Shown here in pieces: positions 1-38,393 of a DNA stretch of 38,393 nt (position 1 is its first letter; every line of letters begins with the position of its first letter). Under the pieces are notes generated by a model. The model made no database searches, was not told the DNA's origin, and saw nothing but the letters and a program-made list of their open reading frames with translations. The DNA is taken from contig FOEK01000026.1 of NCBI GenBank assembly GCA_900110635.1, forward strand, positions 1 through 38,393, written 5' to 3'. Origin of the DNA: Lachnospiraceae bacterium NE2001. GTDB taxonomy: Bacteria > Bacillota > Clostridia > Lachnospirales > Lachnospiraceae. Both the position numbers and the translations under genes were made by a program.

Positions 1-55
1 GAACCGAAAAAGAGATATATTCCACCTATGAATCATCCTTGGAGAAGCCAGACAT

Positions 56-118
56 TTATGAGATTTGTATTATCTCAACAACATCATCTTTTTGATAATC
101 TCGAAGCTTGTATGTAGA
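56..118 (-). pseudogene. possible acetyltransferase-like N-terminal scrap
   Basis: On the minus strand the frame reads KLRDYQKDDVVEIIQIS and then stops; further stops follow in the same frame toward the window edge. The pattern resembles the first beta-strand and helix of GNAT acetyltransferases, but there is no in-frame ATG and no core motif. It may be the broken beginning of a gene whose remainder lies beyond the window. The identification is weak. Confidence 0.2.
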
Positions 119-119
119 T

Positions 120-272
120 GGTGCGGGAACGGAGTCAAGGGACAGCACGCTGGATGCAAAGCATCCGGGCAGCCCTTGACGAAGTGACACGGATAATCCT
201 AATGTCCCCAGAACAGCAATAGCTGTTCCCTCGCCTTCCTGGCGAAGGACGGGGTTTGGGGCGGAGCCCCAA
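120..272. other. non-coding block with several strong hairpins
   Basis: No credible gene is visible in positions 1-357. The block is denser in GC than its surroundings and holds a run of inverted repeats. GTCAAGGG (134-141) pairs with CCCTTGAC (173-180) and encloses GGATGC/GCATCC (152-157 with 161-166). GAACAGC (211-217) pairs with GCTGTTC (222-228). CGCC (232-235) pairs with GGCG (241-244). TTGGGGC (256-262) pairs with GCCCCAA (266-272). Two ORFs cross it on the minus strand but look like by-products. It could be a structured RNA or a small mobile element; the family is not recognised. Confidence 0.5.
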
Positions 273-273
273 G

Positions 274-302
274 CATAACAAAAGCCCTGGAAAATCCAGG
301 GC
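274..302 (-). terminator. Rho-independent terminator
   Basis: An 8-bp perfect stem GCCCTGGA/TCCAGGGC (284-291 with 295-302) has a 3-nt loop and is followed on the minus strand by TTTTGTTAT. It lies 56 nt past the stop of the minus-strand gene ending at 358 and most simply terminates that gene. Confidence 0.75.
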
Positions 303-357
303 AAATGTTTTAATCATTTCGGGACATAATCAAAAATGCTTGACAGGTAAATTATAC

Positions 358-828
358 TTATTTAAGTAACAGCTCCATTTCCTCACCTAATGAAACAAGG
401 AGAGCTGACTGGCCCTGTGAAGGCTTTGTTGTAAATGGTGAGCCATAACTTGTTCTATAGCTCTCTCCATCACTTGTTGATGCTACGATGTTAGCATTAT
501 TGATCAAACCAATTCTATGAACGTTTATTTCATCAATCTTGCACTCTGCAACAGAATACTTATTGGTATGAAGCTTATATGCTATCTTAACGAACTTATA
601 TAATGTTCTGAATGTATAATAAAATACATATACAAGGAATAATGCAATAGGAATTGAAATTAATACATAGCTTACGCTTATTCTACTAAAATCTCTTGGA
701 AATAATGATACCACGAAGCAGATAAGAGCTGCATCAAGCAATGCTACAATAAACGCTGATACTATCTCTTTTGGCATAAACTCCTTCTTAATAAATAACC
801 TCTCTGAATCATTTGCCTTTCTCCACAT
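358..828 (-). CDS. hypothetical protein with two membrane segments
   Basis: A 156-residue protein not assigned to a known family. The start is placed at MWRKAND because AAAGGATG lies 7 nt upstream; an earlier in-frame ATG at 882 lacks a comparable site. After a charged N-terminal stretch there are two hydrophobic segments (about residues 21-40 and 52-72), then a basic linker and a soluble C-terminal part rich in beta-type residues, ending EEMELLLK. This suggests a small integral membrane protein with a cytosolic domain. It is followed by its own terminator and preceded by a 90-nt inverted repeat, so it is probably monocistronic. No function can be given. Confidence 0.7.
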   Translation of the reverse strand: MWRKANDSERLFIKKEFMPKEIVSAFIVALLDAALICFVVSLFPRDFSRISVSYVLISIPIALFLVYVFYYTFRTLYKFVKIAYKLHTNKYSVAECKIDEINVHRIGLINNANIVASTSDGESYRTSYGSPFTTKPSQGQSALLVSLGEEMELLLK

Positions 829-905
829 AAAATCACATCCTTTCAAGCTTAGCAGATTATATCTATTCAGATATAAGAGCAACGATTTATAAGTTAGGCA
901 TAATG

Positions 906-994
906 TTACTAGAAAACTTGCATAGAATAAACAGCCTGCAAAGTGAATATTAGGATTTTAATTCGCCAAAATAGCGAATTAGACTTTCTAGTAA
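906..994. repeat. MITE-like 89-bp inverted-repeat structure
   Basis: Perfect 10-bp outer arms TTACTAGAAA (906-915) and TTTCTAGTAA (985-994) enclose two smaller hairpins, TTGCA/TGCAA near 919-941 and AATTCGC/GCGAATT (960-966 with 974-980). It lies in the gap between two minus-strand genes. It has no T-run after the stem, so it does not look like a terminator. It may be a non-autonomous element or a folded leader RNA. Confidence 0.45.
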
Positions 995-1009
995 TTTCTA
1001 CGATATTCG

Positions 1010-1369
1010 TTATTTCTTGTTCTTCAATCTGTATTCCATCTCAAACTCTTTATACTCGTCCACCAGTTCGAGGAATTCCAGACCAAACCTGAGCTCATTT
1101 ACGATCTCAGAAAGCTTCTTATATGCAAGGCTTATGTTTAGCGCAAGCTTCGCATAGGAGTAGTCACCCTCTTCGTCCATTCCGTTAGTACTCACGTATT
1201 CCTTTACCGGAATCCACTTGGCCTGCAACTCCTGAATCTTTTCATTTACTCTATCCACCACATCAGACGCAGCCTCATACCTGCTCTTAAATGTATTAAA
1301 CTCCTTCATATCTCCATCACAGGTTTCAACGAATAGATTAATATCTGAAATAACCAGTTCCTTCTCCAT
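1010..1369 (-). CDS. small hypothetical helical protein
   Basis: A 119-residue, strongly charged protein predicted from composition to be almost wholly alpha-helical (heptad-like stretches at residues 25-55 and 75-115). It has no signal peptide or membrane segment, so it is probably cytosolic. GGGAGAAG lies 8 nt before the ATG, a good ribosome binding site. Upstream is the composite palindromic repeat at 1404-1510. The family is not recognised and no function is proposed. Confidence 0.65.
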   Translation of the reverse strand: MEKELVISDINLFVETCDGDMKEFNTFKSRYEAASDVVDRVNEKIQELQAKWIPVKEYVSTNGMDEEGDYSYAKLALNISLAYKKLSEIVNELRFGLEFLELVDEYKEFEMEYRLKNKK

Positions 1370-1403
1370 ACCACTTCTCCCCTCATACGCTTCTTACCGG
1401 CAC

Positions 1404-1510
1404 GTGCAATGGGGACTGACTTCCTTCGCTCACGCTCAGGCGCTAAAAACTTGTCTGCCACTGGCAGACAACGCGCCCATTGCACATAGGTCTGTCCCTT
1501 TTGCACATTT
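1404..1510. repeat. palindromic repeat, copy 1 (composite with insertion)
   Basis: This begins GTGCAATGGGGACTG and ends CCCATTGCAC followed by ATAGGTCTGTCCCTTTTGCACATTT. The two halves of the usual GGGGACAGTCCCC palindrome are separated by about 60 bp of extra sequence. That insert carries its own perfect hairpin, TTGTCTGCCA/TGGCAGACAA (1451-1460 with 1462-1471). It lies between the divergent genes at 1369 and 1614. Confidence 0.75.
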
Positions 1511-1613
1511 TTATCATGATTATACCACAAACGGGTCCATAAAATGATATTGTATTTGAGAATGGTGTTTGATAAACTTAACATAGTTGTTTGATAGTAT
1601 TTAATCGTATTAT

Positions 1614-3416
1614 ATGTATGGTATTTTTATGGATAAGATAAGAGAAAGAAAACATCGTAGTCAGGGCAGATCAGGCTTTAGAGTAAGCCTGCTCTTTGAG
1701 GTTGCCCTTTTCTTTATTCTTAGTATATTCATCACATATATCGCTTCACGTTATGTTTTTATAAGGGTTGCAGATCGCAGTGTACAGGCCGAAAAGGAAG
1801 CTCTTGGTGAAGGAATTACCAATGATCTGGAGTACTGTATTGAAGAATACGACTGCTATCGCTGGGTTATGCACTATTGGATCAAGCATATGAGCGAACT
1901 GGATCTGGAATATGATACTTCGGAGAAGACCGTAGAGAAGATGAAAACCCTTCGAGAGAAATATCCTGATATCGAGCTTAAGACCATTAAGTCAATTGAT
2001 ATAGAGATAATGCCATCCGAGGATCAGAAACTCATCGCAGAGATTATATTTAACGAATTACTGATGCGCATGAACGATATGAAACGTGCGTATGATGTAA
2101 AGTTCCTGTACTTCTTCTTTACCGACGATGATCTGAAGACCAATACCTATCTTATAAGTGCTTCTGATACAAACCTTATAAGAGGCACGGAGATGGGAAA
2201 TGCTTTCGTTATGGGTACTACCATACAAAATGATGCAGATAGAATTGCAGGTTATGAGAAGGTACTACGCGGCGAGACTCACCTTGTGGTCGAACAGGAT
2301 TATATAGACAGCTATAGCAAGTTCACCGTTGTAGATGGCAAGAACATAATTATCGGAACTACCTTTGAGATAGCAAAACTAAAAACTGAAGTTGAGAGCA
2401 GACTTGTCACATACACTCTGCTTTTCCTCAGTCTTCAATTTGCTCTTTCTATTATGTGCATCCTGATGATAAATCAGTTTGCTCTGAGACCGCTTAAGCA
2501 CATCACCAACAACGTGGTTGACTATACAGATACCAAGGACAGCGAACAGGTTCTGGCCAAGCTTAACAAGAGACGGTCATATAACGAGCTGGGTGTCCTG
2601 TCTGATTGTTTAGGTGAAATGATTACGGAGATCGACAACCACGTTGAAGAGATCCGGTCTATCACCGCTGAAAATGAAAGAATAAGTGCTGAGCTTGATG
2701 TAGCTACACAGATACAGGCAGATATGCTACCAAGCATATTCCCGCCATTCCCGGATATTCCGGAGATTGATGTATATGCTACTATGAATCCAGCCAAAGA
2801 AGTAGGTGGAGATTTCTATGACTTCTTTATGGTTGACGATGATCACGTTGCTTTAGTAGTTGCTGACGTTTCAGGAAAAGGAGTTCCTGCAGCACTCTTT
2901 ATGGTTATCTCTAAAACTCTTATAAAGAACAGAGCGCAGGCCGGCGGAACTCCTGCAGAGATACTTAATGATGTTAATAATCAGTTATGCGAAGGAAATG
3001 AAGCCGAGCTCTTTGTTACAGTATGGCTGGCTATAATTAATATCAGAACAGGTGAAGGTATTGCTGCAAATGCAGGACATGAGCATCCAGCACTCCGACA
3101 CGCCGGTGGAGATTTCGAGCTGGTTGTTTACAAACATTCCCCAGTTGTTGGTACCCTTGAAGGAATAAAGTACAGAGACCATACATTTAAGCTTAAACAC
3201 GGAGATAAAATCTTCTCATATTCAGACGGTGTTCCAGAAGCAACCAACAGTGAAAATGAATTATATGGCACAGACCGTATGCTGACAGCTCTAAATAGTA
3301 ATCCATATGTTGAACTTGCTGATGTTCTTCAAAACCTGAGACAGGATATGGATGAGTTTGTTGGAGAAGCAACACAGTTTGATGATATAACAATGCTTAT
3401 CTTCGAATACAAATAA
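1614..3416 (+). CDS. membrane-bound SpoIIE-type PP2C phosphatase with sensor domain
   Basis: A 600-residue protein serine phosphatase, probably dephosphorylating an anti-sigma-factor antagonist (STAS protein) in response to an external signal. One membrane segment (about 23-46) leads into an outside sensor region (47-260). A second membrane segment (about 265-285) is followed by a HAMP-like linker, a short coiled coil (about 340-370) and the PP2C domain (375-600). Catalytic metal-binding motifs are intact: GGDFYDFF (398-405), VADVSGKG (416-423), AGHEHP, YSDGVPEA and FDDITML. The start is uncertain: neither ATG 1614 nor ATG 1629 has a clear ribosome binding site, and a TATTAT box abuts 1614, so MDKIRERK at 1629 is also possible. 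Its client is not identified; the STAS-kinase at 20200-21387 is a speculative partner. Confidence 0.92.
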   Translation: MYGIFMDKIRERKHRSQGRSGFRVSLLFEVALFFILSIFITYIASRYVFIRVADRSVQAEKEALGEGITNDLEYCIEEYDCYRWVMHYWIKHMSELDLEYDTSEKTVEKMKTLREKYPDIELKTIKSIDIEIMPSEDQKLIAEIIFNELLMRMNDMKRAYDVKFLYFFFTDDDLKTNTYLISASDTNLIRGTEMGNAFVMGTTIQNDADRIAGYEKVLRGETHLVVEQDYIDSYSKFTVVDGKNIIIGTTFEIAKLKTEVESRLVTYTLLFLSLQFALSIMCILMINQFALRPLKHITNNVVDYTDTKDSEQVLAKLNKRRSYNELGVLSDCLGEMITEIDNHVEEIRSITAENERISAELDVATQIQADMLPSIFPPFPDIPEIDVYATMNPAKEVGGDFYDFFMVDDDHVALVVADVSGKGVPAALFMVISKTLIKNRAQAGGTPAEILNDVNNQLCEGNEAELFVTVWLAIINIRTGEGIAANAGHEHPALRHAGGDFELVVYKHSPVVGTLEGIKYRDHTFKLKHGDKIFSYSDGVPEATNSENELYGTDRMLTALNSNPYVELADVLQNLRQDMDEFVGEATQFDDITMLIFEYK

Positions 3417-3446
3417 TCATCTGGACTTTAGTTTTTTCTTATATGA

Positions 3447-3490
3447 AACAAAATGAGCCACACCATTTCTGGTGTGGCTCTTAATTTATC
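3447..3490. terminator. bidirectional terminator
   Basis: A perfect 11-bp stem GAGCCACACCA/TGGTGTGGCTC (3455-3465 with 3470-3480) has a TTTC loop. It is followed by TTAATTTAT on the plus strand and by ATTTTGTTTC on the minus strand. It separates the convergent phosphatase and GTPase genes and can serve both. Confidence 0.85.
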
Positions 3491-3510
3491 TAGAACAACA
3501 AAGCCATATG

Positions 3511-6186
3511 TTAGAAGCCATAGGCTCCGCGAAGAGATCTGTAATCATTTTCCAGCTGGGATGCTGTCATCAGCTTTGAGTTTTCTCCTCGTATGATCAG
3601 CTGGATCATACCGTCAGAGGTTGCAACTGTGATATCCAGATTTCTGGCATTCTCAACGGTAAAGCGGGCTATATACTGATCTGCAGTTTCCGCCTCCTTC
3701 GTAAAGACAACGTGTACTCCCAGGTAGTCCATCTTCTCCGTAATATGTCCTCGAACGTTATATGCATCGAAAACAACTATTACCTCTGTGCCCTTCATTG
3801 CTTTATATTCCGACATTATATCCAGGAGTTTGAATCTTGCGCCCTCCAGGTCAAGAGACTGCTGCTCCTTAGAAACATTTTTATTCTCAATAAGAACCTT
3901 CAGGTCCTTCCAGGCGTGAATTATATTGTAGCCGTCAACCAAAAGATACTTCTTTTTATCCAGTGTTTTAGCTGCTGCTTTACTGGCTGAACTGTTCCTA
4001 GCAGACCGATTTTCTGCCTGAATAGTGCTCTTACTCAGATAGACACGCTTGGTTCTGCGGTTCTCATTTCCAGCATTGGAATGTGTAGCACTGCGAAGTA
4101 TGTCATCTATCTCGTCTGTTCCAAGAGCCCTGTCCCTATTCTCGGCAGATCTATTCTTCTCATAACGAAGGTGTGCCTGTCTCAGAGACTCTGCTTCACG
4201 CATAAGCCTCTCGTCATCTGTCTCATCATCTGTATTAAAATACTCCGACTCTCTTGAATCCAGGTGCATCATCGACTCACACTCAAACCAAGGAACATAG
4301 TAACCAGCTCCGTGATCTATAAAGATGCTTCCAGATGGATTCTCCTTATCTGTATCTGGATCGTAGTTCTTATCTGCTATAACCTCCTCAGATACATCCT
4401 GCGGCATATCCGTATAACCAGCAAACTTAAGTTCCATGGTTCCCTGTCCTGAGGTATATTCTGTCAGCTTCGTCTGATAATCTGCGATACATCTGGCTGG
4501 GGCACAGCCAGTCAGGGAACCATCAGCATTTAGATTACATTTTCCTCCCATATCAGATATCTCAGTCATTACACGACCTACACCTTCTGTCGGAAGTGTG
4601 ATCACAAAATCGTACTGGGGCTCAAGCAGCAGGCACTCTGTCTTCATAAGTCCCTGCCTTATGGCACGCCTGACGGACTCTCGGAAGTCCTGACTGTCGG
4701 TATGTTTAAGATGTGCCTTTCCAGCAATCAGCGTAAATCTGATATCTGTGAGAGCCGCTCCCATAAGAATTCCCACTGGCAAATGATTCGTAAGTGTAGA
4801 AAGGATAGTCTTCTGCCAGTTGATTCCCAGCTCATCTACGCTGAGGTCGCTGGCCACCTCTACTCCGGTACCTCTTGGAAGAGGCTCCATAAGTATCTGC
4901 ACCTCGGAGTAATGACGCAACGGCTCAAAATGTCCATATCCGATTACTGGTGCAGCTATAGTCTCTTTATATACAAAGCTTCCCTTGGCAAAGTCAATGG
5001 ATACTCCGTACAGCTCCTGAACACGTTCCTTCAGAATCTCCATCTGAAAGACACCCATAACTGATATGCTGGCTGTATCGTCACCAGTAACCTCCAGCTG
5101 AAGCAGTGGATCTTCAGAACAAAGCTCCCTCAGCTTTGGCAGAAATACCCTAAGAGGCACATCTATAGGAAGAACTATATCGTATCTCAGGACAGGCTGG
5201 CATATAGGGGTATCATCGTCGAACTCCTCCCCAAGGCCCATACCAGCAAATGTATTATCCAGTCCAAGAAATGTTACTATATCCCCCGCCTCTGCCTTAT
5301 CTAAGCTTTCAAACCTTCCACCACTATAGCTTCTTATCTGGCTTATCTTTTCACCAGCAAGTCTTTCGTCATCTATCTCACTACGAACCGATATGCTGCC
5401 ACCGGTAATCTTTGCAAAGCTGAGCTTCTGGCCATTTTCATAGCCTATCTTAAAGACCTTTGCAGAGAAGGAGTCCTTATACAGAATATCAGGGAGCAGT
5501 TCAGTTAGTAGTGAAATGATACTATCTACATTTTCATTCTTAAGAGCAGAGCCAAATACTACTGGATGAAAGCTTCCTTTTGATAACAGGTTTACATAAT
5601 CTTGTTTTGAGATACTGCCCTCTTCAAGATACTTTTCTATCGTTTCTTCGGAAAGTGATGCTATCTCTTCTTCTTTTTCGACAAAATCAGCATATGGGAT
5701 AAAACCTTCTCCCAGCTTGTCTGATAGCTCTGAGATTATCTCAGCCTCAGGACGCAGGCACATATCCATCTTATTAACAAATACAATATACGGAACCTTA
5801 TAGTTCCTCAGCATACTGACAAGTCGCTTCGTGGATGGCGTTACACCATCTGGTCCGCTCACTAAAAGAAGAGCCAGATCAAGCACAGAAAGAACTCGCT
5901 CCGCCTCTCCAATAAAATCAGCGTGACCAGGTGTATCTATCAAAGTCACTCTTATATCATCATCAGATTTATTTAATACATTTGACCTGTCCAAAGTGCA
6001 GAGTGCCTGCTTGGACAGAATAGTAACGCCTCTCTTCTTTTCCAGAGCTTCTGTATCAAGAAAGGCGTCGCCATTATCTACTCTTCCTGCGGATCTGATC
6101 ATCCCCAGATTATAGAGAATACTTTCTGTAAGTGTTGTCTTGCCTGCATCAACGTGGGCAAGGATACCAAGTGTTAGTTTCTTCAT
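3511..6186 (-). CDS. TetM/EF-G-like ribosomal GTPase fused to a YacP (Rae1)-type NYN nuclease domain
   Basis: An 891-residue protein. Residues 1 to about 600 are a translation GTPase of the ribosomal-protection (TetM/TetW) type: P-loop AHVDAGKT (10-17), DTPGH (84-88), NKMD (138-141) and GSALKN (212-217), then EF-G-like domains II to V. A charged, low-complexity linker (about 600-740) joins a C-terminal NYN/PIN-like domain (745-890) with acidic positions D751 (VDGYN), D807 (FDAYN), D836 (TADQYI) and D858 (TSDGM), as expected for a metal-dependent RNase of the YacP family. Classical TetM proteins are about 640 residues, so the extra 250 residues are the fused part. The B. subtilis YacP protein Rae1 cuts mRNA in the ribosomal A site; delivery of the nuclease to the ribosome by the GTPase is my inference. 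GGAAG precedes the ATG. A drug-resistance role is not shown. Confidence 0.92.
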   Translation of the reverse strand: MKKLTLGILAHVDAGKTTLTESILYNLGMIRSAGRVDNGDAFLDTEALEKKRGVTILSKQALCTLDRSNVLNKSDDDIRVTLIDTPGHADFIGEAERVLSVLDLALLLVSGPDGVTPSTKRLVSMLRNYKVPYIVFVNKMDMCLRPEAEIISELSDKLGEGFIPYADFVEKEEEIASLSEETIEKYLEEGSISKQDYVNLLSKGSFHPVVFGSALKNENVDSIISLLTELLPDILYKDSFSAKVFKIGYENGQKLSFAKITGGSISVRSEIDDERLAGEKISQIRSYSGGRFESLDKAEAGDIVTFLGLDNTFAGMGLGEEFDDDTPICQPVLRYDIVLPIDVPLRVFLPKLRELCSEDPLLQLEVTGDDTASISVMGVFQMEILKERVQELYGVSIDFAKGSFVYKETIAAPVIGYGHFEPLRHYSEVQILMEPLPRGTGVEVASDLSVDELGINWQKTILSTLTNHLPVGILMGAALTDIRFTLIAGKAHLKHTDSQDFRESVRRAIRQGLMKTECLLLEPQYDFVITLPTEGVGRVMTEISDMGGKCNLNADGSLTGCAPARCIADYQTKLTEYTSGQGTMELKFAGYTDMPQDVSEEVIADKNYDPDTDKENPSGSIFIDHGAGYYVPWFECESMMHLDSRESEYFNTDDETDDERLMREAESLRQAHLRYEKNRSAENRDRALGTDEIDDILRSATHSNAGNENRRTKRVYLSKSTIQAENRSARNSSASKAAAKTLDKKKYLLVDGYNIIHAWKDLKVLIENKNVSKEQQSLDLEGARFKLLDIMSEYKAMKGTEVIVVFDAYNVRGHITEKMDYLGVHVVFTKEAETADQYIARFTVENARNLDITVATSDGMIQLIIRGENSKLMTASQLENDYRSLRGAYGF

Positions 6187-6208
6187 ATCTATCTTCCAAA
6201 CTATATAT

Positions 6209-6297
6209 TATGACACCATATGACATACGGATTGCTCCATTGCCAAAGCTTTTCTTGCTAGCAAGAAAGCTTATTGACTTATGACACTTATGTCATA
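6209..6297 (-). promoter_or_regulatory. operator-like TATGACA repeats upstream of the GTPase gene
   Basis: The heptamer TATGACA occurs at 6209-6215, 6219-6225 and 6280-6286. The last pairs with TGTCATA (6291-6297) in a perfect 7-bp dyad with a 4-bp spacer. A TATAAT (minus strand, about 6298-6303) directly abuts the dyad, which would place it over the transcription start of the GTPase gene. A second inverted repeat lies between them (AAGCTT-type arms around GCTAGC, 6247-6272). Binding by a repressor is inferred, not shown. Confidence 0.4.
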
Positions 6298-6300
6298 TTA

Positions 6301-6337
6301 TACAAAAAAATGCACCATGTAGAAAGTACATGGTGCA
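6301..6337 (-). terminator. terminator of the thiamine operon
   Basis: A perfect 11-bp stem TGCACCATGTA/TACATGGTGCA (6311-6321 with 6327-6337) is followed on the minus strand by a run of seven T. It lies just past the tenA stop codon. Confidence 0.88.
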
Positions 6338-6343
6338 CAGCAT

Positions 6344-7009
6344 TTATTTTTCTTTATACTCGTATAGAGCGTCCCAGAAACGATTTTCAAATGTAGAACA
6401 GGTTCTAAATATCTCGCAGAGTTTTTCTACCTCTTCTTCAGGTAAGTCGGCAGCCTGCTTATTTACCAGATTGATCCAGCTTTCATTTGCCCCAACATAC
6501 TCATCACTTGTATATGCATCAAACCAAGACTTATACTTGCTCTTTGCGATCATATCAGGATATCTTTCTGTCAGGACTGCTCCCAGGATTGCATAATTCC
6601 AGGAACACTGAAGTAGTGCAGTAAGTCCATAGAGAAGACCTCCCTCCTCCAGCTGGTTCTTCATGTATTCAACATATCGCAGAATTACAGGAGTTCTGAC
6701 GCAGGATTCTACATCTGCATCTGTTACTCCAAGCGCCTTCATGTTTGCAGAATGTACATTGTATGTCTCGTACTCGATAGCATCCAGAGTATTCTTAACA
6801 AAAGCAGCCACTTCTTCATCATTTGACAGTTCCAGCATTTTCTTCAGGATAACTATATAATCCTGAAGGTACAGATAATCCTGTATCATATAATTCTTAA
6901 ACAGACTATCATCAAGAGTTCCCTCAGCCATTTCAAGCGGAAATGGTTTCTCAGCTGACTCCATCCAATTAATCTCTGCTGCAATATATAATCTGTCTGT
7001 AATATTCAT
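6344..7009 (-). CDS. tenA: TenA family aminopyrimidine aminohydrolase (thiaminase II)
   Basis: A 221-residue cytosolic helical enzyme that hydrolyses aminopyrimidine breakdown products of thiamine to HMP, feeding ThiD. The TenA active-site positions of B. subtilis are matched closely: D44 and Y47 in QDYLYL, C135 and Y139 in QCSWNY, and a C-terminal glutamate (E208 in FENRFW). The length is typical. It is the last gene of the thiM-thiE-thiD-methyltransferase-tenA operon, 12 nt behind the methyltransferase gene, with AGGAGG upstream of its ATG and a strong terminator after it. It would be repressed by TPP through the riboswitch in front of thiM. Confidence 0.93.
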   Translation of the reverse strand: MNITDRLYIAAEINWMESAEKPFPLEMAEGTLDDSLFKNYMIQDYLYLQDYIVILKKMLELSNDEEVAAFVKNTLDAIEYETYNVHSANMKALGVTDADVESCVRTPVILRYVEYMKNQLEEGGLLYGLTALLQCSWNYAILGAVLTERYPDMIAKSKYKSWFDAYTSDEYVGANESWINLVNKQAADLPEEEVEKLCEIFRTCSTFENRFWDALYEYKEK

Positions 7010-7021
7010 AGCATCTACCTC

Positions 7022-7729
7022 CTACTGCTTTTCAGCAATGATTGCAACATATCCGCCGCTCTTATAGCCTTCGATTACCTCTTCCGGCTCCTCATTTGTG
7101 TACATAGGATTCTTTACAAGAGTCTGATAGAAGGAGAACTTCTCAACCCCAAGATTCTTTAATACTTCTATCTTTTCTTCAGTTGAATGCCATACACCTG
7201 ATGACGCAAGTGCAAGTGGGTATGGCAGTTCTGGCATAGCACCCTCAAGAAACTCGTGATCATATGTGTTAAGACTCTTTCCAAGAAGATACATAAAGCC
7301 AAATGCACTCTCCTTTGGAACGTCCAGAAGGATCAGCTTTCCGCCCTTCTTAACAGCCTTAAGACTCTTCTCATATACAGAAGTAAGATCCTCCATATAA
7401 CTTGAACTTCCGTTAAAATATATAATGTCATATGTTTCATCTGGAAGGTCTACATCCTCGATAAGACCGTACTTTATGATGTTGATACCACGCTTCTCAG
7501 CAATCTCACCCATATCCTTTGAAGGCTCGATACCTTCAATGTTGGATGAATCGATGTAGCTTTCAAAAAGACCGCTTCCGCAGCCTACAGAAAGAAGCTT
7601 CTTTCCGCTGATATCGCCAAGAACCTTTTTATAAAGTCTAAGCTCACTGGTAAAGAGATTATCATTTACCATAAACCATTCATCATATTTATTTGCATAG
7701 CCGTCAAATTTCTGCTTTTCGTTACTCAT
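7022..7729 (-). CDS. class I SAM-dependent methyltransferase in the thiamine operon
   Basis: A 235-residue protein with a Rossmann-type methyltransferase fold. The SAM-binding motif I is LLSVGCGSGLFE (near residue 45-56), followed by IEGIEPS (acidic end of strand 2) and YDIIYFNGSSSY (motif IV region). It is soluble. It lies between thiD (43 nt) and tenA (12 nt) with AGGAAAA before the ATG, so it is surely co-transcribed. The substrate is unknown. Its place suggests a role in handling thiamine precursors or damaged pyrimidines, but no known salvage step needs a methyltransferase. Confidence 0.85.
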   Translation of the reverse strand: MSNEKQKFDGYANKYDEWFMVNDNLFTSELRLYKKVLGDISGKKLLSVGCGSGLFESYIDSSNIEGIEPSKDMGEIAEKRGINIIKYGLIEDVDLPDETYDIIYFNGSSSYMEDLTSVYEKSLKAVKKGGKLILLDVPKESAFGFMYLLGKSLNTYDHEFLEGAMPELPYPLALASSGVWHSTEEKIEVLKNLGVEKFSFYQTLVKNPMYTNEEPEEVIEGYKSGGYVAIIAEKQ

Positions 7730-7772
7730 TATATTTTCCTCTCATTAAAACAATAATCTGCAGTTGCTTCTT

Positions 7773-8555
7773 TTATAAGAATTTATAATTGTGTGCAAGT
7801 GGGCCGCTGCCTTTTCCAAGATCTAGCATTGCATCCAGAGCTCCAGATATATAATCCTTTGCATTCTTAACTGAATTTTCAAGAGACTCGCCCTTTGCAA
7901 GATTTGAAGCAATAGCACTTGAAAGTGTACATCCTGTTCCGTGGGTGTTAGGATTATCAATTCTTTTCCCTTTGAACCACACTGGACCATCAGCACTGTA
8001 CAGAAGATCATTTGCATCATTTACCTGATGTCCACCCTTGCAAAGAACAGCACATCCGAACTTTTCGTAAATTGCCTTCGCTGCCTTCTCCATATCCTCT
8101 TCTGACTCTATCTTCATATCAGATAAAACCTCAGCCTCTGGAATATTTGGAGTGATCACTGTTGCCAGCGGAAGCAGGCACTCCTTAAGTGTTTCGATTG
8201 CATCGTCACTTATAAGCTTAGCTCCGCTTGTTGCTACCATTACAGGATCCACTACTATATTTGATGCATTATACTGCTTTAATTTGTCGGCTATAACGTG
8301 AATCAGTTCAGTCGAAGAAACCATTCCTGTCTTTACTGCATCAGGGAAAATGTCAGTGAATATTGCGTCTATCTGCTTCTCAAGAAACTCTGGTGTTACG
8401 TCCATTATTCCTGTCACGCCAGTAGTATTCTGAGCTGTCAGTGCTGTTATAGCACTCATTCCATAGACTCCATTTGCAGTCATGGTTTTAAGATCTGCCT
8501 GAATACCGGCGCCTCCACTGGAATCACTTCCAGCTATGGTTAATGCTGTGTTCAT
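7773..8555 (-). CDS. thiD: hydroxymethylpyrimidine / phosphomethylpyrimidine kinase ThiD
   Basis: A 260-residue ribokinase-fold enzyme that phosphorylates HMP and then HMP-P to HMP-PP. The family signatures are present: N-terminal TIAGSDSSGGAGIQADLK with the substrate-binding SGGAG, TALTAQNT, and the anion-hole/active-site THGTGCTLSSAIA near residue 210 with its cysteine. The length is typical. It follows thiE after 124 nt that contain a strong hairpin, and precedes the methyltransferase gene. GGTAGG lies upstream of the ATG. It supplies HMP-PP to ThiE. Confidence 0.97.
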   Translation of the reverse strand: MNTALTIAGSDSSGGAGIQADLKTMTANGVYGMSAITALTAQNTTGVTGIMDVTPEFLEKQIDAIFTDIFPDAVKTGMVSSTELIHVIADKLKQYNASNIVVDPVMVATSGAKLISDDAIETLKECLLPLATVITPNIPEAEVLSDMKIESEEDMEKAAKAIYEKFGCAVLCKGGHQVNDANDLLYSADGPVWFKGKRIDNPNTHGTGCTLSSAIASNLAKGESLENSVKNAKDYISGALDAMLDLGKGSGPLAHNYKFL

Positions 8556-8602
8556 ATCATTTTACCTACCTTTCCTATAAAAATCTTACAGCACTTTTGT
8601 AT

Positions 8603-8635
8603 AGCGGCAGAAGGTGGTGCCCCCAATCTGCCGCT
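8603..8635 (-). promoter_or_regulatory. intra-operon hairpin between thiE and thiD
   Basis: A perfect 9-bp stem AGCGGCAGA/TCTGCCGCT (8603-8611 with 8627-8635) has a 15-nt loop that can fold further. There is no T-run on the minus strand, so it is more likely an RNA processing or stability element than a terminator. It lies within the 124-nt thiE-thiD gap, which is long for this otherwise compact operon. Confidence 0.5.
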
Positions 8636-8679
8636 TCTTTGCATTTATTATGTGTCAGCTGCTTATCGTGTCAGGTTTA

Positions 8680-9321
8680 TTAGTTATTCACCATCTCGGC
8701 TGTGACACGCTTCAGCTCTTTTGTTGCGGCAGGAATATCAGCCTGTGCATAGATTGCACTGATAACTGCGATGCCGCATATACCTGTACCGGCAAGCTGA
8801 GGAGTATTATCCACTGTTATTCCACCGATAGCTATTACTGGAATATTAACTGCCTCGCATATAGCCTTCAGCGTCTCGTGAGATACATCGTCTGCATCAT
8901 CCTTGGAGCCAGTTGGGAAAACCGCTCCAACTCCCAGATAATCAGCCCCTCTCTTCTCGGCCAGGATAGCCTGTTCAACTGTCTGAGCTGAAACACCTAT
9001 GATCTTATCCGGACCAAGCTTCGCACGAACATCTCCTGCTTCCATATCACTCTGACCAACGTGAACTCCATCAGCATCCATAGCAATAGCTATATCCACG
9101 TTATCATTTATCACAAATGGTACCTTATACTCAGCACACAGCTCCTTTAGCTGTTTTGCCTCTTCAAGGAAGTGTTCATTATCCAGTTCCTTTTCTCTAA
9201 GCTGGATAAAGGTCGCACCTCCATCAAGACTTTCCTTAACAACCTCGTAAAGAGTTCTTCCATTTAACCAATGGCGGTCTGTAACTGCATATAACAGCAG
9301 GTCCTTTTTATCGAATCTCAT
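8680..9321 (-). CDS. thiE: thiamine-phosphate synthase ThiE
   Basis: A 213-residue TIM-barrel enzyme that couples HMP-PP with thiazole phosphate to thiamine phosphate. Motifs: TFIQLREK, VPFVINDNVDIA, DGVHVGQSDM (pyrophosphate and Mg binding), IGVSAQT, GVGAVFPTGSK and VIAIGGIT. The start is set at MRFDKKD (9321), which has a perfect AAAGGAG 6 nt upstream; a longer frame to 9369 would overlap thiM by 62 nt without a ribosome binding site. The chosen start still overlaps the thiM end by 14 nt, implying translational coupling. Its substrates come from ThiD and ThiM in the same operon. Confidence 0.96.
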   Translation of the reverse strand: MRFDKKDLLLYAVTDRHWLNGRTLYEVVKESLDGGATFIQLREKELDNEHFLEEAKQLKELCAEYKVPFVINDNVDIAIAMDADGVHVGQSDMEAGDVRAKLGPDKIIGVSAQTVEQAILAEKRGADYLGVGAVFPTGSKDDADDVSHETLKAICEAVNIPVIAIGGITVDNTPQLAGTGICGIAVISAIYAQADIPAATKELKRVTAEMVNN

Positions 9322-10129
9322 ACTTTGCTCCTTTATCAAGTGTCTCAGAATCCATGATGTAGATGGCATCGATTATACGGTTACGGTAAGTTGAATTACC
9401 GTCGCCCTCCTGCATATATGACCAGCCAATCTCTCCAGCAAGTCCCATAGTACATACAGCAGCAGCGGCAGCCTCAACAAGATTGTCAGGATTTGCCACA
9501 AGAAATGCTGTAGTAAGGCCTGACAGCTGACAGCCTGTTCCGGTTATCTTGCCCATCTCTGGACGACCATTTCTGATCACGAAGCATTTATCTCCATCAC
9601 TTACCAGGTCGATTGCTCCTGTAATTGCAACAACTGCACCAGCTTTCTTAGCAAAATCCTTTACGAACTTTACTGCACTATCCAGGGTCTCTTCTGTAAC
9701 TGCATCAGCCACATCAGCATCAACTCCCTTTGTAGTTCCGCTTCCAAGTGCAAGGGTCTTGATCTCTGATATATTTCCTCTGATACAGGTGAACTTTATC
9801 TCATCCATCAGCTTTACTGCTGTATCGGTACGAAGGGCCGATGCACCAGCTCCCACAGGATCAAGCAGCAGTACGTGTCCAAGCTCTGCAGCCTTTCTTC
9901 CTGCTCTGAACATTCCCTCTATGGAGTTCTTGTTGAGAGTACCAATATTGATATTCAGACCACCACAGATTGATGTGATGTCCTCAACATCATCCGGTTC
10001 GTCCGACATTATCGGGCTTCCTCCACAGGCCAGCAGTACATTTGCCACATCATTAACTGTTACATAGTTTGTGATGTTGTGCACAAGTGGTACATTTTTT
10101 CTTACATTTTCCAAACATTTTCCTAACAT
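9308..10129 (-). CDS. thiM: hydroxyethylthiazole kinase ThiM
   Basis: A 273-residue ribokinase-like enzyme that phosphorylates the thiazole moiety for salvage. It shows VHNITNYVTVNDVANVLLA near the N-terminus, the substrate region GGSPIMSDEPDDVEDI, LDPVGAGAS, and the phosphate-binding TGTGCQLSGLTTA with the usual cysteine. The length is typical. It is the first gene of the operon, with GGAAGAAG upstream of its ATG, and lies directly behind the TPP riboswitch and its terminator. Its presence without thiG or thiC here indicates salvage rather than synthesis from scratch. Confidence 0.97.
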   Translation of the reverse strand: MLGKCLENVRKNVPLVHNITNYVTVNDVANVLLACGGSPIMSDEPDDVEDITSICGGLNINIGTLNKNSIEGMFRAGRKAAELGHVLLLDPVGAGASALRTDTAVKLMDEIKFTCIRGNISEIKTLALGSGTTKGVDADVADAVTEETLDSAVKFVKDFAKKAGAVVAITGAIDLVSDGDKCFVIRNGRPEMGKITGTGCQLSGLTTAFLVANPDNLVEAAAAAVCTMGLAGEIGWSYMQEGDGNSTYRNRIIDAIYIMDSETLDKGAKYEIR

Positions 10130-10196
10130 AATCTTCTTCCTTTCTACTACATTGATCTATGTTGGTTTCTTAGAATCCTGCCCAGCAGTTTTTCGT

Positions 10197-10233
10197 TAAA
10201 AAAGCAGATACATCCAACCGGACATATCTGCTT
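10197..10233 (-). terminator. riboswitch-controlled terminator before thiM
   Basis: A 14-bp stem (AAGCAGATA arm at 10225-10233 with TATCTGCTT complement at 10202-10210, plus inner pairs with two G-U) and a GGTT loop are followed on the minus strand by six T. It sits between the TPP aptamer and thiM, where TPP binding should favour its formation. Confidence 0.85.
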
Positions 10234-10248
10234 AAAACACGACTATGA

Positions 10249-10330
10249 TCCCTACGTTGGCATTATCCAAATCAGGTAATGGGTCCAAACCATACAGTCT
10301 GTTCTCAGCCGAATCTCGCTCAGCTCCCCG
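10249..10330 (-). promoter_or_regulatory. TPP riboswitch (THI element) of the thi operon
   Basis: On the minus strand the conserved thi-box parts appear in order: GGGGAGC, GGCTGAGAAC, GGACCCATTACCTGAT, GGATAATGCCAACGTAGGGA. This is a full TPP aptamer. It precedes thiM and is followed by a terminator, the classic transcription-attenuation layout. Confidence 0.97.
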
Positions 10331-10349
10331 TTATTTATTTACACGCCGC

Positions 10350-10378
10350 ATTATACAACTCACTCCCACTAAATGCAA
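10350..10378 (-). promoter_or_regulatory. sigma-A promoter of the thi operon
   Basis: On the minus strand TTGCAT (10373-10378) and TATAAT (10350-10355) are separated by 17 nt, close to the vegetative consensus. Transcription would start near 10343, just ahead of the TPP aptamer. Confidence 0.8.
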
Positions 10379-10382
10379 CCAA

Positions 10383-10446
10383 AATGTGCAATAGGGGACA
10401 GACCTATGTGCAATGGGGACAGTCCCCATTGCACCATTGCACATTT
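10383..10446. repeat. palindromic repeat, copy 2
   Basis: This is the most complete copy. It starts with ATGTGCAATAGGGGACAGAC, then carries the perfect palindrome GTGCAATGGGGAC-A-GTCCCCATTGCAC (10408-10434), and ends TTGCACATTT. It follows the stop of the permease-acyltransferase gene and may also act as its 3' hairpin. The -35 box of the thi promoter lies just outside it. Confidence 0.85.
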
Positions 10447-13114
10447 ATTTTTTGGCGAGGTATTCTGTAGCAAATTGTATCTTTGTGGCGTTGAAACCTT
10501 CTTCCATTGGATAGATGAAGAAGGTGTCGTCCAATGTTGAGAGTGTAACGCACTGTCCTTTGCCTCGATAGTCGTACTCAGTGTGGATGGATATTGTTGA
10601 TTTAGGGGCAAAATGCAGTGTCTCTGTCTTATCGGTTCTGTAGTTATAGTAGGTAAGGTCGAAGCCATTCAGGCTGTGCACCAGTCTTCCTTCACCGCAG
10701 TCTACAAAGTTAAATGAATTCGGCAGCGCTTCAATCTTCACGCGGGTATTCAGCAGGTATTTGCCAGCATCGATTTCAGCATTAACGCACTGCCTCTCCC
10801 AGTCGTACCACTCTGGGATATAAAGTGTATCTTTTTCAGGACTTTCAGAGCTGACTGCCACAGCACCACCAGTTTTTTGGTGGAGTGTTCCCAGCTCGTC
10901 CATCTCGAAGGCTGCTCCGCAGGCATCACATTTTATCTCTGCACCAGAAGTGATCATCTTGAATTCCTTCTTGCAGCATATGCACTGATACAGTGGCATA
11001 TGAAGTCCTTCTGCCCTAAAGACATCAGCAATAACCATGTTATTATCTCGCTGATATCTATATTCATCATAGTCAAGATTCTTAACCAGCTTTGAATGTA
11101 TTTCTTGAACGCTAAGACTCTTTGCTTCATCAGCACTTAGGACACAGGTAACATCTGCGTGTAGCTTTACAGCCTTTCTCTCTTTTAGGTTCCATATAGG
11201 GGACAGCAGATAATTGCCCTGCATATTTACGACCACAACAGGAACCTTCAGAAGTCTCACCAGCTTTGCCACAGAAAGTGGAAGCTCCGAAGGAGTTCCA
11301 ACATTTGCATATCGTGCTTCTGGGTAAATGACCATGATGCCTTTACGCTTTATAACATTTCTTATATTTCTGATAAGGGCCTGATCGTTAATGAACTTTC
11401 TTGTTCCGAGGCAGCCCGTCTGTCTGTATATCCACTCGCCAAAGTTTTCGAACCCCTCAAGCTCGGATATGTAATTTGCCCTGTGTGGTGCAAGGCAGAG
11501 CGGTGTTACATAGAAATCTGTAAAGGAGTGATGCGTTCCAAGCACCAGATACGGTGGCTTGATTCCCTCCATGTTGTGCTTATCGATCGTCAGCTTATTC
11601 TTAGCTGTTATCACCTTGCAGATCAGGAGCATCAGGGGAAAGAGAAAAAAATTCTGCTTTGGCGGAACCTTATCCCTGTCAAATGGCTTCTTGTCCGGTA
11701 TAACGTAGGCATCCTTTCTTACATAGCGTCTGATAGGCGCCAGCTTGCAGAGCAGGAAGTACAGGATTCCTGTTGCAAGGAAAGAACAGCCGGTTGGTGT
11801 CAGAACAAAAAGCGCAGGTATATGAACTATTCCCTTTATTGGGTTGTATATTACCAAGGATAAAATGAAACCGAAGGCGAGACATACCAATCCGACTATA
11901 TTAAAACCGTGGGTATAGTCGTAGGAATGATGCCCTTCTAAACCGAAAGCGCTCTTTAAGTCCAGCTTCTGTTTTCTCACCAAGAAGAAATCTACACAGA
12001 GCAGAGCTGCTAGTGGTGCATAAACCAGGGCGCCGATAGTAAGGAAGCTTCCGAAATATTCAGTAATCTTGCCCCATACACAAAGTGCTGTTACGTAAGC
12101 ACCAAGTATCAGAACAAGCACTCTGTATGAAACCTTTGGAAATGTGGACTTTAGCATTACACCATAGATATAGGAACCAACTGCCTGTGTTCCAATATTG
12201 GCAAATGCAACTAAAAGTAGTGAAGACAGTCCGAGGATCGGAGCAGACAGGGTTGCCAGCATCATGGTCGGATCGTCTACCATTTGACCTGTAACATGAT
12301 GCATGGCGATAGCCATAACCGCACCAACTACAACGAAGAAGGAACCTGCAACGCCCTGCCCCAAAACGCCTGCATAGAAGCCGCTTCGTTCAGACTTGCA
12401 GAGCCTTGGCACCTCAGCCATACCTCCAACAAGGGTTATAACAAATGCAAAGTTCGCTTCTATAGAAAGAATATAATTCGTTGTCTCGCTCACATCTCCA
12501 GCTAGTTCAGGCTTGTAGTTCCAGATAACATCTATAGGAACAGATGTGAAACCAACGATTACAACCACAACACCAACAAGAAGCAGAAGTGGAACAAGTA
12601 TTCGTGTGGTCCAGGTGATACTGCCTATTCCTCTATAGGCGATAAATGTACCTAGCACAACACAGGATATACTAAGCACCAGATGTCCTCCCGGGAAGAG
12701 TCCGATGCCAAACAGTCCCAGCAGGTTTTCCATAGAATCTGCGAAGAGCTCGCAGCAAACTGCATACCAGGGGAAGTTTACCAGAATTATAAGAATAGTT
12801 ACGACATTTACTCCTTTAAAGCCAAAGACGCTTCTGAGCCATATCCAGATATCGATGCCGTACCTTACCGACAGAATAACTGGAAGCTGGTATACCAGAA
12901 GCATAAAAAGAGCTGCAAAAAAAGCTCCGATAAGAAGCTGTTTAAAATTGACCAGAGTAGCCAGATATGAGCCCTGGGTATAACTCCAGGTTGCTATACA
13001 GTAACCTGACAGAACCAGCAGAGCATCTATGAAACCGTACTTCCTTTCTTTGGGTAGTACAGGATATGTACCAAAGTACACCTCCTGCTCGATAGCCTTT
13101 TCAACCTTATTCAT
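10445..13114 (-). CDS. NCS1-type permease fused to PlsC-like acyltransferase and zinc ribbon
   Basis: An 889-residue single frame. Residues about 20-460 form a 12-segment transporter of the NCS1 (cytosine/purine/thiamine-type) family, with an unbroken series of hydrophobic helices. Residues about 490-700 match lysophospholipid acyltransferases: HX4D at H528-D533 (THHSFTDF) and YPEAR (597-601) in place of FPEGT. A zinc ribbon follows (C711/C714, C729/C732), then a beta-rich C-terminal tail. The start at 13114 is chosen because its ATG shares one base with the upstream stop (TAATG) and has GGGGGATGGG before it. The two halves normally exist as separate proteins. Substrates of both are unknown; acylation at the inner face of the membrane is an inference. 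It lies upstream of, not under, the TPP riboswitch. Confidence 0.88.
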   Translation of the reverse strand: MNKVEKAIEQEVYFGTYPVLPKERKYGFIDALLVLSGYCIATWSYTQGSYLATLVNFKQLLIGAFFAALFMLLVYQLPVILSVRYGIDIWIWLRSVFGFKGVNVVTILIILVNFPWYAVCCELFADSMENLLGLFGIGLFPGGHLVLSISCVVLGTFIAYRGIGSITWTTRILVPLLLLVGVVVVIVGFTSVPIDVIWNYKPELAGDVSETTNYILSIEANFAFVITLVGGMAEVPRLCKSERSGFYAGVLGQGVAGSFFVVVGAVMAIAMHHVTGQMVDDPTMMLATLSAPILGLSSLLLVAFANIGTQAVGSYIYGVMLKSTFPKVSYRVLVLILGAYVTALCVWGKITEYFGSFLTIGALVYAPLAALLCVDFFLVRKQKLDLKSAFGLEGHHSYDYTHGFNIVGLVCLAFGFILSLVIYNPIKGIVHIPALFVLTPTGCSFLATGILYFLLCKLAPIRRYVRKDAYVIPDKKPFDRDKVPPKQNFFLFPLMLLICKVITAKNKLTIDKHNMEGIKPPYLVLGTHHSFTDFYVTPLCLAPHRANYISELEGFENFGEWIYRQTGCLGTRKFINDQALIRNIRNVIKRKGIMVIYPEARYANVGTPSELPLSVAKLVRLLKVPVVVVNMQGNYLLSPIWNLKERKAVKLHADVTCVLSADEAKSLSVQEIHSKLVKNLDYDEYRYQRDNNMVIADVFRAEGLHMPLYQCICCKKEFKMITSGAEIKCDACGAAFEMDELGTLHQKTGGAVAVSSESPEKDTLYIPEWYDWERQCVNAEIDAGKYLLNTRVKIEALPNSFNFVDCGEGRLVHSLNGFDLTYYNYRTDKTETLHFAPKSTISIHTEYDYRGKGQCVTLSTLDDTFFIYPMEEGFNATKIQFATEYLAKK

Positions 13115-13299
13115 TATACCCATCCCCCTATGATCACAAGAATTAAGCAAATAGCCGCGAATATTCCAGTAAGTATATAATCCTTTTTAGTCATAGCCGG
13201 AATGCCGGTTGTGATTCCTCTGTCATCTATATCGTCTTTGATGACATTTTCCTCAAGATACTCGATTCTCTTTTCTAGCTCCTGATTTTTCTCGTCCAT
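13114..13299 (-). CDS. small coiled-coil membrane protein
   Basis: A 61-residue protein: a charged helical N-terminus (MDEKNQELEKRIEYLEENV) followed by a basic turn and one C-terminal membrane segment (about residues 42-60) ending IIGGWV. AAGGGGG lies 5 nt before the ATG. Its stop codon overlaps the start codon of the permease-acyltransferase gene (TAATG), so the two are translationally coupled and probably work together. It may be an accessory subunit or oligomerisation factor; the family is not recognised. Confidence 0.75.
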   Translation of the reverse strand: MDEKNQELEKRIEYLEENVIKDDIDDRGITTGIPAMTKKDYILTGIFAAICLILVIIGGWV

Positions 13300-13349
13300 T
13301 TAATCCCCCTTAAGATTAGTACACTGATCTCCAATTTGGAAATGGTATA

Positions 13350-14108
13350 CTAGACATACATTTTAATATTAATATATAGTTTATCTTTTTTTGTATTTCC
13401 ACCTTCACTTTCAAAAATAAACTTACCTTTACCTCTGACTGACACCGTGTCGCCGGGCCTTAGCTGCTTAGCATTTTCAGTCATCTGCCTGCCCGAAACA
13501 AACACCTTGCCCTCTGAGATATATCTTACCGCCAGATCTCTGGAAAGCTTATATACTCTGGCTATTATAGCATCCAACCTGTTACTGCTGACAATGATGC
13601 TCTCATCCTTAAGAACTGGAGCGACCTCTGCCGGGATCTCATCACACACATTTACCCTTACTATGGTATGCTTAACCTTTCCCAGACTTTCCATTATATA
13701 ATCACTTATACTGCTGGCCACAAAGATATAGCCTTCGTTATCCCGGACTATGATATCTCCAAGCTTCGTCCTCTCCAGACCAAGCCCTATGACTGAACCC
13801 AGAAAATCCCGATGAGTCAGAGCGTCTGAAAACTTCTTCTGAACCGGCGTGATGTGAAGCAGCGTAATAGGAAATGCTTCTTCGTAGCCTAAGTTTTCGG
13901 GAGAACCAAATCTCACCATACACCTCTCACAGCCCTCAGTGCCTCCTGACACCAGGACTCCTGCAAACGACACCTCTTTCTCCATGGAATAAAATACCGA
14001 AAGCTGTGACATATCAAGAAAGTCGGTGAACATATATCGATTCTCGCTATACGCCCTTTCAGCCAGCTCCATAATTCTGTTTTTCAAAGCAATATCTGTA
14101 TCATTCAT
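13350..14108 (-). CDS. YlmH-like S4-domain RNA-binding protein
   Basis: A 252-residue cytosolic protein. Residues 1-170 match the N-terminal part of the YlmH family (LGSVIGLGLERTKLGDI, GYIFVASSISDYI), and residues about 178-240 form an S4 RNA-binding domain (SRDLAVRYISEGKVFVSG, LRPGDTVSVRGKGKF). In B. subtilis YlmH lies in the cell-division ylm cluster and takes part in ribosome-associated quality control; here it is outside such a cluster. The family assignment is secure, the role is by homology. The ribosome binding site (GGTGTGA) is modest. A half copy of the palindromic repeat lies just upstream. Confidence 0.9.
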   Translation of the reverse strand: MNDTDIALKNRIMELAERAYSENRYMFTDFLDMSQLSVFYSMEKEVSFAGVLVSGGTEGCERCMVRFGSPENLGYEEAFPITLLHITPVQKKFSDALTHRDFLGSVIGLGLERTKLGDIIVRDNEGYIFVASSISDYIMESLGKVKHTIVRVNVCDEIPAEVAPVLKDESIIVSSNRLDAIIARVYKLSRDLAVRYISEGKVFVSGRQMTENAKQLRPGDTVSVRGKGKFIFESEGGNTKKDKLYINIKMYV

Positions 14109-14120
14109 ATTTCACACCGT

Positions 14121-14152
14121 AATGTGCAAAAAGGGACAGACCTATGCACATA
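14121..14152. repeat. palindromic repeat, copy 3 (short form)
   Basis: AATGTGCAAAAAGGGACAGA is followed by CCTATGCACAT. It has TGTGCA/TGCACA ends but lacks the long GGGGACAGTCCCC palindrome. It lies between the hybrid kinase and the YlmH-like gene, both on the minus strand. Confidence 0.75.
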
Positions 14153-14195
14153 TTACTTCTTTGGCATAATACACTTCGCCTTTTTTTATTAAGAC

Positions 14196-16916
14196 TTATA
14201 TCTCCCCTAGTTTATTGCAGATATCAAGATATTCGCTGATAAATCCTTCTGCATCCCCATCTATAAATGCCAGATCATTATCTCTGGCTGCATATTCGTG
14301 TTTCTTGGCTCTCTCGCTAAAATCGCTGAGTCCAAGGGTGGCCATAGAGCTTTTTATAGTATGAGCATCTATCTTGTAGGCCAGAATGTCATTTAAAGCG
14401 AGGCTCTGTCTCATACGCTCTGCCCGTTCCTGACCCTCCTTCGCCACATCGGCAATTATCTCCTGAAGAAGCTCTTCTTCTCCTCCACAGTATTTCAGCG
14501 CCGTTTTATAGTCCAGTCCCTTTATGGCTCTAAGCTTTGCCTGAAGTGGTGCTGACTCATCAGTGGCACGCTTATCCACGTATGTATCTGGCTTGCTAAG
14601 AAGCACCTTATCCTTCGGCAGCATATTCTTTACTGTCTCTTCAAGAATACCGGAATCCAGCGGCTTGGTCAGATAATCATCAAAGCCCTCACTGATGTAC
14701 AGCTGCCTGCTTCCAGCCACAGCATTTGCCGTAAGCACGATTGCCTTTGTATCCTTATTGAGTGACTCCTCGTCCTCCCTTATCCGGTGCAGTGTCTCAA
14801 TTCCGTCAGGCTCCGGCATCATATGATCCATAAGGATGAGATCATATCTTTTCTCTTTACAAAGTTCGATTGCCTTTGTACCTGTACTGCAGAGGTCAGG
14901 CACTATACCATTTCTCTTTAGGAAGAGCTTCACTATGGTCAGATTCGACTGGTTATCATCAACCGCCAAGATCCTTGCATCAGGAGCAGTAAAGCTTACT
15001 GTTGAAGAAACCACCACATCCTTTGTTCTATTTGATTCAAAGTCGTACTTCAGTGGTTCCTTTGACTTGTAACCCACAGACAGCTTCACCCAGAACTCAG
15101 AACCCTGGCCGTACTCACTGTCAACGCCAAGCTCTCCATTCATAGAATCCACTATGCTCTTTACTATGGCAAGTCCCAGTCCTGTACCCTCTATGTTGGC
15201 ATTTGACTTCATATCTACCCTGGAAAATGCTTCGAACAGATCCTTCTGGTCCTCCTTGCGGATTCCCTTTCCAGTATCCTTAACAACTAGCTTCAGGCTG
15301 TATCCATCCTCGGTATAGGCTCCTCCAACCTTCAGGGTTACAGTTCCCTGCTCGGTATATTTGACTGCATTATTCATCAGATTAATAAGTATCTGTCTTA
15401 TCCTGAACTCATCACTGACAACCTCATCTGGTACTTCATCAGTTACCTCTGTAGTAAGCTCCAGAGACTTCTCCTCCGCCCTTTCTCTTATAAGTGATAT
15501 AACATCATACAGCATATCTGACATATGGAACTCTGACTCTTTAATCTCCAGCTTGCCAGATTCTATCTTGGTAAAATCAAGCACATCATTTACCAGCATA
15601 AGCAGCATCTTGCCGGAGGTCTTGATGTTACGCGAATACTCCTCAACTGCTCTATCGCTGTTCTCTCTGAGTATCATTTCATTCATACCTAAGATGGCAT
15701 TGATAGGAGTTCTGATCTCGTGGGACATGCTTGCAAGGAATCTCGTCTTTGCCTCGGAGATATCGATGGCATGCTGCTTCTCCATATTGATACGTCTTAA
15801 GTCGTGTACCTGCTGGATAACGATAAATGTCAGAAGGAAGCCCAGGCCAACGACCATAGGAACTGACTCTCCAACGATATGAATCTCAAAGAGAGTATTT
15901 GTCAGCTCGATCAGACATCCCACAAGAAAGCCTAAAAAACCTATGAATGTATAATGATACGCAGATGTATTTCTCTTAACGGCATCAACCACCAGAATAA
16001 CAATACCTGAGATAGAAAGAGCTGCCAGCACTGCATTTGCCGGATCGATCATTTGGTAGTAAGATGCTATTCCAGTTAAATGCAGAATAGGCCATATCAC
16101 AGCATTGATAATGCATAGCACAACTATCACAAACATATACTTTTTATAACGGCCTCGCTGTATCGATGCAAGATAAAGGATAAGCCCCAGCGGAATCATC
16201 CCACAGAGCATAAAACTGAGAAGACCATTAACGTGATACTCGCCAAAAACAAATGGGAACAGCTTGGAATCTGTGATCATCCAGGCAGCAATTATAAATA
16301 TGCCGAGAGCACCATACAGCAGATCTATCCTCTGCCTGTACATGATCCTGAGAACTATACTTACCACAACTGCCACAAAGGAAAAGATAAGCACAACAAA
16401 GGACAGGAGGAAAACAGGCCCGATTGTTTTCATAAGATAGGCAAATACACCAGAAGCTGTGCCGATAAATGCTTCTGGAAGCCCCAGATCCACATCCTGA
16501 TCCGAATGACGAACTATACGAAGCTCAGCACCAGAGTCAGTTCCCTGAAGCGGAACCTTAAAGAGAAATCTTTTGACTGAACCACCAGGAATATTTACAT
16601 CTCTGGCATCAACAAAGTCCTTTCTCAGTTCACCATTTATATAGACTGATACGTCCTTACGTGTTGCAAAATATAGATATTCATTATCCTCTACGCCATC
16701 CGGAAGAAACGAACTAAGAATCTGACATCCATCGTCATCTTCAGAAATGTCCCATTTTTCCATAAACCTGACTTGATCACGCTCTACCACATCGCCTCTA
16801 TTAATAAGGCCATAAAAAACTAAAACAAAGGCATTGATGACAAGCAAAAAGACCAGCAGTATCTTTACTACCACAATACTTATCTCGAACAGCCCTTGTT
16901 TCTTTGAATTACTCAT
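14196..16916 (-). CDS. hybrid histidine kinase with 7TM sensor, receiver and Hpt domains
   Basis: A 906-residue phosphorelay protein. One N-terminal membrane segment (about 11-36) and an outside beta-rich region (about 40-150) are followed by a multi-helix membrane block (about 160-375), as in 7TM-sensor kinases. Then come HisKA with SHEIRTP (phospho-acceptor H399), HATPase with NLMNNAVKYT, DTGKGI and GTGLGLAI, a receiver (AVDDNQSN, phospho-acceptor D697, K751 in TKPLD) and a C-terminal Hpt domain with H852 (DAHTIKSS). The full chain His-Asp-His is therefore in one protein; the final response regulator is not in the window. The signal is unknown. AGGAAGG precedes the start, and an extended -10 (TGTTATAAT, 16950-16958) lies upstream. 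Confidence 0.95.
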   Translation of the reverse strand: MSNSKKQGLFEISIVVVKILLVFLLVINAFVLVFYGLINRGDVVERDQVRFMEKWDISEDDDGCQILSSFLPDGVEDNEYLYFATRKDVSVYINGELRKDFVDARDVNIPGGSVKRFLFKVPLQGTDSGAELRIVRHSDQDVDLGLPEAFIGTASGVFAYLMKTIGPVFLLSFVVLIFSFVAVVVSIVLRIMYRQRIDLLYGALGIFIIAAWMITDSKLFPFVFGEYHVNGLLSFMLCGMIPLGLILYLASIQRGRYKKYMFVIVVLCIINAVIWPILHLTGIASYYQMIDPANAVLAALSISGIVILVVDAVKRNTSAYHYTFIGFLGFLVGCLIELTNTLFEIHIVGESVPMVVGLGFLLTFIVIQQVHDLRRINMEKQHAIDISEAKTRFLASMSHEIRTPINAILGMNEMILRENSDRAVEEYSRNIKTSGKMLLMLVNDVLDFTKIESGKLEIKESEFHMSDMLYDVISLIRERAEEKSLELTTEVTDEVPDEVVSDEFRIRQILINLMNNAVKYTEQGTVTLKVGGAYTEDGYSLKLVVKDTGKGIRKEDQKDLFEAFSRVDMKSNANIEGTGLGLAIVKSIVDSMNGELGVDSEYGQGSEFWVKLSVGYKSKEPLKYDFESNRTKDVVVSSTVSFTAPDARILAVDDNQSNLTIVKLFLKRNGIVPDLCSTGTKAIELCKEKRYDLILMDHMMPEPDGIETLHRIREDEESLNKDTKAIVLTANAVAGSRQLYISEGFDDYLTKPLDSGILEETVKNMLPKDKVLLSKPDTYVDKRATDESAPLQAKLRAIKGLDYKTALKYCGGEEELLQEIIADVAKEGQERAERMRQSLALNDILAYKIDAHTIKSSMATLGLSDFSERAKKHEYAARDNDLAFIDGDAEGFISEYLDICNKLGEI

Positions 16917-16949
16917 TTAAAAAACCTTCCTGAAACAATATTACATCTT

Positions 16950-16958
16950 ATTATAACA
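16950..16958 (-). promoter_or_regulatory. extended -10 promoter of the hybrid kinase
   Basis: The minus strand reads TGTTATAAT about 35 nt before the ATG, an extended -10 element (TGnTATAAT). No good -35 is visible at the usual distance. Confidence 0.5.
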
Positions 16959-17006
16959 TTTTACTAATAATGAGGCTATAAAAAAGCACCTAGACCAAAG
17001 AGTTTC

Positions 17007-17049
17007 TAACATAAAAATGAGAGAGTGAGGTATTCCTCACTCGCTCATT
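17007..17049 (-). terminator. terminator of the acetolactate decarboxylase gene
   Basis: A 15-bp stem with one mismatch (17016-17030 with 17035-17049) and a 4-nt loop is followed on the minus strand by TTTTATGTT. It lies directly after the stop codon at 17056. Confidence 0.8.
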
Positions 17050-17055
17050 ATATAT

Positions 17056-17781
17056 TTAGTCGCCTTTTTCGACTTTTTTAATCTCATCATCGGATGCATT
17101 CTTCAGTGAATAGGTATCGAATGCTGCATCCTTTGGAAGATTTATCTCTATCTTGTTGATCCTGTCCAAACGAATCGTACCTTCCGTCATTGAAACGTCA
17201 AATACATGTCCACCCTTTGTCTTATCTTTCGAAACAAAATGCATATGCCAGCCCGGCATGTTGATCCCATCCATATAATCCGGATAGTAAACGCCAACCA
17301 TGGTTCCCTTTATATTTTCAAAGACAAATGCCGTCTGATTGGAGTCAAGAACCGTTTTAAGTGTAACGTGATGCGAACGGTATGGTGCCTCGGATCTCGC
17401 ATCGATTTTTTCAAACGATCCATCTATCCTGATTATGTGCATGCTGTTCAGACCAAAGTGCTCTTCTATCCTTCGCGTCAGTTCTTTTCTGATCGATTCA
17501 AGATCTGGCATAGAGGAAAGCGTAAACTCTCTATCTCCATGAAGCTTTGCAACAGCTGAAAAAGGAACTCCCGCCTCAGGAGACACCTCTATTACAGAGC
17601 CATCATCTCTGGCTCTATAACAGCGACCGTCAAGGACTATCATTTCACCATTAACATCTTCAAAGGTTCCAAGACCTGTATCACCCTCCCTAAGCAACTC
17701 CTCTACGGTGACAACTGCTCTAGTGTACCCCAATGCCAAAGCCTGAAGAGTTGATACCTGATACATCTTGTCATCTGCCAT
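17056..17781 (-). CDS. alsD: alpha-acetolactate decarboxylase
   Basis: A 241-residue zinc enzyme that converts 2-acetolactate to acetoin. It carries the family's GLGTFEDVNGEMIVLDG stretch (about 36-52) and the metal ligands H179, H181 and H192 in PGWHMHF and GGHVFD, with the same +2 and +13 spacing as the characterised Brevibacillus enzyme. A possible catalytic glutamate follows the GTFE motif. A perfect AAGGAGGT precedes the ATG. It is flanked by a palindromic repeat upstream and its own terminator, so it is probably monocistronic. No acetolactate synthase (alsS) lies beside it, so the substrate would come from branched-chain amino acid synthesis or a distant gene. Confidence 0.96.
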   Translation of the reverse strand: MADDKMYQVSTLQALALGYTRAVVTVEELLREGDTGLGTFEDVNGEMIVLDGRCYRARDDGSVIEVSPEAGVPFSAVAKLHGDREFTLSSMPDLESIRKELTRRIEEHFGLNSMHIIRIDGSFEKIDARSEAPYRSHHVTLKTVLDSNQTAFVFENIKGTMVGVYYPDYMDGINMPGWHMHFVSKDKTKGGHVFDVSMTEGTIRLDRINKIEINLPKDAAFDTYSLKNASDDEIKKVEKGD

Positions 17782-17818
17782 TTTATAGTTACCTCCTTAT
17801 ATACTCTATATACTCCAC

Positions 17819-17855
17819 AAATGTGCGAGTGGGGACAGTCCCCACTCACACATTT
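17819..17855. repeat. palindromic repeat, copy 4
   Basis: Eighteen-base arms AAATGTGCGAGTGGGGAC and GTCCCCACTCACACATTT flank a single A, with one mismatch. It lies between the GH3 gene and the acetolactate decarboxylase gene. The sequence differs from copy 2 in both arms at matching places, which keeps the pairing and argues for selection or spread as a hairpin. Confidence 0.85.
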
Positions 17856-17859
17856 CACA

Positions 17860-17967
17860 TTAAATGCGGTGTCCTTTTGCATTTTCAACCTCGATCTTTT
17901 TCTGTTTTTTTTGCTCCTTTGCTGTCTGCAGCTTCTGTCTGCTCTTATTGGATACAAGATTATTCAT
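17860..17967 (-). CDS. possible 35-residue basic peptide
   Basis: A short frame begins ATGAATAATC four nt after the stop of the GH3 gene and encodes a lysine- and glutamine-rich helix (MNNLVSNKSRQKLQTAKEQK...) with no membrane segment. It has no ribosome binding site and could only be read by re-initiation after the upstream gene. Composition is protein-like, but I cannot exclude chance. Confidence 0.2.
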   Translation of the reverse strand: MNNLVSNKSRQKLQTAKEQKKQKKIEVENAKGHRI

Positions 17968-17971
17968 ATTT

Positions 17972-20068
17972 TTACATGCCGTAGCCTCTATCGTAGAGAA
18001 GCTCGTCAGAATATGTATAGTCGTCATTTACCTTCGGTATATCAATTGGAAGCTTTCCTGTTGGAGTGCTGCCTCCAAATGCAGTATAAACTGCGACTGG
18101 TATATTTGGTCCATAGATGGTTGAGCTGCCTTCTTCTGTTGGAAGAGCAGTCATGCCTCTGTCGCCATAAGCAACAAGTATAGCATCTGCTTTCTGATAT
18201 CTCGCAATGTCATAAGGAAGTCTTGAGCTTATCAGTACAAACCGACCTTCGTCTGCGTGAGTGCTTTCTATAAGTGCATCTATAAATGCAGCCGTTTCTC
18301 CACCTTCAATATCCGGATTAAGTCCTGCAGCATTAAAGAGTTCAGAAACTAAGACTACATTTTCGTATCCCGCAGCCACAGTCTTTGCATCGTCAGCAGT
18401 CAGACCAGCGTAACATTTCACATCTATATCTGATGCTTCTTCTATAACGCCATCACTTTTTAGTCTTGTTATTCCGTATTCGAGAGATAGTAAATGAGAT
18501 TCTCCTGGACAAAGCATTAGTGTCTTCTTTGACGGATCAAGAGGTATGGTGGAATCATCATTCTTTACCATGGTGATTGCCTTTTCAGTTATCTCCCACT
18601 CTGTGTCGTGGTTACTCTGTGAACCAACTACCTCATTGGCCTTTGCCACAGCTTCTTCAATATCGTTCTGTGTTGTTTCATCCAGGAGTCCATACTTCAG
18701 CTTTGTCTCAAGGATTCGCGTGACCGCCTGATCAATCCTCGCCTGTTCTATCTCGCCATCCTCAACCATTTTCACTATGCCGTCGATATAATCACTGAGT
18801 TCTCCTATGCTATCCGGAGTATTGAGATAGAGCGGCATCAGCAGCATATCCTCGCCAGCATTTATTGCGAGTCTCGCTGAATCCAGGGGTTCGAAGTTCT
18901 TATATATTGCATCCATAACCAGAGAGTCTGTCACCACCAGTCCATCATACCCCAGCCCCTCTCGAAGAATACCAGTGATTATATTCTTGGATAAGGTTGC
19001 TGGCAGATAGATCTCTGAACCATCCTCTTTTGACTTATAGGTTTCTGTCTCAATCTGCGGGTACTGAATATGAGCAGTCATGATGAAGTCTGTTCCTTCT
19101 TCAATACAGCCTTCAAATGGAATAAACTCAGTCTTCGCCAGCTCCATCTCAGTGAGATCGATCATAGGAAGCCCTGTGTGACTATCGACCTCCGTATTTC
19201 CGTGTCCTGGGAAATGCTTCGCTGCAGTCAGGATGTTCTTACTATGCATTCCTTTTATGTAAGCCCTGGTATATTCAGAAACTATTTCAGGGTCATCTGA
19301 GAAGGAACGAACTCCGATAACTGGATTCCCTGGGTTATTATTTACATCAGCGACCGGTGCAAAGTTGACGTTTATTCCAACTGCTGAAAGCTCCTCAGCG
19401 ATCAGCTGAGAAACCTCCTCAGCATTCGCTGTGTCCTGAGTTGCACCAAGGGCCATATTTCCGCAGAAGGCGGTCCCGCTGGTGAGTCTTGCGACATTTC
19501 CACCCTCCTCATCTGCACAGATAAAGAGTCCAGTCTTACTGCCGCCCTCAGCATTCGCCTCGTTTATCTCACTTATCAGCCTGACCGTCTGCTCCGTATC
19601 CACAAAGTTTTCTGCAAAGAGAATAACTCCGCCAAAGGAGAAATCAGTCAGAATCTTTCTCGTATCATCATCCAACTCAGTGACTGGCTCACCTCTCTGC
19701 TCTTCTTTTAGCTCTCCATCCACCAGATCTTCTTCATTTACCTCATTATCGGCATCCCACCTTCTGATGGCAGGAATGATCATCTGGGAAACCTTCTCCT
19801 CCAGTGTCATAGACGCCAGGAGCTCCTCAACCTCTCGGCTTGTGGCTACAGTATCTCCATCGGCTGAATCATGGCCTTCATCCAAATCCGAAGCCTTGTC
19901 CTCATCCGAAGTCTTCTCTTCCTCACTAACTTCCTCCTGCGTTTCTTTATTCTCAGTTACAGCTTCACTGGTCGACTCCATACCTGCTTCACCCTTTCCA
20001 CATCCGCCAAGAATCAATGACCCACATAAAAGTATTGAAATTATCCCATAAATCTTTTTTCTTTTCAT
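17972..20068 (-). CDS. lipoprotein glycoside hydrolase family 3 (NagZ-like)
   Basis: A 698-residue exported enzyme, probably a beta-N-acetylhexosaminidase acting on cell-wall or host glycans. The N-terminus is a lipoprotein signal (LGGC, lipidated C23), followed by an acidic low-complexity linker to about residue 75. The GH3 barrel shows ADEEGG, FAPVADVNNNPGNPV, the NagZ hallmark KHFPGHG (284-290) with D295-S-H297, and the nucleophile D381 in LVVTDS. A C-terminal (alpha/beta) domain (about 490-698) follows. The start at MKRKKIYG is chosen because an upstream extension to 20134 runs through the palindromic repeat. It is flanked by repeat copies 4 and 5. Confidence 0.93.
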   Translation of the reverse strand: MKRKKIYGIISILLCGSLILGGCGKGEAGMESTSEAVTENKETQEEVSEEEKTSDEDKASDLDEGHDSADGDTVATSREVEELLASMTLEEKVSQMIIPAIRRWDADNEVNEEDLVDGELKEEQRGEPVTELDDDTRKILTDFSFGGVILFAENFVDTEQTVRLISEINEANAEGGSKTGLFICADEEGGNVARLTSGTAFCGNMALGATQDTANAEEVSQLIAEELSAVGINVNFAPVADVNNNPGNPVIGVRSFSDDPEIVSEYTRAYIKGMHSKNILTAAKHFPGHGNTEVDSHTGLPMIDLTEMELAKTEFIPFEGCIEEGTDFIMTAHIQYPQIETETYKSKEDGSEIYLPATLSKNIITGILREGLGYDGLVVTDSLVMDAIYKNFEPLDSARLAINAGEDMLLMPLYLNTPDSIGELSDYIDGIVKMVEDGEIEQARIDQAVTRILETKLKYGLLDETTQNDIEEAVAKANEVVGSQSNHDTEWEITEKAITMVKNDDSTIPLDPSKKTLMLCPGESHLLSLEYGITRLKSDGVIEEASDIDVKCYAGLTADDAKTVAAGYENVVLVSELFNAAGLNPDIEGGETAAFIDALIESTHADEGRFVLISSRLPYDIARYQKADAILVAYGDRGMTALPTEEGSSTIYGPNIPVAVYTAFGGSTPTGKLPIDIPKVNDDYTYSDELLYDRGYGM

Positions 20069-20082
20069 ATACACCCCACTAA

Positions 20083-20138
20083 ATGTGTGATTGGGGACAG
20101 TCCCTACTCGCACATAGGTCTGTCCCTTTTGCACATTT
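20083..20138. repeat. palindromic repeat, copy 5
   Basis: AAATGTGTGATTGGGGACAG is followed by TCCCTACTCGCACATAGG and TCTGTCCCTTTTGCACATTT. It has the long palindrome (imperfect here) joined to the short GGGACAGACCTATGTGC module, in the reverse order to copy 2. It lies between the STAS-kinase gene and the GH3 gene and extends a spurious reading frame upstream of the latter. Confidence 0.85.
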
Positions 20139-20199
20139 CTTTATTAACCCTTTTTTATCAAAACCTTATTTACTATTATTATTTTCAAGCTTTAGATGA

Positions 20200-21387
20200 T
20201 CAAAAATCTAAAGGAAGATTTACGCCAGCATCAAGTAGTGGAATTAGCTGTGGGCGGACCACTTTATCTGCCAGGATTTCAGGAGTTGAACGGCCTGAAG
20301 CGACGCCTTGGTATGCAATGTAGAGATAAACCAGCGGCATCATCCTCTGGGTGATAGAGCCAATCTCTTCAGGTGACTGAATTCCAAAGTAGGTACCGCA
20401 CATTACTCCCCATACGTTCTGGGCAAGAGCTGGATCAAATCCAAGCAGGCTGCGGCGCATTTCATCCTTACGTCCAGGGCTGTTTGGTAAAATGATATAC
20501 GCCAGCATCAGCATTGCCACATCAAATACCGGATGGCCGTATGCCGCATCTCCAACATCTATTAATTGGAGTTCACCATTCTGCACCATAATATTCTTCG
20601 AATTATAATCGCCGTGAAGGAAGGTTCTTCTGTCTGGAATGCTGTCGATAAAGTCCCTGATCTTCTGAATTTCCTCAGCAGTAAGAACGGGCTCCATTTT
20701 ATCAACCCATTTCTTTAGGCCATCCTTCTTATCTTCAAAGCCGCTGGACTCAGGAACCTCAATCTGATGAAATTCTTTCAGTTTAGAAGCCATCATATAC
20801 GCCATCTGCTGCAGTTTTGTTGGATCCTCATCTATTATTTGAGCCACGGTCCTCGCATTCAGCATCTCATACACCGTTCCGTAGCTGTTACCACATTTAA
20901 TCACGTCATATGATATTGCAGTAGGAATACCTAAGATAAAGGCATTCTTAGAGCTCTCCTTCTCGCTCTCAACAAACTCTCTTGGGACCCCCTCGTTATA
21001 TATCTTAGCGATAGTTTCCTCGTCGATTCTATACACCTTTCCAAAGCCACCTGCGCCAATAAGCGGACATCCATCCACGGATATCTCACGAATCTTTTTC
21101 TTTAGATTATATAATTCATTAAAACCTGTTGTCATAAAGATATTATATATATCTGCCGAAACATTCTGAATATCCATCTTTTCACCCACAGACTTTCTTA
21201 CTCTCATCAAAACACGTAGTCCAGCGGAAGAGATATATTCCAGATCTTCAGCATCGAACTCTACCTTAGCACCTGGATGAGCAGCTACGACTTCCGTGAT
21301 GTCCTTCTCCCACTGTTCAGCATTGTTGGTATTGATCCTACCCTCCAGACTGATAGTAATTTTCTCATTTGACTCATTTACTTTCAC
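20200..21387 (-). CDS. STAS domain fused to aminoglycoside-phosphotransferase-like kinase
   Basis: A 395-residue cytosolic protein with a GTG start, preceded by AAAGGA. Residues 1-100 are a STAS domain of the anti-sigma antagonist type, with the phospho-acceptor region YISSAGLR (serines 53 and 54). Residues about 105-390 form a kinase of the APH/choline-kinase fold: glycine-rich loop GAGGFGKVYR (111-120), lysine K128, catalytic HGDYNSKN (H258, D260, N265) and metal-binding D277 in LIDVGD. The substrate is unknown. It lies 32 nt after the giant 1114-residue protein gene, which suggests one operon. Kinase output could be controlled by phosphorylation of the STAS serine; the SpoIIE phosphatase at 1614-3416 is a possible but unproven opponent. 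Confidence 0.9.
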   Translation of the reverse strand: MKVNESNEKITISLEGRINTNNAEQWEKDITEVVAAHPGAKVEFDAEDLEYISSAGLRVLMRVRKSVGEKMDIQNVSADIYNIFMTTGFNELYNLKKKIREISVDGCPLIGAGGFGKVYRIDEETIAKIYNEGVPREFVESEKESSKNAFILGIPTAISYDVIKCGNSYGTVYEMLNARTVAQIIDEDPTKLQQMAYMMASKLKEFHQIEVPESSGFEDKKDGLKKWVDKMEPVLTAEEIQKIRDFIDSIPDRRTFLHGDYNSKNIMVQNGELQLIDVGDAAYGHPVFDVAMLMLAYIILPNSPGRKDEMRRSLLGFDPALAQNVWGVMCGTYFGIQSPEEIGSITQRMMPLVYLYIAYQGVASGRSTPEILADKVVRPQLIPLLDAGVNLPLDF

Positions 21388-21419
21388 TATATTTAATTCC
21401 TTTCCAACCTGATAAACCC

Positions 21420-24400
21420 CTATGGATGACGAAGTTTTGGAGTCTTTTTCTGTACTTCGCTGGCTTTGAAAGCATCTCTCGCAACAGTATCAACACGTCC
21501 CAGTTCCTTTGCACGGTCATTACACAGATCCGAAAGAGGCTTGTTCATTTCAGTCTTTGAAAGCTCTATACCTTCAATTCCTGCCAGCATCTGGTCAGCG
21601 TACTTCACGATATCCACAGCCTTCACCTTGATCGGGCGGTTGTTATTCTGAGGAGCATTAGCTATCTCAGGCAGCTGATTTCTATCAATCTCAACAAGAG
21701 TACGTGTGTTTGTTTTATATACGTTCTCGGCAACATTCTTCAGATCCCGAAGACGCTTTATCACATCCTTTACTGGCATATTCTTTGTGATAGAGTTAAC
21801 ATCACGAAGCTTCTGAGCAAGCAGAGCCTTGTCACGTGCTTTGTCTTGTCCGAACTTATAATCATCTCCAGCCTCGATAGGTTCTGCAGCAGCACCTTGA
21901 TCTGCTGGAACTATAAGACCTGCTAGCTTACCGGCAACAGGAGTCTGTTCACGAAGAAAGCTGCTCTGCCACATCACAGCTGACTCAACACGATCTCTCA
22001 TGGTATCCAGATTTTCAGTCTTCATCTGAATCGTCTGCTCATATAAGCTCTCCGTCGGATCCATCCAGTTACGGAATGTTCTCATAAAGTAGTCCGCAGC
22101 TATTCTTCCCTGTGCCTTATCTGCTGGCCACATTATGTCACTGTAATAGTTCTGAAGGTTATCAGCAATAGTAGTTCGCTTAGGTTCTCCAAATGGGTGG
22201 AACTGCTTGTCAGACTTCTCAACATATAGCTTTGCCGTCTGCTGCACTCTCTCAATAGCCGTATGAATCTGGTCCGGAGTATTATGCACACTAAGATTCT
22301 TTACTACAAGCAGAGCATCTCTCATCTCATTAAACTGCCAAGAGTTTCCAGACTTATCTGCATTCATATCCTTAAGTGCCTTCGCAGCCTTTTCCTTCAC
22401 CAGATCCAAGGCTTCCTTCGTAAGCTGTGCCTCTTTTATGTATCTCTTTAGCTCCTCATGTCCATATCTATTCTTCTTAAAGCTTTCATATGTCACCTTA
22501 AATGCTTCTGCATAAGACTTGTTTCCAGCATCAGGAATACTCAGATTAGGGAAATGAGTTCCAAGAGTCTGTATCCTGTTAAGTACCTGTTCATTCAGAT
22601 CGCCAATTGCTGCTTTGATCCTTGTTTCTTCAGGCGTTATGGTATGATTCTGCTCTTTTGCATTAAGAGACTCCTGCATCTCATTTACCGCAAGATTAAC
22701 ATTTATAAGTGCAAGTCTTATCTGATTAGGGGTGCTATGACAGGAAACTCCGGCGAGGGAGCTTAGACTATTACATAGCTTTGCATATTTATCATCCTCG
22801 GACATCCTCTGATTAAAATGCTGATCCTCAAGTCTTAGCTTATTAAGGTATGTATATCCAATATCTGACATATCATGGATATCATCCAGCATATTTAGAC
22901 TTGTAACATGCGCCGCCCTGCTTAAAGAAAGATTCCTGTTCTTTTCCTCATTTGAAAGAACCACAGCAATCCTGTCTGATTTTCCAACATAATCAACGAC
23001 AAGGCGTACGTCCTTAATCTCAGGATCAGGCACATCTCTCTTTTCAATTCCTTCATATAGAGACTTGTGCTCGGCGTAATCTGGTCTTGCTTCAATAATC
23101 TCTTTCTCAAAATCCTTTACCTGATAGAAATTGATCTTCTTATCAAAATCAGCAAGAAGATTATCCAAAGCTGTAATCTTTTCCGCTATCTCGGGATTTC
23201 CAGCAATGGCGAGTCTTGCAGCCATCTTTTGATTAACACTATCTTTATTCAATTTCGCCAGGTCACCGAACTTGCCACTAGCTATAGCACTAAGATAACT
23301 CTCCCCAAGCTCAGGCCGTACCTTAGTTGCTTCATCTACCAGCTGACCCATAAGAGCAGCCTTAGCATTTGCTATTTCTCTTATAAGTGCTTTCTGATTA
23401 TCATACTTAAGATTTTGGACTATATCAAAATATTCATCTAATACATCATTGCTCGGTTCATCTTCTGCCTGTTTAAGACTAATGAGCTTCTCGACACGTG
23501 CCTTGGGATCCATACGCAGGATACCGGCTGCCTCACGATAGTCTGCTCTATCGAGACGCACCAACCGTTCCGCCTCTTCAATCAGTTTCCTATTCTTTTC
23601 CCAGTGTGTTTTCCTCTTAAGTGCAGGCCTCTTCTTGATGAAACTGTCCACCATACTCACAATCTCTGTCTTGCTTTCAGGGGTATTCTCATTAGCCTTT
23701 GTCTTAATCTCAGTATATAGCTTTTTGAAGTCGCCAAGCATCTTCTTTCTTCCGCGCTCAGCCTCTTCATCCGACACTAGTACTCCATTACGACCCATTC
23801 TAAAAGCCGAAATATCTGCATTCGCGATATCATAACCGATCATGTGGGCAAAAGACATAATTTTCGCCTCTCCCGGTTTCCAGCCTGCTTTAAATGCATC
23901 ATTTTCACCAATAAGCAGTTCTGATACTTCTTTGTCTGAAAGTTCTCCCTCCTTCGGAGCAAATAAGTCATCAAAAAGCTTCTTCTCTTTCTTTTCTTTT
24001 TCGCCGAGCGCCCTTATCTTGTTACGCTTTGATATAATTTCATTATTATTCTTATCCGCTCCCTCAAACTCCTTTGAATCCAGATAAGCACTCTTCTCTT
24101 TCAGACATTTCATCTCCAGAGCGTCAAAATATATCTTATTCAGAACACTCTTCTTATAATCAACCAGAGCTTTCTTTTCTGCTGGAGACATGGTATCTCC
24201 CTCAGCAGGAGCATCATTAAAGCCAGTGTTTGGCTCCTTGACAAGGTTATTCAGAAATGTATCTCCATACGGACTGGTTCCAGTCATCATCATAAGGTTC
24301 AGCTGTTTCTGATCACTTGTATCTGAAAGCTTCGCAAGAACCTCACACTGCTTATCACCCTTCCTGGACTGGTAGAACTTCTGTATTCCAGCAAGGCATT

Positions 24401-24764
24401 CCTTTGCCTCACGTACAGACTCCTCCTTCAGTTCGTTTTCCACTTTTATGTTATTTACACCAAACTGTAAAAACTTGCGGTCGTGATTGACACCCTGCAC
24501 TCCAAAATTAAACTTGGTGAAATTATCTCCCTCCAGGAGCTTCTTAGCATTCTGAAATGCAGGCTCTGACTCGTACTCCTTCGGGAAGAATGCCTTACCG
24601 ATCTTATTCATCCAGTTCAGCTGATATGCAAGCATGGCGGTTTCTCTGCCCCACACATATTCTCTGTCACCGTCATTATCTCCCTTTCCAACAAAGTAAC
24701 CCTCTGGCTGCTTAACTGGCTGCTCTTCCAGGTTTATGATGTTATTGTTTTCAACTTCCTTCAT
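21420..24764 (-). CDS. giant helical protein of unknown function (1114 aa)
   Basis: No known domain is recognised. The start MKEVENNN has GTGAGGT upstream; an earlier frame to 24875 adds a hydrophobic stretch encoded by leader DNA and is not preferred. The protein has no signal peptide or membrane segment, is rich in Lys, Glu, Asn and Ala, and appears mostly helical. A short motif recurs: HSTPNQIRLAL (676-686) and HNTPDQIHTAI (827-837), 151 residues apart, so part of the protein may be a degenerate repeat. The C-terminus is basic (KKTPKLRHP). It probably forms an operon with the STAS-kinase gene 32 nt downstream, and may be a substrate, scaffold or effector of that kinase; this is inference. 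Confidence 0.85.
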   Translation of the reverse strand: MKEVENNNIINLEEQPVKQPEGYFVGKGDNDGDREYVWGRETAMLAYQLNWMNKIGKAFFPKEYESEPAFQNAKKLLEGDNFTKFNFGVQGVNHDRKFLQFGVNNIKVENELKEESVREAKECLAGIQKFYQSRKGDKQCEVLAKLSDTSDQKQLNLMMMTGTSPYGDTFLNNLVKEPNTGFNDAPAEGDTMSPAEKKALVDYKKSVLNKIYFDALEMKCLKEKSAYLDSKEFEGADKNNNEIISKRNKIRALGEKEKKEKKLFDDLFAPKEGELSDKEVSELLIGENDAFKAGWKPGEAKIMSFAHMIGYDIANADISAFRMGRNGVLVSDEEAERGRKKMLGDFKKLYTEIKTKANENTPESKTEIVSMVDSFIKKRPALKRKTHWEKNRKLIEEAERLVRLDRADYREAAGILRMDPKARVEKLISLKQAEDEPSNDVLDEYFDIVQNLKYDNQKALIREIANAKAALMGQLVDEATKVRPELGESYLSAIASGKFGDLAKLNKDSVNQKMAARLAIAGNPEIAEKITALDNLLADFDKKINFYQVKDFEKEIIEARPDYAEHKSLYEGIEKRDVPDPEIKDVRLVVDYVGKSDRIAVVLSNEEKNRNLSLSRAAHVTSLNMLDDIHDMSDIGYTYLNKLRLEDQHFNQRMSEDDKYAKLCNSLSSLAGVSCHSTPNQIRLALINVNLAVNEMQESLNAKEQNHTITPEETRIKAAIGDLNEQVLNRIQTLGTHFPNLSIPDAGNKSYAEAFKVTYESFKKNRYGHEELKRYIKEAQLTKEALDLVKEKAAKALKDMNADKSGNSWQFNEMRDALLVVKNLSVHNTPDQIHTAIERVQQTAKLYVEKSDKQFHPFGEPKRTTIADNLQNYYSDIMWPADKAQGRIAADYFMRTFRNWMDPTESLYEQTIQMKTENLDTMRDRVESAVMWQSSFLREQTPVAGKLAGLIVPADQGAAAEPIEAGDDYKFGQDKARDKALLAQKLRDVNSITKNMPVKDVIKRLRDLKNVAENVYKTNTRTLVEIDRNQLPEIANAPQNNNRPIKVKAVDIVKYADQMLAGIEGIELSKTEMNKPLSDLCNDRAKELGRVDTVARDAFKASEVQKKTPKLRHP

Positions 24765-24865
24765 ATAGATATACCTCACAATATTGATAAAGATTTTTAG
24801 TATCACTTTGAATGTTATCCAAACAATATAATTATAAGGCATAAAGCATAACAAAACCGCAACAC

Positions 24866-24900
24866 AAAAAAACAAAAGCTCGCTTTTTCGCGGGCTTTTG
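24866..24900 (-). terminator. terminator of the PAS-GGDEF-PAS gene
   Basis: An 11-bp stem with one G-U pair (CAAAAGCTCGC region 24873-24883 with its complement 24890-24900) has a loop of about 6 nt and is followed on the minus strand by seven T. It separates the GGDEF gene from the giant-protein gene downstream. Confidence 0.82.
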
Positions 24901-24944
24901 CTTAGTATTTTTTCGTATTTTGTTTATTTCGTCATAGTATTTTA

Positions 24945-26279
24945 TTACTGTGGAAGCATTATTCCTCCAAAATATTCAGGAATTCCCTTGCTGTCGTTTA
25001 GAATAAAACCTCTTGGTTTAAGAGTAATATATGTTCCATCTGCTTTTCTGGCACGATAGGTGATGGAATAAAGCACCGGCGTTCCTTCTAAAACAGACTT
25101 GGCAGCTTCTTCATACTTGTCTACATCTTCAGGATGTACATAGTATTTCCAAATATCTTCAACATTATACATATAATCCGTCGGCAATCCGAAATCATTG
25201 ATTGCAGACAGTGACCATCTGGAAAAATTGTATTTAAGGTCAGTTAAGAATATATATCCACCTCCGGCTACAGTATGCAAAGCCCCATATATTCTATCCA
25301 GCTTTCGCCTTCTTTCATCAGAAATCATCTCATTGGCCTCTTCGCGCTTCCTGATTTCTCCCATAAGGTTACTGGACTTTAGTTCTGCTTTATTTGCATA
25401 CATACGACCATCTGCACGGTTGTATACCTCCTGGAAGCTTCTATCGACTCCCGGATTATACTTTGCCATACCACACGCAACTACAGGACCTGATCTAAAG
25501 CGTCCGTTGGTTTCAGATTCTTTTTTTAATATTTCAAGCAAGTGTTCACGATTATCAAAATCATCACCTGTCAGTATAACAGCGAACTCATCTCCTCCAA
25601 CTCTATAGACCGAGCTGCCCTCAAACACCTCGCATATCATACGGCACGCCTTTTGTATGACCTCATCTCCAAAGCTATGTCCTCTGCTATCATTTATTCG
25701 CTTCAGGTCATTTATATCACACATGACAACGCCAAACACTGGATCGTAATCACCGCAGTTTATTACCTTATCTATCTCTTTGACATTTTCTGAAAAAGCG
25801 TTCTTATTCTTTATTCCTGTTAATTCATCAAGTCTCGCCAGACGTTCGGCAGACTGCAGCAGGTTTTCCTGCTCCTCCCTTTCAAGGAACTCAGACTCTA
25901 TATTCTTGATGCAGCCCAGTATATGCTTCTTGTCATCACATAATATGCTGAAATGACAGACGTGCATTATTTTTCCGTCCAATACAAATCTAAAAACGAT
26001 CAGACTGGAATTGTTCTCTGACAGCTTTTTCAAAAGCTTTTCCTTATCTATAAGACTCTGTACATAATCCAGATCATCAGGATGCACAGTTCTTTTTGCC
26101 TGTTCAGACAAAAACGTGAAGAAATCACTGCCCTGCGGCGGAAGGTTGAGTCCTGATAGCATCTCCGAATGGAAAAATTCAATAAAGCTTCCGGATTCAA
26201 TATCTACATAGTACAAACTGTCAAACTGCTTTGCCAGTGTATTGGCAACCTGGTCAAATACCAAATTATCAATATTCAT
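24945..26279 (-). CDS. diguanylate cyclase with PAS-GGDEF-PAS layout
   Basis: A 444-residue cytosolic protein that should make c-di-GMP. Residues about 15-140 form a PAS-like sensor, residues 150-310 the GGDEF domain with intact GGDEF at 228-232 and the metal/nucleotide residues in MCDINDLKRIND, and residues about 325-444 a second PAS (PAS_3 type, ending with GGIMLPQ). No RxxD inhibitory site is visible ahead of GGDEF. A sensor placed after the catalytic domain is uncommon. ATG 26279 is preferred over a TTG six nt earlier, because AAAGGGG is 10 nt upstream. It has its own promoter and terminator, so it is likely monocistronic. Confidence 0.93.
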   Translation of the reverse strand: MNIDNLVFDQVANTLAKQFDSLYYVDIESGSFIEFFHSEMLSGLNLPPQGSDFFTFLSEQAKRTVHPDDLDYVQSLIDKEKLLKKLSENNSSLIVFRFVLDGKIMHVCHFSILCDDKKHILGCIKNIESEFLEREEQENLLQSAERLARLDELTGIKNKNAFSENVKEIDKVINCGDYDPVFGVVMCDINDLKRINDSRGHSFGDEVIQKACRMICEVFEGSSVYRVGGDEFAVILTGDDFDNREHLLEILKKESETNGRFRSGPVVACGMAKYNPGVDRSFQEVYNRADGRMYANKAELKSSNLMGEIRKREEANEMISDERRRKLDRIYGALHTVAGGGYIFLTDLKYNFSRWSLSAINDFGLPTDYMYNVEDIWKYYVHPEDVDKYEEAAKSVLEGTPVLYSITYRARKADGTYITLKPRGFILNDSKGIPEYFGGIMLPQ

Positions 26280-26321
26280 ATGCAATCACCCCTTTTTATG
26301 TTTTTGTATACCCCACTTAGT

Positions 26322-26350
26322 ATTATAACATAATATAATTAGAGAAACAA
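26322..26350 (-). promoter_or_regulatory. sigma-A promoter of the PAS-GGDEF-PAS gene
   Basis: On the minus strand TTGTTT (26345-26350) and TATAAT (26322-26327) are 17 nt apart, and the -10 is preceded by TG (extended form). The -35 lies in the T-run of the preceding gene's weak terminator. Confidence 0.7.
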
Positions 26351-26387
26351 AAAGGAGTAAGATTTCTCTGACCCCTTCAACTCCTTT
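26346..26387 (-). terminator. weak terminator candidate
   Basis: AAAGGAGT (26351-26358) pairs with ACTCCTTT (26380-26387) around a 21-nt loop and is followed on the minus strand by TTTTTGTTT. It lies 13 nt after the stop of the gene at 26401. The large loop makes it weak. Confidence 0.4.
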
Positions 26388-26400
26388 AACAATCCGATGA

Positions 26401-27147
26401 TTACTCTTCTTTATAATTTTTTAGATATTCCAGTACCATATCAGCATTTTCAAACTGATCCACATCCTTAAGATAATAATGCTTATAAGAATCATAATCA
26501 CCACTGGAATAATCATGATATCTTATCTCACAGAGCTTTACATTATTATCTTTAAGATAAGCTATTGTATTATATATCGCACCTGCGCTCTGATCCAGGT
26601 CAAATGAATCTGATGAGATATTTAGTACAAACTCCTCTTCACGGATGGCTCTGTCGTAATCTATCTTCTTATCAGCCAAAAGATATTTATCTTCTTCAAA
26701 AAATAAATTGCATTCAAACTCAGCCTCGGCCTGTCTGTCCCAGATTGATGCAATCTTTTCTCGATAGCTCTGATCCAATATATCTCCTATGTATGCTCGT
26801 ACATAGTTTTCATATACTACTTTTTTATCTTCTAACGACACTCCAGCATATACTGTAACTGTATCAGAAACTTTAAAAAAAACTGTATAGTCAGCGCCCA
26901 GCATAAATCCATCCATGATGTTATCATACTCTAATGATGCACCATATCTGGACCTCATATAGTTATCCGCTATTCGTTCAGCCTTATACTCTTTACCAGA
27001 TTCAGTGCCACTATAGACAAAAACACATGCCACAACGGCTATCAATAGAATAACAGATATTATGATCAATATTCGCAAGCCTAGTTTTTGTTTTTTATCC
27101 TTTGATCGACTGCTTGGTTTTTGTTTTTTATCCTTTGATCGACTCAT
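26401..27147 (-). CDS. membrane-anchored protein of unknown function
   Basis: A 248-residue protein. The N-terminus is an 11-residue tandem duplication (SRSKDKKQKP then SRSKDKKQKL, a 33-bp DNA repeat at the gene start), giving a strongly basic cytosolic tail. One membrane segment follows (about 26-46), then an outside domain of about 200 residues rich in Asp, Glu, Lys and Tyr, with no cysteine pair or catalytic motif recognised. It looks like a type II membrane protein. AAGG precedes the ATG. Directly upstream lies a scrap of putP, and a frame from that remnant ends across its start codon (AAATGA), so the upstream region appears rearranged. Confidence 0.75.
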   Translation of the reverse strand: MSRSKDKKQKPSSRSKDKKQKLGLRILIIISVILLIAVVACVFVYSGTESGKEYKAERIADNYMRSRYGASLEYDNIMDGFMLGADYTVFFKVSDTVTVYAGVSLEDKKVVYENYVRAYIGDILDQSYREKIASIWDRQAEAEFECNLFFEEDKYLLADKKIDYDRAIREEEFVLNISSDSFDLDQSAGAIYNTIAYLKDNNVKLCEIRYHDYSSGDYDSYKHYYLKDVDQFENADMVLEYLKNYKEE

Positions 27148-27223
27148 TTATAAACCTTATTCGTACTCGATGGGTAAGTCCAGGTAAAACCATTTGACAG
27201 ATTGATAATAGCCAGCGCACCTA

Positions 27224-27397
27224 TGAGAAGTGTAATGTTCTTCTTATCTCTGAATCTTCTGCACTCATTGCAGTTACAAATGGACCAAGTTTCCTTCCAC
27301 CTAAGTAGAAGTCGCCAACATCCTTCGTCTTACGCGATGCAAGAAAACCTACTATCAGCATTCCTGCAAGATAAGTAACTATAGAAACAGTACTAGT
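27224..27397 (-). pseudogene. remnant of a sodium/proline symporter (PutP-like)
   Basis: An open frame without start codon reads VTYLAGMLIVGFLASRK, TKDVGDFYLGGRKLGPFV and TAMSAE before it loses similarity and stops. This matches the first membrane helix and conserved loop of the SSS-family proline symporter (usually about 490 residues). Everything after the TAMSA region is missing. A different frame downstream (DKKNITLLIGALAIINLSNG) may derive from a second broken membrane gene and runs into the start of the 248-residue gene. The fragment begins directly at the end of the GGDEF gene, marking a deletion scar. Confidence 0.75.
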
Positions 27398-27400
27398 CTA

Positions 27401-28468
27401 TCACACTTTTACTTTTTTTGAATAATACTCTTTTTTATTCTTATACATCATCTCATCAGACAACTTTTGCATCTCTTCAATATCCATTTCCCCATCCGGG
27501 CTGTAGCTATATCCTATAGCGCAGCTGTAACGGGTTTCGGATACCCTGCTCTGAATACGTTCAATAAGTTTTTGTACGTCTTCTTCAGATGAACGCCTGC
27601 ATACTATCAAGAATTCATCACCACCGATTCTGAATACAGAATCCTTTGAAGTAGATGCCTTCATAAGACAGGATGCAAGAGTTGCCAGAGCAGTATCTCC
27701 CGCCAGATGTCCCTCCTGATCATTTATAACCTTAAGGCCATTCATATCAATTGTAACGATTGCATTTATTTCTTTTTCATCGTTACTAGTTGCGGAATAA
27801 AATGACTGACGATTTAACAGACCAGTAAGAGCATCCTTCTCTGTAAGCTGAAGGATTAAGAATACATAGTAAACAAATAAGGCAATAGTTATGGTCACGC
27901 AGAATATTTTCGAATAATCCTTACCCAGTACAAATGGAAGAACCAGTCCTGAAATAAATGCAAAACATAAAAATGCTATAGGGAAAATTTCCGAAGCACG
28001 CTTGTTACTCCGTTTTATTAACTGATAGACCAAAATTACGGAATAAAAACCAACCATGATATATGGCAGATACCCCAATGGACCACGTTTAAGAGTTCCT
28101 TCATCACTTATACCGAAAATCATTCCCGTGAAAACAGAAATAATATCCAGAATTGAAAGAATAATAGCCGGAACAAACACTGTCCAACTCTCATGTTTTG
28201 CAAGGGTATAGATTATAAATGCTATTATGATTGGGGTTACACTATACCGGATGGCCATGAGAATAAGGCGAGCATCCGCATACCCACCCATTCTCTCCAA
28301 ATAGAACTCCGCATATACTAAAAGAGAAAAGATAAATAGTAAAAGAATAAGTGCATATAAGCGGAGAATGGTTCGTTTATCCAAAAAGACTGTTGAACTG
28401 AGCAGAATCGCAAATGCCAACAAAATAAGTACATTTGCCCAGTTTTGTATTATTAGTTCTTTAAACAT
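27401..28468 (-). CDS. membrane diguanylate cyclase, co-transcribed with cytX
   Basis: A 355-residue protein: seven or eight hydrophobic helices (about 9-215) followed by a cytosolic GGDEF domain (about 212-350) with an intact GGDEF at 282-286, DALTGLLNR at its start and the IDMNGLKVIND metal/nucleotide region. The inhibitory RxxD site is absent (TSKD at that place). It should make c-di-GMP. Its ATG is 26 nt behind the cytX stop with AAGG upstream and no terminator between, so it is probably transcribed with cytX under the TPP riboswitch. Its downstream neighbour is a putP remnant. Any link between thiamine status and c-di-GMP is inferred. Confidence 0.93.
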   Translation of the reverse strand: MFKELIIQNWANVLILLAFAILLSSTVFLDKRTILRLYALILLLFIFSLLVYAEFYLERMGGYADARLILMAIRYSVTPIIIAFIIYTLAKHESWTVFVPAIILSILDIISVFTGMIFGISDEGTLKRGPLGYLPYIMVGFYSVILVYQLIKRSNKRASEIFPIAFLCFAFISGLVLPFVLGKDYSKIFCVTITIALFVYYVFLILQLTEKDALTGLLNRQSFYSATSNDEKEINAIVTIDMNGLKVINDQEGHLAGDTALATLASCLMKASTSKDSVFRIGGDEFLIVCRRSSEEDVQKLIERIQSRVSETRYSCAIGYSYSPDGEMDIEEMQKLSDEMMYKNKKEYYSKKVKV

Positions 28469-28494
28469 TCTGACGGTACCTTTTGATACATTGT

Positions 28495-29691
28495 TTAGTT
28501 CTGCTTATTTCTGAGAATACATTTTCCAATCACTACACATATTATAACAGTTATTATCATATCTGGTAGTGTATTTCCTACTATTATATCAAATTTCATA
28601 AGAATTCTGTAGAGAATAAATCCAATAACCCAAATAATTATATTAGCTATACCCAGTTTCTTCTCTTCCTTTGAGTCAGCCTTTAAAATAAAATAGTCAG
28701 CAATCTGAATTGCAATCATAGGTGCAAATACTGAACCTATAAGATATAAGAAATCAGTTATATCATCCATTGGGAAAATACATGCGGCTGCAGTTCCGAT
28801 AACTGTAACAATTATAGCTGCCCATTTCTCGTTTATCTTCTTCCAGATAGAAACACTGGAAACACCAGCTGAATAAGCATCCAGGAATGTAGTTGTAACA
28901 GTTGAGAAAATGATAATGAGAAGACCTGCTATTCCAAGTCCCGCCTTAACCATGATTGATGCTATATCATATTCTCCTGTATAGATAACTGCACCCATAC
29001 CTATGATATACATGAATATACTTACAAGATTATAAACAACTACTGAAGCTGCTGTTGCTTTGGCAGGTTTCTCTGCTTCTCTTGTGTAATCACTTATAAG
29101 TGGCAGCCAGGAAAGAGGCATTGCCACACTAAGTTCAACTGCCGCACCGAATGTAAGACCATCGCCAGGTAATGCATTTGCTGAGCCCTTTCCAAAGAAT
29201 ATAACCTTGAAAAGTATTAAACTCAGGATAAACAGAGCTGCCATGGCAACTGTATTTATCTTGCCGAGATTTGTAATACCTACAAGGATCCAAAGAATAA
29301 TAAGCACTCCAATTACTAACGCCCAAATCCATGCGCCTGTAGAAAAAATGCCATCAGCCGCAAGAGAGCCATCATAGATCATTATGGCTGTCCAGCCTAC
29401 AAGCTGAAGAACATTTAATAGCGAAAAGAATTTTCCACCATATTTACCGAAACTCATCTTTACGGTTTCCATGGCACTTTTGCCAGTACTACCGCCTATC
29501 ATACCAGCAGCGAACATCATAAGCCCACCGATTATATGCCCTAAAACTATAGCAGCTATACCCTTGGCAAAGCCAAGTGATGCCAGGTATGTACCTGTAA
29601 GAATCTCAGCAATGGATACACCCGCTCCGAACCAGATAAGGCTATTACTGAGGACCGATGTTTTCTTAACTTCTTTTTCCTGATCAGACAT
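28495..29691 (-). CDS. cytX: CytX-type hydroxymethylpyrimidine transporter
   Basis: A 398-residue NCS1-family integral membrane protein with about 12 hydrophobic helices, a normal length for CytX. N-terminal WFGAGVSIAEILTGTYLASLG and SWLPLISDYTREA are typical of the family, and the TPP riboswitch directly upstream strongly supports import of HMP or a related thiamine precursor. GGGAGGTG lies before the ATG. It would supply ThiD of the operon at 6344-10129. The GGDEF gene follows after 26 nt. Confidence 0.93.
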   Translation of the reverse strand: MSDQEKEVKKTSVLSNSLIWFGAGVSIAEILTGTYLASLGFAKGIAAIVLGHIIGGLMMFAAGMIGGSTGKSAMETVKMSFGKYGGKFFSLLNVLQLVGWTAIMIYDGSLAADGIFSTGAWIWALVIGVLIILWILVGITNLGKINTVAMAALFILSLILFKVIFFGKGSANALPGDGLTFGAAVELSVAMPLSWLPLISDYTREAEKPAKATAASVVVYNLVSIFMYIIGMGAVIYTGEYDIASIMVKAGLGIAGLLIIIFSTVTTTFLDAYSAGVSSVSIWKKINEKWAAIIVTVIGTAAACIFPMDDITDFLYLIGSVFAPMIAIQIADYFILKADSKEEKKLGIANIIIWVIGFILYRILMKFDIIVGNTLPDMIITVIICVVIGKCILRNKQN

Positions 29692-29740
29692 TACTGCACC
29701 TCCCTATTTTGCCAAGAGTTTTCCTCTGGTATTCTATGTA

Positions 29741-29780
29741 AAATAAATAAAGCAGATATGCCAAACATGGCATATCTGCT
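29741..29780 (-). terminator. riboswitch-controlled terminator before cytX
   Basis: A perfect 13-bp stem AGCAGATATGCCA/TGGCATATCTGCT (29751-29763 with 29768-29780) has a 4-nt loop and is followed on the minus strand by TTATTTATTTT. Its stem shares AGCAGATATG with the terminator before thiM. Confidence 0.85.
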
Positions 29781-29800
29781 ACATTATACAAATCAGGCAA

Positions 29801-29883
29801 ATCCCTACGTTGGCATTATCCAAATCAGGTTATGGGTCCAGACGATACAGTCTGTTCTCAGCCTGTTTACACAAGCTCCCCTA
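29801..29883 (-). promoter_or_regulatory. TPP riboswitch of cytX
   Basis: The minus strand shows GGGGAGC, GGCTGAGAACAGACTGTAT, GGACCCATAACCTGAT and GGATAATGCCAACGTAGGGA, a complete TPP aptamer almost identical in its core to the one before thiM. The P3 stem region differs in length and sequence. It is followed by a terminator and then cytX. Confidence 0.97.
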
Positions 29884-29918
29884 AGTGATTATCGTTTTAT
29901 TTAGTTTAAACATGCTAG

Positions 29919-29947
29919 ATTATAGGACTAGAAGAATGCATTTGCAA
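29919..29947 (-). promoter_or_regulatory. sigma-A promoter of cytX
   Basis: On the minus strand TTGCAA (29942-29947) and TATAAT (29919-29924) are separated by 17 nt. Transcription would start near 29911, about 28 nt before the aptamer. It also shows that cytX is transcribed separately from the solute-binding protein gene. Confidence 0.82.
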
Positions 29948-29964
29948 TACCCAAATTTAGATTA

Positions 29965-31257
29965 CTAAGCATAGGTACCAAATCCTTCTATCGCTTCGTC
30001 TATTGTCTTCTTACCAGTTGCAAATTCATAAACCGCCATTCTTAACTGAACAACAGCATCATCAGTAAGTCCAATTTCTTCTGGCGAAAGAATGCGAGCC
30101 TCTGGTATATCTCCAAATGCAGCATACATGCTGTTAAAGGAAAGGTCCTTTGTTGGAGACATGAGTCCTTTATTTTTAGCCATCTCATTAAGCTCCTCTG
30201 ATGTAATCAGAAAACGCATGAATTCATTAGCCACATCCAGATTCTCACTATCTTTGTTAACTGAAAACTGAAGATTTGGCATATCAAGGAAGTATGCTCC
30301 ATCATCAGCTATAGGCACAGGAACAAATGTATATTCAAATGGGTTTGCTGTAAATTCCTCTGAGAGACTTTCACGTTTTTTCGTTCCTGAAACTGTATCT
30401 CCTGAGCAGGTCATCATCGGTACATCACCTTCGAAGAAACGAAGGATTACCGCTTCATAGTTATCCTCAATAGGTGCACAGGCATCATAATCCACACTAC
30501 AGTCATTTAAGAACTTCTCCATCTTTTCAAGAGTAGGTCTCATATACTCTCCTGCTGAGGTATCGAGTGCATTTAGCTTTTCGACTGCTTCAGCATCACT
30601 GGCAACTGTGGAACAGAAAAACGGATAACTTACCAAAGTATAGATTGATGTTTTCTCTTCAGCTGTGTAGCCCATCATAGGATTTTTATAACCTTTATCA
30701 CTAAAGGCCTTACAAACAGATACCATTTCATCATAGGTAGTAGGAATACTAAGTCCTTCCTTTTCAAACAGATCTTTATTAACAAGCATTCCATAGGTGC
30801 TTGAGAATACAGGAACCATAGGAAGAGTTCCATCATCCGTCTTTAAAAGGATGTTGCTACGAATACAATCCAGATCAAGACCCAGGGAAGGATCCGCAAG
30901 ATTTTCAGCATGATCAATCGAATCTTTATATTGATCACGTCCATACATCCAGGAGTTATTTACATATATATCCGGAGCATCATTTCCGTTCAGAACTGTA
31001 CCGATCATATTGTTATAATCATCAATTTTAGTGTAAACAAGCTCCACATTTGGATACAATTCATTAAAGCGGTCAAACTCAGTTTCCAGTGCCTCAAAAT
31101 TATCGTATCCACCTGCCACATTAATACTAGCTTTGGTAGAAGTATCGAGTGCTGGTTTAAAGCCCTCTTCCGTCTTTGCTTCCTGCTCTTTAGAGCCGCA
31201 TGCCGCAAGGCTCATAAGCATCATCACTGATAACAAAAAACATATTTTCTTTTTCAT
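29965..31257 (-). CDS. extracellular solute-binding lipoprotein (family 1, sugar type)
   Basis: A 430-residue lipoprotein. The N-terminus MKKKICFLLSVMMLMSLAAC carries a lipobox (LAAC), followed by a two-lobed binding protein of the family that binds oligosaccharides, with TYDEMVSVCKAFSDKGY and NKGLMSPTKD regions typical of it. ATG 31257 is preferred over a GTG at 31269, which is too close to the ribosome binding site. It starts 18 nt after the hybrid kinase stop, so both are co-transcribed. There are no ABC permease genes nearby, so the protein may serve the kinase as ligand-binding partner rather than a transporter. That is inference. Confidence 0.9.
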   Translation of the reverse strand: MKKKICFLLSVMMLMSLAACGSKEQEAKTEEGFKPALDTSTKASINVAGGYDNFEALETEFDRFNELYPNVELVYTKIDDYNNMIGTVLNGNDAPDIYVNNSWMYGRDQYKDSIDHAENLADPSLGLDLDCIRSNILLKTDDGTLPMVPVFSSTYGMLVNKDLFEKEGLSIPTTYDEMVSVCKAFSDKGYKNPMMGYTAEEKTSIYTLVSYPFFCSTVASDAEAVEKLNALDTSAGEYMRPTLEKMEKFLNDCSVDYDACAPIEDNYEAVILRFFEGDVPMMTCSGDTVSGTKKRESLSEEFTANPFEYTFVPVPIADDGAYFLDMPNLQFSVNKDSENLDVANEFMRFLITSEELNEMAKNKGLMSPTKDLSFNSMYAAFGDIPEARILSPEEIGLTDDAVVQLRMAVYEFATGKKTIDEAIEGFGTYA

Positions 31258-31275
31258 ATTATTACTCACCCCCAG

Positions 31276-33801
31276 TTACTTATTTGAACTATGCTTAATT
31301 CTTCGAATTTCTTTAATCACTAGCTTGATATCTATAGGCTTTGCAATATGCCCATTCATTCCTGCATTCATACACTCAGTAACATTTTCGGAAAATGCAT
31401 CTGCCGTCATTGCAACGATTGGTATGGAGTTAGCCCATGGATTCTCCAGCTTTCGGATTGCTCTGGTCGCATCCAGACCATTCATCTCTGGCATCTGTAT
31501 ATCCATAAATATTAACGCATAACTACCTTCAGCAGCTTCACTCATCTTATCAACACATATCCGTCCATTTTCAGCACGGTCACAAGCGATGCCAAACATA
31601 CTGAGCATATTGGAAATAATTTCCCAGTTAATATCAATATCTTCTGCAATAAGTATATGTAGTCCGTTGAGATCTGAATAATCGTCTTCTGGTTCAACGG
31701 ATTTAGTTTCTTCACCAATAAGTTCATTGATCTTGTTATAGAGGGTTGAACGGAAGATTGGCTTACTCACAAAGCCATTTGCACCAGCCTCTTTTGCAAC
31801 ATCCTCTATATCTGACCAGTCATAAGCGGAAATAAGAAGTATTGGGATGTCCGAGCTAACATCCTCACGAATTCTATGAATTGTTTCAACTCCATCCATA
31901 TCCGGCATTTTCCAATCAATGATAACAACGCTGTAATCATTTTTACCACTGAGCATTTCAATTGCTTCTTTTCCGGTATGCGCCTGCTCGGCAGATGCCC
32001 CCAGAGAATCCAGTTCATCTACTAATGTTTGGAGCATAATCTCATCATCATCAACTATCAGGACTTTAACATCCTTAAGCTCCATCTCTTCTCTCTGTTT
32101 ATCAGCTTCATGAATATCCAGTACAACTGTAAAGGTTGTACCTTTACCCTGCTCACTCTGACAATCAATGCTGCCACCCATCAGCTCAACCATCTGTTTT
32201 GTAATAGCCAGACCAAGTCCTGTTCCCTGAATACTGCTAACTCGGCTATCTGTCTGACGCGAGAATGGTTGATACATTGTCTCCATATATTCCGGGCTCA
32301 TTCCTATTCCAGTATCAGCTACAGCATATGTCAGGCGGACACAGCCAGGGACTTCGCTCTTCTCCTCGCTAAGTGACACACTGACACTTCCACCTGGTTC
32401 CGTATATTTAATAGCATTTGAAAGTATATTGATATATATCTGATTCATACGGAGCTGGTCTGCATATAAATACTCCTTTTCCATACGATTAATATGGAAT
32501 TTGAATTCTATATTCTTTTCCTTGATCATTGGCTGTGAAATATTCACAAGATTCTCCACCGTCTCTACCAGAGAAAATGTGAGTGGATTCAGTTTAAGTT
32601 TTCCGCTTTCAACCTTAGAAATATCCAGTATATCATTGATCAGTGTAAGCAGATGATTGCTTGCAAGACTGATCTTACGCAGGTTTTCTCTTGTGGACTC
32701 CTCATCTCCAAGATTCTTTTCTGCGATAGTTGTAAGGCCAATGATTGCATTCATAGGTGTACGGATATCATGGGACATAGTAGATAAGAAATCTGTCTTG
32801 GCCTTATTTGCAGACTTTGCTTCTATAGCAGTAATCTGAAGACGCTTATTAAGAGATAGCATATGGAACAGATCACAAAGGAACAAAATCAAAAGACCTG
32901 CAGAAACTGCCCAAAACAGCAGCCAGTTATTTCTTTCTACATGGAGATCTTCTGCCGGAACAAGACTAAGCAGAGTCCAACCAGCAGACGCTGAGACAGG
33001 AGTAAATGCAAGTATGCATTCCTGTCCATGTGAATTGATCATGGATATGGATCCCGTTGAAGATGTAACCTTGTCAAGCAATTGACTGGAGGATTCCGTA
33101 TCCGTTTGATTGTAAGATTTATAGAACTCTAAGAGGCTTGAATTTTTAAAGTCATTGCCTTTCAGAATATAATCACCATTTGAATCTATCAGGGATAGTT
33201 CAGCATTTTCCAGCTCAGTCTGTGGGAAAACCCATTTCTGTTCAAGAGCCGAGATAGGAATTACCCTTAGGAGAATCGCATCTACCGAAGTATTATTATC
33301 TGAATCACTTAGTACAACACGACTACAAAAAGCCAGAGATTGTTCACCATTCATTGGATTAGTATAAGCACGGGTTATGTTGATGGAATCCCCACTCTCA
33401 CTAATCCAGCTCGTATCCTTTAAAACTCCCACTCTTTCATAAGACACTGCATAGTCATCGGTTGTATCTTGTTTTGGGCGTGTTGAAAGACCCTCGAGTG
33501 TATCAAGGGTTATCAGATGTGCCGAAGTATTAGTTAACACATGTGAGTCACGGATAAATGCTATTGCTTCCTCCATGGTCATGTTACTGTTATTAATATA
33601 ACGTGCCCATACATCACATATCCTTTGCTCACCTTCCAGGTAATTCTCCGTCACCTGCTCCATGGTGACCGTTGTATTTTCAAAGTATTCAATCTGTCTC
33701 AGATATGAAGCCTTGCTTTCATATCTGGAGTAAACAACAACGATACCCAATATGGCAGCGATGATAAAAATATTGACTAAAATGATAAATATCTTTCTCA
33801 T
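31276..33801 (-). CDS. hybrid histidine kinase with two receiver domains
   Basis: An 841-residue sensor kinase. An N-terminal membrane helix (5-25), an outside dCache-like region (about 30-288) and a second helix (292-314) lead to HisKA with SHDIRTPMN (H344), HATPase with NILSNAIKYT, DTGIGM and GTGLGLAI, then a first receiver (LIVDDDE, D629, K680) and a second (LIAEDIDIN, D767, K near the end). No Hpt is present, so a separate Hpt protein is needed for relay. It has no ribosome binding site: a TGGTATAAT box ends 7 nt before the ATG, so the mRNA may be leaderless. It is followed after 18 nt by the solute-binding protein gene. Confidence 0.95.
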   Translation of the reverse strand: MRKIFIILVNIFIIAAILGIVVVYSRYESKASYLRQIEYFENTTVTMEQVTENYLEGEQRICDVWARYINNSNMTMEEAIAFIRDSHVLTNTSAHLITLDTLEGLSTRPKQDTTDDYAVSYERVGVLKDTSWISESGDSINITRAYTNPMNGEQSLAFCSRVVLSDSDNNTSVDAILLRVIPISALEQKWVFPQTELENAELSLIDSNGDYILKGNDFKNSSLLEFYKSYNQTDTESSSQLLDKVTSSTGSISMINSHGQECILAFTPVSASAGWTLLSLVPAEDLHVERNNWLLFWAVSAGLLILFLCDLFHMLSLNKRLQITAIEAKSANKAKTDFLSTMSHDIRTPMNAIIGLTTIAEKNLGDEESTRENLRKISLASNHLLTLINDILDISKVESGKLKLNPLTFSLVETVENLVNISQPMIKEKNIEFKFHINRMEKEYLYADQLRMNQIYINILSNAIKYTEPGGSVSVSLSEEKSEVPGCVRLTYAVADTGIGMSPEYMETMYQPFSRQTDSRVSSIQGTGLGLAITKQMVELMGGSIDCQSEQGKGTTFTVVLDIHEADKQREEMELKDVKVLIVDDDEIMLQTLVDELDSLGASAEQAHTGKEAIEMLSGKNDYSVVIIDWKMPDMDGVETIHRIREDVSSDIPILLISAYDWSDIEDVAKEAGANGFVSKPIFRSTLYNKINELIGEETKSVEPEDDYSDLNGLHILIAEDIDINWEIISNMLSMFGIACDRAENGRICVDKMSEAAEGSYALIFMDIQMPEMNGLDATRAIRKLENPWANSIPIVAMTADAFSENVTECMNAGMNGHIAKPIDIKLVIKEIRRIKHSSNK

Positions 33802-33808
33802 ATTTTAT

Positions 33809-33817
33809 ATTATACCA
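33809..33817 (-). promoter_or_regulatory. extended -10 box just before the hybrid kinase start
   Basis: The minus strand reads TGGTATAAT and is separated from the ATG at 33801 by only 7 nt. Transcription from it would begin at or next to the start codon. No consensus -35 is found at the right distance, as is usual for extended -10 promoters. Confidence 0.5.
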
Positions 33818-33850
33818 TAAAAACGCCATTATATCGAAAAACATATAAAC

Positions 33851-33889
33851 TGTACCCAGTAGATTGGACACCTGTATTTTAGGGGTACA
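33851..33889. repeat. solo insertion-sequence-like inverted ends
   Basis: TGTACCC (33851-33857) and GGGTACA (33883-33889) form a short terminal inverted repeat around a 25-nt core containing TTGGACACCTG. The TGTAC ends and TTGGACAC core recall the tips of IS3-family elements. No transposase remains. No T-run follows, so it is not a typical terminator. Confidence 0.35.
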
Positions 33890-33910
33890 CATCATTATTA
33901 CAGCAAAAGA

Positions 33911-34294
33911 TCAAACCGTAATTTCAATTTGATTTCCTTCAAAACTGACTATGCAGCTCTCATAATAACCATCGCCAGTAGTTCGTGGCCCACTCAACAC
34001 CTCAAAACCATCAAGCTTAAGCTCACTTGTCAAACGATCAACCTCTTCAACACTTCCTACAGAAAAGGCTATATGAATATACCCCGTACGATTGACCGAT
34101 TTTTCTAAATCATCCATTGAAGGTTTATTCATGATTTCAAGTCGTGCACCATCATCAAAACTAATAAAGTATGATCTAAATCCTGTTGTTTTGTTATGGT
34201 ATCCATCATTTGACACCCCTCCGAGATACTTAACAAAGAAATCTCTTGCCAGTTCCAAATCATTCACATACATAGCAATATGTTCTATCTTCAA
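33911..34294 (-). CDS. VOC-superfamily (glyoxalase-like) protein
   Basis: A 127-residue soluble protein with the paired beta-alpha-beta-beta-beta modules of the vicinal oxygen chelate fold. The four metal-ligand positions are filled: H5 (IEHIAM), a glutamate in ARLEIM, a histidine in YIHIAF and a C-terminal glutamate in NQIEITV. It uses a TTG start with a strong GGAGG 7 nt upstream. The length is typical of a lactoylglutathione-lyase-like or bleomycin-resistance-like protein, but the substrate cannot be told from the sequence. The gene appears to stand alone. Confidence 0.92.
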   Translation of the reverse strand: MKIEHIAMYVNDLELARDFFVKYLGGVSNDGYHNKTTGFRSYFISFDDGARLEIMNKPSMDDLEKSVNRTGYIHIAFSVGSVEEVDRLTSELKLDGFEVLSGPRTTGDGYYESCIVSFEGNQIEITV

Positions 34295-34394
34295 ATTATA
34301 GCCTCCAAATTTCAGGAATATGCCTCACCATTTTTTCCTTTAACAGGAATACAATATGCACTCATTCTATCATAATCAGATACGAAAACAAAAC

Positions 34395-35201
34395 TCATTC
34401 CAAACTTAAAGTAATCCTTACATCACCGTTGCTAAGTAAATCTTTTAATTCATCCTGTGAAAGATTTATCTTACCAAGCCTCGTGTAACTCCAGGAATTA
34501 CTTCCGTAAAAAACAACCAGCTGATTACCTGAATAAAGAACAATATCTCCAGCCTCTGTTGTTATCTGCTTATCATTTCGAGTTATACTTTGACCCAAAT
34601 ATCCAACCTGCTCGAATCCTCCATACATTGACATAGATACAGATAACCCGGATGAAGCTAACTCTTTTAATTCTTTTACTGATTCATTATCTTCCCATGA
34701 AACAGGTACTCTTTCATCTCCAATATCCATTACCATATTATTACTCTCTTTTTCTTTTGAATTATTAGAAGCTTCTTTGTTTGAATTACTTGAAGTATTT
34801 TCTTTTGCCATATTTGGAATCCATGCACCAGAGCTTCCAACATAATAGTCACCTATCCAACATTCTGCATCCATATAGCCTAAACTATTAAAATGATACC
34901 ACTGTTTATCTATTTTAAGCCATTCATTAACAGGATACCAGGAACCCGACTGAAACCACCATCCTGTTGAATTACAGTACCATGAACCATTCCACGCGCT
35001 ATCATACCAGCCATCTGAATCTACCCAAAAACCTTCAATATATTCAGACATTGCATATGAGCCATCGCTAAACTCATACCACCAGCCTCCATTAGATTGC
35101 CTCCATCCCTCAGATGCTGCCTCACTGGTAAAACCATATATTACTACATAAATACAACCCATAACTAACAAAATTGTCAAAGCCAGTATTTTTTTATACA
35201 T
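34395..35201 (-). CDS. secreted protein with cell-wall-binding repeats and a cyclophilin-like domain
   Basis: A 268-residue exported protein. An N-terminal hydrophobic segment (5-25) ends near EAASEGW, a likely signal peptidase I site. Residues about 30-130 are aromatic choline-/glucan-binding-type repeats (GGWWYEFSDGSYA, GWYDSAWNGSWYCN, KQWYHFNSLGYMD). A Ser/Asn/Lys-rich linker (about 132-155) leads to a domain (155-268) of the cyclophilin-like fold family (VPVSWEDNESVKELKELA, SMYGGFEQVGYLG, GDIVLYSGNQLVVFYGSNSW). The two parts suggest attachment to the cell surface with a small beta-barrel on top. GGAGG precedes the ATG. Confidence 0.88.
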   Translation of the reverse strand: MYKKILALTILLVMGCIYVVIYGFTSEAASEGWRQSNGGWWYEFSDGSYAMSEYIEGFWVDSDGWYDSAWNGSWYCNSTGWWFQSGSWYPVNEWLKIDKQWYHFNSLGYMDAECWIGDYYVGSSGAWIPNMAKENTSSNSNKEASNNSKEKESNNMVMDIGDERVPVSWEDNESVKELKELASSGLSVSMSMYGGFEQVGYLGQSITRNDKQITTEAGDIVLYSGNQLVVFYGSNSWSYTRLGKINLSQDELKDLLSNGDVRITLSLE

Positions 35202-35516
35202 ATCTAATCCTCCATTTCTGATAAAAAAACTTTAAATCCATCAACAAAACATATAATTACCTGTACTATATATATATTAATATATAGTAAATAATTAAAA
35301 TCTGCTAATAAAAAAAAAGAATACGTGATATTCCAATACGGAATATCACGTATCATTATATAATCTTATTCCAGTTAATCTTTCCAACGCCGTAGTACTT
35401 GAATCATTATCCTGAAATAAACTTTACTTACACTTCCAAAAGTAACACTTTATTGTTCTATAAAACATATTAATTATATCATAAACAAGTCTGAACACAT
35501 GTAAACAGAGAAACTA
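35202..35516. other. AT-rich intergenic region
   Basis: This 315-nt gap has no convincing gene on either strand. It holds the terminator at 35310-35353, an AT-rich dyad near 35265-35289 (ACTATATATATATTAATATA and its partner) that could contain promoter elements for the secreted protein, and about 160 nt after the upstream gene's stop with nothing recognised. Confidence 0.6.
35310..35353 (-). terminator. terminator of the acyltransferase-like gene pair
   Basis: A perfect 14-bp stem ATACGTGATATTCC/GGAATATCACGTAT (35321-35334 with 35340-35353) has a 5-nt loop and is followed on the minus strand by TCTTTTTTTTTATT. It lies about 165 nt past the stop at 35517. Confidence 0.85.
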
Positions 35517-36788
35517 TCAGAAAATCACTTTTTCTGTAATTTTCTCAACATCTACTGGAATTTTCCTTACAAGCATGGTCGGAATTCCGAAATTGTTCAA
35601 CTGATTAATAAATTCATATACATATGATTCATCTTTAATGCCTTGTTGATATGATATGAAAATATTCCCAGCAACTGCAGCAATTTCTATACTTATTTCG
35701 CTCCGTCCGACTACATGAGTCCAGAATTCTCTAATATGTTTTTCAATTGAGCTATATTTCCACCTGCCGACATAGCTTACTCCATATGTACTAAAAGGCT
35801 TACCAGCTGCACGTAGCTTGTCAACAGCTTTCTCTTTATCTTTAACAGTTGGAAGTTTCATAAGCAAATTCACTTTTGAAGCAAGTCCCATCATTGATTT
35901 ACGCACAACTTCCGGAGAACTCTCAGCACGAGTAAGTTCACGATATAACCTACACTGCTCTTTAAAGTCCAGTTTTTGAATATCTTTACTATATTCTATT
36001 CGTACCATAGATATGCAGTTATGACTGCTTTTTGCTACTCCCAGCATGGGCCGGCAGTTTATAAAATAATAACCAACCGGTGATTTATCACATTCTGGAT
36101 GAACACTTGCTATAGCACGAGCCATAAGAAGAGTTATCATATTTCCAGGAGTTGCTCCATATTCAGAAGCAAATCTGACAAACTCAGCTTCTGGTATCGC
36201 TATATCATAAAACATATGTTCACCTGATTCGGAACCACCATCAGCCACACATTTGAATGCAGCATGCTGTTCTTCTGGTTTCTTCGAACTATATGATGAG
36301 CATTCAGCACTGTCTGCAAATAATTTTTCTATTGGATCATCAGTTTCTTCGTCTGAAATAGGAACTTCCAACGTTAATATATCCTGTACTTCAACATCTC
36401 CATACCTTTCACTCATATAATAATACAGGAGTGTAGAAAGCATACGATACATTTGATTTCCATCGGCCAGCCCATGAAAGACATCAAAATATATATAATC
36501 GTCTTTATAGCATACCGCCCATACATGATAATTGACTTCTTTAGTTAAAAGTCTTATCGATGAAGCCTTATTAATTGTCATAACTGGAAGAGGATTATCC
36601 TCCAGATAATACTCTCTATCATTTTGCGCAAATCTCACACAAAAATATGGATATTGCTTTGCTGTTTTTTCTGTTGCGACTTTTAATATCTGTCCATCTA
36701 TTGTATCATCCAGTCTAACACATAGACGTACACCCAAATAATCGCCACTACAATAGACAGCCGTGAAATCTCCAATAGTAATTCTCAT
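35517..36788 (-). CDS. condensation / alcohol-acetyltransferase-like protein
   Basis: A 423-residue cytosolic protein resembling the CoA-dependent acyltransferase superfamily that includes NRPS condensation domains and alcohol acetyltransferases. The active-site motif is FHGLADGNQ (HxxxDG, near residue 109-115), followed by the expected two-lobe pattern with FINCRPML and ISMVRIEYS in the C-terminal half. The second His of the classical HHxxxDG is Phe here. No carrier-protein genes are nearby, so stand-alone esterification or amide formation on a small acceptor is more likely than peptide synthesis. Its ATG follows the stop of the membrane-protein gene after a single base, so the two are coupled. 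Confidence 0.82.
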   Translation of the reverse strand: MRITIGDFTAVYCSGDYLGVRLCVRLDDTIDGQILKVATEKTAKQYPYFCVRFAQNDREYYLEDNPLPVMTINKASSIRLLTKEVNYHVWAVCYKDDYIYFDVFHGLADGNQMYRMLSTLLYYYMSERYGDVEVQDILTLEVPISDEETDDPIEKLFADSAECSSYSSKKPEEQHAAFKCVADGGSESGEHMFYDIAIPEAEFVRFASEYGATPGNMITLLMARAIASVHPECDKSPVGYYFINCRPMLGVAKSSHNCISMVRIEYSKDIQKLDFKEQCRLYRELTRAESSPEVVRKSMMGLASKVNLLMKLPTVKDKEKAVDKLRAAGKPFSTYGVSYVGRWKYSSIEKHIREFWTHVVGRSEISIEIAAVAGNIFISYQQGIKDESYVYEFINQLNNFGIPTMLVRKIPVDVEKITEKVIF

Positions 36789-36789
36789 T

Positions 36790-37704
36790 TTATTTACTTT
36801 CTCTACAATTTATTCTCAAGCTTGATTTTAAATGATATAACCATAAAGCTTTTAGCATTTCCAATTTTTTCAGGAAATCATTCTGATGAAAAAAAGATCC
36901 TAAATCAAGCAATTCTACTTTTTCTTCTTCCGCCGGTTTAATCACTATAAAAAATCCATTTTCAATCCACTCTGCCTGATCTTCATATTCCTCCTCAGTA
37001 ACCCTGTCAAAAGCATCAAAACCGGAAAGAGTCTCCGCATTCAATTTGTTTTCCAATATACTACCGAGCTTTTCATCTATACTGAAAATCTGATTGCCCG
37101 CTATGATTGCCTCTACCTGTTCCCATTTAATAGATTCTGCTTTTCCATATCCAAAGTTCGTCGGCTTTCTGTACAATATTCCATAGACATCCGCCTTGAA
37201 AAACGGTCTTTTCAATGTCAGATACGGAAATAACAATACCGCAGGCACTCCCGCCAGATATCCCAGAATAACATTTTCGCCCATGAAACCTGCCACAGAA
37301 AATATAACCAGCAACAAACATACGATTACATCACCGACACACACACCGGATGTTTTGACAGGTCTTACTTTCATCCTGTCTTTCTCTACGTCGGTGGCAT
37401 ACTGATTTTCTCCATCAAAAGCATCAATTTTCTTAAAGCAGTCTCCTATAAATACCGAATATAGAAAACTCCAGAACGTATAATCCAATACACAGAGCAA
37501 CGCCAGCCATTTGATCGGACTGATGAGTCCTGCGATAAGTATATGTATTCCCCCAAGAAACGGAATGCCCGATATATGATGATCTGATCCTTTTGCCTGA
37601 ATCTTTTTTGTCTCGATGATTGCTCCGATATTTAATATCAAATATAAAACACCGATACCGCCTATGATTATCGGGAATACCCATGGATGCATCTTAAACC
37701 ACAT
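36790..37704 (-). CDS. four-helix membrane protein coupled to the acyltransferase-like gene
   Basis: A 304-residue protein not assigned to a family. Hydrophobic helices at about 9-30, 48-90 (two) and 125-165 (two short) precede a soluble part of about 140 residues with many acidic residues and a basic C-terminus (LRINCRESK). ATG 37704 is preferred over GTG 37713, because AGGAAGG is 9 nt before the ATG and too close to the GTG. The gene ends one base before the acyltransferase-like start, so they form a pair; a membrane anchor or acceptor for the acyltransferase is a reasonable guess. Confidence 0.78.
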   Translation of the reverse strand: MWFKMHPWVFPIIIGGIGVLYLILNIGAIIETKKIQAKGSDHHISGIPFLGGIHILIAGLISPIKWLALLCVLDYTFWSFLYSVFIGDCFKKIDAFDGENQYATDVEKDRMKVRPVKTSGVCVGDVIVCLLLVIFSVAGFMGENVILGYLAGVPAVLLFPYLTLKRPFFKADVYGILYRKPTNFGYGKAESIKWEQVEAIIAGNQIFSIDEKLGSILENKLNAETLSGFDAFDRVTEEEYEDQAEWIENGFFIVIKPAEEEKVELLDLGSFFHQNDFLKKLEMLKALWLYHLKSSLRINCRESK

Positions 37705-37720
37705 TATTAACACCTTCCTG

Positions 37721-37798
37721 CAAAAAGGCAGTAGATTGCCACTCTGAAATAGAGTCTTGTTTTAGTTACCACACTTAAACAAATGTAATACTACTGCC
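37721..37798 (-). promoter_or_regulatory. long inverted repeat in the leader of the membrane-protein gene
   Basis: GGCAGTAG and CTACTGCC (37727-37734 with 37791-37798) enclose a smaller hairpin ACTCT/AGAGT (37741-37755). On the minus strand the final arm is followed by TTTTTG just ahead of the ribosome binding site. It may be an attenuator or structured leader; no riboswitch class is recognised. Confidence 0.4.
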
Positions 37799-37854
37799 AT
37801 GAAAATATTATCATCTATTTCATCGTCATACAAGTACTTCTATTTTGCTCGTTT

Positions 37855-37904
37855 ACCTCCGTGGATGCGATTAGTTCCTATCCACTATCCTTAATCACGG
37901 AGGT
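37855..37904. repeat. inverted repeat at the recombinase remnant
   Basis: ACCTCCGTG (37855-37863) and CACGGAGGT (37896-37904) are perfect 9-bp arms 32 nt apart. The right arm contains the ribosome binding site of the recombinase fragment, so the hairpin could hide it. It might also be an old attachment-site arm. Confidence 0.45.
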
Positions 37905-37909
37905 TATTT

Positions 37910-38047
37910 ATGCACGAAGAGATAATCGAAAAATTGAATAATGAATGCGAAATCAGAAATCTGTCCCCAAGGACAAGCTTTATCAATACTAAGCGAGAAT
38001 ACTCCGTCTTCTATAAGGCGGGGATGAATCGCACTAAAGGGCTCTAA
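37910..38047 (+). pseudogene. truncated tyrosine recombinase N-terminus
   Basis: The 45-codon frame has an excellent GGAGG site and reads MHEEIIEKLNNECEIRNLSP and then RT, like the SAM-like DNA-binding start of phage-type integrases. After residue 22 the similarity ends and the frame continues as SFINTKREYSVFYKAGMNRT to a stop, through DNA that looks like an IS200/IS605 right end. The catalytic domain is missing. It is a fusion scar, not a working enzyme. Confidence 0.65.
38002..38023 (+). mobile_element. probable IS200/IS605 right-end hairpin
   Basis: CTCCGTCTT (38002-38010) pairs with AAGGCGGGG (38015-38023) over 9 bp with G-U pairs and a CTAT loop, flanked by GCGAGAATA and ATGAATCGC. This matches the layout of the 3' end of tnpB elements, where the guide RNA scaffold lies. 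No tnpB is left beside it. The identification is by pattern only. Confidence 0.45.
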
Positions 38048-38218
38048 CAATCTATAATAAATCGTCTATCTTTCATTGAAAAAGATGCCTAAATATGGAA
38101 TAATTAATTCAGTGGTAAATATATAAAAAAAAGGGCTTAAATAAAGTGTATTTAAAATCGAAACCGATATACCTATTGCCCCAACATTATACAGCTTAAG
38201 CAATAAGATAGATAACAT

Positions 38219-38235
38219 CTTAACTGGATGTTAAG
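38219..38235 (+). mobile_element. hairpin at the left side of tnpA
   Basis: CTTAAC and GTTAAG (38219-38224 with 38230-38235) form a perfect 6-bp stem with a TGGAT loop just before the transposase frame. TnpA of IS200/IS605 elements recognises such short hairpins near the ends. Confidence 0.35.
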
Positions 38236-38393
38236 AATATTAACTATAAAATCATTGTAGTAGAATCTAATAATCATTCAGTATTCTCGATGCATTATCA
38301 CTTGGTTCTGGTAGTGAAATATCGCAGAAAAGTGATAAATGATGATATATCAAAACGTTTAAGAGAGATATTTGAATATATTGCTCCCAATTA
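38224..38393 (+). CDS. tnpA: IS200/IS605 family transposase TnpA (partial)
   Basis: The frame open to the right edge contains HSVFSMHYHLVLVVKYRRK, VINDDISKRL and REIFEYIAPN, the well-conserved start of Y1-type single-strand transposases (usually about 130-150 residues; the HUH motif and catalytic Tyr lie beyond the window). After the in-frame stop at 38221 there is no ATG, GTG or TTG before the conserved region; the first ATG is within it at 38290. The start may be a rare codon such as ATT (38239), or the 5' end may be damaged. Whether tnpB follows cannot be seen. Confidence 0.85.
   Translation, partial: MDVKNINYKIIVVESNNHSVFSMHYHLVLVVKYRRKVINDDISKRLREIFEYIAPN

Follow-up and report, generated by a model that had tools for sequence, protein, structure and literature searches.

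EF-G-type proteins place their domain IV in the ribosomal A site. A link between GTPases of this kind and a nuclease was printed in 2015, when Tet proteins with a YacP-like NYN domain were noted in ten clostridial species and a resistance mechanism based on RNase activity was suggested for them (Atkinson 2015, PMC4342817, in the excerpt available). Here, we analyzed a stretch of 38,393 nucleotides from Lachnospiraceae bacterium NE2001 (contig FOEK01000026.1), referred to as the window, which encodes an EF-G/TetM-type GTPase joined to a nuclease domain resembling B. subtilis Rae1 (YacP). The novelty that the original prediction saw in this fusion is smaller than thought, since both the fusion and the RNase idea were in print. 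Among the matches listed in the literature search, the scope of which did not include the Rae1 papers of Leroy 2017 and Condon 2018, there was neither another description of the fusion nor an experimental test of its function.

Our best explanation, which we hold with modest confidence, is that the protein is this lineage's Rae1/YacP, which is no longer found in the customary operon and is attached to a dedicated translational GTPase of the EF-G/TetM type that would deliver it to paused ribosomes. The following sections present the evidence together with the alternatives on which it bears.

Architecture and distribution of the fused gene

The fusion gene (Table 1) reads from an ATG start through 891 amino acids with zero internal stops. 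It lies on the minus strand, a detail absent from the original prediction, whose claim of a GTPase and an NYN domain in a single frame is borne out by this open reading frame and its Pfam domains. The NYN_YacP match at residues 748–882 reaches 128.5 bits, compared with a Pfam cut-off of 24.6. Among the fused rows, the length of the linker varies from 67 to 199 residues, with a median of 88.

Table 1. Features of the fusion gene and its flanks (positions in the window)
Feature	Position	Strand	Length or evidence
Fusion gene, EF-G/TetM-type GTPase + linker + YacP/Rae1-type NYN nuclease domain	3511..6186	-	891 codons
GTP-binding domain, residues 4-232	5491..6177	-	Pfam GTP_EFTU, 164 bits
Domain II, residues 240-315	5242..5469	-	EF-G_D2, 23.1 bits, under Pfam cut-off of 27
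Domain IV, residues 406-516	4639..4971	-	Pfam EFG_IV, 46.6 bits
Tip loop III of domain IV, residues 489-502, GKAHLKHTDSQDFR	4681..4722	-	Alignment of fused rows
Domain V, residues 520-601	4384..4629	-	Pfam EFG_C, 49.9 bits
Subfamily C-terminal motif after domain V, residues 620-641, SIFIDHGAGYYVPWFECESMMH	4264..4329	-	Pattern and conservation
Linker, residues 642-747, low conservation	3946..4263	-	Between motif and NYN domain
YacP/Rae1-type NYN domain, residues 748-882; D751, N754, D807, D836, D858	3541..3945	-	Pfam NYN_YacP
Terminator-like hairpin between upstream tenA-like gene and fusion gene	6310..6338	-	12 pairs, then T run
Terminator-like hairpin downstream of fusion gene, both strands	3455..3480	-	11 pairs; pattern match only

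The terminator-like hairpins are pattern matches only, with four in the region when 2.1 were expected by shuffling. Membership of the fusion gene in a thiamine operon was rejected because such a hairpin (a pattern match only) intervenes. No conserved neighborhood of the fused gene was found, the commonest neighbor family occurring in five of 54 loci. Two records named “Bacteriophage sp.” contain a fused gene; carriage by phage was rejected on the basis of the one record that was scanned (MT835514), where the scanned neighbors are ordinary bacterial genes. A defense system was also considered and discarded, the PADLOC match being marginal (E = 0.005).

The domain search that had been proposed for gauging the spread of the fusion was run on three genome samples, in which related rows mean that counts are not independent events. 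For the window's own family, 121 of the 150 genomes sampled (own genome included) carry both parts in a single long frame; the criterion was a GTPase that shares its contig with an NYN match lying in a frame of at least 690 amino acids. NYN_YacP was found in 135 of the 150, with a single match each in 132, and the GTPase was found at E ≤ 1e-100 in 130, all of which are among these 135 NYN-bearing genomes. The nine other GTPase-bearing genomes comprise, in our own reading, five with separate genes, two cuts by contig ends, and two frame breaks. Five genomes have the NYN domain without the GTPase at this threshold (one of them, G068, has a weaker match), and the 15 genomes without the NYN domain are also without the GTPase. 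The window's genome has one YacP-type NYN match only.

In the phylum sample (299 genomes), the NYN domain occurs in 155 genomes and the GTPase in 20, of which 18 have long frames (own genome included) and two have separate genes. The class sample (245 genomes) contains the GTPase in 102 genomes, as detected with an unfused query at E ≤ 1e-110, and the NYN domain in 161; all 86 genomes with a GTPase frame of at least 735 amino acids are NYN-bearing. Among the matches listed, the fusion is present in at least 80 of these 245 genomes when the NYN match has to share the contig of the GTPase and to lie in a frame of 600 or more amino acids. Public carriers include Monoglobus pectinilyticus and Agathobacter rectalis. 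Both parts share one frame in 15 of 18 loci of public relatives (L062–L075 and L078), the remaining ones being two loci cut by contig ends (L076 and L077) and a free NYN domain in Caloramator (L079). In these bacteria, the fusion has the appearance of a regular component, not of a drug-resistance gene that was acquired.

If the two proteins had been partners before they were fused, their separate genes might be expected together. The family sample pointed this way, with the NYN domain in 5/5 genomes that have an unfused GTPase and in 5/20 without the GTPase (p = 0.005). This association failed in the class sample, where the NYN domain occurs in 8/14 genomes with an unfused GTPase (a count that leaves out a broken fusion, G494, and a contig-edge case, G569) versus 66/143 genomes without the GTPase (Fisher p = 0.58), and a partnership preceding the fusion was therefore rejected. 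In the phylum sample, the NYN domain accompanies the GTPase in each of the 20 genomes that have the latter, but only two of these are unfused (Fisher p = 0.24 on those two). That the separate genes co-occur in the class no more than by chance counts against our best explanation. In addition, six of the 14 class genomes, three of them from one genus, combine an unfused GTPase with the absence of any YacP match. The GTPase therefore has its own function, and the unfused form can do without the nuclease.

These observations also feed the most serious competing account, in which one chain combines two functions: the GTPase would perform a housekeeping task on special ribosome states, and the nuclease would ride along for co-expression and proximity to the ribosome while acting like free Rae1. 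The genomes with an unfused GTPase and no YacP match, the frequency of YacP without the GTPase, and the long, poorly conserved linker all speak for such independence. We nevertheless consider it unlikely, though deserving of attention, given that 121 of the 130 GTPase-bearing family genomes keep the two parts in one long frame, that the GTPase is absent as well from the 15 family genomes in which the NYN domain is missing, and that short nuclease tails are confined to fused forms (26/70 fused versus 0/42 free domains).

The GTPase part in relation to Tet proteins and EF-G

The GTP-binding domain contains the P-loop, DTPGH, and NKMD motifs, and residues G15, K16, T17, D84, T85, P86, G87, and H88 are each present in 56/56 fused rows, with N138 in 55/56. 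These intact motifs agree with the claim of a complete GTPase and, together with EF-G domains IV and V, place the protein among the translational GTPases of the EF2 family. By sequence, the nearest solved structures of the GTPase part are TetO (4v6v, 210 bits) and TetM (3j9y, 209 bits), followed by EF-G with at most 192 bits. The label “TetM-like” is apt in this sense, but the protein does not qualify as a Tet protein under the cut-offs of the curated Tet models of NCBIfam: the window protein obtains 357.6 bits with NF012153 (cut-off 775) and 242.7 bits with NF033148 (cut-off 1100), and a fused relative (L104) obtains 261.9 bits with the latter. Tet-type genes are co-carried in three of eight fused family genomes examined, and three of these genes (from G104, G035, and G138) clear NF033148 with 1246.6–1308.5 bits. 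EF-G itself is a separate paralogue encoded elsewhere in the genome (G000 C28).

A tree of the GTPase part was built by a quick method, with SH-aLRT support only, from 77 rows (56 fused, seven unfused, eight Tet-like, and six EF-G), after leaving out cut or odd fused loci (L075–L078, L099, L117, and L131–L134). The 63 fused and unfused members group together at 100, apart from the Tet-like and EF-G rows; the eight Tet-like rows include two long branches. The 56 fused rows group at 99 with two unfused ones, one a split gene and the other from Ligilactobacillus salivarius, and the five other unfused rows form a second group at 99. After domain V, a pattern of S-V/I-F followed by G and V/I-x-W occurs in 56/56 fused and 7/7 unfused rows but in 0/8 Tet-like and 0/6 EF-G rows; in the fused rows, S620, F622, G626, and W633 are each found in 56/56. 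Judged from alignment and tree, the GTPase is a separate subfamily, distinct from the Tet proteins.

Loop III at the tip of domain IV reads G-K/R-A-H-x-K-H-T in the fused rows, with T496 in 56/56, H495 in 54/56, and K494 and H492 each in 52/56. H492 takes the position of the loop III histidine of EF-G, which is present in 6/6 EF-G rows. Position 494 is Pro in 5/8 Tet-like rows, as opposed to the Lys of the fused rows. In TetM, Pro509 overlaps the tetracycline site (PMC7456112, available in part). A TetM carrying the triple change S508A P509A V510A is still active according to the accessible text of another study (PMC4750697), and the difference in loop III is for this reason suggestive only.

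A ribosomal protection protein that acts against tetracycline or another A-site drug by means of its RNase activity, along the lines of the suggestion made by Atkinson 2015 (PMC4342817, in the excerpt available), would be a further reading, with TetO and TetM as the closest solved relatives and with the activity of the triple-changed TetM (PMC4750697, as far as its text was accessible) making a different loop III compatible with drug displacement. We judge this to be improbable. Both proteins scored with the curated models (the window protein and L104) fall far under the cut-offs, the subfamily occupies its own branch of the GTPase tree, Lys replaces the Pro that is prevalent in Tet-like rows, and the gene is widely distributed, including in genomes that possess Tet-type genes above the cut-off besides. 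Tetracycline resistance is accordingly unlikely as the main function, and the part of the original prediction that invoked drug-bound ribosomes is weakened by the wide occurrence of the gene, by its own subfamily, and by the additional Tet-type genes.

The nuclease domain and the operon of free yacP

When the NYN part was compared with solved structures, the sole match at E ≤ 1 was B. subtilis YacP/Rae1 (5mq8/5mq9, E = 1.5e-15). In the alignment with 5mq8, residues D751, D807, D836, and D858 face Rae1 D7, D53, D81, and D104 (counted along the alignment), which we take to be the catalytic acids. For an assessment of conservation, 149 frames with a match were collected; two were removed for having fewer than 110 matched positions and one for running off the locus end, and the remaining 146 collapsed to 112 distinct sequences, 70 fused and 42 free (two of the latter, L016 and L128, are probably broken fusions). 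D751, N754, D807, D836, and D858 occur without exception, in 70/70 fused as well as in 42/42 free domains. The acidic residues that had been assigned to catalytic positions, D751 and D836 among them, are thus in place, and a lack of conservation among homologues with the same fusion is contradicted.

Other positions differ between the two sets. At E840, which faces Rae1 E85, the window protein has Ala in place of the Glu seen in 42/42 free and 53/70 fused domains, a departure that counts against our best explanation. The position facing Rae1 R118 is Arg in 41/42 free versus 29/70 fused domains. The tail after D858 comprises 33 residues in the window protein and at least 61 in 42/42 free rows; of the 26 fused rows mentioned above in which it is shorter than 50 residues, 15 belong to the window's own branch. 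Even where fused domains have long tails, a custom-made C-terminal basic pattern occurs in only 1/44, versus 23/42 free domains. In B. subtilis, selection for efp suppressors yielded the rae1 change R166P as well as changes that break the reading frame of this gene, including a late one (nt 469–473); the authors class them as loss-of-function changes (PMC6613710, in the portion available). We infer a dependence of free Rae1 on its C-terminal end, for which the GTPase can substitute. The loss of the C-terminal segment in many fused NYN domains is consistent with the GTPase having taken over docking to the ribosome; a nuclease that has ceased to act in the A site would be another explanation.

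The gene context of free yacP provides a second comparison. Among 13 free loci examined (including L128, counted here despite being a probable broken fusion), yacP follows rlmB in ten, and mrnC is present in ten, cysS in nine, and a sigma factor in six; the gene families were assigned with Pfam from a single representative (L126). In the fused genomes, cysS was searched in ten and nine regions were examined, leaving out G012, in which cysS is more distant. All nine regions have cysS-mrnC-rlmB, with a sigma-factor match next in eight, and none of the nine, the window's own genome included, has a yacP match in this region at E ≤ 1e-5. In the region from the window's own genome (L197), the interval between the end of rlmB and the start of the sigma-factor match runs from 2901 to 2963. 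The absence of the Rae1 gene from its usual operon in fused genomes strengthens the kinship with YacP/Rae1 seen in the structure match. The most economical interpretation is a relocation of the nuclease gene into the GTPase gene; alternatively, an imported fusion gene may have replaced the operon yacP. In a tree of NYN domains, which has few columns and weak forks, nine free family rows fall close to the fused rows, and a further 31 free rows group at 98. The groups in the GTPase tree fit a single fusion event followed by splits or losses.

The frequent loss of the C-terminal segment and the changes at the position facing Rae1 R118 leave room for the idea that the NYN domain acts on another RNA (rRNA, tRNA, or mRNA in the entry channel) and that the GTPase is its ribosome anchor, and an ability to act as an rRNase was listed as an item for testing by Atkinson 2015 (PMC4342817, in the excerpt available). 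The active-site residues are Rae1-like in every fused domain, though, and the operon is without the free gene in all nine regions of fused genomes, which makes a substrate other than that of Rae1 quite improbable. Finally, a sequencing or assembly error that joined two genes has a negligible probability, as beyond the general risk there are only breaks in a few relatives (G042, G140, and G494), and the recurrence of the architecture across the family and class samples excludes chance or a bad join; this recurrence also answers the possibility of a frameshift between two separate genes.

Proposed role and comparison with known systems

Taken together, the operon, conservation, and subfamily evidence makes translation quality control a likelier role than antibiotic resistance. 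For the tethered Rae1/YacP that we favor, we infer the ribosome step, the order of action, and the substrate as follows. The GTP-bound N-terminal part would bind ribosomes with a free or blocked A site, and domain IV would reach the decoding center and remodel or clear the A site. Domain IV and the NYN domain hardly fit the 30S A site together, and their action should therefore be sequential, by way of the 67- to 199-residue linker: GTP hydrolysis and withdrawal of domain IV would allow the flexible linker to bring the NYN domain into the A site, where it would cut the mRNA as proposed for free Rae1. The cut mRNA would then go to the usual non-stop rescue and to exonucleases.

A more far-reaching version, which we put forward tentatively, is that of a dedicated ribosome quality-control enzyme of Clostridia, in which GTP is used to open or clear a paused A site and the tethered nuclease cuts the mRNA, docking having shifted from the C-terminal segment of the nuclease to the GTPase so that the nuclease is now GTPase-dependent. 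If true, this would be GTP-driven cleavage of mRNA in the A site for which an antibiotic is not required. Should the model be correct, most of the family and about a third of the class, as sampled here, would cut mRNA inside ribosomes by a GTP-driven enzyme, and the recruitment of a small A-site nuclease such as Rae1 would become directly testable. There is also a consequence for annotation: the fusion protein of Agathobacter rectalis (WP_306784676.1) is named a tetracycline resistance protein in the public record, and resistome surveys that use such names may overcount resistance.

The NYN domain of the window protein is homologous to B. subtilis Rae1/YacP (5mq8) and retains its active-site residues. 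Whereas Rae1 stands alone and possesses a C-terminal segment, the domain in the window is without that segment, tethered to a GTPase, and located outside the cysS-mrnC-rlmB operon. With EF-G, the fusion GTPase shares the domain order and, in most fused rows, the histidine in loop III, but it is a separate paralogue. The domain order is also that of Tet(M) and Tet(O), which are the best sequence matches among solved structures; the window protein differs from them in its scores under the curated cut-offs, in loop III and the C-terminal extension, in its separate branch, and in the added NYN domain. The proteins of Atkinson 2015 (PMC4342817) are alike in combining an EF-G/Tet-type GTPase with a YacP-like NYN domain in clostridia, and the account of them, in the excerpt available, is one short statement without analysis of operon, residues, or subfamily. 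The architecture is thus already known, and what is added here is its spread, the invariance of the active-site residues, the absence of yacP from the operon, the separate subfamily of the GTPase, and the loss of the nuclease tail.

Leader and linker of the fusion gene

In the leader of the gene that joins the GTPase to the NYN domain, aagctttcttgctagcaagaaaagctt forms a near-perfect palindrome, and the sequence tgtcata is repeated three times immediately downstream of a terminator-like hairpin. The palindrome and repeats together form a possible regulatory site. Within the protein, the linker between the two domains carries a short recurring pattern, approximately E-L/I-x-x-I-F/L-x-x-T/A, at about residues 692–700. 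Using a single pattern of our own making, we found it in 42 of the 56 aligned fused rows; the rest of the linker is variable. This pattern may be a docking motif.

Neighboring genes in the window

Based on Pfam matches, the thiamine gene run encodes thiamine monophosphate synthase, hydroxyethylthiazole kinase, phosphomethylpyrimidine kinase, and a tenA-like protein. The 901-aa frame matches the cytosine/purine/thiamine permease family (residues 30–436) and, barely over the cut-off, an acyltransferase family (residues 523–643), which is an unusual pairing in one frame.

Features of the window
Feature	Position	Strand	Content
Fusion gene leader	6186–6310	minus	palindrome and three tgtcata repeats
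Thiamine gene run	6344–10340	minus	behind TPP riboswitch
TPP riboswitch	10232–10340		heads thiamine gene run
901-aa frame	10445–13150	minus	permease and acyltransferase family matches (Pfam)
Second TPP riboswitch	29785–29891		

Relatives of the fusion gene

Several relatives are broken or shortened. Two overlapping frames carry the GTPase and NYN domain in genome G042 (loci L128/L140), a frame break interrupts the GTPase in G140 (L131), and the fusion is split in G494. The fusion in G135 (L133) is shortened, with no match detected for the last third of the GTPase. Four class genomes (G571, G574, G639, and G679) have two NYN_YacP matches each. In G571, which is 61% complete, both frames are fused; in the other three, all of one genus, NYN_YacP was fused among the matches listed (one each).

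The fused gene also occurs in two human-gut records labeled “Bacteriophage sp.” (L206, MT835514; L207, MT835563). The label of MT835514 is probably mistaken, because the neighbors scanned (mraW, an aminoacyl-tRNA synthetase, FeoB, and a RelA-like gene) are all bacterial.

An unfused member from Ligilactobacillus salivarius (L186), encoded on a 213-kb plasmid and separated from rpsN by two genes, falls inside the fused branch of the GTPase tree; this member is annotated as tetracycline resistance.
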